From: Tremella fuciformis
Taxonomy: Eukaryota > Basidiomycota > Tremellomycetes > Tremellales > Tremellaceae
Assembly: GCA_032768795.1 (NCBI GenBank)
Contig: CP136491.1
Span: 2,108,001-2,172,000, forward strand
DNA length: 64,000 nucleotides
Direction: 5' to 3'
Each line of letters starts with the position of its first letter. Position 1 is the first letter of the stretch. Position numbers and translations under genes: made by a program. Shown piece after piece: positions 1 to 64,000 of this stretch. Under the pieces are notes generated by a model. It did not search any database. It saw only the letters and a list, made by a program, of their open reading frames with translations, and was not told where the DNA came from.

Positions 1-1
1 G

Positions 2-3000
2 ATTTCGGACGGCAAGCGCGTCGGGATCGTCCTGAGCGACACCGAGCGCGCTCAGAGGTTCCTCGCCACGATCCTGGACCCCGCTTTCAACATCGTAAGG
101 GCTGAATTGGCCCCCATTGCCAAGGACAAGCAGTCCTGGGCCGTCGTGCTCTCAAAATACACTACCGAGATCGCGCGACGGCGGGCAAGGCCGCCTCAAC
201 GGCAAGGTAATGGAGGCGGCAAACCGCTCGCGATGGCTGTCGACCGCCGCCCTCGGTTCGAGAGAGACAAGACCAATGACGAATGTCGTCATTGTGGCAA
301 GAAGGGCCATTGGGAGCGTGATTGTCGCAAGAAGGCCGCAGAGCTGCAGCGCGGTGGCCTGCAGGGCCGCGGCGGACGCCCTGCTCGGCAGAGAGGCGGC
401 CGAGGCGAACGTAAGGGCGTCCAAGATCGCCAGGACGTCGCCGCAGCCGATAAGAGGATCACGATTCCTCCTAAAGCCGACTCGGGACTGCTCGCTGCAG
501 CCCTGGAAGTTGACATGGATCCGTGGGCAGGCCTCACCGTTGCCGCCACCGAATGGGCCGAGCTCGATGACGACAGCGACGATCGCATCGTCTTTCCCGA
601 CCAGCTCGATGACCCGTGGTTCGAGAACGGGTCTGCAGAGTCTAGTAATGATGCTCTGTTCACCGCAGACACTCTGCAGGTCGAGTCAGAGGCCGTCGAG
701 CCCGTCTGGGTCCTTGACAGCGGAGCTACCGACCACTTGACACCGCACAGGTCGATCCTAAAGCGTGTCCGTCGGCTTGACAAGCCTCGAGTCTTTGGGC
801 TAGCAAACGACACAGCCACAATGCAGGCTGTTGAGGTAGGCGAGATAGATCTTGTCCTGTCGTCTGGGCAACGCCTCACGCTCCGAGACGTCTACCACGT
901 CCCGACAGCTCGAATCAGCCTCTGCTCCCTGTCAAGGCTGCTGCGATGGGGCTGGCGGGCCGATCTTAAGGGCGACGGCGGGACGCTCGAGCGACGGCAG
1001 GAAAGGCTAGCTCTGCGGAAGAGAGGATCGCTTTGGACCGTCCGGCTCGGGACGACACGACCGACGATTCTGCTCACAACTGCCGTCGACACGCGCTCGC
1101 CGTTAGAAGCTGAACATCAGCGTCTAGGTCATATAGGCGTCGAGCGGCTCAAAGAGCTGGGTAGGAAAGACCTACTCACCGAGCCCTGGCGAGCCTATAA
1201 AGACGACCCATTCGTTACCGCTGCATGTGAGGTATGCGCCCGCACTAAGATCACCAGGCCGCCGAAGGCTGGTGACGCCCCGCTGCTCAAAGGCGGCGGC
1301 GACGGTGTCGGCGTTGATGTCGACATTACCGGGCCATTTGAGACGTCTGTCGACGGGTGTGAGAACATGCTCGTAGCTATCGAGCGCTCGAGCAAGATCC
1401 TGGGCGTGGTCCCGATAGGTCGCAAGTCCGAGGCATTCAACGCCTTGCAGCAGTTTATAGCCAAAATCGAGCGACAACTTGGAGATCGCGTCCGGGTCAT
1501 CCGCAGCGACGGCGGAGGCGAGTTCGACAGCCTGGAGGCCCGCGCCTTCTATCAGTCAGCCGGGATACAGCATTACATGACCCCGCGCTACACGCCCGAG
1601 CTCAACGGGGCGGCTGAACGAACGATACGCACCATCAAAGACATGACAGCCGCGATGCTGGCCGACAGCCGTCTACCGCACGCCTATTGGTCTTTTGCGG
1701 CTCGATACGCAGCCGTGATCATCATGAAGCTGTCTGTATCAGCACGGACGGGCTTATCGGCCTGGAGCGCGCTTACAGGGCGTGAGAGAGGCCTAGAGTC
1801 CGTCCTACGATTCGGGCAGAGATGCCATGCGCAGATCCCGTCTCAGATCCGCCGTAAGGCGTCTTTCACGCAAGAGCGCGGCGAGGCGTGTCGGATACTC
1901 GGTCAGAGTGAGACCCAGAGCGGCTGGACCGTGCAGCTTGACGCCACGGGTGAGATTGCCCATCGAAGAGACGTCAAAGTGCTCGAGATGTCGAAGGACG
2001 ATGAGGCCGAATTTGGTCACGTGACCCAAAGCGACCAAGCAGAGCTCATTCCTGTTGGATCGATGGGAGGCAAGATCGCCAGTCATTCAGGCCAGGATGA
2101 GAATAGAGAGGATCTGGAGGTATCTGGCGATCAGCCGGAGTCGGGGCAAGCTCAGAAAAATGTCGCTGGGGTGGAGATCTCAGAGGAAGAGCTCACAATC
2201 AACGATCCCGCAGTTGCCGTTTCCAACACACCCGAGCAGCCTCGGGTCCCCCGTCCGTCCCGTCTTCCTGTAGCCACCAATCGATCCAGAATTCCCGTTG
2301 CCGAGCGCTGGACGTATGTACCCGTCGCGGCGACACCTCTGCCGCAACCCGTGGCCACGAATGAAGCCGGGCGGCCGATCCGAGACAAGAGACCGCCACC
2401 AAAGTTCGGTGCGATCGTTGAGCGGCTGCACAGCCCTTTCGCCTTCCTCTCCGCCAATGCAGCCGACGGCCCCGTAATGCCTGTGGATCCCAGAAACCTG
2501 GCCGAGGCGATGGCTAGCGGCGACAGAGCAGAATGGATCGCCGCCATGGAGAAAGAGATCTCGAACATTGAGAGTAAGGGGACGTGGCGCGAGGTAAAGT
2601 TGCCTGCAGATCGCAGAGCAGTCGGTTCGCGTTGGGTATTCAAGGTCAAAACCGATGCGGATGGCAATGTCATCAAACACAAGGCTCGGCTCGTCGCACA
2701 GGGCTTCTCGCAGGTGCCGGGCGTCGACTTTGAAGAGACGTTTGCGCCGGTAGGCCGTCTTGGATCTCTGAGACTGTTGCTGGCAATCGCTGCAGCCGAC
2801 CGCATGATCGTCGCGCAGGCCGATGTCGAGGGCGCCTACTTGAACAGTCCTATCGACACCGAAGTCTACATCCGTTATCCCGACGGGATGCGGCGGAGGC
2901 AGGGCTGCGACGCTCTGCTGCTCCTGAAGAGTTTATACGGACTAAAGCAGTCAGCGAGGAACTGGTGGGAGGAGCTAGGACGAGTCCTACGTCGACAAGG

Positions 3001-4525
3001 CTTTGAGAGGACGAATGGTGACTGGGGACTGTATGTGCGACAGTCTCAAGGCCGAACGGTGCTTGTTCTGGTCTATGTCGACGATATCGTGATTGCCGCA
3101 TCGTCACAGGGGGAGATCGACGCCCTGTGGACCGCTCTCAAGGCTGAGTGGACGATCACCGTCATAGGCGACGTCGGAACAGTGCTCGGGATGAAGGTAT
3201 CGCAGGACAAGGCTAGACGGACGATCTGGCTGAGTCAGCCCGCATATGTCGACAGAGTGCTCGAGAGGTTCCCAGAGCACGCTCGGCGACGCACCAGATC
3301 AACACCGTTGCCGCAGGACGCCAAGATCGATGCAGAGGACGCGTCGACAGCCTTAACGCCTTATCAAGAGCTTGTCGGATGTCTCTTATGGCTAGCGGGC
3401 TGCACGCGTCCGGATGTCATGTTCGCGGCCTCATACCTCTCCAGGGCACTCGCAACACCTACCCGTCAGCACTGGGATCTCGCACAAGGCGTCCTGACCT
3501 ACCTAGCCCACACACGGACTGTTGGGCTCAGGCTGGGCGGCAGCGACGGCGAGCTGCAGGGTTGGGTAGATTCGGACTGGGCAGGTTGCAAGGACACTCG
3601 GCGGTCAACCACAGGCTGGTTGATGGAGTTCAGGGGTTCGCCGATCACCTGGTCGTCCCGCAGACAAGCCACGGTCTCGACATCGACGGTTGAGGCCGAA
3701 TACATCGCTGTAGCCGAGGCCGCGAAGGAGGCGGTTTGGCTCAGGAATCTGCTCTGTGAGCTAGGACTCGAGCAGAGATCGCCAACGCCGCTCTCCTGCG
3801 ACAACCAGGGGTCCATCAGACTCGCAGGGCAGCCCACAACTCACTCCCGGACCAAACATATCGACATAAAACATCATTTGATCCGGGAACTTGTCGACAC
3901 AGGCAAAGTCAGCCTGCGGTACGTCAGCTCTGCGGACCAGAAGGCAGACATCCTCACCAAGTCGCTTCCGGCTGCCGCGCACGCCCGCCATTTTGAAGCT
4001 CTGGGCCTGGGCCGTCCGCCCGCCGGCGGGGAGCGCGCTCTCGTCCACCTAGCAGTCACAATCAGCGATCTAGAAGACGTCGGCGGTAGCGAGAAGACGT
4101 TGAATGACAAAGTCAGTCGCGCTCCCAATCGTCTGCCACACCACGTGGTCAAGCCAAAACGCCGAAATGCCGCTAGTCAAACCCATCAGCTCGCACATCA
4201 GCAACGCTTCGCTGCATGCGCACGGGGAGTGAGAGACTGTATGCATGCAGGGGGAGCCAGAGGATCCCAAAGAGGATCAGGGCTACCGGCAGACACCAAG
4301 ATCATCGATTTTGGGTCGGTATTGATGGAGAACGGCCGGACGCCTTCCCATCAGCCTGAAGGAAGTGTTGGTCTGGACCGTGCGACGCTCGCGACGCGCG
4401 GTCTCGGGCCTCTATCGTCCTGGAGCGAAGATCAACAGGCTTGGGGATGCCCGGTAGGTCCTTGGCACAACCGCCAGACCTGTTGCGGCCACCTGCAGCC
4501 TGCAGACTTCGAGGGGGAGTGTTGA
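2..4525 (+). CDS. Ty1/copia retrotransposon Gag-Pol polyprotein, 5' partial
   Basis: The reading frame is open from the first bases of the window to the stop at 4523-4525, so the true start lies to the left. In order it shows a CCHC zinc knuckle (C-x2-C-x4-H-x4-C, about 284-325), the aspartic protease motif DSGATDH (about 716), an integrase with an HHCC zinc region (about 1115-1245) and D,D-35-E core, a reverse transcriptase with YVDD (about 3076), and an RNase H with DSDWAG (about 3570). No internal stop was found, so this copy may be recent. Codons continue for roughly 170 residues past the usual RNase H end, and the stop TGA lies inside the first six bases of the 3' LTR. The family assignment rests on the PR-IN-RT-RH order, which is diagnostic for copia. 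Confidence 0.95.
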   Translation: MSDGKRVGIVLSDTERAQRFLATILDPAFNIVRAELAPIAKDKQSWAVVLSKYTTEIARRRARPPQRQGNGGGKPLAMAVDRRPRFERDKTNDECRHCGKKGHWERDCRKKAAELQRGGLQGRGGRPARQRGGRGERKGVQDRQDVAAADKRITIPPKADSGLLAAALEVDMDPWAGLTVAATEWAELDDDSDDRIVFPDQLDDPWFENGSAESSNDALFTADTLQVESEAVEPVWVLDSGATDHLTPHRSILKRVRRLDKPRVFGLANDTATMQAVEVGEIDLVLSSGQRLTLRDVYHVPTARISLCSLSRLLRWGWRADLKGDGGTLERRQERLALRKRGSLWTVRLGTTRPTILLTTAVDTRSPLEAEHQRLGHIGVERLKELGRKDLLTEPWRAYKDDPFVTAACEVCARTKITRPPKAGDAPLLKGGGDGVGVDVDITGPFETSVDGCENMLVAIERSSKILGVVPIGRKSEAFNALQQFIAKIERQLGDRVRVIRSDGGGEFDSLEARAFYQSAGIQHYMTPRYTPELNGAAERTIRTIKDMTAAMLADSRLPHAYWSFAARYAAVIIMKLSVSARTGLSAWSALTGRERGLESVLRFGQRCHAQIPSQIRRKASFTQERGEACRILGQSETQSGWTVQLDATGEIAHRRDVKVLEMSKDDEAEFGHVTQSDQAELIPVGSMGGKIASHSGQDENREDLEVSGDQPESGQAQKNVAGVEISEEELTINDPAVAVSNTPEQPRVPRPSRLPVATNRSRIPVAERWTYVPVAATPLPQPVATNEAGRPIRDKRPPPKFGAIVERLHSPFAFLSANAADGPVMPVDPRNLAEAMASGDRAEWIAAMEKEISNIESKGTWREVKLPADRRAVGSRWVFKVKTDADGNVIKHKARLVAQGFSQVPGVDFEETFAPVGRLGSLRLLLAIAAADRMIVAQADVEGAYLNSPIDTEVYIRYPDGMRRRQGCDALLLLKSLYGLKQSARNWWEELGRVLRRQGFERTNGDWGLYVRQSQGRTVLVLVYVDDIVIAASSQGEIDALWTALKAEWTITVIGDVGTVLGMKVSQDKARRTIWLSQPAYVDRVLERFPEHARRRTRSTPLPQDAKIDAEDASTALTPYQELVGCLLWLAGCTRPDVMFAASYLSRALATPTRQHWDLAQGVLTYLAHTRTVGLRLGGSDGELQGWVDSDWAGCKDTRRSTTGWLMEFRGSPITWSSRRQATVSTSTVEAEYIAVAEAAKEAVWLRNLLCELGLEQRSPTPLSCDNQGSIRLAGQPTTHSRTKHIDIKHHLIRELVDTGKVSLRYVSSADQKADILTKSLPAAAHARHFEALGLGRPPAGGERALVHLAVTISDLEDVGGSEKTLNDKVSRAPNRLPHHVVKPKRRNAASQTHQLAHQQRFAACARGVRDCMHAGGARGSQRGSGLPADTKIIDFGSVLMENGRTPSHQPEGSVGLDRATLATRGLGPLSSWSEDQQAWGCPVGPWHNRQTCCGHLQPADFEGEC
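4511..4519 (+). other. Polypurine tract of the left copia element
   Basis: The purine run gagggggag sits directly before the TGTTGA start of the 3' LTR, the expected place for the plus-strand primer of a copia element. Confidence 0.75.
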
Positions 4526-4683
4526 ACAATAGGCCCCGAGGACCCCGAGGACGCCTCATAGGGTCAGAATTGCCTCTTGCGGCCAAATGAGTAACCTTAT
4601 GTAGATGGCTTGAGCAGAGCGACAGCTCATAAGTAGAGAACTGCAGAGATGGACGAATGCATAGCTCTCATCATTGTGTAACA
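4520..4683 (+). repeat. 3' LTR of the left copia element
   Basis: The segment begins TGTTGAACAAT directly after the polypurine tract and ends ATTGTGTAACA, an imperfect terminal inverted repeat of 11 bp. The length is 164 bp. The 5' LTR is outside the window, so identity and target duplication cannot be checked here. If the boundary is right, the five bases after it (atcat) are the candidate target duplication. Confidence 0.7.
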
Positions 4684-4980
4684 ATCATCCAGCCGGAGAG
4701 GCTTCCCGCTACATATTGAACTCCATTGGCGGCCGATCCGATCCAGGAGATAGCTTCCATTACCGTCTTATCCCGATGAACAACCTACACGGAGCGCAGG
4801 AGAAGCGCGAAGGTGACGGTATAGCTTCCCGCGCCGCCCGGCCTCGCTTTCTCTCCCGTCAACTACCCATCCTCTGAGAAGGTGTCACTCCGTCCCTCCT
4901 CCAACACGGGTCATAATAATCTGGGGTGGCTCGATCTTGACGCGGCATTCCCCACCCCCATGCCTCGTGGCCTAGGTAAC

Positions 4981-5517
4981 ATGACCCGCACATACTTCAG
5001 CTCAAAGGATGTTCCCGGCAAGCCGCACAATTGTAAAGTTGAGACTGATGAGGGAGTGCAGCTGACCTCTTCTACAGCGCCGGCGGTCAAAGTCGGCAAT
5101 CTCGTTTTCTGCTCTGGGCAGACTGCCGCCGGGCCTATTGAGGAAGCAACGGTTGGCTGGCGTTGTTGGAACGCGAAAGGAGGAGCGTCCTGACTTACAG
5201 CTTCAAGCGCTCACCAATCTCAAGACGGTCCTCGAATTTGCTGGCTCGGGAATTGACAAGATCGTCAAGGCTAATGGTGAGCAGGAGGGTTGCAGCCGAT
5301 CACTAAGGTGTCAGTCTACCTCGCCAGCATGGACGACTACGCTGCCATGAATGCAGTCTACGTCAAGGTCGGTCAACCCTCTCCGACCGGCGTCCTGTTC
5401 GGCAACGCTTACTGGCAGTTTCTACCCACGCCAGTTCCGGCGCGGACTTGCATTTCTCCTGCCTGTCTCCCAAATGACGCGGTTGTGGAGATTGAATGTG
5501 TTGCTGAGGTGGAATAG
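4981..5517 (+). CDS. RidA/YjgF/UK114 family enamine-imine deaminase
   Basis: RidA proteins hydrolyse reactive 2-aminoacrylate and 2-aminocrotonate released by PLP- and Fe-S-dependent dehydratases. The spliced product carries the family core: PHNSPAVKVGNLVFCSGQ near the N-terminus, then EEA-x2-QALTNLK, then VSVYLASMDD and the C-terminal PNDAVVEIECVAEVE stretch. Introns are predicted at 5033-5077 and 5152-5200. A third, about 5264-5295, is less certain: it is only 32 bp, with branch-like gctaat and acceptor ttgcag. With these the product is about 136 residues, close to the usual 130. The ATG at 4981 is the first that gives a family-like N-terminus. The gene converges with a PLP enzyme of the threonine synthase family and a serine dehydratase lies 9 kb away, which fits damage control of enamine by-products. 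Confidence 0.82.
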
Positions 5518-5662
5518 CGTGGCGTACCCTGGTCGTCATCGATGTGAGGCATGCACTTTTCACTCCACTGGCGGCCTGGCCTCTGTAATCATTGATAGCT
5601 TATGACCACATCAAAAGTCATGCAGGAGTGGACAGGTACTGGCGGAAGACCGATCGGGTGCA

Positions 5663-6808
5663 TCATTTCTCTAAGCCGAGCTCCACGCATTCAGGCTTGG
5701 TCTTCAGGCCATGATGACCAGTCACAACCGTCAAGACCTTATCCCCCGTTCCGACAGTACCGAGCTCTCTACAGGCTTTCCAAGCCCCAGCAATGGTGAT
5801 GGCCGATGTCGGCTCCATGTAAACACCTCGCCTGGCCATGTCTTTCCAGCAGGACAACAGCTCGTCATCGTCGACTCGTACCATTTCACACTTGTGCTTG
5901 CGGATGGCATGAAGCACTTGGTCCCCTCTGATTGGGCTTGGCAGCGACACGCCTTCGGCGAGCGAGTCCTGAGGTACTATCGGCTCGACAGTCTCAGCTC
6001 CTCCCGCCCACGCTCGGTAAATCGGGTCGCAAGCGGCAGACTGAACCACGAGTAATCGCGGAGCGTGAGAAACATATCCCGACGCTAGCATATCATTGAA
6101 GCCGTCCATGAGACCCATAACCAAACTGCCTCCTCCACAGGGTACTGCAATCCAGTCTGGCGGACTCCAATCACACTGCTCGGCAATTTCGTACGCCAAC
6201 GACTTGATGCCACAGGCGAACCAAGGATTCCAGCTGTGCCCAATATACTGAACACCTTCGCGAGGCCGCTGAGCCGCTTTGGTCGATTCGGGTCGAGCTC
6301 CTTGGACCAAATGACACTTGGCGCCGTACATCCGGATCTGATTGACCTTGGACGTAGACGTCTTGGACGGCACGAAGATGTCTGCTCGCATGCCGGCCGC
6401 AGCGGAATATGCCGCAGTCGAAGATCCCGCATTGCCGGACGAGTCCTCAGCGATCTGCTGAACACCCTGGGACGCGAGTTGGTTGATGCAGAGGGCGATA
6501 CCCCGGTCTTTGTATGACCCGGTGGGCATGACGTATTCAAGCTTGAGCGTCATGTCGACGCCGCGGAAATTGATCGGTAACAGCGGGGTCGTCACCTCGC
6601 CCAGCGTCACGGTTGGGAGTCGCTCGAGTCCCAGCGCTTCGTGGTATCGCCAGAAGCTATTCGGACGGCTTGCAAGAGCTTGTCGGGGAAAGATAGGTAG
6701 TCCCACCACGTCGAGAACCCCACCACACGTGCACTGCCAGTCGAGGCTGTTACATGGGTACTCTGTTCTGCACGAAAAGCAGATCAGGCAAGGAGCTGAC
6801 TTGCCCAT
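5663..6808 (-). CDS. Threonine-synthase-like PLP enzyme (fold type II), bacterial/archaeal type
   Basis: This 381-residue intronless ORF starts with a zinc-ribbon-like CxxC...CxC segment (residues about 8-30). The PLP lysine motif GSYKDRG follows at about 97-103, then the substrate loop SSGNAGSS and the phosphate-binding CGGGSLVMG. The last residues are GLEK. Threonine synthases of bacteria and archaea convert O-phosphohomoserine to threonine and have this short architecture; the usual fungal Thr4 enzyme is longer and lacks the N-terminal zinc ribbon. The absence of introns, where most neighbours have several, is compatible with horizontal acquisition. Related activities such as threonine or diaminopropionate ammonia-lyase cannot be excluded. 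It lies 145 bp from the RidA gene, tail to tail. Confidence 0.8.
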   Translation of the reverse strand: MGKSAPCLICFSCRTEYPCNSLDWQCTCGGVLDVVGLPIFPRQALASRPNSFWRYHEALGLERLPTVTLGEVTTPLLPINFRGVDMTLKLEYVMPTGSYKDRGIALCINQLASQGVQQIAEDSSGNAGSSTAAYSAAAGMRADIFVPSKTSTSKVNQIRMYGAKCHLVQGARPESTKAAQRPREGVQYIGHSWNPWFACGIKSLAYEIAEQCDWSPPDWIAVPCGGGSLVMGLMDGFNDMLASGYVSHAPRLLVVQSAACDPIYRAWAGGAETVEPIVPQDSLAEGVSLPSPIRGDQVLHAIRKHKCEMVRVDDDELLSCWKDMARRGVYMEPTSAITIAGAWKACRELGTVGTGDKVLTVVTGHHGLKTKPECVELGLEK

Positions 6809-7186
6809 GGTCGAACTCGAGCGTTTTGAGTCGGATGGCCGATGGTCGAAAGAAATGCCCCGCCTCCATCAAGTTGTAGCCTTTTGGGTGTAACGCTCAA
6901 CTAGAAGCAGGCTGAGGATGCGTCTGCTGGTCGGAGTCAGGCCGAATATCTCCTCGGAGACGCCTACCGGGTCACCATGTGGCGGCTCTCCGGGCATCCT
7001 TTCCGGTCCGTGGGTATCGAACGGGTCCAGCAACATGTAGAGAAATAAACAGACTTATATGTACCCCTTATACGAGCGAGCCTCTTAACACCCCAGAGTT
7101 GAAGCGAAAACAGTTCGTACTGACATCAGAACTAAAAGTAAGATATTTGGAAAGAGCGAGAACAAAGGCTGAAAGCTAGACCGGTG
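6809..7186. other. Divergent intergenic region, threonine-synthase-like gene / alpha-beta hydrolase
   Basis: About 380 bp separate two divergent start codons, so both promoters should lie here. A short A/T-rich stretch with cagacttatatgtacc (about 7050) could hold a TATA-like element for the + strand gene. No repeat or other feature was recognised. Confidence 0.4.
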
Positions 7187-8164
7187 ATGACATCCGAAAC
7201 CCCAAACAGCTGTCAGAAGGCATCCGGCGACAAGCGGGGTTTGCCAGCCCCTATGGTGATCGATGGACTGCAAGGCGCATGGACAAAGGTGAACGGGATC
7301 AAGATGTTCTATCAGCACGGGGGAGGTGACAAGGGAAAGCCCCTTCTTCTGGTGCACGGACTGTTCCAGACCGGCATGATGTGGCGAAGAGTGGCAGGTG
7401 CCCTGATGCGAGATCACTACCTTATCATCCCCGATAACAGGGGATACGGTCAGACGGAAAAGCCGGCCGCAATGAACCATTTGACCAAGAAGTTACAGGC
7501 GGCCGATCTGAAAGCACTCCTGGACCAACTTGGTGTGGAGAAGTGCGTTGTGCTCTCGCACGACCGAGGCGCGCGGATCGCGAGGACGTTTGCGATGGAC
7601 TACCCAGAGAGGCTGCTTGGCGTGTGCTTCATGGATATGCTCCCCACCGAGTACATCTACCAAGAGATGACTTGCACGCAGACGGGGTCACATCACTGGG
7701 ACCAGCTCTTCAAGCTCGCTTCGCCCATGGCCGAGGACCTATTGGTCAACAAGCCCGACAATATCAAAATCTACGTCGACAACTTTTACGAACGCACGCC
7801 TGGGTTTATCAAGCTACTCAAGGACGACGGCGTGTACGACTACTACATGCAATGTATACAATCTCCGGGAGCCATCATGGCCATGCTGAACGACTACCGC
7901 GCGGCATACTCGATCGACGTCCCGCGCATTCGAGCGGCACTGGATAGGGGAGAGAGGATAAGTGCGCCCGTCCAATTGCTCTGGGGAGAAAAAGGCAATG
8001 CTTCGAAATCGCCAATCGTCGAGATCTACGAGGCGCGGTGCTCGAATACAGTGGAAGGTGCTAGCGTGCCTTCCGGACACTACTTGGCGGAGGAGCAGCC
8101 CGAGATCACACAGAAGCTTCTGTTGAACTTTGTTGACCAGTGCTATGCTCGGCAAACGTCGTAG
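7187..8164 (+). CDS. Alpha/beta hydrolase, haloacetate dehalogenase / epoxide hydrolase type
   Basis: The 325-residue intronless product has the oxyanion HG motif in LLLVHGLFQTG, the conserved DNRGYGQTEKP loop, a nucleophile elbow SHDRGAR with Asp as nucleophile, and a C-terminal GHYLAEEQP that supplies the catalytic His. Asp nucleophiles mark epoxide hydrolases and haloalkane/haloacetate dehalogenases, and HDRGAR closely resembles the fluoroacetate dehalogenase subgroup. The ATG at 7187 follows an alternative GTG and is preferred. The substrate cannot be read from sequence. The gene converges with a Zn2Cys6 regulator and has no obvious pathway partner nearby. Confidence 0.8.
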   Translation: MTSETPNSCQKASGDKRGLPAPMVIDGLQGAWTKVNGIKMFYQHGGGDKGKPLLLVHGLFQTGMMWRRVAGALMRDHYLIIPDNRGYGQTEKPAAMNHLTKKLQAADLKALLDQLGVEKCVVLSHDRGARIARTFAMDYPERLLGVCFMDMLPTEYIYQEMTCTQTGSHHWDQLFKLASPMAEDLLVNKPDNIKIYVDNFYERTPGFIKLLKDDGVYDYYMQCIQSPGAIMAMLNDYRAAYSIDVPRIRAALDRGERISAPVQLLWGEKGNASKSPIVEIYEARCSNTVEGASVPSGHYLAEEQPEITQKLLLNFVDQCYARQTS

Positions 8165-8284
8165 AGCGGCTACAGTTGACATTGTAGCTAGAGCGTCTCT
8201 GGCCACAAACCAAAGCGCTGTTTCCCTGATATGCACACTGCTTGGCATTGTTGACCGGACTCCAAGTCGGTTTTCTCGGGTCAT

Positions 8285-10617
8285 CTACTCCACAATCTCA
8301 TTGAGGATGTCTCGCCAGAACGTGTCGTCATCGGAGAAAGCGATTCCCGTCGATGACTGCGCGATGGCGTTTGATCCTCTACCATCAGTTCCAAGCGGAT
8401 CCCACAGCCAACTGGTCTCGTCGACGGTTGGCGCAATTTCGGTCAGGGGTCTCTCTCGAAGACTACGGACGTGAGCTGCAGCCGCCCGCATCTCGGCCAA
8501 GTCTCGCCGGCGACTCCTTGCAGGCACATTGCCCTGCTCGGACATCCAGCGGAGGATATCATCGGACCGTGCCGCGTAACTCTCATCGACGATGATGGTG
8601 GGACAGGCGATAGATATCGTCAAAAGAACGAAGCTTGCCGAAAATACGGCCTGAAGGTCAGGAGTGAAGAACGGTTCTGATCTTGAGCTTTCGCTCCATC
8701 CCCACGTGTCACAAGGAGAAGCAGCTGACCTAACAAGTCGTCCTGCTGGAGCTTGGACAGGATACTCAATATCCCAACCGCAGAGCCCACGCACGTCTTG
8801 ATCAAAGTCATGAGAGATTCGGAGAAGGTTTTTACGACCACCTGTAACGGGTCCAGGGATTGCTTGAGGAGTACCAGAATGATTGGTCGAGCAGAAATGA
8901 TGATACACTGCTATCAGAGGGAGTCTTGACGGGGCTGCTACGCTGCTTACTTGATAATACAAGATGTACAGCGTCGCAGTGGTACGGGCGACACCGTTCG
9001 GTCTCTGGAGATTGATCGAGAAATCGCCCTGGAAATCGCCAGCGACGTCGAGCATGGAAGTGAACACATTCTGTATCCCGTCTACAAACCGTTTATCGAT
9101 GGTCTCATCAAGTCGGTACGCCGCTGCATCTATCAGCCTCAGAACTCGGCACGAACCCGAAATTGACTTGCCAGACATCACTTTCCCCTCTAAGGTGGCT
9201 AAACGAATATGAAGATTGAGAGCCGTACCACCGTCTCCTACCTCTGGTTTGGAGATATCGATGTCTTCGTCTCGGATACTGGTTGGAGTGCCTACGATGA
9301 CTGATAGCATCTTGTCGATAATGTAAATGGTCCACCAAGCTCGGCGGCGACGGATATACTCATGTCCGTCCAGGTCAATACCTGACTGCTCCCGATGCAT
9401 CCCGAGGGACAAAGCTATGCGGAGAGCCCGACCGATCTAGCAATCAGCTTGGAGGAAGCATGCGGACCGGAAAAACTCGCGTAATAATAGGCGCTAGCTC
9501 GCATGTCTAACGTGTTGAGGTAAAGGCTTATCATGCACAAGACCTCAATTTTCGTCACGGGATCCTGTCCCACGTCCAGATCATCCGACTGCAGCTGAAT
9601 CGCCCGCAAGAAATCGGTCGCTCCCGGAGGACCCAGTGCCGACGCACCTCGTTGGAGAAATAGCTTGCCGAATGCGATCACCAATAGGAGTTGGGCATGC
9701 CAGATGGAGTGCAAAGGGCGCTGATGACTGCCACTCTGATAGAAATCGTCGACTTGAGCCATAAATCTGTCCCTGTCAAAGACATGATACAGCTCTCCGA
9801 GATGGAAATAGGCTGTCTCTGCGAGATATTTGGTTCTTTGTAGAGGTGGTAGTTGAAAGGCTGTTGGGTCGCTGCCGAGGCCAATCGCATTTCGCACAGA
9901 CTCGGACCCCATGGTGTAAGTCTGTTCCTCGGAGTCAGGGACGAGGTTGAACGGTACATGATTGCCGATGACAGAGTGGAGGAAGGACCGGACATGCCAA
10001 CTGGAAGCCAGTGTTGATGAAGAGCCGAGGTAGCCTGCAATTCAGCCAGGTAGTTATCATCCGATCCCGCGAGAATCACGCTGTCGGGAGGACGAGTCAA
10101 TAGAGAAGAATGAATCCGGGAAAGTAAGCGGATTTCGGGTTGGCGCAATGCTGTCGTCGAGATTGCCTCCTAGTGGGACGGACGTAGGCAATCTCGGTGC
10201 GGATGTCGAGGCAGCAGCTAGCGGAGCATGAGGCGAGACCGACGTATGCGGGGTTTGTGTGATACCGTAGGCAGACAAGCTCGTCTGAGCTCCAGAGGGT
10301 GTAGTGGCATGGCGATCGATCTGGTTGACGAGGTGCTGGAGATACCTTTGCCTATCAGCCAGTGATCATCAACTATCGGATCGCCCCGACTTTTCCGAGA
10401 CAAGGACCTTCCGCTCCGCCTCCTCAAAAACGCAGTGTAAAGAGAGATCAACGCAGGCAGTGCATGGCTCGGTCCCAGAGCACTTGACCTTCTTCTGGCG
10501 ACAGCGAAGACATCTGACACTGTTCAGCTGGCGCGTCAAAGCATTGCAATGCTCAATCACGCATTGGCTATCCTGGTTCGGACTAGTGCGTGATTGTGTG
10601 GGTCGACTGGGCGCCAT
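8285..10617 (-). CDS. Zn2Cys6 fungal transcription factor
   Basis: The N-terminal exon encodes a zinc binuclear cluster, CLRCRQKKVKC followed by CTACVDLSLHC, after a likely 47-bp intron that ends just before CLRC. A low-complexity linker (STSAPRLPTS and similar) leads to a fungal-specific transcription-factor domain with the LGMHRE signature and RRAWWTIYIIDK. At least five introns are needed. One, about 53 bp at the ASFS/ALSLGMHRE junction near 9420, accounts for an apparent frameshift. A middle exon around 8620-8870 (VVKTFSESL...GQLL) is in a different frame from the C-terminal exon. The product should be nuclear and bind CGG-type sites. Its targets are unknown. Confidence 0.82.
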
Positions 10618-11558
10618 CACGACTTTGCTGTACCCGTTATCGCTAGTTTTGCTCTTAGGAAGGGGTCTCTGCGGTCTTTCCAGGCGCTCTGCTTCACATC
10701 ATTGGTCTTGCCAGTCGTCTTGAGAATAGAGGCCGAGTCCTCAAGACGACCCGGAAGAGCATCCCGGAGATCTCATCACGACTTGATTCGGCACGCCTAC
10801 GAGCGGGACATTCGTCTGGTACGCCTAATGAACAGGCCACCACTGACAGCCAGTGTTCTTGTTTGGCCGTCACTCTCCATCTTGCCCCGAGGTCGACCCG
10901 CAATTGGAATCCCATGAGTCTTGGAGCGCTCGAGCTAGCTGCATGGACCGCTCATCGTCAACGAAAGTGACCAGAACGCCAGGCATGCGCTTCTGATCAC
11001 CAGGCCGCATTTAGGATGATCATGATTCCCCTGAACTTGAGAATCGATTCCACCTCCATCCAACAACTTGCATCAGTTGCCCATGTCAGGCAACCGGACA
11101 GAGTCGAGGAGACAGTCTATGGAGACACGTGTCCAGCTCAAAGATCGATAACATGACCCAACAACGTGTTCTGGTCCGTTCTCCCAGGTCTTGTTCGACG
11201 ATATCTTCGGCAGCAGTCAATCATGGGATACACGTTCGACTTGATCTCACGAGTCTTGGCATTGACGGAGATCAGATCTGCGGGAGCCAAAGCCTACCCG
11301 CATCCCCTCTCATGCTCAGGCACATTTCAGCTCATCGCTGATGCCGAGATGACGCCAACGCATCGCTCTGGTGCCAAGAAGAACGTGCTCAAGTTGTACA
11401 ATAGCAAAAATGTGGTTGGCCGAACCAATCTGATTCCAGACGATCGGCTCTAGCGCTCTCAGTCACCCAATTGAACAACGACGGTGGTCGGCTGCACACT
11501 ATTAGTATCAAGCCCGACGGGCGGGTATCCGTCATGACCCCAAGTACATACGAGGACG
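10618..11558. other. Intergenic region between a Zn2Cys6 gene and the PhoD gene
   Basis: These 940 bp lie between two divergent starts. Short open frames exist on both strands but none shows a recognisable domain, consistent splice sites or a family-like sequence. It probably holds both promoters and 5' leaders. Confidence 0.4.
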
Positions 11559-13858
11559 ATGCCTGCACTTCTCCTGACCGCCCTACTGGCTGTCGCGCCC
11601 GCTTTCGGATCGATAACTCAGAATCTGGCATACGACTCGCCATCTTTCCGCGTCCCCAGTCTGGGACACGATCGTCGCGACGTCCAGCGTCAGCACAAGC
11701 GATGGGAATATTACGATGGACAGGTATCGTTCCCATACGGGGTGGCTTCCGGTGATCCCTGTAAGCGCCGTCCATACCTCCTCTTCCGGGTCCAGCTCTT
11801 GCTAGTCTTCAACTAAGCACCAGGGCCCGACTCGGTGATCCTGTGGACACACCCTTTGCCCACCGACACCTCGGATACCAGGCCGATCTGCCTGGAATAT
11901 CAGGTGTCCGCGTACAATGACACGAAAGCGTGGTCTACGGTCAGTTCAGGGCAAGTCTGGACCACCACAGACGTGGACTACTCGTACAAGGTCGAAGCGA
12001 CTGGCTTGCAGCCAAAGGAATGGTACTACTACCGGTGAGTCGGTCGGACGTAGCGGTGGGCCTATCCAAGCGTCGAACAGCATTAAGACCAGTTTTGTAA
12101 ACTGCGCCGACAGCGGCAACGTCAGCCCTGTGGGAATATTCAAGACTATCCCGACAGAAGACGATGAGGACGTAGACTCTGTATCTTTTGCGTGAGTCCT
12201 TGGCAGGTAGAGGCGAGGTAGACCGTGATTGAAAGCAAGCTAAGATCAGCGTTTACTCTTGCTCCAACTATCCATTTGGCTTCTTCAACGCATATGGCAA
12301 TGCCGCGAGGCGGGATGCGGTCGACTATGCAGTTCACGTTGGTGACTACATGTACGTTCCAAGTGATCTCGCACTGGTACACTGGGTCCGGGCCTTTCGC
12401 TGACTGTAGTTACGAATATCAAGGCGATGGTTGCGACAGCGAGACAGCCTGCTACGGCGACGGCAGGGACATGTGCGTGACGTCCAGCCTGATTCCAAGA
12501 GCGCCGCTGATGTGGCAGCGACCGGGTGCCAAGTCCCAATCGCGAGATCTGGACCCTCGAGGATTACAGGGAGAGGTATAAAACCTACCGTTCCGATCCA
12601 GACCTGCAACTGCTGCACCAGACACGCGCCTGGCAGCTAGTCTGGGACGACCATGAAGTTGCAGACAACACGTGGAAGGCTGGCAGCGCCGATTCGAATG
12701 ACACCATTGCCGGCAGTTACAATGGTACCAGCTTCACCCAGAGGAAAGCCAATGCCGTCAAGACTTACTTCGAGTGGCTTCCCATCCGCACGGTACGTTT
12801 GCCTTTCCCACAAAGGAGCGAGAAGACATCTGCTGGACGCGAACTGAAGGCAGGTCGATACCGATGATGCGCTGCGGATATATCGCACATTCAAATTCGG
12901 CACTCTGGCTGACTTGATCATGCTTGACACCCGCCAGTATAACCGCGACCTCACTGATCTATACTACAACAGTGAGTAGAAGCTATGCATGCCGTCTGCC
13001 GCATCGAGGGATGACTCACATCAGCCATCGACGTCAATGTGATCAAAGACGACGAAGCTCGGTCCTTGATGGGGGGCCGACAGGAGAATTGGTTCTACGG
13101 TCAGCTGCGCAACGCCAGCGCACGCGGTGCTCAATGGAAGATCGTTGGCCAACAGATCGTCTGTGCGTGTCTGCATTTCCTACCCTTGTCCTCGAAATCG
13201 GCAGCTGAATAACCCACAGTCGCGCACCTCGAGCAAGTGGATGATGTCGATGCGTGGGACGGATACGAATCCAACCGGCGAAGGGTCATCGATACCATCA
13301 GCGAGAACAGCATTGACAACGTCATCGTCATCTCTGGTGACTCTCAGTGAGCTTCTTTCTCTTGTCCCGTCGTCCAGCCCTTCACCCTTTGTGTTCGGCT
13401 GGAACATACGCGATATGACTGACCTCAGCGCGAACTGGGTGTCTGATATTGCCTACGACAACCGTACAGGCTACAACGCCACCACAGGTGCTGGAAGCTA
13501 CGGTGTAGAATTCGCAGGGACGGCAGTGTCCTCGCCTTCGTCTTTCGGATACAACTACACCTTGAATGGCCCCTACCCCGCCGCCTACTACGAACAGGTC
13601 GCCGGGGCACTCGTGGGGAATGCGACAGCCAACACGGAATTGCAGTGGACAGAAGGTGCAACCCGGGGATACTTTGAGCTCCACTTGAGCAGGGATGACG
13701 CCACCGCTCTCTACTACGGAATCTCAGATGTCCGTACGCGGAATACAAACGAGAGTGTATTGGCGACTTTCGTAGTCAAAGACAGAGCGAATCGGCTGGA
13801 GAGGCCCGTCGCAGGGGGCTTTGTCACTGGTGGTGCGCTACGAAGTGTGTTCCCTTAG
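11559..13858 (+). CDS. Secreted PhoD-like alkaline phosphatase / phosphodiesterase
   Basis: The product starts with a hydrophobic signal peptide (MPALLLTALLAVAPAFG) and then the GVASGDP motif that opens the PhoD N-terminal domain. The metallophosphatase domain shows AVHVGDYIYE-like, WDDHEVADN and ISGDSHANW motifs, which supply the Fe/Ca-binding Asp, Asn and His residues of PhoD enzymes. At least seven introns of about 45-60 bp break the frame (for example at about 11761, 12037, 12194 and 13348). The stop is TAG at 13856-13858. PhoD enzymes release phosphate from mono- and diesters outside the cell. Many N-x-S/T sequons in the C-terminal half fit an extracellular glycoprotein. Confidence 0.85.
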
Positions 13859-14217
13859 GCTCGACTGTTTGCGGGCGATGCCCCAAAAGTATAATGAAGT
13901 GATCATGCTCAGGATGACTTCGAATCAAGATGCACCACATGCTAGATATACACATCAAACCCCACACACCCGACAGGCGCGCTCTTGCGCCATCTTCCTG
14001 TGCCCGTTAGTTGTCAAATCCCAGGAGAATCCTCGTGGGCATCCTAGAAGACGCCTCCAGGCAGCGATCGCAGGCGATAAATCTCAAAGCTTGCAGTCCT
14101 TCCAACGAAAGTAGCACTGCTATTGCCGGCGCACAACCGTTCTGACTGTCGCAGGCGTTGGTGTCATCAACAAGCCGGTGAAGCTATCCGTCAACCTGAC
14201 GATCTGTCACAAAACGA
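13859..14217. other. Convergent 3' intergenic region
   Basis: About 360 bp separate the ends of the PhoD and serine dehydratase genes. No coding potential, repeat or RNA gene was recognised; it should hold two 3' untranslated regions. Confidence 0.4.
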
Positions 14218-16729
14218 TCATGGCTCACAAAGAGGAATCTTCACCGCGGTCTGATAGTAAGCCATGTACTGCTCGCTCTCGCTTCGGACTCACAGCCAGA
14301 CCAGCGAGTGAAGTCTCCTTATCTATGGTATCAGCATTATGCGGTTCCGTGAGGAAAGCCAATCACGTACAGTGCGAATGCATGTCGAGAGCTGTGGAGC
14401 GACACGCCTCGATGGCGTCATCTAGCCTTGACATCAGCATGATCTCGCGCTGTGTTTGAGAGAAAATCACGACACAGAGTGTTGTCCAGTGGTGGCGATG
14501 GCTAGTTGGGCGGCCGGTCTTCAACAAATGTCATTCATGAGCGACTTGAGCTTGCTCACCAGTCACTGCTTTGACAGCTGAGTATGCATCAGCTTTGGCT
14601 TCACCCGCGTCGTATACGGCCCACTGACCACCGAGGGAATTGCGCTCGATACACGGGATTTGCACCAACCCACCAAGGGGATCGCACGTCAGACCAAGAC
14701 TGCCACCATCAGTCCACCTTCGGTCTCCAAACTCACTTGTGTCTGAAGATCAGCGAAAGCCGCCAGCAGTCACGAGAGTTTGGCCGCTCACTCTATCCCA
14801 ATCTCCGCTGCCTGAAGCACGACGGCAGGCTCTGCGCCAAGACAAGCTGATATGCCCGCTGCTGCCATGGAGCAGGCCACGCCAACCTCCGCCATGCAAC
14901 CCCCTTCTGCTGCTGATATTGTCGCTCCACGCTTGAAGAGCATACCGATGGCCGAGGCGGTTAAGAGGAACGTCATGATGCTGAGGTCTCAGCGTTCGAC
15001 ATCACCAGCATAACGTCGTTGTACTGACTCTCTTTCTGGCGCTTGCGAGATGAACTCGACCACATACTTGAGGGTAGCGGGGATCACTCCGGCGGCACCG
15101 TTGGTTCTACGACATGTGAGCCCAGCTCCTACAGAGGAGCATCCAACTTACGGCGCAGTCACCACCCGACCTCCGCTTGCATTGACCTCATTCACCTTGC
15201 ATTAAGCTTCTTTGACAACCCCTGCGTGGAACACTCGCAGCAATGGCCATGCAACTCAGATATTCGATGTCCGGGAAGACCGAACTGGAGCGTTTCGGCA
15301 CCAAGCCCAAGGAATGGTCCGCCCTGCCTATCTGTGTCGCTGTCAGAACCGTTTCTAAGGATCTTATCGTGTCGGTCGAGCTGCGTGTGGCCGTGGGTGC
15401 CTGCATACGCCTGTACAAAGACGGAGCGCGCCTCTTCACTTGCAAGCCTCCGGGAAGAATCTGCTCTGCAGACGTTACACCGTTACGTATACACTCGTCC
15501 ATGGTATTCCATACTGCCCGTGAGCCTCCTTGACGGTGTCCATGCGGGACATACTGCTCAGCAGTCCTGCCCGGACCTCGCTGGCACTCCGAAAAGCCAG
15601 CTCGTTCTCCCACACAAGCTGAGCAATACTGAGGTTCTCTGATACACACAGTTGATACAGAGACCTGGCGGTGTCAAACAGATAGGGGGGTTGTGTCGGG
15701 GTGATCTGAGTGTGACCACGCCTTGACAAGGGCTTCTCAGGTTCGACATTGTCTGATTGGGGCGGAGGAAGTTTTGCGAAGATCGGTGCCAGGGTCTCAC
15801 TCTCTGCATTGTGCGACTGATTTCGTCGAGAAGGGCTCGCCGCAGCCGGATCGAGGTCTTTGTAGTACAGGTTCTCGGCAGTCTGCGTGTCCTGATTGAC
15901 CTGAGTCTTTCAGCACCGGCCGGCCAGTTTGTCGTCGTGACGGTTTGCTTACCACAAAGCCACCTCCAACCGAGAAATACTGATTGGTCGCGACTATGTC
16001 ACCTTCCTCATTGAATAGCGTAAAAACCAGTCCATTAGGGTGCTGAGGAAGTGGATTGAGATGCCACGACTGCCCGATGAGTGGAGCATCTCCAGACAAA
16101 TTGCCATTACTCACAACATCTCGATCAAAGTCGAGTTTGACCCGCTTGCGCATCCCGTCCGCCAGTCCGAGCTCGATCTCCTTGACACTCTTGATCTCAT
16201 CCAGTATCACTCCTAGACGCCCTACTGCTACAGTCTCCGGGTCTTCACCTGTCAAACCAAGCAGGACAGCATGAGGTGTCATGTGCCCCATTCCCGTGGC
16301 TGCGAGTGACCCGTGAAGGGATATCTGTTCTCAGCCCATGTGCAGCACGAAGGAGCTCACCTTTAGTGAATGTAGATGGGCAGAGAGTTGCGTGGGAATT
16401 GAGCTGAGGAAGATCCTTGCGGCCCTAGAAGTTCAGCAGACTCTCCAGACACTGCCAACAGGTACAGACCTCATTGGGCCCACAGTATGCGAAGACGATG
16501 GCCCGATACCAATCGAGAATAGGTCGAACGTCGAGATGACCGCATGCTCAGGTCGTACGGGGTGAGTCGATCGCGTGACACTGGGTCTCGTAGCTAATGA
16601 TGAGCTTGGTCTGCCCCATCTTGCTGATCTCGGAGCAGGTCGGGCCAAAGCTTGCGAGGATGCAGAGAGGATGCTGATGCGAGTCGAGTTTCGCACAGAT
16701 CTCCTGGCGAGACCGAAGACTGGGTCCAT
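14218..16729 (-). CDS. L-serine dehydratase, iron-sulfur dependent, single chain (SdaA type)
   Basis: This enzyme deaminates L-serine to pyruvate and ammonia through 2-aminoacrylate. Exons encode the beta domain ([26 protein letters not shown]), then the alpha domain: [33 protein letters not shown], and [20 protein letters not shown]. The Cys pair in LTCDP...IPCIERN is spaced eleven residues apart as in bacterial Fe-S ligands. The C-terminal part holds [18 protein letters not shown]...CAG intron at 14251-14293 would give a tail ending IPLCEP, placing a Cys close to the C-terminus as in the tail-in-mouth enzymes of bacteria. At least six introns are present. The ATG at 16729 precedes an Arg/Ser-rich segment that could be a mitochondrial leader. 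The family is mainly bacterial. A RidA gene in the same window could detoxify its intermediate. Confidence 0.85.
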
Positions 16730-17074
16730 GTTGTGTTTGTGTCAAGTGAAGATCAATACGAGCTTGAGCCTTGAGTGACGATAAAGCTGAAGAGGGGGGA
16801 TGCAGGGCATCACAACATCCATCACCGAGTCGCGCAGACTCTGGAAGAGACATTGGAAAAAAGCACGGTGGTAAGATCGGACAAGGATGGTGGAAGTTGG
16901 CCATCGCGGTTGACGAATTGGAAAACATCCATTGCCTTATGTACATACCATGGAGTGAGTGCATGGAGCAAGTACGATTGGTTAATTCTTCCCCGCAGCC
17001 GGTCTGCATCGCCGGAAAAGATGTATTCCATGAGATTGACATGAATGAGAGTGCAAAAGGCAGCAATGATCTAT
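16730..17074. other. Upstream region of the serine dehydratase gene
   Basis: About 345 bp between the dehydratase start and the end of the GH3 gene. Open frames here have no recognisable domain. It should contain the dehydratase promoter and the GH3 3' untranslated region. Confidence 0.35.
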
Positions 17075-19006
17075 CTATGTGCGTCCCAGAACCAGTCCAT
17101 GCCCAAACGGATACAACGGGTCTTTGGTCCCTGCTCTGTCTTCCGGGCTGTCCAGCACCGCTTGCATGGACGATGGTATCTCGAACGGAAGCCGGCCTTG
17201 CGGGGCAACTCGACCGCATACGACAGAGAGCAAAGCGTCGTCACTGCAGCCATAATTGGCAACCAAAGCAGCAGCCTCCTTTGCGATCTCGGCCATGATG
17301 GCCGGTCGGTCGAGGTATATGTCAACGACAGTCGGTACCTTGCGACAAATCGCGAGGATTTCTTCGAGCTCGGCAGGGTCAAACTCAAGCGAGCCGGCGT
17401 GATATCGGTCCTCCAAAAAGTACTTCTTGCGCGGTTCCCACGGGCATGCGAGTCGGACGAGAGCCAAATCAGCGTGCTCCAAGTCAGCGGCAGGAGTCGC
17501 GTAGCGTTTGAGAACGTCGGGATCTACGCCAGGCGCGTAGATTCGGCGGCTCGGCTGTACCGGTAGGCATGACTGGCCCGACGGCATGTGGTGGTTCTCC
17601 AGTATCGTGATGGACTTGGCCTGCGCCTCGAGACCGGCTCTACGAAAGTCGTCGCAGCCTACAGTTCTGACAGCATGCTCCTCGTCCACGAAAGGGTCGT
17701 CGAAAAGGCCCAGTCCGAACTTGACCCGCAGCAGGCGTCGAACTGACACATCTATCCGGGCTTCCGAGATGGCACCGCTCTCGACGGCCTGTACCACGAG
17801 CTCAGGTGTAGATTCCCCACCGAACTGATCGACTCCGGCGTCGAGCGCCTTGATTACCCGCTCGAGAGGTGAAAGGTGTTCGACGCCCCACGCCCTCGCC
17901 TCTGAAGTGTGCCCTAGTGTCGACTGTTTGTTGATGATGGCCCAGTCGCAGCACACGACCCCGTCGAAGGCAAGCTGCTCTCGCAGGAGTCCAGTGATGA
18001 TTTGCCGATTGAACGCGAATCCCACCTCCTCTATCGCCTCTCCGTCCAATACCAGACCTCGAGGTACAGAGTAGTATGGCATCATGCCCGAGACACCGAG
18101 CCGTATGGCCTCGCGGAAGGGTCTGAGATGGCTCTCAAAGTTGTCGGAGGGCCAAACCTGGTCTTGGCCATAGGGGAAATGAGGATCTTCGCCGTCCTTT
18201 TGCGCACCACCGCCAGGAAAGTGTTTAGCCATGCAAGAGACCGAGCGCCCATTCAATCCACCTTCACCTTGGAAAGCCTTGAGGTACGGCTCAACGTAAG
18301 AAGCGGTGAGCTCTTCGGATTGCCCAAAAGTGTTGAACTGGCGAGCCCATCGAGGGTCGGTCGTAAGGTCGATCGTAGGATGCAGAGCTGCCCGAATTCC
18401 AAGTGCCGTATACTCTGCTCTGGCGATCTGACCAAAACGATAGACCAAGTCGGGATCCCTGAGAGCCGCCAAACCCAGGTTTTCGCACCATTTCGAGTAC
18501 ACCCCAGCGGACAAAGCAGCGCCGACATTTTGGGTGAAAGCGTGTCTACAATGTCACTATAGTCAGTTAGCTGGAAAGGAAGGTATCTACCTCGGGTCGC
18601 TAGAGAATGTCACCGGGATGCCCAATCTCGTTTGAGCAGCCAGCGACTGCATCGCATTCTGCCATCGGGCAGTCTGTCTGACGTCCGAGATGCTCAAAAT
18701 ATTGAAGTGAGTCATAAGAGAGTCACGGACCAATTCGCGATGTGACCGCGCCGACATGCTGGTTGGAGTCTCGGCAATGTTTCCCTTTGGTCCGACCTCG
18801 ATCATTGCGTGAAACATGAGCCCAGCCTTCTCTGCGAGTGTCATTCGAGGGAGCAGATCGTCGATGCGCTCCTCCATCGACAGGCGGCTGTCCTCGTATG
18901 GGTCGAGTTGGCCATTGCCGTTGAGATCGCGGTACGAGTGCCCGTCTTTCGTCTTGATCCGGGTCCCGTGAACAGGTGATTCGACAAGGACCGAGGTGAG
19001 CGTCAT
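17075..19006 (-). CDS. Glycoside hydrolase family 3 (beta-glucosidase-like)
   Basis: Two exons joined across an intron at 18546-18590 give a protein of about 628 residues. The N-terminal part shows a YRDLNGNGQLDPYED segment and MTLAEKAGLMFH. The GH3 barrel has CMAKHFPGGG (the KHF motif), the nucleophile region GVVCCDW with catalytic Asp, and RLLRVKFGLGLFDDP. A C-terminal alpha/beta sandwich ends GRLPFEIPSS...DPLYPFGHGLVLG, the classic GH3 end. No signal peptide is evident with the ATG at 19006, so the enzyme may be intracellular and act on imported glycosides. A divergent sugar permease 391 bp away supports that reading. The substrate is not determinable from sequence. Confidence 0.87.
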
Positions 19007-19103
19007 TGTACTGTGCCCACTGCGTGCACGAGACTTGGTCGATGATAAGCGACGTCGCATTGCGCACCATCTTAAGCCGTTGATCCAGGGGGACACGACG
19101 ATA

Positions 19104-19218
19104 GGCGGATGAGAGTATGTTTTGGCGGAAGGCGATCCCGGAAGAGCGACGGATGTCCTGTCAGTCCCGCCGGCTTGCAACCGGGCATCCGCCAGAGCGG
19201 CGGATGGAATGGCGGATG
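19104..19218. promoter_or_regulatory. Repeated CGG-type sites in the GH3 / sugar permease promoter
   Basis: The divergent promoter contains a perfect inverted repeat, CATCCGCC (19186-19193) and GGCGGATG (19199-19206) with a 5-bp spacer. A third copy lies at 19211-19218 and a fourth GGCGGATG at 19104-19111. Paired CGG triplets are the usual target of Zn2Cys6 dimers, and a Zn2Cys6 gene lies directly beyond the permease. The site assignment is an inference from the repeat pattern. Confidence 0.55.
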
Positions 19219-19397
19219 AACGCCGGAGCTGGGCCAGAGGCGGGGCCGCTTGAGGGGGAGTGCGTGGGGCTTCAACCAGTTCATTTTGACACATATAAGA
19301 GCAGACGGTATGGATCTGGGGCACGATCCATAACAGGCCGACGAGACCAACAAGGGTCACCACTGTCGCTGAACCCCGATCACTGCTTGCTATCGCC

Positions 19398-21435
19398 ATG
19401 GAGTCCGAAAAGGTTATCGATGAGTATGTCGAGAGCAGCCCACACACGGCCGTGAATGTGAATGCTGCTCGTCAAGCCGAAATCGAGGCTCGCCAAGAGA
19501 CGGTATGGCATACCCTGAAGAGAAACAAGAGGATCCTTGCCATAGGTAGGTACAGAGTCGCGGGGATTGGTACAGCCGCTCAAGTCTGCCAGCTGTCGCC
19601 TTGACTTTTGCGCCACTCATGGACGGATTCGACACCATCGCCATGAACCTGTGCTTGTCGATGCCGGCTTTTGAGTGAGTCGCGTCTCCGAGACGACGAC
19701 GTAGGAAAGTCTGATGGCCCCCCCAGGAAGGTATTCGGTATCAAAGTCGGCAAAACATATGCGATTCAAGCGACTTGGCAAAGCGCCTGGGCCGCCATGT
19801 ATCAGATCGGAATCGCCCTTGGTGCCCTCTCGAGTGCCCAAGTCTCTGATCGATTCGGTCGTCGTATCGCCATGCTTGTGGGTTGTATCATCTCTGCTGC
19901 CGGGTGAGCGTCGCGGATCAGAGGGTGTGTTGACGTGGGTCTCATGATTTCAGCGTCGCTATCGTCTTTGCCTCGTACAACAAGGCCATGTTCCTCGTCG
20001 GCAAGATTGTCAACGGTGAGCCCAGACTCGACATACTTATTCCAGTCGTTGATTTCATGATCAGGGTTCTCCATCGGCGTCCTGATCTCCACAAATCAAG
20101 TCTACAATTCGGAGATCGTACCCTTGAAACTGCGTGGTCCCCTGCTCAGCATGTTCACGTTCTCGCAAATTTTGGGCCAATTGATTTCTGTCTCAATCGT
20201 GCATGGCAGAGTGGGCATTCAGAGCCCGTCCGCCTACAAGCTCCCCTTCGCGCTGGAGTGGATCTGGCCGGGCTTTTTGATCATCGCGTATGTGACCCTC
20301 TTCTCAATGGACCGTGGTTGCAGCTGACCTTAATCAGTACTCTGGCGATTCCGGAATCACCTTGGCATCTCGTCAGAAAGGGACGCATCGAGCTGGCCAG
20401 CAAGTCGCTGCAACGTCTTCATGGGCCGGAATACGTAGGTAGAGAAGTGAACCCTTGTCGTCCGAAACTCATGGCATTCTAGGACACGACGGCTCAGATC
20501 GAACTCATGCGGGCTGTTCACGAGGAAGAACTAGCCAAAGAAGCCAACAAACCAGGCCTGGCCGCTTGCTTCCAGGGCACCAACCGACGTCGCACTCTAC
20601 TCGCATGCTTCATTGTGGTCATTCAGCAGGCCGTCGGTGTCGTCTTCTACTCCAACTCGTCTTACTTCCTACTGCAAGCCGGCATGGCGGCTAGCAAGAG
20701 CATCATGGCGACGCAGATCGGTATTGCCCTCGGTCTGCCCGCAAATGTCATCTCGTGGTTCACCATGTCCTACTTCGGCCGACGTACCTTGCTGCTCTTC
20801 AGTATCTCGTGAGCGGGCAACGCTCATTCGGGGGGCTACGGCTGACACTTCTCTCTCAGGATTGTCATGTGTTTGATGCTGGCCGTAGGTGTTGCCGGAT
20901 CAGTGCCCCGGACAACCGCTTCGTTGTGGACTTTGGGCGGATTGCTCATCGTCTCGCCCTTCTTTTACAACCTTGGTGTGGGACCTGTCAGTCCAAATCT
21001 AGCTCTTGGAGCCTTCGGAATGACTGATACGTCTAGGTTTACAGCGTGCTTGCACAGGAAGTTGCCTCTACCAATCTTCGAGCGCAAACGTCTTCGATTT
21101 CCTTCGCTGCTTTCGCGTTCGGCAGTTTCGCGTTCAACCTGTTCTTCCCTTGTGAGTCGTAGATCCCAGAGGAACGGGGTGACGTGTGCTGAAGCACTTT
21201 CATAGACATGTACAACAGCACTGCCGGCAATTTGGGCGGCAAATGCGGGTACTTCTTCGCGGGCCTTTCGCTCATCTGCCTTGTCGTCGTCTACTTCTTT
21301 GTGCCGGAGACTCTCGGACGCTCGTACGCCGAATTGGACGAGATATTCGAGCAGAAGGTCCCGGCTCGAAAGACCGCCTCTTATGTCTGTCAGGGGGAGC
21401 TCGTGCAGCAAGCGCCCGAGACCAAGGAGGCCTGA
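19398..21435 (+). CDS. MFS sugar transporter (maltose / alpha-glucoside permease type)
   Basis: The spliced product has about 12 predicted membrane segments. It carries the signature motifs of the sugar porter family: SDRFGRRIAMLVG between TM2 and TM3, ESPWHLVRKGR in the central loop, FIVVIQQAVGVVFYSNSSYF in TM7, and FVPETLGRSYAELDEIFE after TM12. The N-terminus is long and cytoplasmic. Seven or so short introns are needed (donors near 19545, 19676, 20013, 20289, 20436, 20811 and 21150). The ATG at 19398 and TGA at 21433-21435 frame it. It is divergent from a GH3 glycosidase and convergent with a Zn2Cys6 gene, which suggests a small glycoside-utilisation locus at the plasma membrane. Confidence 0.85.
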
Positions 21436-21473
21436 TCAAAGCAGTATCTTGTGGGGTGGCCAGGGAATCCGGC

Positions 21474-23823
21474 TCATGGCCGTTCAGGTAATGCGTGATT
21501 AAAGTCCGGCATGTAATCCGGATACCCCAGGATGGATATTGGATCTTGCGTCTCCGCCCCCTGTGACTCGGTCAGACCGAAGAGGTGATCCAGTGTATGC
21601 CCTGTGTCGTCTTCTGAGCGGAAATTCAGGAAGTTCCAAAAGTCCATTGCCTCGGAATTGCGTCTCGTAGGAGCTGCTGATGGCCACAGAGAGACACCAT
21701 TGTCCGGTTCCAGCTGTTCTGGCCTCGTCTGCAGTGGGTCACTATGCGACTCTTCACGAGCCGTGTGCACCGAGTCCAACGTATTTGTACGATTCAAGTG
21801 TAGCGCAGGAGTGACGGTGTCGGAAAGATGTTGAGCACCGGCTGTGGACGGGATGACAGACGACAAGGGAGACTCCAGCTCCTTTTCGATGACAGCCAGT
21901 GCGCTGAGAGGGCCAAGATCCGGAGATGGTCGCCGGGAGACGAGCGGCCCGATCGAGCGCAATCTGAAGGCAATTAGTTGTAACAACCAGACGCAGCCTT
22001 CAAAACCTGCTCACGCCAAAGATTCGTTCTGAAGCAAAAGCTCGCCAAGACCTCCTCGATAGACAATCTTGCATGCGGAGGTGTGCTGCAATGTTTGAGC
22101 GCGGCACTCGAGACCAAGTTTGCCTCACATATCGACGACATACTTCGGACCCGGATGACAGCCGCCTCAGGCAGTCTAGGGAGATCTGGATAGACTCTCG
22201 TATAGTTGTGTCAGACAAACCGGCTTCCGCCGTGCTGTCGGGACTTCTTTGGGTTATGAGTACTTTGCACGCCTGAAAGGCGCACGTTCCCATGAAAGGG
22301 TCCATGATGAAGCCCCTATGAGGCAAAGCATCTCCAATCATCTGACATACGGCCGAAGCGTGGACAAGGCGCTGGACCTTTACGTGCCTTGCGAACACCT
22401 CTGGGGCTCCCGTTCCAGGTGGTAGGCGACGGATGATACCGTCAAGCTGATGTGTGTCGCACTGCAGCTGACGCAAGAAGACATGAAGGGTGAGAAAGGC
22501 TACACCTCTGGCCTCGCGATTCTTCTGGAAGAAGGCTGTCGGATGGTATCTCAGGGAGGCTGGCAATGAGGCCACCAGCTCGTCCATTGCCGCCTGAAGC
22601 TGAACGTATTCGCTGGAAGGATCCCATGGTGGTATGGTGGCAGTCCCCCGTATATAGCCCAGGATCCGGAGGCGAAGGGCACAGGCTCGAATCAAGTATG
22701 CGGACTCATCCAGCAACCCTAGCTCGCCATGGGCGATGGAATCGTCGGCCAGATACGCTGTTGCCCGAGGCGAACCGGCGACGAAAGCGGTCTCGGACGT
22801 GGGGAGACGAATGTGAAGACTCGAAGGTTGTATTTGGGGTATGTCGGCACGAATAGCTACGATCAGCTCACCCTATTCACTGGTGATCCGTTTTTGCCAA
22901 AGACGTACCGTTTATGAAGGAATCTTCAACAAACACCGACCAAGCCAGTCGCCGCCGAGTCTCTGCTCCGACGGTGACGAGACGGGTCGTTCCCGTACCG
23001 TCATCATTCGAGAGCAGAACCGCTTCCCATCTCTCCTCGTTCAGCTTGAGGGCAATGCTCATACGCGTCGCCATGCCGTGCAACAGCCATCCTGCTGTCC
23101 TAGCGCCTCGGTGGATCTCATATCGGACGAGCAGCATGACGACCTGTGCTTGAGCATGCTTGTACCACATGAAGTGAGCCAAGACGCCTACCATGAGATC
23201 CGTGGTGACGAAGCGACCAAAGACGACGTTCAGCAAGAGTTGCCTCGCCTCCAGCGCCCAAGCATCGGCGACCTTCAGTGATTCCGGTGAGGGATGGTCT
23301 CGTCCAAGTCTCACGACCGATGCGCAGACGGCCAGCAGTAGCACTCGGGGTGCCGTGCCGGATGTGACCAACGAGACCATGGTTGGTTCATGGATGAAGC
23401 TGGAACATGTGAGTTTGTCTTTCGGTAATCGACAGCACATGCCTACCTGAAGAAGAGCCCCTGATGGCACGTAGCAAAGTAGTCACTGAGCAGAGCGAGA
23501 ATGTGCGAGGTGGATGGCAGCTCGGGACCGAGATCCTCTTTAGGTCCCACTACCACTACCGACGTACTCGTAGCTGGTACGACGAATGACCCTTCGACGG
23601 AGACTACTGCTGCTTCATCCGGTGCACCCGCGATATTCAACCGTCTCCTTTTGGTCTCGTAGGTGCAGGCGATCTGTCGACGCCGACACCCACTGCATGT
23701 CTCATGCACACCCTTGCTATCGCACTTGTCCTTCCGACCCTTGCACTGATCACACGCGACCAACGTCCGGGGACCCGCGCGTTTGGGAACCGACTTGGGC
23801 GTCACATCGCCGAGGGGCTGCAT
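21474..23823 (-). CDS. Zn2Cys6 fungal transcription factor
   Basis: The N-terminus carries the binuclear zinc cluster CDQCKGRKDKCDSKG followed by CSGCRRRQIAC and a basic KRRRLN patch. Later exons give a fungal-specific transcription-factor domain (GWLLHGMATRMSIALKLNEE; RRRLAWSVFVEDSFING). The C-terminal tail is rich in Ser/Pro/Asp and acidic, as in activation domains, ending HALPERP. About three introns are needed (around 21985, 22720-22880 and 23450). The gene ends 38 bp from the sugar permease stop and is divergent from a DHA1-type MFS gene. Either neighbour could be its target, but this is not shown by the sequence. Confidence 0.83.
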
Positions 23824-24143
23824 GATGTCCGCAAGCCCCGGTGCTCTTCCACCGGCCCCAACATGGGCGTTGTCGTTCGAGTCGCGCGGCCGAGAAGAGA
23901 CAGTCGGGAGCCGGCGACGGACCCAAGACCGGGGCAGAGCAAGAGGTGAGAATGCAGAAGTAGCTCATGCACTCCATCTTCTGGGACCCCCGGAGGACCG
24001 GCGGGAAATGGCGGGAAATGGCGGGAAACGGCGGAAATAACGCCTGATCCACCATCTGAGCGCCGTTCTTTCCCGGGAGTTCGACTCTACAAACTTATGA
24101 GACAACGCGAGCCTGTCCAAAATGCGAGAGCATTTACGAGGGC
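23824..24143. promoter_or_regulatory. Divergent promoter with tandem GCGGGAAA-type repeats
   Basis: At 23999-24038 a 10-bp unit, GGCGGGAAAT, is repeated almost exactly three times and a fourth time in shortened form (GGCGGAAAT). It lies between a Zn2Cys6 regulator and an MFS permease. The unit contains a CGG triplet at a constant 10-bp period and also matches the E2F/MBF-like core GCGGGAAA. Which factor binds is unknown. The rest of the 320-bp region shows nothing recognisable. Confidence 0.5.
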
Positions 24144-26131
24144 ATGCGCGCCACTACCATGGGCATGTCCAGCGAGACTGGACAGGGCAATTCGTCCACT
24201 TTGACGAAGGAAGACGAAACGCGAGGACTGTCTGGAAGTCAGTCGCAGGCCTCCCATGAGGCTGAAGTGTTTGGGGTGGACTGGGAAGGAGAGCACGATC
24301 CCCAGAACCCGTTGAACACCAGTTCTGCCAGAGCATGGTCAGTAGCCGCACAAGCAAGGCCTTGTTCACTGAGACCCAACGCAGGGCATCGACGGTGATA
24401 TTGGGAATTTCTTGCGCTTGCGTGACAGCTTGCTCATCGATGGCTGGAGCCACGTACCCTGGCATGGGGAAAGCTTTCGGAGTGGGTCGAGAAGTATGCA
24501 CGTTGAGCATCTCGCTGTTCGTGACGGGTCTTGGCGTCGGTCCCAGTGAGTGACAACCTCGAATGAGGAGTGCTCCGAATGACCCCATCTCCAGTGATTC
24601 TAGGACCAACCAGCGAGTTTGTGGGGCGTAGGAAGGTCCTCCATATCAGCTTTGCGACTTTTCTACGTGAGGATCCCTTTGCTTCGACATTTCCTGTCTG
24701 AAATGAGTTTCAGTTGGCAACTTGCCCGTCGCATTCGCCAACAACATTGCTCTACACCTCGTTTTCCGCTTCGTGACGGGGTTTGCAGGTTCAGCGTTTC
24801 TCTCCGTCTCAGGCGGAGCCGTGTCGGACGTATTCCCTAATCGCAAGGTTGGAACGTGAGTCCGTTGGGCCAGAGCACAAAGACAGTGAAAACGCATGCT
24901 GCAAAAGCTGACTGGCAGCCCGATGATGATCTGGTCAGCAGCCCCGTTTGTAGGCCCTACATTTGGCCCTTTGATTTCCGGATTCATCAACGAGTATTCG
25001 ACATGGCGCTGGGTATATTATGTTGTCATAATCTGGAGCGCCGTCATGATGGGTCTCCTCCTGGCGCTCGTTCCCGAAACATATGCTCCCGAGCTCCTTC
25101 GCCAGAAGGCTGTCAGGTAAGCTGGACGCCTGCCTGTCTGCGTGATCCCCCAAAGACTGATGCTGTCTGGGCAGGCTGCGCAAGACTACAGGCGATCAGC
25201 GCTGGAAGGCGCCTATCGAGATGAAGGACCGTAGCTTGGGACACGCCGTCATGAAGAGCGTCAAGATGCCGTTCAGTAGGTCTTGACCCAGAAGTCGGAC
25301 TGGATAGACTGTGCTGATGCAGTGTAAGCTCTTCTAACTACTCAAATGATGGTCTTGCTGCTCGATATCTGGTCCGCTCTCGTCCTCGGCATTCTGTATC
25401 TCTCTTTTGGCGGTCTCCCGTGGGTGTTCCAAACACAGTACGGTTTGTGAGTATGTTTGGGGATATCTCGGCAGAAGGTGACACGATCTTCCAGCTCCGT
25501 GTCTCAGGCTGGCATGTGCTTTCTGGGCATCGGCGTCGGTCAAATCGTGGCGGTTTGTACTCAGCCTTTGCTTCAGAGGCAAGTCTGCTCAACTGCCTTA
25601 CAGGACCTGCTGACAACCTCATCAGGCAGTATCGCAGGATCGCAGCCAAGTCACCAGGCGGCATCGCCCCGCCAGAGACTCGACTCATTCCGGGCTTCTA
25701 CGGCGCCATCGCGTGTCCCTTAGGATTGCTGCTTTTAGGGTTGCTGAGTTTCTCTCGCTTTCCTTGGATCCTGCCTATCATCGGGTCGTCGCTATTTGGA
25801 GTGGGCATGGTTTACAGCTTCACTTCGACATTCACATATCTGGTCGAGTCAGTGTATTCCTGCTTGTCAGCAGGAACGGTGAGTTGACGACGTGCGCAGT
25901 GCCTATAGACCAGTGGCTGCGTCAGCCTTGGCTAGTAACTCATTTCTTCGGAGCGCGTTCGCAGCAGGCTTTCCGCTTTTCGGGCATCAGCTGTACGAAA
26001 GGTTGGGCGCCGTGCGCGGCACTTGTCTCCTGGCTGGACTGATGGCACTGAGTCTACCCCTTCCTTTTTGGTTTTATCAGAGGGGAGCTGCAATAAGGGC
26101 TTCTTCGCCATTTGGGAATCACACGCTTTAG
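24144..26131 (+). CDS. MFS transporter, DHA1 drug/proton antiporter type
   Basis: A cytoplasmic N-terminus (rich in Ser, Glu and Gly, ending FGVDWEGEHDPQNPLN, typical of fungal DHA1 permeases) is followed by about 12 predicted membrane segments over roughly nine exons. Family features include LFVTGLGVGP, SEFVGRRKVLH (loop 2-3 motif), GTPMMIWSAAPFVGPTFGPL (motif C region), FINEYSTWRWVYYV, LVPETYAPELLRQKA in the central loop, and GAIACPLGLLLLG in TM8-9. The stop is TAG at 26129-26131. In-frame ATGs at 24144, 24159 and 24165 are all possible starts; the first is used. Substrates of such permeases range from drugs to polyamines, and context gives no further hint. Confidence 0.8.
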
Positions 26132-26383
26132 ATGCAGTCGTTCGCAGACATACGTGAAACGTCTTGCCATTTGCATAGAAGGTCGATGCCGGCCAGGGGT
26201 CTGAAAAAAGGGGAGGCATCCGACAATATGCTAAGCGGTCCACCTTCCATCCGTGGAGCTTGTCCATTGCAGAGCGGAGTGGAGCTCTGTCCTCGTATGC
26301 AGCGGCATGTCTATGAGGGCTGGCAATGAAAAAAACTGCATAGGCAGCGCTTTTCGGAGCGCGTTGATTGCTTCGTAGAACCC

Positions 26384-27409
26384 CTACTTGGCTCCCCATC
26401 CTGCGTCTATCCTCATCTCCGTCCCGGTACAGAACGACGCTTCGTCCGAGTTCAAGAAGAAGATGGCGTTCGCTATCTCTCCTGGATGGGCGAATCTCTT
26501 CCTGAAAGGGGTCAGCTACAGAAACTCGCTACTGCTCCATCCGGAATGCTGTCGAGGCTTACATTGCCTGTCCCTGCAAGAAAGAATCCTTGACCTTAGC
26601 AAAAAGCACCTCATCCCCAAGCATGATGGGGGTCAAGACAACCCCTGGGCAGACGGTGTTGACCTGAAGGATATCAGCGGTCCCGCCACTGTATCGTGAG
26701 ATCGCACGGTCGCGTACCCTGATCCCTTGAGTAGCAAGCTCGTAAGCAAATGTCTTGCTGATACCGTTGACCCCATGCTTCGCCGCGACTTGCCCGTAAG
26801 TCCGGTTGAATTCCAAGAAAGCAAGCAGATCTCACCATGAGATACCATGTTCTTCGACGCGTAGAGACCGTTGAAGGAAGCAACATTGACCAGGGCGCCT
26901 CGCTGCGTCACAGGTGGCAGGCCAAGCTCGGCATCGTCCCTCAGTGTCCTCGGCTCCTGAGTCAGCCAGTAGTTGACGCAGGCTTTCGTGAACATAAGAC
27001 ACCCCGTCAAGTCGATACCGATCTTCTGCTGCCATCCGTCTAGAGGGGTCTCGTGAGCGGGGCAGAAGGGACCCGTGATGCCGGCAGCGTTGACAGCGCA
27101 GTCTATTCCGCCAAACTCCTTGACAGCAAAGTCGACGCAGTTCTGTACCGAGGCTTCCTTGGATACATCGAGCTCGACAAAGGCTGCTTCTTCCCCGTTG
27201 TTTCTCAGGTTCTTGACGACTTCCTCTCCCAGACCGACGGACCGGTCGGCTACCACAACCTTGTAATGATTTTGGGAGAACAGCTCGGCTGTCGCTCTGC
27301 CGATGCCACTGGCACCCCCAGTCTCCCATCAGCGCGAGCTGTTCGAGCTCAACCACACAAGACTTACAATCAATACGACTTGTCCTTGTTTGGAAGGTAG
27401 CGCTACCAT
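26384..27409 (-). CDS. Short-chain dehydrogenase/reductase (SDR 1)
   Basis: The first exon starts at ATG 27409. After one intron the product reads VVLITGGASGIGRAT, the NAD(P)-binding TGxxxGIG motif. DVSKEA, VNAAGITG and the catalytic-Ser segment VNVASFNG follow. Splicing at the GGTGAGATC donor gives SHVAAKHGVNG, so the position of the catalytic Tyr in YxxxK holds His. The C-terminal exons give IRVNTVCPGVVLTP and a last exon with GTEMRIDAGWGAK before TAG at 26384-26386. Four introns of about 45-55 bp are predicted. The gene opens the catabolic cluster, and two TTGTCCG motifs lie about 155-190 bp upstream of its start. The substrate is unknown; it could oxidise an alcohol formed upstream of ring cleavage. 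Confidence 0.82.
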
Positions 27410-27561
27410 TGTCGGTCAAGATGTGTAAGGCGAGTGTTCGCGAGCGTCTATCTCCCAGACGATAATGAAAGATCCATCCACTCGTCGGCGTCGCAAACGG
27501 AACGATCTGAAGGACTAGACCGCGGGCAGGCCCCCCCCGGGGCACTGACATCCAACATATC

Positions 27562-27600
27562 AATTGTCCGGCCACCGCTTGGGCCCGTGCAATTGTCCGG
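27562..27600. promoter_or_regulatory. Pair of AATTGTCCGG motifs upstream of SDR 1
   Basis: Two identical 10-mers AATTGTCCGG stand at 27562-27571 and 27591-27600, 29 bp apart, in the region between SDR 1 and the end of SDR 2. The same core TTGTCCG recurs in five other intergenic regions of the cluster. Binding by a CGG-recognising Zn2Cys6 factor is an inference. The rest of the 400-bp intergenic region shows nothing else. Confidence 0.6.
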
Positions 27601-27810
27601 ACGTTCGCATGAAGCCGGGACGGCGACGGCCTGAACCATGACTTGTCGTCCGGCTGTTCCGAAGGTATTGGAGTACTCGACAATGGTATCACGATGCGCC
27701 GGCACAAGATCATCTGTCCTCAAGAAAACAAAAGACCATAATGAAGCCGTGCATCGCTTGAACAATACGAACACGTCATTCCAGGCTTTCCTTCCCCATG
27801 TCTTTCTTCC

Positions 27811-28810
27811 CTACGCAACATGAGAGCCTCCGTCCGCTGTGAGGAGTCAGCAAATCTCCCCACATTTCAGAAGGGCGGCAGACTCACGTCCCCAGTCGGT
27901 CCCGGTCATAAAGGATGCAGTGTCCAGGACGGTGAACAAAATGCCAGACGCCTGCTCATCGGGGTGCCCAAAGCGAAGTCTGCATTAGGGGGAAAGGCGC
28001 GTTAGCTCCACTGTGAGCCGAGTGATGCTTAGCGTACACGGGTTGCTCGGTGAGATAGACCTTCTTTGCTCGCTCAATGTCGAACCCGGGGTTCATTAGG
28101 ATGGGAGTCATGCACAGGCCTGGACATTATTCACGCTTCCGATATGCTAGGAGCCGCCTTACCGGGACTGACGCAGTTGACCCTGATACCCCAAGTAGCG
28201 TTCTCCAGAGCAAAAGTCTTCATCATTCCGATGACGGCGTGCTTCGCGGCACAGTAGGCCGCCAGGTGCTCTTTGCCTTCGCTTCCAAGTGAGGACGCCA
28301 CCAAGACGATGGATCCTCGTTGCGTAACCGGATTCCAGTATGGCCCGATGTCGTGACGGACAAGTCGGGGCTCGAGACTCCTGAAGTACTTGACGAACGC
28401 CTTCGTGAAACGCCAAGCTCCCTCAACGTCGATGGACATGATCCGGTGGTACTCTTCATCCCCGAGCAGATGCCCTTCCACCGTCTGGCCGGTGTAGCCA
28501 GCCGTGTTGACCGCAAAGTCGATCCGTCCGTACAGCTCGACGGATTTGGCGATGAACTGGTCGATGCTGGTGGAGTCGGTGATGTTGATAGGCACGAAAG
28601 CACAGGTGTGACCCTCTTTCGACAGTTCTGCCTCCAAGGCCTTTCCCCTCGCCTCGCTCATATCGCCAATGACGACCTTGAGTTTGCGCTTCACAGCCAT
28701 CCTCACCGTCGCTTCCCCGATCCCAGAAGCTCCGCCGACCTGCATGTCAGCATCCCTGAGACTCGATACAGGCGACCCACAATGACAATCGCTTGGCCTG
28801 GCTTTGACAT
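27811..28810 (-). CDS. Short-chain dehydrogenase/reductase (SDR 2)
   Basis: The short first exon (MSKPGQAIVI) joins VGGASGIGEATVRMA to form the Rossmann motif. VNTAGYTG, the catalytic-Ser segment LVASSLGS and an intact active-site YCAAK follow, then WGIRVNCVSPG, LCMTPILMNPG, GHPDEQASGILF and the end FMTGTDWGPDGGSHVA. Introns are short and have canonical GT-AG ends; the last joins TDWG to PDGG. The stop TAG is at 27811-27813. Shared segments with SDR 1 (PVTQRG before the Ser strand) suggest the two are paralogues that now sit tandemly. Two TTGTCCG motifs lie in the region shared with the divergent dienelactone hydrolase gene. Confidence 0.84.
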
Positions 28811-28950
28811 CGTGAGGTGATCGCGAGCTCCTGCCAGACGTGGCAAGATCGTATGCTTCGCAAGGCCGCGGTCATCTGATATCTCTAACTTGCTGTTCGG
28901 ACGAGCTGGAAGGTAGGACCGGTCTCGGCGGATAATCGAACAGGACCTAT

Positions 28951-28975
28951 TTGTCCGCGGGAAGGTGTTTGTCCG
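28951..28975. promoter_or_regulatory. Two TTGTCCG motifs in the SDR 2 / dienelactone hydrolase promoter
   Basis: Cores at 28951-28957 and 28969-28975 are direct repeats 18 bp apart, in the 312-bp region between two divergent starts. This is the same core seen upstream of SDR 1. Confidence 0.55.
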
Positions 28976-29122
28976 GGGCTTGTCTGTAGTCAGTTGCAAC
29001 TGTCTGCAGCTTACTTGCGATGCAAGTTCACCTTCGTCACGCTACAAAGGAGGTCTGTTGGATCGATACAGACACTCTCTCGCCGCTGCTGTCTCTCTGC
29101 TCATCCTGTCAACATCCGCACA

Positions 29123-30244
29123 ATGACTACACTGTCGAAGTGCTGTGTCTCCGGACACCTGCACCAGGGGGAGCCCAAAGGGACCGTTGCGAAGTTTGCT
29201 GGACTGGACACCTATATCACGGGGACCAATGCGAGCCGAACCATCATGGTCATCACAGTGAGCAATGTCGCCCCTGGCCGCTGCTAATGCCAGGACATCT
29301 TTGGAACCCAGTTGCCGGCATGTCTCAGACACCTCGAATGTCGGATGGTGCTGACGGATTCAGAATGTAAAGCTCCTCGCGGATGAGTATGCTCAGGCGG
29401 GAGACCTGCGGGTCATTGTACCAGACTTCTTCCTCGGTATGTTACCGCACACATTATCAGGATGAGCTGGGCTGACTGTGCAGGAGACGCGGTCCCTCTT
29501 CATCACATGAGAAGCCTCACCCCGCTGCACTCCCAGCCGACCCCTACCGACGAGGGGAAGCAAGCGGCCTTCAGCGACGTTGGGCCATGGCTGGGCCGCC
29601 ACGGGGATGATAAGGTGGATGAATTGTTCAAGCAGGTCTTGACCAGATTGAAGAACGACAAGGACGTGGTCCACATCGGTAGGCCTTCTTCGGCGGCTGT
29701 GATGACCCACTGATCTCCCAGGTGTTCTGGGCTTCTGCTGGGGCGGTCGTCATGCTCTACGTCTGGGCGGCATGAATCTCGATATCACGTGCGTTGACTC
29801 TGTACGCCTGATCGCCTTGACATCCCAGGGCAGTGGTAGCGAACCACCCGTCCTTTACCGAATTTCCTGCAACATTCGTCGACCTTCGCGTTCCTACACT
29901 GGTGCAGAAAGGGACTGATGATGCTGTACGTCGATTGAGCAGAGAAGCGACACTCACACGATAGATGTTCCCAGACGAACAGGCTCAAGAGGTCCAAGAC
30001 AAGATCTTCCCGTCCAAGAAGAATAGTCGGATCGTAATTTGTGAGACAGACACGCGCCATCGCCATTTTCGCTCATTGCAGTCCCGGGCGCTGTTCACGG
30101 CTTTGGCATCCGCGGTGATCTCAACAACGACGAGGTACGCTGTGCTAGGGATCTGCGATCGGCGATGCTAACTTCTAGGAGCGCAAGCTCAAGGAAGAGT
30201 CGGTCAAGAATGCCGTAGATTTTTTCCACGAATTTTTCGTGTAG
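29123..30244 (+). CDS. Dienelactone hydrolase family protein
   Basis: Dienelactone hydrolases open the lactone ring of 4-carboxymethylenebutenolides to maleylacetate in modified ortho-cleavage pathways. The product shows the family start SGHLHQGEPKGT, IMVIT-DIFG, NVKLLADEYA, and VIVPDFFLGD. The nucleophile elbow is GFCWGGRHA with Cys in place of Ser, Asp lies in KGTDDAMFPDE, and His in PGAVHGFGIRGD. Introns are short; the one after DIFGT has no clean GT donor in frame (a GC donor at CCG|GCATGT would work), so that junction is uncertain. The stop is TAG at 30242-30244. Its position in the cluster fits action on a ring-cleavage-derived lactone. Confidence 0.85.
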
Positions 30245-30535
30245 GCCATATCTATCTCTGCTACGAATGCATTGCAATTGCAGATCCAGCATCCGAGTGG
30301 TGCCATTGACACACTGAACCGCATCGAACCTTCACCTAGCGCTTTTGCTGCACCTGTTTCCTGGCCTCCTCCCCTTCTAAAGCCAGCTTCTGCGGAACCT
30401 CTTTCAGCCGACCTCATTGGAAAGTTTGACACCTCTGCCGTACTGCCAGGGAGGGCCAATATCCAGCTGCACTTGCACAAATATTCATCTCTTTTGTCTT
30501 TGACGGTCTGATCGAAACCTGTATGTATACACAGC

Positions 30536-32961
30536 CTAGTTGATGATCGGCAGAATCAAGTGAGAATCGAACTGTCCCCCTGTATGAACGATGTGATTCC
30601 CAACATTTGCGTCAATGGGCTCGTTATGGTTCATGATCTTGAACTCTGGTAGAACAAGAGAATGACCCGCGATCCTCAGCACGAGGCTCTCTCCCGCGTC
30701 CAAGACCATTCCGGTGGGCCAGAAACCGATTGTCAACGGGACAATCGTTCCAGGCTTGATTGGTTCACGTCGATCCTGCCATTAGGCTGAAGTCACGAGT
30801 GAGAAAGTGGGGCTTACGTGGTCATAGAAGGGCTCGTTGATGGTCGACTTCTCTTTGTTGTAAGAGACATGGTGCGATGCACGGAGAGCGCCGGTGCTAT
30901 TAATCAGGTTGGGACGTGGGGTGGACGAGCCTGCTTACGATCCAAGGAACTTGAAGATGTTCACGTCCTGATCATATCCCTCTTCGACACCGTCCAATGA
31001 CTTGTAGTTGAGGTGATAGAGCACTGGTCCAGTGAGCATTGACTCTGCGGTCCGAGTCGTGCTCTCACGCTTCCCGTTCTTGTCTTGCTTCCTGAGTTGA
31101 ACGCGAATGTCCATGTCATCGTGCTCCTTGCACTCCATCCATAGCTTGACGACGGGGTAGCCGGCTATCTCGGTGTCTACTCGTCAGCTCCGTACTGAGG
31201 AAGTGTAAGGGAGGCTGACACTTGTCCACCGTTAGAACGAAGTCCTGAATGTCAGACAATGTGTCACCGACTCGGAACGAAACGTACAAGGCAGTCGGTC
31301 AAGTGATGACCCGCGTACGAGGCAGACGCAACAGCTTTGCTTGGCGCGGCATTCAATTTCAAATTGCGACTATCGAGGTAGAAGGTAGTCAGCTTCTCTC
31401 GAGCCAAGGGATACTGAGTGTAAGCTGGTCTCTCCTAGGGCGTCCTGTAAAAGCGTACTTCTTTCTCTGGACGTTCGAGCACATCCTTGCCGGTGAAAGA
31501 GATCATTGTCAGCCTGACCCTGGGAGTTTCTTCCCATCCGTTCTCGATTCCCTTTAGGTATCGGTCATAGAACTTTTGAAGATCGTCTGAGTTATGCCTA
31601 TTACTCAGTCCCGATCGAGACCATATGCACTCACGGCTTGTATAAATCCGCCCACTCTTGAGCATTGTGCATCCTCATCCTGCCAGGGTCAGTGGCGAAT
31701 TGATGCGTGCCGTCACACCTACCACTTGTTCTTCGACTTTGCCTCTCGGAAGGTACGCACGGATCCATGGGTGTGTATGAACGACCTATCACTCAGGCGT
31801 GACCCAAGAAAGAGGCTCATAAGGCTCACGAGTACGAGGCAGTCTGATAGATTGGCATGTCGATCTCTTCGACCGGGATTCTCTTGGTCGCCCAGTAGTC
31901 GTTGAACAGAGGGTAGATTGAAACTTGTTTCGCGGTGTCCTCCATTTGGTCTCGACCGATGAGGATAGCTTGCATCCAGTTGCCGAAAGAGACGGAGGGG
32001 ATACCCCCTCGTACCATAACATCTCGGTAGTGATCCTTGTCATGAGCTCTGCCCGAGGAAAGACGATGCACGAGGACTCACCGAGTGTCCCTCCCAAGGG
32101 GCGATGCATTTGAGCGAAGGGTGAGGGTCCCTTGACGCGGCATTAATTGCCGACACACCCAGCCAAGAGTTCCCCCTTGCGGTCAGCACGGAGACTCGAT
32201 CGCAGCAAAGGACTCTTACGCCATGCCCACATTGCCGTTAGACCAAGGCTGCTCAGAAATCCACTTGCAGATGTCGTGAACGTCTCGCGCCTCCTGAGGG
32301 CCCCACCTCATCATCTTACCCTCCGAGTCGAAAGCGCCCCGGGCATCGACATTGATCATGGCATAACCCCTGTTGGCCCACTCGGCCGGGTCAGGCGCTT
32401 CGAATTTGTGATAACCCGAGAGCGAGGCAGGGTCGATCCCGCAGTTGTAAGGGCCGGTGGTATCGCTGGAGATTGTCAGCCGCTTTTATCAGGTGCAATA
32501 GATAGATTTCGTACTAATACATGTGGCCTCGACCAGTCTTGCCATAAGGAGACCTTGGATCAGCCATACGACCTGGGATACTGATAATATGCTCACATGG
32601 GTAGAATCGCAGGGACAGGCTCATCGGTCACCGGTCGAAATACGTCTGTATAGATTGTGCAGCCGTCTCTCATCTTGATAGGAATGTCTCTGGTATAATG
32701 CATGTCGCAAGGCAGAGGGCGGAGGCCTGGCTCTTTGACGTGGCCCTTGGGAAGGACCACATGCTTGTTAATGTGGAGGCCGTCATAGTGACTATGCTCG
32801 AGGAAGTCCTCTGGCCTTGGCAAGTCGAAGAAGGCGACCTTGAACTTAGCCCCAGGGAAGCCATAAGGGCTCTCTTCGTGTCCATTGGGCGCCTCGTCGT
32901 GCCGGTTAGCGATATGCCCATTGGTCTTATCGCCTTTGTCGCCGTTGACTGTGATTGTCAT
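30536..32961 (-). CDS. CocE/NonD-type hydrolase (peptidase S15 family, X-Pro dipeptidyl-peptidase-like)
   Basis: The family cleaves esters or amides (cocaine esterase, glutaryl acylase, X-Pro dipeptidases). The N-terminal region is low-complexity, followed by IPIKMRDGCTIYTDVFRP, the typical S15 opening. VDARGAFDSEG and the nucleophile segment GNVGMAGNSWLG with Ser come next, then GGIPSVSFGNWMQ. The C-terminal jelly-roll (PepX C type) contains VVKLWMECKEHDDMDIRVQLRK, the loop PFYDH, and ends with a hydrophobic segment and LILPIIN. About six introns interrupt it. The ATG at 32961 is used; an in-frame extension to about 33117 exists but lacks family resemblance. In the cluster it could release an aromatic acid or phenol from an ester or amide. 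Confidence 0.82.
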
Positions 32962-33528
32962 CTTGCCGAAGTGCGGTCGTCGGGGAGGCCAGTGAATGCG
33001 TGAATGTGAGTGTTGTGACGAATGGAGATGGGGACAAATGATAGCAGGCAACTTGACGAGTATGGTCGACACGTCCGGTTTCAAGGTCACTTCACTACCA
33101 AGTACAATTCCCCGCAATGCAGAGTACCCCGGAAGTCAGCAGTCGATCAACCGTTGGAAGAGTTCACCCACTTTGCACGATCACCCAGCAAGAGTCGGAG
33201 CCACTCGAGTTTCCCCGGAGTACGGACAAACCTGTTATCAATTGTCCTTGACCCCGGTGAAATTACCTCGGCTATGCCCCGGCTGGTCCGTGCCGGACAA
33301 ACGTCTCTCCAGTCCCGACCTGTGGGTCCCCCCCCCCCGCGCTCTACACCGGAGTCGAGCAGGCACCCCCGGCTCCCCAGTCCCGGTCTCCGCTTTCTGT
33401 CACCCAAACCACCGAGGCCGAGTTGCTCGAAGTCTCATCGCCCATCGCCCTCAAATGTCGGAAAAGTATCTTGCCTAACATCTTTGCCACCAACAGCAGC
33501 GCGCGTGCACACTTGCCACGAAATCAAC
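32962..33528. promoter_or_regulatory. Divergent promoter with CGGACAA/TTGTCCG motifs, CocE hydrolase / monooxygenase
   Basis: CGGACAA (the reverse complement of TTGTCCG) occurs at 33223-33229 and 33294-33300, with a near match TTGTCCT at 33242-33248. A run of about ten C begins near 33327. No gene was recognised in these 567 bp. Confidence 0.5.
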
Positions 33529-36014
33529 ATGGCGAAGGTCCTAGCTCCTACAATGCCCGGTCGTAGCGTATGTTTGTCGCCCTTTCCCCCTCCACACCTC
33601 TGCCCCCGGTAAAGTCGCTCGCTGAAGATCGTAGGGACTGGATTACTTGGCGGGACGTCTACCGGAAACGCAGATCGTGAGTCGTCCGGACCGCTATACG
33701 ATCTTGTCGAGCGTCACTCAATCCAGACCTACGAGGTCGATTGTGTCAAAATTGTCAAAGATGCTCTTCAGGACCTGGACGACATGCCCGAGGACGCATT
33801 CACCGAGGATGCACTGTGGAGAGATCAGTTGGCAATGTGTGGTACCTTCCGGACCATCTATGGTGGGAAGAGCATCCGAGCCGCATGGAAAGAGATAGGG
33901 AAGGAAAGGAAACCGGCAAACTTCAAGCTTGTGGAAGGGTCGGCCAAGGTTACCTGGTTGGGAGCAACGAGTTCGTTTGTGGAAGGCATGTTCGAGTTTG
34001 AGACAATGGGCGGAGAGTTGCCGTCGACGTGCTCAGGCTTTGTCTAGTGCGCCCTTCAATCCATAGGTCACGCGCGACTGACGGTCAGCATCGTGCCATC
34101 CTCAGAGAAGGCTGGCGGATGGAGCATATGGTGTCTGATGACCATCCTCGAGCAATTCAAAGGATACGAACAGGAAGACCTTCGTCTCAAGTTTCCCGAG
34201 CAGTCGGCTGGAGCAATCACCAATGGGGTAGCTCACTCCGCGGATCCGGAAACGGCAGTCGAAGTCGATGCTATTGTCTTGGGAGCGGGACAGTCGGGGC
34301 TCTGCGTCGCCAGCTACCTTCAGTCCAGTGGGGTGAAGTACCTCGCACTGGAGAGGAACAAGCAGATCGGGGACAATTGGGCGTTAAGATATGATTGTCT
34401 CAAGGTGGGTGTCTACTCCTGATTGTCCGAAATGGTCTGACAGCTATAGCTGCACACCCCCCATCAATTCAGTAGGTCGGAATCATTGCGTGACCTTGAC
34501 TGGAAAGACTCATCTCAATAGATGACCTAGCCTTTGGCCCGACATTCACCAAGTCCAAGGGTTACAGTGAATGGCTGACGAAGGATGAGCTGGCAAAGGG
34601 ATACCGCGATCATGTGGCGCGCTTCCACATTGTGAGTCGAAGAGCGAGGACTATATTGAAACTCAGAATGTTTGGACATCCAGCAACGTTGTCTCTTGTC
34701 AGCATTCCAAGGACACGATGCTCTGGACACTCAAAGTCGACCGAGAAGGTACAATCTATACCGTGATTGGTCGGCACTTGATCTTGTCTACCGGGCCGGG
34801 CGGCACCCTTCCCATCCGGCCCACCTATCCTGGGAGGGAGCTATTCCAAGGCGAGGTCCTGCATTCGAAAGACTTCAAGTCCGCAGCTGGCTGGAAGGGC
34901 AAGAAGGGTTTGGTCATCGGGACCGCAAACACGGGTGAGCAGCAATAGCGCATCTTGACCTAGCTAAGAACAAGGACACGACGTTGCCGAAGATATGCTG
35001 AACTGTGGCCTTTCCTCGATCACCATGGCTCAACGGGGTAAGACTTGTAAGTCATACAACCACGTCCATCATCTTTGTCGGATCTGACCGTCTCAGTCGT
35101 CTTACCCCGCGACTACAATACTACATTCTTCAACAGTAGGTTACATCAGCGCGACCAGATCAACGCGGCTCATATGTCAGTGGTCTGGACCCCGGAAAGG
35201 TCTGGAGAGTTGGCAGATAGGTACTTCTGGGCTCCTCCTGTTCAAGTCGCCAGATTGGCGACGATGAACTTCTTTGACCCACTGTTCGCTCAAGACGTGT
35301 CAGAATATCTCATTCCTTCTGGTGCCCGCGTCTGATCAAACAGGGAGCGATTCGACAAACTCGAGGAAGCTGGTTTCAAGCTCGACCGAGGTGGTGACTT
35401 TATCGTGAGTCCGAAACCCGACGTGACCGTGCCCGCGCTGAGAGCAGGAAATGCTGCTTGTCAAATTTGGTGGACACTTCATGGACCACGGGTGTTCTGC
35501 CAAAATATCTGACGGCTTGGTAGGTCCCCTATCAATGATGTTGCACGCGCTCGCTAAGAGCTCCTAGATCAAGATGAAGAGCGATGCTGCACCGGCCGCC
35601 TATACCTCTCGAGGTCTCAAGTTCTCAGATGGTTCAGAGGTGGAAGCAGACGTCATCGTCTTTGCTACAGGATTCGAAAAGGACACGACCGAGTCTGCAG
35701 CAAAGATTGTAGGGGAAGAGATCGCCAGTCAATTGGACGCGTAAGTCTATGTCGGGGCTGCCGAGAAAAAGCTGAAAGACAGCTTCTGGGGATGTGACCA
35801 GGAAGGAGAGGTGCGAGGAGCGTTCAAGCCTTGTGGTTGTGAGCAGTCATCTCCGGCTAAGGGATCATCTGCTCATTCATCAGACCCAACCCTCTGGATG
35901 ACCGGGGGTGGTTGTGGTCATGCCAGGTACTACACTCGATTCGTCGCGATGCAGATCAAGGCGGACTTGCTGGGGCGACCACTGAAGATCTACACCAAGA
36001 CTCCGGCTGCCTAA
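33529..36014 (+). CDS. SnoaL-like domain fused to flavin-containing monooxygenase
   Basis: After a short leader exon (MAKVLAPTMPGRS) the protein has an NTF2/SnoaL-like domain of about 170 residues (RDQLAMCGTFRTIYGGKSIRAA; GGWSIWCLMTILEQF). The oxygenase follows: FAD motif VLGAGQSGLC, GDNWALRYDCL, the signature FQGEVLHSKDF (FxGxxxHxxxF, the FMO form rather than the BVMO form with Trp), NADPH motif VIGTANTGHD, and VFATGFEKD. About eight short introns are needed. The stop is TAA at 36012-36014. Such enzymes insert one oxygen atom with NADPH. In this cluster it may hydroxylate or Baeyer-Villiger-oxidise the substrate before ring cleavage; which one cannot be decided from sequence. Confidence 0.82.
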
Positions 36015-36418
36015 ATACATCATTGTGTCGACGTGTCTGCTAGATCTGCTTGACTCTTCTGGGGTGGGGAATATGCATGCCATCTTCGTGAAGATCTGGA
36101 CAATTACCATGACGGGGAAGAGGCTTACGCGTCCTTTGCCTTCGGCCATGTGATCGGTATGTCGTAAGCAGATCTTGCCCCGGTCTTTCGCCTTTACCGT
36201 TCCTATGGTACGCCCTGAGTCCCGCGGAGTCCCGGTCATCGGGGAATCGGGACCAACTCCGGGCAATTGTGCCAACTGCCCGCCCCGCAGATCCAGTGAT
36301 TGTCCGGTACCCGGAGAAGCCGTGGCCGTATCCTCTGTCACCTGGTCGAGCAGATGTACATTTATGTTGCGCATTATGAATCGCCAGCCGCACAGACGGA
36401 TCGAAATCGAGAGGTGGC
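36015..36418. promoter_or_regulatory. Permease promoter with a TTGTCCG motif
   Basis: TTGTCCGG is at 36300-36307 and a related CCGGGCAATTG about 30 bp upstream, roughly 115 bp before the permease ATG. Otherwise nothing was recognised in this 400-bp region. Confidence 0.5.
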
Positions 36419-38872
36419 ATGTCGACAAGCTCGCACGGATCACCCATCGAAATGTCAGAAGTCGAGCAAAAGGTAGGCCCTGGACCATCAGGTCCGAGCT
36501 GACCATGACCAGGGCGACATTATCGAGCTCGAGAATCATCATGCTGGAGTGCAGAGTAAGGTAAATGCACATGAACGTGCCCAAGTCACACATGGTGCGA
36601 CGGCCGATATCGAACCTACCCTGGGATGGAGGACGTGGGTTGTGTACGCCGGTCAGTCATCGATCCGAAGATATGATTTGGCAAGCTCACGATATAAGCA
36701 TGCTGCTTGATGTGTTTCGGTATTAACTAGTGAGAAGACTGCATCTGCTCTGCAACAACCTCACGCTCACACGTCAGCGCCGTCTCAGCCTGCGGTTTCT
36801 GGCTTTCATGTGAGTGACAAGCTATCCGTGAACGTCCGGAGTGACTTAGGGTAGATGTCATCCCTCAGATTGGAGGTGCCAACATTTCCATCTGGTTCGC
36901 CGAAGGTGAACTCGTGACCCAAGTCGCACTGACACCCTTCATCGGACAATGTGGGTCACCACAGACAAGACCGTGCACGGGGGCTGAATGATCAGTGTCA
37001 GACTTCGGCTCACCCAGCCGAAGGGTCTTGGCCGTGGTGATGGCTATACTTGGCTCGATGGGACTCTTCATCGCCGGATCTGTCAACACGATGAACAAAG
37101 CCGTGAGCGCAATGATTCTTGTACGAGAGTGCATCCTGAGTGTAGATTATTGGCATTGCATTCACTGGATTCAGTCTCATCACATACCAGGTTCTTTTTG
37201 CCATCACAGCCGAGTTCGTCTAACCTGATCAATACGAGGCGGAAGTGCTGACATATCCAGGGTCATCCCTCATCGGATGCGAGGTCTGGCTCTGGGAGCA
37301 CAATATTCGATCCTCGGTCTAGGTGGACTGCTCAACAACCTGATGGGGGGCGCCATAATCAAAGCCAATGTGGTCAACGGCTGGCGATGGAACCTCTACA
37401 TCTCGGCTGGGCTTCAGCTGCTGGGAACCGTCACGTTGATCGCCTTCTATCGTCCGCTGTATCTCGATGTCGAGGAGCCTCCATACTTCGAGAGGATCAA
37501 GAAGCGGATCGACTGGATCGGCAACCTATTGTGGATCTGCGCATTCATCTCGCTCATGTTCGGTCTCATCTCGGGTGGCAACCTGTACCCCTGGAAGAGT
37601 GCTGCTGTCATCGCTAGCCTTCTGGTCGGATTCGTGCTAGGCATGGCCCTCGCCGTGCACCAGATCTGGATCAAAAAGGACGGAATCTTCCAGTCAGTCT
37701 CTTGTTGCCGGCGAGACCCTCTCGCTAACAGACAGTCACTCACTGTTCGAGAACCGAAACTTTGCGCTTTCCATCTTGGCGATCTTCATCGAAGGAGTCG
37801 TCTATGTAACTCTCAATATCTGGTCACCACAGCAGACAGGCACACTGTATACTTCCGACCCCGTACTACTTGGTCTCCACTTCACCGTGTTGTTGATCTT
37901 CGCCAGTCTGATTTCCCTCTTTGCCGGTTGGTACTCGAAGAAGTTCAGGCGCGTCAAGGAGCTTCTCGTGGCTGGATACCTTGTGGGTCTTGGAGGGGTG
38001 CAAGGTACCCGACAGGGACTGACAAAAGATCATCGCTTGCGGTTTGATCGGCTTCGCGCTTTGCAAGCCAGGAGAAACGCACAACGGTGAGCTCTCAAGG
38101 CCGTGCCAAGCACAAGCTGAAGTCGACCAGCTCTGAGCTACGCAAGCTTCTTCCTTGTGGGATTCGGATTCGGTCCTCCGTCAGTCCCGCTTGAAGACGT
38201 GCCTTCGATGATCGATGGCTGATAAATAGTGAAGGACTTATCCTTGCTGTCGCTCTTCTGGCAGTGAATGCAGAGTTGAGCGGTATCGCTACGGCCGTGA
38301 GTCTTCACAAAGGTATCGCCCGTCAGACTGATATTCAGCATATCATCGGCATCCGTTCTATGGGTGGCACAAGTGAGCATCGCCATTCGGGCCACGGGTA
38401 GTAGTTGATGAGTCTCAGTTGCGGCCGCTATCGCGAGCGGTATCTTCACAGCCAAAATCGGCGGCTCGCTCGTACCCACAATCGCCAAGTATGCTAGTGA
38501 CGCCGGCGTGTCCGCCAGTGACCTGACCGAGGTCGTGACAGCGGTTGCCGGTGCTGGCGGCGCACCTGTCACGGTACCCGGTATCTCCACAGATCAGATT
38601 GCGGCCGCTCAACTGGGTCGACTGGTGGCGTATGCCGATTCTTACAAGTATCTCTTCATCTCCGTCATTCCTTGGTCCGTGCTCGGGGCTCTCGGTGAGT
38701 GATCTGGTCGTTTTCCATAGATGATCCCTAAACATTAGCCATGCTTTTCCTCCGACCCGTTCGAGACCAGATGACCTGGGTCATCGACAAACCTGTGGAG
38801 ACGGAAGAAGCACTGGGTCTGCGTGTCGCACCGGGGTCAGAGGCCGGGGCGACTACCGAGGTCGCACGTTGA
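36419..38872 (+). CDS. MFS permease, TRI12 / DHA2-like
   Basis: A cytoplasmic N-terminus of about 57 residues (exons 36419-36472 and 36513-36643) leads into GWRTWVV and the first membrane segment. GGANISIWFAEGELVTQVALTPFIGQLSD follows in pieces, then GLGGLLNNLMGGAIIKAN and GWRWNLYISAGLQLLG, the TRI12-type motif after TM5. Large hydrophobic stretches make about 14 membrane segments, and the C-terminus (PVETEEALGLRVAPG) is cytoplasmic. The stop is TGA at 38870-38872. Members export trichothecenes or move siderophores and aromatic acids. Its place in a catabolic cluster suggests uptake of the substrate or export of a toxic intermediate. Confidence 0.78.
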
Positions 38873-38978
38873 TTCGCCGAAACCCAAGCTTGAATATGTG
38901 ACCTGATCTCATACCGTATCGTACATGTACATTGAATCTGATGCAACGTACTGCATATCGCTACCATGCAAGAGATGT

Positions 38979-41812
38979 CTAGTGATTTTCGTAAGGCTGA
39001 TTGCTCAGCAAAGCCTCGTAGTCTGCCTGAAATATATTCCAGTTGGACATGTCATTGTTCGAGGGTAAGTTGATGGGGAGATCGCTGAAGAATGTGTCGT
39101 ACAGGTTTCCGTAAAGCAAGCTCGAGTCCGCGAGCACGTTGTTGTCGTCCAGCGACCTGGACGTCGACCCGTTACTCACATCAAACGGGTTTGAGCCGAG
39201 ATCCAGCGTGTGATGCTGAATGTCGCCGGGTATCGATTGTTGCGGCTGCAATGCTTCGAACATTGCGCGATTGCTGTGCTCGTGATCCAAAGAGGACTGA
39301 CCGTTGAAGAGCATGTCGAGTTCTGCTATGTTAACAAGGGCAAAAGTGTCCTCTGTGGATTAACCTGTCGCGGGGGAGTTTTGACGGGAAGCTCTACGGC
39401 TGGCCATGATGGCGGTGATCTCATGATGACTCAGGAGCTCCCTTCCACTCATCTCTTTCAGCTTTCTCAGCACGTCACAGTGAGCGGGTGAGATCCCGTA
39501 GGTGTTTGCAATTTGATCCAACCACCAGATACACTGACGGTGAGTTGGGAGAAACTCTGGCAGGATAGGCTTGCCTGAGTCAGTGATTCGGTCCCATGGC
39601 GCGAAGCTCTGCTGTCTGCGGCGGCCGAGTTGGACAAATGGATGATACCCGCTTGAAACAAGCTTTTTGATTAGCATTGTTCATCATTTCGAAGGCACCT
39701 TTCTTACATGAAGACTACCGCGGATGGAAAGCGGTACAGTCCAAAATTCATTTCCATCATGCGCACTGTTTCGCAAATGCCGTTGGCCGCATCGGTGCAG
39801 ATGGTGTGAGAGGCCACTTGTTTGCCATTGCGATTGAAGGTGGTGGTCTCCTTCATGTGCCTTCGGTGTACGAGGATCAGACAGCAGTAATACCACTAAC
39901 GATTAGTGGCTTGAAGGGAACTGAAACTTCGCAGACTCACCAATTTGAGCAGAAGCCTATGAGGGGGCGTGCTCAGTGACGCCGTCTGCACGTACACATC
40001 TCCAGCTTGTTTCACCCAGGCGATCAGAGACTCGTCCATGTCTTTGACACCGCTCCCGTGTGTGTGGTGAGACTTTCGCTTGCTCGGTGAGATCCCGTCG
40101 AGGATTTTCTCGATGAGCACCATCAACTTGACGAACGCGTTGAAATTTGAGACTGTCAGGCAGCGGACGCCGTCAAACTGCCCCGCGATACCGGGGATGA
40201 CCATGCGTGCGTCCGTTTCCCACATGGCGTACTCGTCGCTCTCGGTAGTGGACGGAAGTGGTATAGCCTGGCGTCATTCATTAGCTGAGGCGCAATCCAG
40301 AACGACTTGCAATAGTCTCTCGTCTGAGCACGTATGGCTTCCCCATGATCATGCTGATGTATTTGTCGACCGCGTAGCCTGCGGTCATTGGGGATCCGTT
40401 TGATTATTCCAAAACTCACAGAACCAGATAACGCGCCTTCGCTCCTCTTCCTTGTAGCCCACCTGTGGATTGTCTGAGTGAAGATTAAGGAAAAGAGCCA
40501 GTCGCAGCGCTTGACCGCAGTATTCCCAGCCCGACCGAAGCTTATTTTGTCCCAACTGTGGTTGATAGGTGCGCGGTCGACCCAAGTTGGCACCCACCTC
40601 GCGTATAGTCATTACAAGCAGTGCTTGTACCGTGTGAATATCACCACCGCCAACCTCCATCTCTTGTCGACGCATCTCGGCACGATGCAAGAAAAAGTCT
40701 CCAATCAGCAACGAGTTGTCCGCATTCAATCTGCCCCTTCAGCTACATCTTTTGACCCGAGGAAGTAGCTCGCCCAGGCAAACGACTTTCAGGAGCCATC
40801 TCCCGGGTCTGTCGCTGCAAGTCCAGGCGGCAACAGACTGACATGATGGCGTCATGAAGCATGGGGTACTTTGTTGGGGCATTGAGCTGATCATACGATG
40901 GTCGGTAGAGGACCGGCCAGCTCTGAGAGGTCAGTCAGAAGAGCTCTAGTACGTCCTTGAGGAGGATCAATATGACGCACCGGGTGCACGAAACACCAGT
41001 ATATACTATCGATATCAGCTTCTAGCCGCTTTAGGCTCTATGCGGACGGTGCTGACTAGTACAGACCCCGAGTGACATCAGGGTGTTCTGCCATCTTGGC
41101 TAAATCAACCTCGGTAGCTCCACCACCGGTTGCAATGGGCAGTATGAGAGCCTCATGCCCAGTGATCGGTGGGGCACTGGCTTGAGGCCCGGAAGGCACA
41201 TCCTGGGGCAGGATATCCATATAGTAGTACACTCCGGGGCCTTCAGCTTGTAGTATCCGGTCTGTGACAAGGGAACCCGAGTCGGAGGGGTTGGAAGCAC
41301 CAGTCGGATGAGAGTGGACCTCGACGTGGACCGGGCTTATATGGGGAGGGGACGAGGGGTCTGGATAGACGTTGACAAGAGGAGGTGGCGGACCCTGGAG
41401 ATGTAAAGGAGGCGAGCGAGAGTCGTCACTCGATTGCTGATCGGCGTCTAGTGCTGCTAGTGACTCATTACGAGGCTTCTTCTTGACCTTTGGTCCCCTG
41501 ACCGTGAGTCTCGCCGAACTGATCCGCGATTGAGTGACTTTGGGGACCCACCGACGCTGCACCGGGTTGTACGTACACGGTACGCTGTTCTTCATACATG
41601 CCTCGCACGGATCCCCTCCAGAACACTGTATCATTTGAGCCAGCGTCGCGAACCGCGGCAAGCGGATCTGAGCTCACCCTCGCCTTCTTCTTGGCGCACA
41701 TGACACATGCCTGCCTGACCATGGGTCGCGTCAGATTGAGCCTCTTCCGCTTTACAGGCCTCGCGGCTGATTCCTCCTCTGGCGAGCTCACAGACCGTGA
41801 CTGCAAACTCAT
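38979..41812 (-). CDS. Zn2Cys6 transcription factor, likely cluster regulator
   Basis: The first two exons form a zinc cluster, CVMCAKKKAR joined to QCSGGDPCEACMKNSVPC. A Ser/Pro-rich linker with a basic KVKKKPR patch follows, then a fungal transcription-factor domain (SWPVLYRPSYDQL; LHDAIMSVCCRLDLQRQ; GQALRLALFLNLHSDNP; RRRVIWFCEFWNN). The acidic, Asn/Asp-rich C-terminus (NPFDVSNGS...QPYENH) resembles an activation domain. At least six introns are required. It sits inside the catabolic cluster, between the permease and the thiolase, so it is the best candidate to bind the TTGTCCG motifs. That link is an inference from position and from the CGG content of the motif. Confidence 0.83.
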
Positions 41813-42000
41813 GTTGGCTCAAGTTGGCTCAAGGTGGATGAATGAAAAGCACATGATATGACTGCCGGGCCCCTTGCTCGTACCCCGTGGTGGCCAACAT
41901 TCAACAGATTTCCCGAAAAGGCAAGGGGGCTGATGTAAGACCGAAGGCATTCCGGATAGCACCGACGATTCATGGGTCATATGCAACTCAAAGACGGGAA

Positions 42001-42022
42001 GGGGGGGGGGGGGGGGGGGGGG
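42001..42022 (+). repeat. G22 homopolymer
   Basis: Twenty-two consecutive G followed by aggggac, between the regulator start (41812) and the thiolase end (42088). Its exact length may be affected by assembly. Confidence 0.8.
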
Positions 42023-42087
42023 AGGGGACTACGTGTCCGAGACAGACTTCTCGGCCTTGGCCTTGGGCGTCGCGTTGGTTGCAATTG

Positions 42088-43780
42088 TCAAACAACAAAG
42101 ATCGCAGCCGCACCCATCCTCACACGGATCAGCATCGAGACGCTCATGTGTTGCTGCACATACCCGGACCCGATACACATGCTCGTGCACAGAATCTGCT
42201 TATCCTTGATGCCACGTCGATGGAGTTCATGCAGACCTGTCACGACTTGCCTGACACCCGTGGCGCCAAGAGGGTGCCCAAGAGCGCTGATGGTAAGAGC
42301 GAAGCATCACACTATAGATGTCCACTCACATGGCTCCCCCGTTGACATTGACCTTGCCGATGTCCAGTTTCAGCTCGTCCACACAGTACGCATACCTGAT
42401 CATCAACGATTGAGCTTGAGTGCCTCGTGTTCTCACATCGATCCGAAGGCCTCATTCAACTGCTCATCAGTGTGCTATCAGAAACTGTGCCAGACGGGAC
42501 CAGCCTCCCACAGATCGACCTCTTCCTTCTCGAGGCCTGCCCGACGGAGAACGGCCCTGTGTGCGGTCAGTCGGGGTGACCATGCACGAGACGCCGACTC
42601 ACGGGATCGCAGCGACTGGTCCAACTCCCATGACCCTGGGCGTAACGCCGACCACACTGGTCGCGATGTGCGTTGCCAAGACTGGCAACTCGAGCTCTTC
42701 AGCCTTGTCTCTTCGCATCATGACGACCATGGCTGCTCCGTCCGTCACCTGAGAAGAGTTGGGCCCCGTGGATCGCTCGTCGCCCATCCCTTTGAAGGCG
42801 GGTCGGGCCTTTGCCATGTCTTCCATGGTCACTCCGTGCCGGATGCCATCGTCCTTGTCCACGGTCACCTGGCGAAGTCCTTGACTGTGATCTTCCGGAT
42901 CGATGTAGACGCTAGTCGTGATCGGCATGATTTCTGCGGTAAAGCGACCCTCTTTTTGTGCCGCGGACGCCCGAGCATGAGAGAGGTGGCCGTATTCATC
43001 CTGTTGTTTCCTGGAGACCTTGTAATCGAGCGCCAGCATCTCCGAGGTCCAGCCCATTGGCTGGCATCAGCCCGTCTCTCATCCGCGTCCTGGCTGCCGC
43101 GCTTTACCAACCTTTGCACAATCGACCGCGGTCTCCATGCCCAGGATGGCCGGCTCACTGAAAACAGGTGTAGGGCGAGGGCTGAGGATCAGACCAGTGG
43201 TCTAGAAGCGAACAAGACCCACTGATGCGACATGCTCTCGTACCCTGCAGCGATCCCAATGCTGATATCTCCCGCTCGTATGCTGTCACTGACATGTCGG
43301 ATGGCCATCAATCCCGAGCTGCACAGTCGGTTCACAGCTTGTGATGGAGTGGTCTCCGGGAACCCAGCGGCCAGAGCCGCAGCTCGAACCTCGTAACAAG
43401 GCGATGGTGGATGGCATGTTCCTAACAACAGTCGGCACTCGATAGCACAAGAAGAAGGTGAATATCGCACCGACGACGATGTCTTCGACACAAGCAGGAT
43501 CTATTCCGCTGAGCTCCAGACCGCTCTTCAGGGTGGCGTAGAGGAGCGTGTCGGACGTTGTCTCGCGGAATCCGCCCTTCTTGGCTCTGGTTAAAGCTGT
43601 GCGTCGCGCAAACTAGGTAGCTGAGCGCGAGAGACGAGGTGGAATGACGAATGAAATACGGACCGTGATGACCACGTCGTTCCTGTTTGGAGTGAACGCT
43701 CCTGCCTGTTGAGCATAGCACCGTGTCAAACAGGGTCTGCGGGGTCGAAGAAAGGCTCTGATTCCCAACGGGGTGTACAT
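42088..43780 (-). CDS. 3-oxoacyl-CoA / 3-oxoadipyl-CoA thiolase with mitochondrial-type leader
   Basis: The start at 43780 gives MYTPLGIRAFLRPRRPCLTR, an Arg-rich, acid-free leader typical of mitochondrial import. NDVVIT, RAKKGGFRETTSDTLL, the catalytic Cys in NRLCSSGLMAI and GGYES-like AAGYESMS follow. GWTSEMLALDYKVSRKQQDEY, NEAFGS, VNVNGGAIALGHPLGATG with catalytic His, and CMCIGSGMGAA with the second Cys complete the enzyme, which ends IFVV. No peroxisomal SKL-type signal is present. About six introns occur. Thiolases of this family split 3-oxoadipyl-CoA into succinyl-CoA and acetyl-CoA, the last step of the beta-ketoadipate pathway. General fatty-acid thiolase activity is an alternative. 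Confidence 0.83.
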
Positions 43781-44043
43781 GATGGTCGTGCAGTACTCAT
43801 ACGGTCACACTGCATCTCTATAGTCAGTTACACAATCTCACCGGAGCATACAAGTACATCCACCGGGACGGACTGGCTGGACGAGGAATCCCGGAGCATT
43901 GAGAATGGCCGGTGACTTGCTCTCCTCCGCATCTTCGTCCATTCATCGGGAAAACTAGCTCCCCACCCTCCATCCCTCCCTTTCAGCATGATCAGGACAA
44001 GTGATGTACACTCGTGTTCCACTTGTCGACTGTGTACAACAGC

Positions 44044-46212
44044 ATGTTTACATCAAACTTCCTCACCATCCCTGCGACGGGCCGTCGCGTCTTCTACCTT
44101 CGCTCCACGCCTTCGGGGAACAAGGCAGCGACTCCCCTCGTAGCTGTTCACGGGTTGGGCAGGTAGGTAATCAGTTCCTTCGGCGATGTTGAGACTGATT
44201 GTCAGCGCCTCGACGTACTGGTTACCTGCTTTGGAGGCCTCTGGTCAGTGTGAACGCCGTGACGTCTTCGCGTACGATTTTGGCGGTCATGGATTGAGCG
44301 ATCTCCATCGGCTAGATCATCTGACGCTCGATGATCTGGTCCAGGAGTTGAGAGACGTTCTGGGCGTCCTTCATCTCGATCGTGTGATCCTGCTGGTGCA
44401 TTCAATGAATGGAGTGAGTGACAGCTCGTGCCCAGACCCATTGTCTACACTGACGATCAGATGGTCGGCTCCCTATTCTCTGAGCGTTTCGCAGACATGG
44501 TTGAACGCTTGATCCTCGTCAATCCGATAAGGAACCCTTCTGAGACTACGAGACAGGCCATGACGAGCCGGGCGGAAGCAGCGTCGACCGTGGAGGGGTT
44601 GGGCGGGATCGCCAATACCGTCATCACATCGGCAGTGAGCAAAACCTGCGCCGCGTCCGACCGCACGACGACCGCCTTGATCCGGCTCCTCATTGCATCC
44701 ACCAAACCGGCCGCCTATGCCGCCGCGTGCTGCGCTATAGCGTCTGCACCTGTCGTCGGTCACGCTAGGAGCGTCCCACATCATTTTGTCGGTGGAGACG
44801 AGGACTACCTGGCTCCACCCCAATCAATCATGGCGTGGGCTGAGGAGATGGATGGGACACACATCATTCTCGATCAAGTGGGTCACTGGGCTGCACTGGA
44901 AGCCCCTCAATTGGTCGGTAGACAGATTACGCAGATATTGTCGCCAAGGTGGATGAGCTTTGCTTTTGTGACAAAGCTTATACCAGTTTTCACCATCTGT
45001 TCCTCGCCGAGTTCCGCTCGTCGAACATCTATACTATCGGATTCGATGTGGGAACCGGAAAACTTTCAATGGCTTATACGAATCAGACATCAGACGGAGG
45101 CCACAGCTGGCTCGAGGCTCGTGGGAATACGCTCTATGCTACCGTTTGGAGCGATCCGCCCACTGTCTCCGCCTATCGCATTGACCGCGGTCAGTTTTGC
45201 CCGACCATCGGGGTCCTTCGGACGGTACCCAGCGTAGCTCTGTCGGGCTACGTCTGCGCCGGTAGTAGAGTTTTGTACTCTGCTTGTGGACCGCAAGTCG
45301 ACGTCTTTGAGCTTGACGAGGGTGGTGGTCTAAGCGACAAAGGGGCGATGCAGACCTTCAAGTTGAGGGAGGAAGAGAGTCCCGGCACGGGAGAGCAGAT
45401 GGACTTTGGCGGCTTGCGTCACGGTGGACATGTGAGTCACTTTTACAGAAGGCATTCGCGCTCATCTCAGAGCTGTGACCTGTCTCCCGATGGGACCAAA
45501 CTATACGTGGCGGATATGTGAGTGGTGGATATGCCAGTTGGCACTTACGATCAGCGGCCACAATTGTGTATGGATGTTTTACGTCGATCAGCAGACTGGT
45601 CTTCTCGAGTTCGCATCGAAAAACATCGCTCACCGAGCCCACGATGGACCACGGCACGTCTGGCCACATCCCAACGGGCGTATAGTCTACTCTCTCCAAG
45701 AACACTCTTCCGTTAGTGGCTATTCCCGGGGGACGATTCTTCGCCGGGAGACGAACTCTGATTCGCAGTTCATTGATGTCCTTGCATTGAATGGCAGCAA
45801 GCTAGAATGGCTCGAAAGCGCTAGCATTCTTCCAGAAGGGACCAGCTGCGACCATTATTGGGGGGACGAAGTGCGACTGTCGCCGGCGGCAGAAATCCTC
45901 TTTGGGTCTACTCGTGGACTTGATGCGGCGACCAAAGGCTATGTAGCAGCTTGGGAGATCGACAAGAATGGTCGACTTTTGGAAGGACTAGAGCCTCGGC
46001 ATCGTCTACAGACGCGGACCTCTGGCGGCTGGGCTAACGCTATTGCTGTTTGCCCTGATCAGGGTCCTTCTGGTCAGATCTACCTCACGTTGACAGACAG
46101 TGAGGAGGGATTTGTGCAGATGTTGTCGTATGATAGAGTCACTGGTTTCACCATTCTAGACGAGCTCAAGCTGCAATCTGGAGGGGGCGCCAGTGTCTGT
46201 GTCTGGTTGTAG
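44044..46212 (+). CDS. Fusion of enol-lactone hydrolase-like domain and muconate/carboxymuconate cyclase beta-propeller
   Basis: Six exons (44044-44162, 44206-44413, 44461-44948, 44987-45431, 45471-45517 and 45555-46212) keep one frame and give about 654 residues. Residues 1-272 are an alpha/beta hydrolase with VAVHGLG, FGGHGLSDL, the nucleophile LLVHSMNG, Asp in GGDEDYLAPP and His in QVGHWAALEAP. The rest is a seven-bladed lactonase-like domain (FHHLFLAEFRSSNIYTIGFD; CDLSPDGTKLYVADIGHN; DGPRHVWPHPNGRIVYSLQE; YWGDEVRLSPAAEILFGSTRG), the fold of fungal muconate and 3-carboxymuconate lactonizing enzymes. The hydrolase frame has no stop before the 38-bp junction intron at 44949-44986, and the cyclase has no ATG of its own at its start. 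The two domains would catalyse consecutive steps to 3-oxoadipate. Confidence 0.8.
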
Positions 46213-46248
46213 ATCATACGATGCATGTGTCCATCTTACTTTTGCGTC

Positions 46249-46674
46249 TCAACTATCAGTAACGCTGACGATGACCCTAGGGACGGCACCCACTAGGTAG
46301 ACCTGATAGAACGCAATCTTCATGTCCTCGCCGACAGGCGAGAACACCAACCTGCCCGCCCATTCGACACCTTCCTTCACCGATCCATCTTTGAAAGCAT
46401 AATCGACGGTCCCGTACACCATGACTTCGGTGGTCGGGTCGCTGGAGCTTGGATATACGCCCTTGCAGACGTGTTTCCGACGTGACACATTCTGCCAGCC
46501 CGTTCGACGGAACTCTCGAACGCCCTCGTGACCATCGTATACGGTCGGTCCCATGATCAGCGTCGCATCCGGGAGGTACAGATCGACGTAAGCCTCGTGC
46601 GCGGATGCCCCAACATCGCTCGCCCTATACAACGCATCTACCGCGCGCGCAACTGCGGGATCGACGCCGCCCAT
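46249..46674 (-). CDS. SnoaL/NTF2-like small protein
   Basis: This 141-residue intronless ORF has an NTF2-like fold pattern: an N-terminal helix (ARAVDALYRASDVG), AYVDLYLPDATLIMGPTVYDGHEGVREF, and beta strands TTEVMVYGTVDYAF, GVEWAGRLVFSP and MKIAFYQVYLVG. It resembles the SnoaL domain fused to the monooxygenase in the same cluster. Members are cyclases, isomerases or ligand-binding proteins, and the reaction here is unknown. Its start lies 252 bp from the divergent dioxygenase start, sharing an inverted TTGTCCG repeat. Confidence 0.72.
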   Translation of the reverse strand: MGGVDPAVARAVDALYRASDVGASAHEAYVDLYLPDATLIMGPTVYDGHEGVREFRRTGWQNVSRRKHVCKGVYPSSSDPTTEVMVYGTVDYAFKDGSVKEGVEWAGRLVFSPVGEDMKIAFYQVYLVGAVPRVIVSVTDS

Positions 46675-46746
46675 GTTGAAAAGGGTTGTGAGAAGCGCTT
46701 ACGCGTCCGAAACTCGTATCGGGCGGGCTTCATAACTGTATTCCCT

Positions 46747-46790
46747 AATTGTCCGACTCTCCGGACAAATGCTCTGGGGTCAATTGCCCG
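46747..46790. promoter_or_regulatory. Perfect TTGTCCG-N6-CGGACAA inverted repeat, SnoaL / dioxygenase promoter
   Basis: TTGTCCG at 46749-46755 and CGGACAA at 46762-46768 form a perfect 7-6-7 palindrome, followed by a related CAATTGCCCG at 46781-46790. This is the most complete version of the cluster motif and points to a dimeric CGG-binding regulator. Confidence 0.65.
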
Positions 46791-46926
46791 TAATGATCTC
46801 CGTCGGGGCTCCAGCGGAGTATCTGCTAGAGCATGGAGACGCACAGGCGACGAATCATTCGTCGAGGCATTTGTAGTCAACTCCTCCTGCCATGGAACGT
46901 CATTCGCCAACTTTGTACTGACCGCC

Positions 46927-48033
46927 ATGTCGCAATACGATTTCGCATCCTTCACAGAGAGCGTGTGAGTGACGAGCTCATTGAGAGAGGACAGGGCTCA
47001 TGTTCAAGTGTAGCTTCGATCGGACCCAAAGCGTCTCCAAGGATCAGAAAAGTAACTAAGTGGACGAGGCGTCCATATTAGTGCTGATGGCAGTGCTTCC
47101 CGATCCTTATCCGCAAGATGCACGAGTTCCTCATCGAGGCGGACGTAACTACGGAAGAATGGCTGGCCGCTTGCACCATGCTGAATGCCGCCGGCAAAGT
47201 GTCGAGTGATAAACGCGACGAGATGGTCCTGGTCACCGACGTGTTCGGCATCGAGTCACTGGTCAACACTCTTGACCAGACTCGGGTCGAAAGACTCGCT
47301 ACCGTCAACACGGTCAGCGGCGTCAAGGCAGAAGACGACGGGAACAGTGCGACTTTCTCCGCCATCCTCGGTCCGTTCTATCGCAAAGGAGTCCCAGTGC
47401 AACCGAATGGTACGAGCATTGTCAGGCAGGACGAGCCAGATGGGGAATACACTTATCTCCACGGAACAATTTACGATCACCAGGGGAAACCCATCTCTGG
47501 AGCGACCATCGATGTGTGGCATGACGCTCCCGACGGCTTCTACGACTCGCAAACGCCAGACAAACCAGAGTACCATTGTCGCGGCAGATTTGTGTCTGAC
47601 GAAAATGGCCACTTCTCGACATTCTGTCTCCGCCCAGTCCCCTATCCTATCCCGTTCGATCATCAGGCTGGCCAGCTACTACAATTAATGGACCGTCATC
47701 CCATGCGTCCGGCACATATACATGTGAACCATATACCAAACGAGGAGGGTCACAGCTGATCGGATCCAGTTCTGGATCGACGCGCCAGGCCACCGCAGTT
47801 TAATCACTCAACTGTTCGACGCAAAGTCAGATTGTCAGGGATGCTTCTCTCACGCATACGCTCCGAGCTGAGAAGCAGATCTCACAGATGATTCAGTCTT
47901 TGCCGTTAAGGGCAAACTGGTAGTCGATTTTAAACCTCTAAAATCCAAGCCTACGAATATCGACGGTGAGCTCGAGAGCAAGTTGGTGTATGAGCTCGAG
48001 CACGATTTCCATCTTGAGCGTCTGGAATCTTAG
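46927..48033 (+). CDS. Intradiol ring-cleavage dioxygenase (hydroxyquinol/catechol 1,2-dioxygenase)
   Basis: Five exons (46927-46964, 47009-47051, 47094-47723, 47770-47833 and 47888-48033) give about 306 residues. The N-terminal dimerisation domain has VVASIGPKASPRIRK and HEFLIEADVTTEEWLAAC. The catalytic domain has LGPFYRKG, DVWHDAPDGFYDSQTP, RPVPYPIPFD (Tyr ligand) and RPAHIHFWIDAPGH (two His ligands), then DDSVFAVKGKLVVDF. It cleaves the ring between two adjacent hydroxyls using Fe(III). The DVW-x4-DGFYD-x-Q segment is closer to hydroxyquinol than to classical catechol enzymes, but the downstream genes suit a muconate route, so the true substrate is open. It is the key ring-opening enzyme of the cluster. 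Confidence 0.87.
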
Positions 48034-48324
48034 ACTCAGCCCCGGCAGTCCACGTGAGTAAGGTGCCGCAGCGTGTAGTGATCTTCGCCTGCTTTGTTCA
48101 TAATTGTCGATGCATGCAATGCAAATTCAGCCGGGCAATCTACCCCGTTCTCCCACTGACTAGATGAGCGCCTCCCTCGGGCACTATACGGCCGAAGACT
48201 GGACTGGGAATTATTGTCCGGCTCTCCGCATGTTGAAGAAGCGGCCTGATCTGATTCTAGGGAGATTCTGCATACACCTTCTATCGTCCTATCTCACTGA
48301 ACGTCCACGGCTTCACCGCGCAAC
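48034..48324. promoter_or_regulatory. CoA-transferase promoter with a TTGTCCG half-site
   Basis: TTGTCCG at 48214-48220 is followed after the same 6-bp spacer by CGCATGT, a decayed partner of CGGACAA, about 105 bp before the ATG. The layout matches the inverted repeat in the dioxygenase promoter. Confidence 0.5.
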
Positions 48325-50815
48325 ATGTTTCGTCTCTCTTGCGCAGCGCCCTTCACCCACAGGAAATCATTGTATCCCGCCAGGCGCTCAATATCACTGT
48401 CGCGACAGAGCAACAAGGTGATTCCGTCGGCCCGTGAGGCAGTAAACGTTGTCAAGTCGGGAGATATACTTTTGTGCGGTGGTTTCGGGATGTGTGGTCT
48501 TCCCAGCACCTTAGTGAACGCCTTGGCGGAACGGGAAGACTCGGTGAGAGATCTCACAGGAGTGAGCAACAACGCCGGCACCGGCAGTCGCGTGGTCGGG
48601 TGAGGGACGCTATTGGCAAGTGGACAACTGTCCAGATTGATAGCGAGCTACCTGGGCACATAAGCTCAGGACTTGAGTGTCTGTGGGGGCTGACGTTTGC
48701 ATAGGAACAAGATGCTCGAAATGATGTATCTCAACGGCGAAATCGAGCTCAAATTGAGTCCCCAAGGCACTCTGGCTGAACGTATTCGTGCTGCTGGAGT
48801 GTCACGAATGACGCCAAAGCAGCACCAAGACCGAGCAAGATCGAGCCAAAGGAACGTGAGTCGAGCCCTCGTCGGCACTCGCCGAAGCTCGCCGCGACTC
48901 GTCAAGACCGGCCCACGTGAAATTACCGCATTCGTCGGACAAAAGGATGCATCTCTCGCACAGCTAAGTCCCGTCGTCACCACAGCTCTCGTCGACAGCA
49001 AGGAACTCTTCGAGACTCGCCGTGCCCGCCATGCTCGCCGCCGAAGAACAATAGGCCTCCTCAATGCTTACTCAGCAAGCTCGCCGGATGCAGCGAACTC
49101 GCCTAAGGGAAACGAGAGAACAATGAGCTCGACGTACATTGGGCAAAACCTTGTCGAGCTCGCAGAGACAGAGTCACAGAATTGACGGGCGGGCTGTAGG
49201 ATACATAAGGCTCGCAGAGCCCTCGTAGAACTCCAGTACTCTTGCAATTGAGTTGCATGGGAAAACTCCCTCACTTACTCTCTCTCGCTCCGTCCCGCCG
49301 ACAGCTGCTAAGGTCTAGCACTTGTCGGTCCGCCTTGTCTTGCCTCGCCTTGCCTAGCCAACCTCGGCTACCCTCGTCGACACTCGTTGAGGCTCTACGA
49401 GCCCTCCGAGCCCTTGCCCTCGCCCTTCTCTCCTAGCCTCGCCCAGCCTTGCCGAAGTCAAAGAGTCTCGGTCACCCAGTGACGGGCCTTTGGACAGAGA
49501 CAGAGAGGTATCGTGACATGGAGCAGGCATTCCCGCATTCTACACACCGACCGGCTTCGGAACCCCTGTTCAATTCGGTACTGTATTGTCTCGTAACACA
49601 GCGGATGGCAAGGGGAGATCTCACTCGTCTGTCCTCGGACAGGCTGACTCGCTTGCGCTTATAGGCATCAGAGTCTCCGAGACCACGGGAAACCCGAGAT
49701 TTCAACGGGCGCAATTGTGTCCTGGAAGAAGCGATCGAAAGCGATGTCGCGTCCATTTGCGCGTGGATGGTCGATGAGGTCGGCCATGCCGTTTTTTGAT
49801 ACACGACAAATAACTTCAGTTCCGCAATGGCGCGCAGTGCCAAAGTCACGATTGTCAAGGTGAGCGATGCCTTGTCTGATCGTGTCCAGGTAAGAAGAGA
49901 AGAGTGAGTGACTGACACAGGAGGCCGAAGACATTGTTCCTGTTGGCGCGCTGGACCCATATCAAATCCACCTGCTGGGCGTCTGCGTTGATCGGGTCGT
50001 TCAAGCGACGACGGGGTAGGAGATGGAGTTTGCGGAAAAGCCGGAGGTGTTTGGCTTGGACGCGGACAAGCGAAAGATGATTGCCAAGGTCACTTTTTCC
50101 CTCAATCAATCTCAAACCTTTTGCTGACCCGGAGCGTGCGGCAAAAGAATTGCAAGATGGGTTCTATGTCAATCTAGGCATTGGCATGCCGTCCCCTTCA
50201 TACGTTCCTCCGGAGTTCAGATATGACCAAAGCGAGAACGGGATTCTGGGTATGGGCCCGCTACCAACTCGAGACTTGGTGGATCCAGATATAATCAATG
50301 CTGGCAAGGAGACAGTTGAGATTGACAGCTCGCTGCGCAAGAATTGAGCTCAAGATCAGTGACACTGCTGCCTGGTGCCTCGATCTTCGATTCGGTCGAG
50401 TCATTCGGCATGATTTGCGGCGGTCACATGGACGTGTCGTATCTCGGCGTGACTGTTCTACATTGCCGCAAGGGGAGGGTGCTGAGTATCACAGGCCATG
50501 GAAGTTAGCGCTGCAGGAGATCTGGCCAATTGACTGCCGTTCACGGGTTTCATCTGATCAGACAGGCATGGGCGGCGCAATGGATCTCGTTTCCTCGCCG
50601 GATCGAACGAAGATCTGCGACAAGAAAGGAAAGCCGAAGATTGTGCAGGAGTGCAGCCTGCCTCTCACGGGTGCGCGATGTGTCAGTCTGATCATCACTG
50701 ACTTGGTGCGTACATACCCAGACATGCAGCAGGCTGTATTCACCGTGGATCGGAACGCAGGCCGTTTGACGCTGACCGAGTGGACAATTCTTCCTAGACC
50801 TGTCATTCAGGTCAG
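48325..50815 (+). pseudogene. Succinyl-CoA:3-oxoacid (3-oxoadipate) CoA-transferase, disrupted
   Basis: The N-terminus has an Arg/Ser-rich mitochondrial-type leader and then [56 protein letters not shown]. Later parts show [57 protein letters not shown] and [28 protein letters not shown]: the single-chain mitochondrial SCOT/OXCT layout. The gene is broken several ways. A solo LTR interrupts it at 48800. In-frame TGA codons occur at about 48601 and 49795, and TAG at about 50017. The splice donor after SYLG reads ATAAGC where GTAAGC is expected. The segment from 50340 to 50550 is frameshifted. It would have activated 3-oxoadipate with CoA; that step must now come from another locus. Confidence 0.87.
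48795..49523 (+). mobile_element. Solo LTR with TGGAG target duplication
   Basis: The 719-bp element (48800-49518) starts TGTCACGA and ends TCGTGACA, a perfect 8-bp inverted repeat, and is flanked by TGGAG at 48795-48799 and 49519-49523. Removing it with one TGGAG copy rejoins the conserved segment GAGIPAFYTPTGFGTP of the CoA-transferase, which confirms the boundaries. A TATA-like gatacataagg lies at about 49199. It encodes no protein. The parent element is not in the window. Confidence 0.9.
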
Positions 50816-51132
50816 CCACTTAGGTTTGGTAGCGCACGCTTCACTTATTCTAGTTTCTCGTATTCTCGTATTCTTGCGTTTCCGTATGCCCATGATCTAG
50901 GTACATCAGAGTTAGGCTTCAAGCCATCTCAGATATACGAAGGTACCCAGATATGTGAAGGTACCCCACCAAGTACACGCTCTTGTACCTCCACTTGCTT
51001 GTTAAGCAATACTCTTTATTTAGTCACTCCTGTAGTCATGTGAAGGGGATATAAACCCAGAGGTTTTGCCTCTGACACCCTTCTTCTCCAGCGATGGATC
51101 TCTATACTTTCTTCTACAGTTAAGTCACACAG
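50816..51132. other. Probable 5' LTR/leader of the second copia element (boundary unresolved)
   Basis: This stretch contains a TATA-like ggggatataaaccc (about 51044) followed by a pyrimidine-rich leader and leads into copia gag codons. It resembles the promoter part of the solo LTR at 60526, which has ggggatatatacccc. No clear TG...CA terminal repeat could be fixed, so the LTR limits are uncertain. Confidence 0.4.
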
Positions 51133-51351
51133 TTGGTTTCACCCAACACTCTCGTCCTAAGGCAGACTTCTAGGCTTTGCGAACCAGAGACTAAGCCCCT
51201 GGGCAGCCTCATTGAACCCCCTGGCAGCCTCATTGAACCCCCTGGCAGCCTCATTGAACCGATTTTGCCAATTTCAGCTGCAGACCAGCTAAAATTCGAT
51301 AAAGCGTTTTCGATAATTTTCCAGAGCCTCTCTGAGACCGTCCAGGCTGCC
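51133..51351 (+). pseudogene. Second copia element, gag 5' fragment
   Basis: The frame has a threefold GSLIEPP repeat and then the gag-like QLKFDKAFSIIFQSLSE. It is cut at TVQAA by the chromovirus inserted at 51352 and resumes in frame at 59709 with LPASVKDWTLPSP. No ATG is present at the start of the frame. Confidence 0.7.
51190..51262 (+). repeat. Tandem repeat in copia gag, about 24 bp x 3
   Basis: The unit ggcagcctcattgaaccccc occurs three times in direct tandem (the last copy ends differently), giving the amino acid repeat GSLIEPP. Probably a local duplication in the gag N-terminus. Confidence 0.8.
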
Positions 51352-52028
51352 TGTTACGACTCGAACCCGGCGGCCTTGGTGTCCGGCGACGAGTAGACGG
51401 CGGCGGTCGTACGTGGCGAGCTCGGGTTGTACCAAGGGCGAAGTGGGTACAACCACTGAACCTCGTGACTTGGTCGACGGCGAAGGTAGGACTTGCCTCA
51501 CACGGAGATAGGCGTCGTGGAGGTTTGGTGGCGGTGCTCGAAGGATCCCACGGAGATAGGCGTCGTGGCGAGCGGAGGTGGCGGAGCGAGCAACGATGAT
51601 AAAGTCAAGTGCAAGGCTCTAGGACTAGGGTGTAACGTATGACTGTCTAGATTGATAGAATTGATCCTTGGGGAAAAGGATCCTTGGGGCTGAACGTGCA
51701 GTCTTATATATGCCTCTGACCCGTTCAGGTGAACGCTTGGGCGTTCACATGAATTGTCCTTCCGTTCAAGTGAACACTTCCCCTTCCAGTAATAACTTCT
51801 CCTGTTCACTGAACGCTCAGGGTGTTCGCATGAACAGTTTGGTGTTCAGGTGAATGCTTGGGTGCGCCGTCCAAGGGGTCGGTTGTGCTCGGGTGAACGG
51901 TGGTGGTGATCGAGTGAACAGAGTTTGATGATCGGTGTTGATTGGGTGAACGGTTGGTGATCGGTGTTACGACCTGCAGTGGCGAAGACTGGCGGTGTTG
52001 CAGGTGGGCGGTGTGCAGGGTCGTAACA
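51352..52028 (-). repeat. Chromovirus 3' LTR (left copy)
   Basis: 677 bp, identical to the right copy except at one noticed position. In element orientation it holds a TATATAA box about 40 bp before the AAGGATCAATTCTAT segment that pairs with the primer site. The 51655-51669 segment is the plus-strand copy of that sequence. Confidence 0.95.
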
Positions 52029-52044
52029 GTATCCCCCTCCTCCT
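52029..52044 (-). other. Polypurine tract of the chromovirus
   Basis: In element orientation AGGAGGAGGGGGATAC directly precedes the 3' LTR, the expected plus-strand primer. Confidence 0.75.
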
Positions 52045-52388
52045 AAGCGCGAGCTCCTGCGAGCGGGGTAGAGGGATGGTAGGTGTTGAGAGTTTGCGGT
52101 GCATGCATGGGCTGTCGGTTCCCATGCATGGTCGGTCGTTGCATGCATGTTTGTATGCATGGGTGTTGTCGGAGATGCGTTCCATGCATCGGAGTTTGGC
52201 GGAAGTTGCCGGAAGACGGTGGAGGTTGCCGGAGATGGTGTCGGAATTTTTTAATTCGATTTTCTTGATTTTCTCCAAAAAGCGAAGCGGCCAAAAGGAA
52301 GGATTTGCCACCCTTCACTTTTGATGTTGTACTTCTTCTTTTTCCTTTGTTCAACTTCGACAGAATCGACAACTTCGATATATTTGCC
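52045..52388. promoter_or_regulatory. Leader of the opposite-strand genes with five ATGCAT palindromes
   Basis: Five ATGCAT hexamers occur within 87 bp (52103, 52124, 52143, 52155 and 52184), most as CATGCATG. A CT-rich run (about 52325-52350) and ttcgatatatttgcc follow, directly before the ATG of the first + strand gene. This is the likely + strand promoter. The ATGCAT cluster may be a protein-binding array. Confidence 0.45.
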
Positions 52389-53065
52389 ATGGCTCCAAAG
52401 TCGAAGAAGACTGCTTCGACTAGAGTTGTGGAGTCTCCACTCTCTTCGATTGGCGAAGCAGGCGGACCCATTGTCGAAGCTACTCCGGCTGGCGAAGTTC
52501 AAACTCCGGCTGTCGATGTTTCTCGAAGCAAAGTCGATCGTGACGAACGATACAAGCGGATGGTCGAATATGGCGAAGAGCTCAAGGGCTCTGGTAAGTT
52601 CGCTTTTCTTCGATGTTGATTGTTGCTGATTGTCCAGATCGCTGCTGGTGGTGCACGAAGCACGACGAAGTTTGCAAAGTCGTTGGCGAAGTCTTTCGAG
52701 CGAAGTTCCCCGACGAAGTGAAGCAGCTCTCTTCGCCCTCTTGCCACACCTGTGTGAAGCGAGGCAAGACGTGCGCTCGAACGATTGAGGCGAAGATGGT
52801 TGAAGATGACAAAGCGAAGATGGGTGGCAAAAAGCGCAAGGTATGTTCGATGTCGAAGGTTGGCGAAGCTGACAAATAGGTTGACGAAGTTGTGTCGATT
52901 GAGTATCGAACGAGCGATGCTCAGAAGGCGATTGTGTCGAAGCTCATCGAATATGTGGCGGAGTTTCGACCTGAGGCGACGACGGCGAGCAAGCTCGAAC
53001 GAATGGCGATGGAGGCGATTGACAAGGATGTGAAGTTGGCGAAGGAGTTGTTTGACTTGGAGTAG
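52389..53065 (+). CDS. Chromovirus accessory protein A, zinc-cluster-like, encoded antisense
   Basis: Three exons (52389-52593, 52638-52840 and 52880-53065) with canonical GT-AG introns of 44 and 39 bp, both with CTGAT/CTGAC branch points, give 197 residues. The N-terminus is basic and low-complexity. Cys71, Cys74 and Cys81 form CxxCx6C, and Cys104, Cys107 and Cys114 repeat it, followed by Lys-rich KMGGKKRK. The third exon is helical and charged (KLIEYVAEF; LERMAMEAIDKDVKLAKELFDLE). Two CxxCx6C halves resemble a spread-out Zn2Cys6 cluster, which suggests DNA binding. No known family was recognised. Consistent splicing across three frames argues against chance. It is read opposite to gag-pol. 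Confidence 0.72.
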
Positions 53066-53397
53066 GTGGCGAGATGGCGAAGTAGGCGAACTTGGTGGTA
53101 GATAGAAACGAAGCTGGATTCAACCCAGCGAAAATGCGATATGGTTCAACCCTCGCCCAAATAAATGTCGAAGTGCTTGAAGTGGGCGAAGAGCCTAGGC
53201 AAGGTGGCGATGACTGATGGCGGTTTGGCGATGTTCCCACACTAATGGTGCCTGTCAAGTGGCCTTTTGTTCGTGATTGACCGTGCGAGTTCGGGTGACT
53301 GTTCGGATGACCGCTCGAGTGACTTGTCGATGTCCGCGGTTGGTATATATATGGTCGGTGTGTCCGGCTGCTGCGTTGATGTTCGGTATTGATCGCA
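53066..53397. other. Spacer between the opposite-strand genes A and B
   Basis: About 330 bp without a convincing gene. A ttggtatatatatgg stretch near 53340 could be a TATA element for gene B, 58 bp upstream of its ATG. Confidence 0.4.
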
Positions 53398-54136
53398 ATG
53401 TCCGACTTTGTGTCTGATTTTGATGTCCTCCTGGGTGATCTTGGCGACTTCGCTTCTTCGGTGTTGTCCGACAGTGATGCAGTCACAATCGGTCCTTCGT
53501 TGTTGGGTAATTCGGTTGGTCGTGCATCCTCCGAGGATGCTTCGGTATTGCCAGGTGACTTTGATTGGACTGCATCCCTTGGAGATGGCGAAGAGGATGC
53601 GACCTTGGCAACAGGCTTGGGCCTGGTAGGTGGTTGTGGCTGGTTGAGGGTCGAGCTGACCGAAGATGCCGATGAATGCAATCACACCTGCGAACTTGCG
53701 CAACATTGGTGCGGTGGCTGCTTGTTCGCCTCAGCCCATTGCGGAGGGCCAGCACGGGCTTGAAGGAGGTCGCGATGTTGATACCGATGAAGAGACTGCA
53801 ACCGAAGTTGCTGCCAAGAGGGCCAAAGTGTCGGAGGTGACCATACGAAGGCATCGGAGGAAGGCGAAGTTATTGCGCCAAGGAGTCGAACTTCAACATC
53901 GCTGCGAACAATGTGTGGCGACCAAGCGAGTTTACTCGAAGTGTATCCAGCTAGGTGCTGGTACTGCTTGTCTTCGTTGCAACTCGCAAGGTTTACCTTG
54001 TTCGCTGTTGAATGGGGCGGAGTCGATGTCGGAGATGTTGAGTTCGTCAAGTCGGTCTTCCAACTCCACTGTGATGGGTGGTCCGGTCACGATCGTAGGT
54101 GATCGAAGTCTGGAGTTGGGTGAAGCTGAGTGGTAG
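53398..54136 (+). CDS. Chromovirus accessory protein B, zinc-cluster-like, encoded antisense
   Basis: Two exons (53398-53625 and 53735-54136) joined in phase 0 across a 109-bp intron give 209 residues. The first exon is strikingly acidic (MSDFVSDFDVLLGDLGDF and more Asp/Ser), like an activation domain. The second has a basic run IRRHRRKAKLLRQG, then Cys133, Cys136, Cys146, Cys155, Cys158 and Cys165 (CEQC...C, CLRCNSQGLPC), then a Ser-rich acidic tail. The acidic plus basic plus paired-CxxC layout recalls a transcription factor. It is not assignable to a known family by eye. A downstream open frame at 54146-54343 may be a further exon. Confidence 0.68.
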
Positions 54137-54145
54137 GCCCCAGCT

Positions 54146-54343
54146 ATGCTGATGAATGGGATGGTCGCTCCACATGTTCGCCAAGTCGATGTTGGTCCGC
54201 TTCGATTGCAGTTGGCGGAGTTGCAACATCGTGTGGAGGAGTACCACCAGGGTAGGGCGGCGCGCGAAGCAGCGGACTTCGTGGCTCGAACTGAGCTATG
54301 CCAGCAGATTGGTAGAATTCTGGCTGGTCTTCGCTCTTGCTGA
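54146..54343 (+). CDS. Possible small ORF or last exon of gene B
   Basis: A 65-codon frame with a heptad-like Leu pattern (PLRLQLAELQHRVEEYHQ...LCQQIGRILAGL) starts ten bases after the gene B stop. It could be a separate small coiled-coil protein or an exon joined by an intron I could not fix. It ends 89 bp from the convergent pol stop. Confidence 0.3.
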   Translation: MLMNGMVAPHVRQVDVGPLRLQLAELQHRVEEYHQGRAAREAADFVARTELCQQIGRILAGLRSC

Positions 54344-54431
54344 AGGTCGGTGATTGATGAAGATCCTGTCCGTGTCGAGGGTATAGTTCCGTATGTCGAA
54401 GATAGATGACCGTTTCCTGAAGTAGGGGTGA

Positions 54432-57400
54432 TCATGCACGGAGTTGATGTTCGCGGTCGAACTTGTCGAGGAGGTCTTGACAATGTTCCAGTTCGCTTGC
54501 ACCTTTCCACTCCGTTTCATCATACCCAAGGTATTTGATGAGATAACGGCGGGGTTCGGACATGCGTCGGTCGATTTTGGTGTCCAGGATTGCTTCGACT
54601 TCCCATTCCTCTTCACCTTCTATCTCCACAGGTGGAGGAGGTGGTTGATAGCGTGAAGGGATTTTGTTTGGCAAGTAAGGTGAAAGAAGTCGAACATGGA
54701 AGACATTGTGGATCTTCATGTTGCGGGGTAGGTCCAGGCGGTAGGCGTGACTTGAAATCTTCTGGGCAATTCGGTAGGGTCCCAGGTATCGGTTGTCGAG
54801 CTTCTTTGTAGGGCGTGTTGTTCGAATATGTTTGGCGGATAACCACACTTTGTCGCCCACACTGTATGTTGGTGTCGGCAGGTGATTCTTGTTGAACTGC
54901 GCAGCAGAGCTGTCCAGAGCCTTTTGTATCTCTTCCTTCAGGAAGGAATGCAATTGACCGAGGGCTTTGGCTGTAGCTTGTGCAGGTGGCGAATCTCCTG
55001 TGACTGTGGGTGGTGGTTCAAAACTGGCTCGAGGATGATAGCCTTTGTTGGCAAAGAAGGGTGAGACCGTTGTTGAAGAGTGCGGAGCGGAGTTATAGGC
55101 GAACTCCGCCATCGGTAATAAGTCGGCCCAGTCGGTTTGTTCGTAATTGGAGTAGATTCGAAGGTATTGCTCCAGCACTTGGTTGACTCGTTCGGTTTGT
55201 CCGTCGGTTTCCGGATGGAAAGCAGTGCTGAGGTGAAGGTCGATGTTGAGCAATTTGGTGAAGGATCGCCAGAAGTTGGAGGTGAATTCGGATCCTCGAT
55301 CGGATATGATTGAAGTTGGCACACCATGCTTTGCGAAGACATGGTGGAGATACAGTCGAGCAAGTTCCTCAGCGGTGAGGTTGGTGGTTGTCGGGACAAA
55401 GATTGCCATCTTTGTGAGGCGGTCGACAATGACAAGGATAGAGTTGTATCCTTTTGATTCGGGTAGGTGCTCGATGAGGTCCATGGAGATCGAAGACCAT
55501 GGATAAGGCGGAATTGGGAGCGACTTGAGTTCGCCAAATGGGAGGTGTCGGCGAGCCTTTGTCCTTTGGCAGACATCACAGGTGTCGACAAAGTGGTTGA
55601 CGAAGTCCTTCATACCTGGCCACCAATAGTGGCGCTTGGCAAGTTGGAGAGTCTTCCTTTGTCCAGGATGTCCAGCTGTTGGATGGTCGTGAACTTGTCG
55701 GATGACCATGACTCGTAAATCGTTGGCGTCTGGGATGTAGTATCGCTCCTCGTATCGGATAGTACCGTCGGTGTCCCGTCGAAGAGGTGGGGACAGATTG
55801 TCTAGCAGCTTTACTGCGTGAGGGTCCGCGGAGAGGGCGTCGCGGATGAGGACCACAAGATTGGTGGTGATGTCGAGAGTACCGCTAGCAAGGTATTGGC
55901 CATCTTTCAGGAGTTGCTGAAAGTTCTGTGGGTTGACAGTCCTGTCGAGTGAGGAACCTGTCTGGCCAGGATGATAGTCGGATCGGCGGGTGAGGGCGTC
56001 TGGTTTTGTCCCTTGAAGTCCCGGACGGTACCGAATGACGAAGTTGAAGTCGGCCAAGAATTCGGACCATCGGGCTTGTCGTCGATTGAGTTGCTTTGAA
56101 GTCACAAAGTACTCCAAGCTCCTGTGATCGGTATAGACCGTGATCGGATTTGCGGCTCCTTCGAGGTAGTGTCGCCATTCCTTGAACGAAGAGATGATAG
56201 CGAGCATCTCCTTGTCGTGTATCTCGTAATTGAGCTCAGCGGGACTCATTTTCCGGCTGAGGAAAGCAAGTGGGTGTAGGCTACCCGTGCTGTCTTGCTG
56301 CGATAGAATGCCTGCAATGGCATAGTCGGACGCATCCGTCTCCAAGATAAGGGGGAGAGTCGGATCGTAGTGCCGAAGAAGGTCGGCTGAAGTAAACGCT
56401 TGCTTGAGCGTGTCGAAGGCGGTTTGCTGTGAGGACTCCCAAGAGAAGGGGAGCTCCTTACGCGTGAGCTGCGTAAGGGGATGGGCGATTGTCGAGTAGT
56501 TTCGGATAAACCGTCGGTAGAAGTTGGCGAAGCCCAGGAAGGATCGAACATCGTGTAGGTTGCAAGGTGTGGGCCAGTCGAGGATGGACTGGACCTTCTT
56601 CTTGTCCATGGCGATTCCGTCGGGTGATATGACAAAGCCAAGGAACTCAACTGTGTCGGTGTCGAACTCGCATTTCTCGGCTTTGGCAAAGAGGCCGACT
56701 TGTCGGAGTCGGTGAAGTACTTGTCGAACGTGCTGTCGGTGGGTCTCAGCATCCGGGCTGAAGACTAGGATGTCGTCAAGGTAGACAATGACAAAGTGGT
56801 CGAGCATGTCCCTGAAGTTGTGGTTCATCAGGTGCTGGAAGGATGCCGGGGCGTTGGTGAGGCCAAACGGCATGACTCGGTATTCGAAGAGGCCATAGCG
56901 GGTGCGGAAGGCGGTTTTCCATTCTTCGCCTTTGGCTATGCGGAGTAGGTTGTATGCGCCTCGAAGATCGATTTTGGTGAATACCTTGGCGGAGCGGAGT
57001 CGGTCGAGGAGCTCCGAGATGAGTGGTAGTGGATATCGGTTCTTGATAGTGATCTTGTTCAAACCTCGGTAGTCGACACAGAGTCGCAGTGATCCGTCTT
57101 TCTTCTTGACAAAGAGTATGGGTGCTGCGGCTGGTGACTCTGAAGGGGTGATGAAGCCCTTCTTGAGGTTGTTGTCAAGATACTCTCGAAGAGTACCGAG
57201 TTCCTTGTCGGACAATGGGTAGATTGGCCCATAGGGTGGTTGCTTGCCTTCTTCCAAAGGGATGGTGTGGTCGAAGGATCGATGTGGTGGCAGTTGATCG
57301 GCGCTCTTCTTGCTGAAGACGTCGAGGTAGTCGTGGTATTTGGCAGGTACCAAACTGGAATCGGTTGGCGGTGGATCGATGGTGGTTGAAGTGGATGCGG

Positions 57401-57992
57401 AGCTAGCCGAAGCTAGGAAGGCAGGATCCGAAATGGTTGATGTGGAAGTCCGAGGTCGAATCCTGGAGCTGGGCCAAATGGTGCGGCGTGGCCAGCTGAT
57501 GAAAGGGTCGTGCTGCTCCAGCCAGGGCATACCAAGTACCACTGGGAAGACTCCAAGTTGAGTCACAAGGGCTCGGACCCAAAGATCTCCAAAGTTGGTA
57601 CAGTTGCCTAGGCGGATGACAGCGAAGTGGGTGATTGTTGAGGTTGAGCCGGCGCCATCAAGGAGGGATAGCGGGACGGCGTCTTGAGGGTGAAGTTCCA
57701 GTCCTTCACTTTTGGCAAAGTCTATGTCGATGAAATTGTTTGAAGCGCCAGAGTCAATCAGCGCGCGAGCGCGTTTTTGGGTTTCGGGTGTGTCGAACGT
57801 GATGAAGATGTGTCGGTCTTGAATTATTCGGAGATTATTGTCGTCTTCTATTCCAGTAGCGAGGTATTGAGGGACCTGCAGGCTTTTCTTCTCCAACCCC
57901 AGGCTCCCTTGTTGGGTAGGCTGGAGAATCACTCTTTTCCCGAAGGAGAAGAGCGGTTGCGCTGCGGTCGGGATGGTGGAGCAACTGGGCAC
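54432..57992 (-). CDS. Chromovirus Pol polyprotein with C-terminal chromodomain
   Basis: The frame is open over 1186 codons. In order it encodes aspartic protease (LIDSGASNNFI), reverse transcriptase (LCVDYRGLNKIT; VYLDDILVF), RNase H (LILETDASDYAIAG), an integrase zinc domain (HDHPTAGHPGQRKT...CDVCQRTK), an integrase core (MDLIEHLPES; DRGSEFTSNFW), a GPY-like module (LDNRYLGPYRIAQKI) and a chromodomain (WEVEAILDTKI; YLIKYLGYDETEW). Pol is in the -1 frame relative to gag and overlaps it by 64 bp, so it is probably made as Gag-Pol by frameshifting at 57935-57941. All catalytic motifs appear intact. Confidence 0.95.
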   Translation of the reverse strand: MPSCSTIPTAAQPLFSFGKRVILQPTQQGSLGLEKKSLQVPQYLATGIEDDNNLRIIQDRHIFITFDTPETQKRARALIDSGASNNFIDIDFAKSEGLELHPQDAVPLSLLDGAGSTSTITHFAVIRLGNCTNFGDLWVRALVTQLGVFPVVLGMPWLEQHDPFISWPRRTIWPSSRIRPRTSTSTISDPAFLASASSASTSTTIDPPPTDSSLVPAKYHDYLDVFSKKSADQLPPHRSFDHTIPLEEGKQPPYGPIYPLSDKELGTLREYLDNNLKKGFITPSESPAAAPILFVKKKDGSLRLCVDYRGLNKITIKNRYPLPLISELLDRLRSAKVFTKIDLRGAYNLLRIAKGEEWKTAFRTRYGLFEYRVMPFGLTNAPASFQHLMNHNFRDMLDHFVIVYLDDILVFSPDAETHRQHVRQVLHRLRQVGLFAKAEKCEFDTDTVEFLGFVISPDGIAMDKKKVQSILDWPTPCNLHDVRSFLGFANFYRRFIRNYSTIAHPLTQLTRKELPFSWESSQQTAFDTLKQAFTSADLLRHYDPTLPLILETDASDYAIAGILSQQDSTGSLHPLAFLSRKMSPAELNYEIHDKEMLAIISSFKEWRHYLEGAANPITVYTDHRSLEYFVTSKQLNRRQARWSEFLADFNFVIRYRPGLQGTKPDALTRRSDYHPGQTGSSLDRTVNPQNFQQLLKDGQYLASGTLDITTNLVVLIRDALSADPHAVKLLDNLSPPLRRDTDGTIRYEERYYIPDANDLRVMVIRQVHDHPTAGHPGQRKTLQLAKRHYWWPGMKDFVNHFVDTCDVCQRTKARRHLPFGELKSLPIPPYPWSSISMDLIEHLPESKGYNSILVIVDRLTKMAIFVPTTTNLTAEELARLYLHHVFAKHGVPTSIISDRGSEFTSNFWRSFTKLLNIDLHLSTAFHPETDGQTERVNQVLEQYLRIYSNYEQTDWADLLPMAEFAYNSAPHSSTTVSPFFANKGYHPRASFEPPPTVTGDSPPAQATAKALGQLHSFLKEEIQKALDSSAAQFNKNHLPTPTYSVGDKVWLSAKHIRTTRPTKKLDNRYLGPYRIAQKISSHAYRLDLPRNMKIHNVFHVRLLSPYLPNKIPSRYQPPPPPVEIEGEEEWEVEAILDTKIDRRMSEPRRYLIKYLGYDETEWKGASELEHCQDLLDKFDREHQLRA

Positions 57993-58966
57993 TCCTTGAC
58001 AGAGTGACCCTTCTCTGCACAGTAGAGACAGAGGTTGTTGTCCTTGCGGCGTTGGTATTCGTTGGGAGTGATGCGACCACGGCGGGTGAGGCGGTCCTTG
58101 GTGGTGAAGGAGGCCTTGAGGGTCTCCGTGGGTCGATTATAGGTCGATTCGGTGCGGACGGTCGAGTTGGTGGAAAATCCTGGTCGATTGTAGGTGCGGG
58201 TAAAGGTCCGTGCGCTTGACGCAGGAAGGGGGGTGAAGCGATCCCCCTTCTCAACCTGTCGTTCAAAGAGTCGAGTGTCGATGCGTATTGCAGCTTCTTG
58301 GAGTTCCACGAAGGAGGAAGGTTTCCCAATGCGGGATAGTTCGTCCTTCACGTTGTCCTTGAGTCCGCGGTAGAATTGGGCGGATTTGGCATCATCGTTC
58401 CACTTCACCAGGACAGCGTAGCGCATGAAGTCGGCGAGGTAGGCAGATGCTGAACCTCGCTGTCGAAGGCTGTAGAGTTGTCGTTCCGCGGTTGCAACTT
58501 CATCGGGGTCGCCAAATGTCTTGCGGAGTTCCATGCAGAACTTGTCGAAGTTTGACATGTAGTCCGGTTTTGGGTTGGCGATGACCGAAGGTTGGAACCA
58601 CAGGAAGGCGGTGTCGCGAAGGAAAGATCCAGCATAGAGGACCTTTGCTTCTTCGGTGGTGAAGCGGTTTGGTTGAAGTGTGATCACCATTGTGACCTGG
58701 GTGATGAAGGTGGACAACTTGTTTCGCTGCCCATGGTAGAATTCCGGGGGTGCCACTTTTGGTTCGCTGGTGCGGGTGGTAGTCGAGGTGGCGGTGGAGT
58801 CCGGAGAGTTTTGTCGAGGTGTGGCGGCATTGGTGGAGATGTTTGTGACAGTCTGTCGAAGATTGTCATTTTCGGATTGAAGTGTCGAAGTTTGAGTGAG
58901 CAAGCCTTGAAGCTGCTCCTCAAGCGCGGCGATGCGCTCTTGGTTGGTGCCAGCGGCGGGTGGCAT
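57929..58966 (-). CDS. Chromovirus Gag protein
   Basis: This 345-residue ORF starts with a coiled-coil (ERIAALEEQLQGLLTQ), followed by a capsid-like retrotransposon gag domain (KLSTFITQVTMVITLQPNRF; FCMELRKTFGDPDE; SARLADFMRYA-like) and a basic nucleocapsid with one zinc knuckle, CLYCAEKGHSVKEC. The stop TGA is at 57929-57931, just after the slippery heptamer. Confidence 0.93.
   Translation of the reverse strand: MPPAAGTNQERIAALEEQLQGLLTQTSTLQSENDNLRQTVTNISTNAATPRQNSPDSTATSTTTRTSEPKVAPPEFYHGQRNKLSTFITQVTMVITLQPNRFTTEEAKVLYAGSFLRDTAFLWFQPSVIANPKPDYMSNFDKFCMELRKTFGDPDEVATAERQLYSLRQRGSASAYLADFMRYAVLVKWNDDAKSAQFYRGLKDNVKDELSRIGKPSSFVELQEAAIRIDTRLFERQVEKGDRFTPLPASSARTFTRTYNRPGFSTNSTVRTESTYNRPTETLKASFTTKDRLTRRGRITPNEYQRRKDNNLCLYCAEKGHSVKECPVAPPSRPQRNRSSPSGKE
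57935..57941 (-). other. Probable -1 ribosomal frameshift site G GGA AAA
   Basis: In gag phase the codons read TC(G GGA AAA) GAG TGA, an X-XXY-YYZ slippery heptamer one codon before the gag stop. A -1 slip there enters the pol frame at RVILQP. This matches the frame offset measured between the gag and pol ORFs. Confidence 0.75.
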
Positions 58967-59009
58967 GGCGAAGGCAGTATAATCGATGAATGACCAAGCA
59001 CAAGATGTG

Positions 59010-59026
59010 AAGGATCAATTCTATAC
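59010..59026 (-). other. Primer-binding site complementary to the element's own LTR
   Basis: The bases directly after the 5' LTR in element orientation are GTATAGAATTGATCCTT. Fifteen of them are complementary to AAGGATCAATTCTAT within each LTR, just downstream of its TATA box. No tRNA-like TGG start is present. This is the arrangement of Tf1-type self-priming. Confidence 0.65.
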
Positions 59027-59703
59027 TGTTACGACTCGAACCCGGCGGCCTTGGTGTCCGGCGACGAGTAGACGGCGGCGGTCGTACGTGGCGAGCTCGG
59101 GTTGTACCAAGGGCAAAGTGGGTACAACCACTGAACCTCGTGACTTGGTCGACGGCGAAGGTAGGACTTGCCTCACACGGAGATAGGCGTCGTGGAGGTT
59201 TGGTGGCGGTGCTCGAAGGATCCCACGGAGATAGGCGTCGTGGCGAGCGGAGGTGGCGGAGCGAGCAACGATGATAAAGTCAAGTGCAAGGCTCTAGGAC
59301 TAGGGTGTAACGTATGACTGTCTAGATTGATAGAATTGATCCTTGGGGAAAAGGATCCTTGGGGCTGAACGTGCAGTCTTATATATGCCTCTGACCCGTT
59401 CAGGTGAACGCTTGGGCGTTCACATGAATTGTCCTTCCGTTCAAGTGAACACTTCCCCTTCCAGTAATAACTTCTCCTGTTCACTGAACGCTCAGGGTGT
59501 TCGCATGAACAGTTTGGTGTTCAGGTGAATGCTTGGGTGCGCCGTCCAAGGGGTCGGTTGTGCTCGGGTGAACGGTGGTGGTGATCGAGTGAACAGAGTT
59601 TGATGATCGGTGTTGATTGGGTGAACGGTTGGTGATCGGTGTTACGACCTGCAGTGGCGAAGACTGGCGGTGTTGCAGGTGGGCGGTGTGCAGGGTCGTA
59701 ACA
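59027..59703 (-). repeat. Chromovirus 5' LTR (right copy)
   Basis: 677 bp, TGTTACGA...TCGTAACA. The 59330-59344 segment is the LTR partner of the primer-binding site. The target duplication CTGCC follows at 59704-59708. Confidence 0.95.
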
Positions 59704-59708
59704 CTGCC

Positions 59709-60525
59709 CTGCCTGCTTCAGTAAAAGACTGGACATTGCCCTCACCCAAAGCGCTCTGGGACAAACTCAAAGGGCAACATTCCGCCTCCACAGGTGCCAG
59801 ACAGGCCGGTTTGTTCCAATCGCTTGCCAGGGCCTCTGTTATCGATGGAGAAGATCCCATGCCGACCCTAGCAGCCCAGCAGAGCGCCCACACCCAGCTG
59901 AATAGCTCTGGCGAGATTATTTCCGATAAAATTCTCGCATTTTCAATGACATAAGCGCTTCCAGAGTCCTACTCAACAATCAAGCAGAATCTCTGGATGC
60001 GACAGCACCTCACCTCTGCAGAGGTTGCAGCGGCGGTCCAAGCAGAATTTGAGAGGCGGAACAATGAGGAATCTGTCAGAATTGTGAGCAATACTGATCT
60101 GTGCCACACTGCCACACTGCCACATCGCTTCTAGCTCTTTCCTATTACATAAGGAAACTCTGTAGCATCGCTTTTCCTGCTCTGAGAGCAGGGAGCAGTC
60201 TCTATGCACTTCTTATTCATCCGACAGAATCGGCCACTGCTTTGGCTGCAGCCAAGAGACCGACCAGATTTGTCTCCAGGCCAAGAGACATATCGGAGTA
60301 TTGCGATTTCCACAAATTCCATGGGCACAACAATGCAGAATGTCGAAATCAGCAAAGATCAAGCAGGCAAAGACAACCAGTGGTGCCCACGGCCGAAATC
60401 GCTTCCCTCAGCCTTGCAAATGGCACCGACATTGGGCCCGCATCTGCTTTCCATGTCACAGCGACCGCATCAGCCTGCCTGGCAAAATGCGACCGCTATG
60501 AATTTATCATCGACTCAGGAGCCAC
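59709..60525 (+). pseudogene. Second copia element, gag remainder and protease start
   Basis: The gag frame resumes in phase after the chromovirus (LPASVKDWTLPSPKALWDKL). It meets a TAA at 59952-59954 within LAFSMT-stop-ALPESYS and then shifts frame near 60120. A knuckle-like YCDFHKFHGHNNAEC leads to the protease start FIIDSGAT, where the second solo LTR is inserted at 60526. Confidence 0.8.
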
Positions 60526-61161
60526 TGTCATGACCCAGCAAGACATGGGAAGCAACAGAAAGCGACAGAGTGTTTCAGAATCACCAGATCCCAAGCCAGG
60601 AGATTACCTCGGTTCATCGAATCAACAACATCGTATCATCGATACGATGAAGATATGTTCTCGACACGAGCAGCCTAGGACATCGCTCTCTCGCCACAGC
60701 ATCAACCATCCTCTCTTATGATGTCAGAAGGAGAGGGGGAGATATCATCGGATCCGACGGGCCTTTGTAACGATGGAAGATACTGACGGATGGACAGGAG
60801 AAACGTCGCCACGTGAAGGGGATATATACCCCCTCCGCTGGCCGTGAAGAATCCTTTTCCCAAGGATCAAAATATCTCTAGTCTGATAGCTCACTCATAG
60901 CCTCACACTTCTTCTAGTGTGACTTGTAGTCTTGACTTGCACCCTCCTTGCGCTATCAGTCTTTTGTCACGTCACCACAGACCCACCTCCTTTGCCACCA
61001 CCAGTAGCTTGCCGGATCCTTCCAAGCTACCACTTGTCGTCCACTCACCAATCACTTTGAGGCTTACCTCCTCTGTGTAAGTACCACCTTAAACCGTCTT
61101 ATTCGCCCCTGTCTCCATTTGTATAGTCTAGGTCTGGTGGGGACAGGCCCGTGACAGCCAC
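60521..61161 (+). mobile_element. Solo LTR with GCCAC target duplication, inside copia protease
   Basis: A 631-bp element (60526-61156) begins TGTCATG and ends CGTGACA and is flanked by GCCAC at 60521-60525 and 61157-61161. Removing it restores the protease segment DSGATHHMCHDAQ. It has a TATA-like ggatatatacccc at about 60822. It is different in sequence from the solo LTR at 48800. Confidence 0.9.
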
Positions 61162-64000
61162 ACATCACATGTGTCATGATGCTCAGATGCTCCCGGATCT
61201 CAAACCGGCTCAGAAAATGCAAGTCCGGTTTGGCAGTTCAGCATACTTGCCTTGCAACATGACTGGCACTATCTACCTTGCCGGAATCCCTTTTCCAGGC
61301 TGTCTATATATTCCTGGACTGGATCGGAACCTCTTCTCGGTGTCCGCAACTCCAGCAGGTCTGGGATGGCAATTTACAGCAGGAAATGCGGATTTATGCA
61401 ATAACAAGTCTGGAGACAGACTTATCACGGCTCTCAAGTGGTCCGGCCTCTACATATATCATCAGGAGGCAAGCGCATCAGCAAGCATTGCTTCAACAGC
61501 TGATTTACAAGACATTCATGAGCAACTTGGCCATTTGAATTTATCCGGTGTGCTCAGAGTTGTCAGTAGTGGGAGAATGGGCAATATCGAAATTTCAGCA
61601 TCAGATGCAAAGTCATTCCAGCGCCAGAGCCGCATTTCAGGCAAAACCGGCCGACTTCCATCATTACCAAGCGATGTCAGAGCTTCTACACCGCTTGAGA
61701 TTGTGCACATTGATTTATGGGGCCCTGCCAGAGTGTCATCAATTAATGGAGCTCAGCATTTTCTCACCTGTTATGACGATTTCACCAGAAAAGCCCATCC
61801 CTATTTTGTGAAACAAAAGTCTGGCGCATTTGAGGCAATTCAGCAATATATCGCTTTAGTTGAAAGGCAATTGTCTACAAAGCTCAAAACGATTAGTTCC
61901 GACAATGGTGCTGAATTCTCATCGAATGAGTGGAAGGTGTTCATGAGGAATCACGGAATTCAGCATGTTCAAGTCCCACCAGATGCGCACACACAGAATG
62001 GGCGAGTTGAGCGATTGCACCTTACCATTTCCAATGGGGTCAGAACAGTCCTTGTTCATTCCGGAAAGCCTCAAAATCTTTGAGCTGAAGCAGCAAATTA
62101 TATTTATTGCCTACACTCGAAATCGCACGCCCTGTGGTCCAAAGCAGGAAATACCGGAAGACAAATGGCAAAATCGAAATGGTCAGATTACACACCTTCG
62201 ACCATATGACTGCAAAGCATTGTCCCGAAATCATACAGAGAAAAACAAGCTTGCACCAAGATATCAAGAGGGGATCCTTGTGGGGTACCAAGAGGCCACA
62301 AACAATTACCGGATATATTCAAAATCAACCGGCAGCATCACCATCAGCAGAGATGTTGTGTTTGCAAACACTGAACTCAATTCTGAGCAACTTGAAATTC
62401 CAGAGGTGGGATTTGATATTTCACGGCCTCAAATCGAGTCCAATGAGCCTGTCCTCTTGCAGGATGATGGTCCGTCCGTGCCTCCATCACCTGTGAAAAC
62501 GGGAATGGCCCAAGTTGAACGTTTCTTCCGAAATCCGGCAGATGAGCAACAAAAGAACAAGCAAGCTCCCAAACTCATTGAAAGAGATCATCATCGCCAA
62601 ATTGCTACAGAACGCCGCGCTTCCGCTCCAGCAATACCGCAGCAAGGGGGGCATAATGGCGATAATTATACTGACTCAGAATCAAGCTCAGGAAGCTCAG
62701 TTGAGCTGAATTTGCGAGATGATGAGGAATTTGAGGGAGCCAACATTGCCTATGCTTTACTTGCAACCAATGTACCTCAGACATACTTGCAAGCGCGCAA
62801 TTCTGGCAAGTGGGAGCACTGGAAGTCAAGTATGGACTTAGAGCTTGCAAAAATGGACAAATATCGAGTTTGGGAGGTTGTGGACCGCTCAAATCAAAGA
62901 GTCCTCAAAGGAAAATGGGTCTACACCAGAAAGATTGATGGTGAAACCGGTAAACCTTCAACCTACAAGGCCAGATTTGTTGCCAAGGGCTATTCACAAA
63001 TTGAAGGACTCGATTTCAACGAGTTATTTGCCTCTGTTGCGCACAAGGACACCATCAGAGTCTTCCTGGCCTTGGTCAATCACTTCAACATGGAGTGTGA
63101 CCAAGTAGACATCATTGCAGCCTTCCTCAATGGCGATTTGGAAGAGGAAATATATATGGAACAACCAGAAGGCTCCAACATTCCTGCGGGCAAAGTTTTG
63201 CGACTCAGAAAATCGCTCTATGGTCTCAAGCAGTCTCCTAGATGCTTCAACAAAGCTCTGGACAATTGGCTTCGGTCTCAAGGCCTCAAACCAACCTCTG
63301 CAGACCCCTGCCTTTACTACAAATTCGAAAATGGCAATTTCCTCATGCTCTCAGTTCATGTGGATGATCAGTTGATTGCTTGCAACAACAGAAAGTATTT
63401 GGACGCTTTCAAAATCGCTCTCAACTCAGAATTTGAGTGCAAGGACTCACAGGGCCGGTTTCCTATTTCCTAGGCTTCAATATTCATCGAGATCGGACAC
63501 AGAACAAGCTGTTTATGAGTCAAGAACATTATTTGGAGTCAATTTTGGACCGGTTTGGTATGAGTGACTGCAATCCAGCCAGAACTCCTCTACCTACCAA
63601 TTTTCGCCCAATTCCAGCCACAGATACCGAGTTTGAGGAGGCAAAGCATTACCCATATGCCCAAGCAGTGGGAGCCATTCTTTATGCCTCAACAATCACA
63701 AGACCAGATCTTGCCTTTCCAGCTTCTCTGTTGTCAAGATATATATCAAAATACAACACAGAGCACTGGAAAGCGGCCAAACATTTACTTCGGTATATCA
63801 GAGGCACCACAGACCTTTGTTTGACCTTCAACAAAGAGAATTCAAACAGAATTGCTCTGGGCTATGCAGATGCAGACTGGGGAGGTGATCTAGACACAAG
63901 GAGATCGACCACAGGCTACATCTTCAAGGTCTATGGTGGCATAGTTGCCTGGAAAAGTCGGCGGCAAAATACAGTGGCGCTTTCTACCACAGAAGCTGAG
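61157..64000 (+). pseudogene. Second copia element, protease to RNase H, 3' truncated by window end
   Basis: After the solo LTR the frame gives the protease remainder, then an integrase (HEQLGHLNLSG; VHIDLWGPARVSS; SSDNGAEFSSNEW; NGRVERLHLTI). A frameshift follows near 62060. The reverse transcriptase shows KGKWVYTRKIDG, DVV/DIIAAFLNGDLEEEIYM, LYGLKQSPRCF and HVDDQLIACN. Another frameshift lies near 63455, then PDLAFPASLLSRY and RNase H (YADADWGGDLDTRRSTTGYIF) up to the edge. In the integrase zinc region both expected Cys codons read CGC (Arg) at 61622-61624 and 61631-61633. The element is defective. Confidence 0.88.

Follow-up and report, generated by a model that had tools for sequence, protein, structure and literature searches.

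Antisense genes with zinc-cluster-like cysteine motifs and introns in a chromovirus of Tremella fuciformis

The element and its two antisense genes

The DNA analysed here, a 64-kb stretch of the Tremella fuciformis genome referred to as the window, contains on its minus strand a chromovirus (Ty3/gypsy) spanning positions 51352–59703. The 3′ LTR (51352–52028, minus strand) and the 5′ LTR (59027–59703, minus strand) match each other at 676 of 677 positions, and the pair is flanked by the 5-bp target duplication CTGCC (51347–51351 and 59704–59708). LTRs this similar suggest that the insertion is young. In the genome searched (28.1 Mb in 11 contigs), a second copy of the element (98%) is located on contig C5. 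The single pol ORF (54432–57992, minus strand) encodes protease, reverse transcriptase, RNase H, integrase and a C-terminal chromodomain, and exceeds the Pfam cut-off for RVT_1, RNase H, Integrase_H2C2, rve and Chromo. Together with the LTRs and the target duplication, this is the organisation of a Ty3/gypsy chromovirus, as a previous reading of the sequence alone (the sequence-only reading) had proposed. The same reading had noted that the 2.4-kb interval between pol and the 3′ LTR holds two spliced genes antisense to gag-pol. Both genes, named A and B, were found there.

Gene A (52389–53065, plus strand) has the structure originally drawn, with two GT–AG introns whose removal restores the frame. 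Its exons lie at 52389–52593, 52638–52840 and 52880–53065, the last including the stop codon, and encode a protein of 197 aa. Intron 1 (52594–52637, 44 nt, GTAAGT...GCTGAT...CAG) and intron 2 (52841–52879, 39 nt, GTATGT...GCTGAC...TAG) both display GCTGA close to the acceptor, and their splice sites are intact in the second copy of the element. Exon 2 contains six cysteines in the arrangement CX2CX6CX22CX2CX6C together with a KKRK basic stretch.

The structure of gene B had to be corrected. It had been drawn with one intron between 53398 and 54136, whereas comparison with related sequences gives three exons and two introns on the plus strand, encoding a protein of 287 aa. Exon 1 (53398–53625) encodes an acidic N-terminus, exon 2 (53666–54094) six cysteines arranged as CX2CX9CX8CX2CX6C, and exon 3 (54137–54343) ends with the stop codon and is kept in the related elements L006, L008 and L012. 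The 109-nt intron of the first model (53626–53734) was rejected because it would excise conserved sequence, and was replaced by a 40-nt intron (53626–53665), which agrees with the frame and is close in length to the other introns (44, 39 and 42 nt). The second intron (54095–54136, 42 nt, GTAGGT...GCTGAG...TAG) had been overlooked; the TAG ending at 54136, previously taken as the stop codon, is its acceptor.

The correction draws on two comparisons. A sequence search of protein databases yielded two entries and no others, P0001 and P0002, which share the source 'lgn'. P0001, an ORF, matches 116 of the 143 residues of exon 2 and 17 of the first 23 from position 53666, which are residues that the first model had spliced out. 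Over intron 2, it matches 7 of 13 residues (VGD at the donor, GEAE at the branch region). The B gene of L006 has an intron corresponding in position and phase to intron 2 of the window gene, followed by a conserved exon 3. A search for spliced ORFs with short GT–AG introns and a branch-like motif reproduced both window models (A, 197 aa; B, 287 aa). The branch motif is a requirement of this search, so that its presence in the models is no independent evidence, and the allowed donor patterns included GTTGG, which had previously been noticed in L006. The GCTGA of the two gene A introns, by contrast, lies in introns already placed by the sequence-only reading.

Relatives, selection and copies lacking the genes

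A search with pol gave 582 candidates, 39 of which were scored; all copy counts given here are thus lower bounds. The window element and its twin both carry A and B. In a group of five copies whose pol is about 85% identical, both genes are present in L006, L008 and L012. In elements of other, diverged families, L009 has two antisense ORFs of the A/B type, L018 and L010 have at least one each, and L015 and L016 have one cysteine-bearing antisense ORF each. L019 yielded a four-exon model of 513 residues in which the cysteine motif is split by an intron; pieces of this type of gene are present in the interrupted copy L031. Spliced-ORF search of L015, L016 and L032 gave no convincing model, and the ORFs of the former two and the split cysteine motif of L032 were recognised by eye.

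The tails of these elements were also scanned for an unsplit six-cysteine motif. The scan is blind to motifs split by introns, and the loop in L010 is too long for it, so that L010 was aligned instead. Full tails were taken from one of 12 L019-type and one of 11 L032-type copies. No unsplit motif was detected in the short tails of L013, L014 and L017, nor on the sense strand of any scanned tail. In L006, L008 and L012, the CATGCA array gives one antisense match per copy, which was set aside by eye as a chance occurrence.

The relatives lie on the same strand as A and B in diverged element families and share six cysteines; when nine and 11 segments are aligned, no column other than these is invariant. 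Most of these segments were picked by their cysteine motif, so that the alignments demonstrate alignability rather than independent conservation. Independent of this choice are the match between the B proteins of the window and L006, with an E-value of 5e-28, and the entries P0001 and P0002, which came from sequence search. Spliced-ORF search recovered the same introns in the B gene of L006, with an ATG further upstream, and preferred longer two-exon variants of L009-A and L018; the treatment of L018 as a complete single-exon gene was our choice. The sequence-only reading would have been contradicted by a lack of conservation of frames and cysteines among related elements, and both proved to be conserved. 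As conserved coding genes placed antisense between pol and the 3′ LTR, A and B belong to the antisense extra ORFs of LTR elements.

Gene A and its relatives are under purifying selection. Gene A differs between L006 and L008 by 15 synonymous and 6 nonsynonymous changes and between the window and L002 by 5 and 4; the corresponding counts for exons of L019 and L031 are 62 and 32, 23 and 6, and 32 and 28. The dN/dS comparison, which had been recommended along with the original description, gave 0.06–0.26 wherever changes were sufficient, silent exceeding replacement changes, next to 0.06–0.17 for pol. In close pairs, pN/pS is at least 0.95 in the other two plus-strand frames; in one complementary frame, which shares third positions, it is as reduced as in the coding frame or, for gene A in window/L002, even lower (0.18 versus 0.24). 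Close pairs of gene B differ by only 3 and 4 changes (2 versus 1 and 2 versus 2), which are too few on their own. Support for B comes from the distant comparison: between the window and L006, the B proteins are 42% identical with a dN/dS of 0.32 and a nearly saturated dS. B is conserved as a protein without nucleotide similarity. With 85% protein identity for pol, B diverges faster. Silent divergence is unequal along the elements (L006/L008: A 0.16, B 0.011, pol 0.037; window/L006: B 1.85, pol 0.60), which suggests that segments may have been exchanged between elements.

These data bear on two explanations in which the proteins would matter little. The antisense transcript itself could be selected, controlling gag-pol through dsRNA or small RNA, with the proteins being secondary. 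Such a role has been proposed for plant antisense ORFs in a review (PMC7264820). Selection on the codons of the antisense frame, and the maintenance of B as a protein in the face of lost nucleotide similarity, make it very improbable here. A and B could also be chance ORFs or functionless, recently captured host genes. Ordinary host Zn2Cys6 genes do exist, two of them in the window, where the unsplit six-cysteine motif occurs four times in 64 kb: in these two genes, in A and in B. In the tail of L006, moreover, the best spliced ORF in the gag-pol sense outscores the antisense one (456 versus 273), a contrary result. On the other side stand the purifying selection, the conservation across diverged families, and the failure of A and B to reach the Zn_clus profile that host genes match. 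In dinucleotide shuffles of the tails, the antisense score was reached by 0 of 100 for the window, L006, L018 and L019, by 1 of 100 for L009 and L032, and by 3 of 100 for L010. Chance or recent capture can hence be given hardly any credence.

The two remaining copies of the 85% group, L007 and one on C4, lack both A and B, and their deletion junctions coincide to within two bases. The C4 copy is degenerate; L007 has an uninterrupted pol frame and LTRs 99.8% identical over 421 bases. Since a derivative without the two genes occurs at two loci with a shared junction, A and B are dispensable in cis for movement, and their supply in trans from bearing copies is possible. This weighs against a function of A and B in the replication cycle, for example in bringing the pre-integration complex into the nucleus, in targeting integration or, through the zinc domain, as nucleic-acid chaperones. 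The position of the genes next to pol and the NLS-like KKRKV in protein A of both families would suit such a function, but the combination of six cysteines and a coiled coil (see below) resembles that of GAL4-type regulators, and we regard a replicative role as improbable.

Resemblance to Zn2Cys6 proteins

The proteins had been described as zinc-cluster-like. In Pfam, A, B and their relatives reach no family's cut-off. For Zn_clus (PF00172), neither A nor B gave a match and the best relative, L009-A, scored 12.9 bits against a cut-off of 21, while two ordinary host Zn2Cys6 genes of the window, used as controls, passed with 40 and 30 bits. The cysteine spacing of Zn2Cys6 domains is CX2CX6CX5-16CX2CX6-8C. 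L018 and L009-A fit this spacing; A has a longer loop of 22 residues, and nine residues separate cysteines 2 and 3 in B.

Several profile and structure comparisons point to this class. With a profile of nine segments against the PDB, GAL4 and LEU3 accounted for five of ten matches (best E-value 0.035), amid unrelated proteins with similar E-values. Alignment of A exon 2 with the N-terminus of GAL4 by hhalign gave a probability of 27.8 with the cysteines aligned. The uninterrupted ORF of L018 was modelled with a mean pLDDT of 79.7 as a helix, a cysteine domain with two short helices, and long helices. Using this model, the first six of nine Foldseek rows were Zn2Cys6 proteins (E-values 0.13–3.1), as were all nine rows of VIA-align. 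The predicted fold of this relative resembles, with weak scores, that of the Zn2Cys6 domains of GAL4, PUT3 and PPR1 followed by a coiled coil. For exon 2 of B the model was poor (63.5); Foldseek found no match with it, and a second comparison gave PPR1 and Pho7.

The likeness to GAL4, PUT3, PPR1 and LEU3 (PF00172) consists of the six cysteines in the order CX2C...C...CX2C...C and, in the L018 model, of two short helices that follow the CX2C pairs and a subsequent coiled coil, as in these regulators. Unlike them, A and B lie below the Pfam threshold, have longer loops (22 in A, 9 in B) and are encoded by a mobile element. Every score is weak and the Pfam cut-off is not reached, but the resemblance to Zn2Cys6 proteins is maintained because the weak scores agree with one another. 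On this modelling, the A and B proteins probably work like PF00172 members, though they score below the threshold of that family.

Two other families were considered. The bZIP Pfam domain gave no match in A or corrected B. DUF3716 (PF12511) shows a weak profile similarity to B and its relatives below the cut-off of 22 (corrected B, 12.6 bits; L006-B, 12.9 bits). A search of the own genome with DUF3716 gave two matches. One, at C3:10140, is a B-like ORF with 19.6 bits (E-value 8.6e-4; cut-off 22), which adjoins an OTU-like ORF; no pol was found there. The other, at C1:3911081, reaches 22.3 with its neighbours, just above the cut-off, and was dismissed by eye as it lies opposite a protein-kinase-like ORF.

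Candidate regulatory DNA and the role of A and B

Repeated motifs were found in several parts of the element. In the U3 region of the LTR, GTTCANNTGAA occurs four times and in none of 200 shuffles. TCRVRTGA, a looser motif defined after inspection, occurs seven times in each LTR (in the 3′ LTR at 51725–51917, plus strand), ahead of the TATA box of gag-pol, which is located at LTR base 319. Three further sites with a spacing of 12 nt (53291–53322, plus strand) directly precede a TATA-like box (53344–53351, plus strand) located 54 nt upstream of the ATG of B. All these sites are on the plus strand; three more lie in pol, and over the whole window the motif is not enriched (50 versus 41 expected). 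Between the polypurine tract and gene A, ten overlapping CATGCA positions (52100–52188, both strands) were counted in the window and ten in L006, where shuffles give about 0.3. The U3 of L006 has eight CAGGTG (the window U3 has three), and TCRVRTGA is not its repeated motif. A TATA-like box was detected within 130 nt upstream of five of ten antisense genes examined. The arrays are no proof of a regulator, since the gene-less tails of L017 and L013 also have repeated 6-mers and some gene-bearing ones (L010, L009 U3) have no array.

We favour, with modest confidence, the explanation that the element possesses A and B as genuine accessory genes, spliced antisense regulators of the Zn2Cys6-like type whose likeliest task would be the control of the element's own transcription. 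Transcription control is the simplest role because the proteins are conserved and DNA-binding-like, and because the nearest candidate sites are inside the element. Internal promoters would drive both genes on the strand opposite gag-pol, and the host would carry out the splicing. Their products would be small Zn2Cys6-like DNA-binding proteins with basic stretches and helical parts, probably dimerising, and the putative target sites would be the arrays that precede the gag-pol TATA box in U3 and those ahead of B. From its additional acidic N-terminus, B may rather be the activator and A a partner or repressor.

Alternatively, A and B may act on the host and not on the LTR, as DNA-binding or chromatin factors lifting the silencing of the element or altering host genes. 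Their DNA-binding-like composition fits equally well, and the faster divergence of B relative to pol would be expected of an arms race. However, the U3 of the window element has likewise diverged beyond blastn similarity, and the arrays are in element DNA. A host target is consequently considered unlikely, although less so than the other alternatives discussed.

The antisense position would also account for the persistence of the introns. In the genomic RNA every splice site is present as its reverse complement, so that the introns should not be recognised before reverse transcription and may persist through it. This idea was part of the sequence-only reading, and the intact splice sites in the close copies L002, L008 and L012 are consistent with it. 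Its suggestion that the layout is peculiar to this element is not supported, since antisense extra genes are already known as a kind (Boty brtn, Retand).

The brtn gene of Boty-like gypsy elements from Botrytis is antisense (PMC8365987, PMC4227169, PMC7264820) and is listed among the extra genes between pol and the 3′ LTR (PMC7264820). Compared by description, it shares with the genes reported here a fungal gag-pol element with chromodomain and the antisense location; A/B-type genes are distinguished by predicted splicing, by often being two in number and by a Zn2Cys6-like pattern. In plants, two papers (PMC7264820, PMC11963269) describe antisense extra ORFs in Grande (gene23), RIRE2 and Retand (TRP28), with the same location, orientation and conservation over families as A and B. 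An own promoter and a nuclear product are reported there for gene23, and DNA binding is predicted for TRP28. TRP28 (PF04195) has a different domain and belongs to a different host kingdom, and the Retand paper never mentions an 'intron' in its main text. The main text of PMC3248453 contains neither 'antisense' nor 'zinc'. A literature search, with most subscription journals outside its reach, returned no title or opening lines of an abstract on antisense genes of fungal LTR elements that are spliced or of zinc-cluster type. The splicing, the zinc-cluster type and the occurrence in several chromovirus lineages of a single genome appear to be new.

A further parallel exists among retroviruses. 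HBZ of HTLV-1 is a spliced antisense gene of an LTR element and encodes a regulator with an activation-type N-terminus and a dimerising helix. A/B-type genes resemble it as putative spliced antisense regulators of an LTR element; HBZ differs from B by its bZIP domain and its promoter in the 3′ LTR, where B has a TATA-like box of its own in the element's interior. The review cited above also refers to the antisense promoter of HTLV (PMC7264820). It is conceivable, though we hold it only tentatively, that a two-way switch is common in fungal chromoviruses. Antisense spliced GAL4-like regulators would bind arrays in the LTR and in their own promoter, forming a circuit similar to Tax/HBZ but of independent origin. 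It would be built on a fungal transcription-factor fold, keep its introns by antisense placement and be shareable in trans with deleted relatives.

According to the same review, the function of antisense extra genes in LTR elements is unknown (PMC7264820). A and B are predicted to be spliced, under purifying selection and similar to the best-studied class of fungal DNA-binding proteins, which makes the question of function directly testable. If the proposed role is true, some fungal retroelements supply transcription factors of their own, and genome annotation may mis-file such genes as host genes. Laboratory retrotransposition markers rely on an antisense intron, and natural elements would then share this trick with them.

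Probable primer and surroundings of the window element

The LTR of the minus-strand chromovirus in the window (3' LTR 51352-52028, 5' LTR 59027-59703) carries at sense position 360, 41 bases past the TATA box, the 15 bases AAGGATCAATTCTAT. These are complementary to 59010-59024, which is separated from the downstream end of the 5' LTR by two bases. As judged from this complementarity, self-priming of the Tf1-like type is probable.

The left flank (50903-51203) was 88% identical to flanking sequence of the related chromovirus L007 over 308 columns; both elements therefore seem to have inserted into copies of one repeat. At 60526-61156 a solo LTR belonging to the L010 family of chromoviruses (98% identity over the matched parts) has GCCAC on either side and sits within what reads, from its sequence, like a Ty1/copia element.

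Loss and unequal divergence of A and B

L007 and L049 (C4:133590-134300) are derivatives of the 85% family that lack the antisense genes A and B, with one common deletion junction at the two loci. At one of them the pol frame is uninterrupted and the LTRs are near-identical. For the tails of the family copies L006 and L008, silent divergence was strongly unequal (A 0.161, B 0.011, pol 0.037), which suggests that copies have recombined.

Zinc-domain frames outside chromovirus tails

Two ordinary host Zn2Cys6 genes lie on the minus strand of the window (10372-10698 and 23446-23964; Pfam 40 and 30 bits). At L047 and L048 (C3:5600-11200), a B-like, DUF3716-like ORF adjoins one that, on reading, resembles an OTU protease. 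The stretch examined around them showed no chromovirus-type pol, and these loci perhaps represent a further mobile element that shares this zinc domain.
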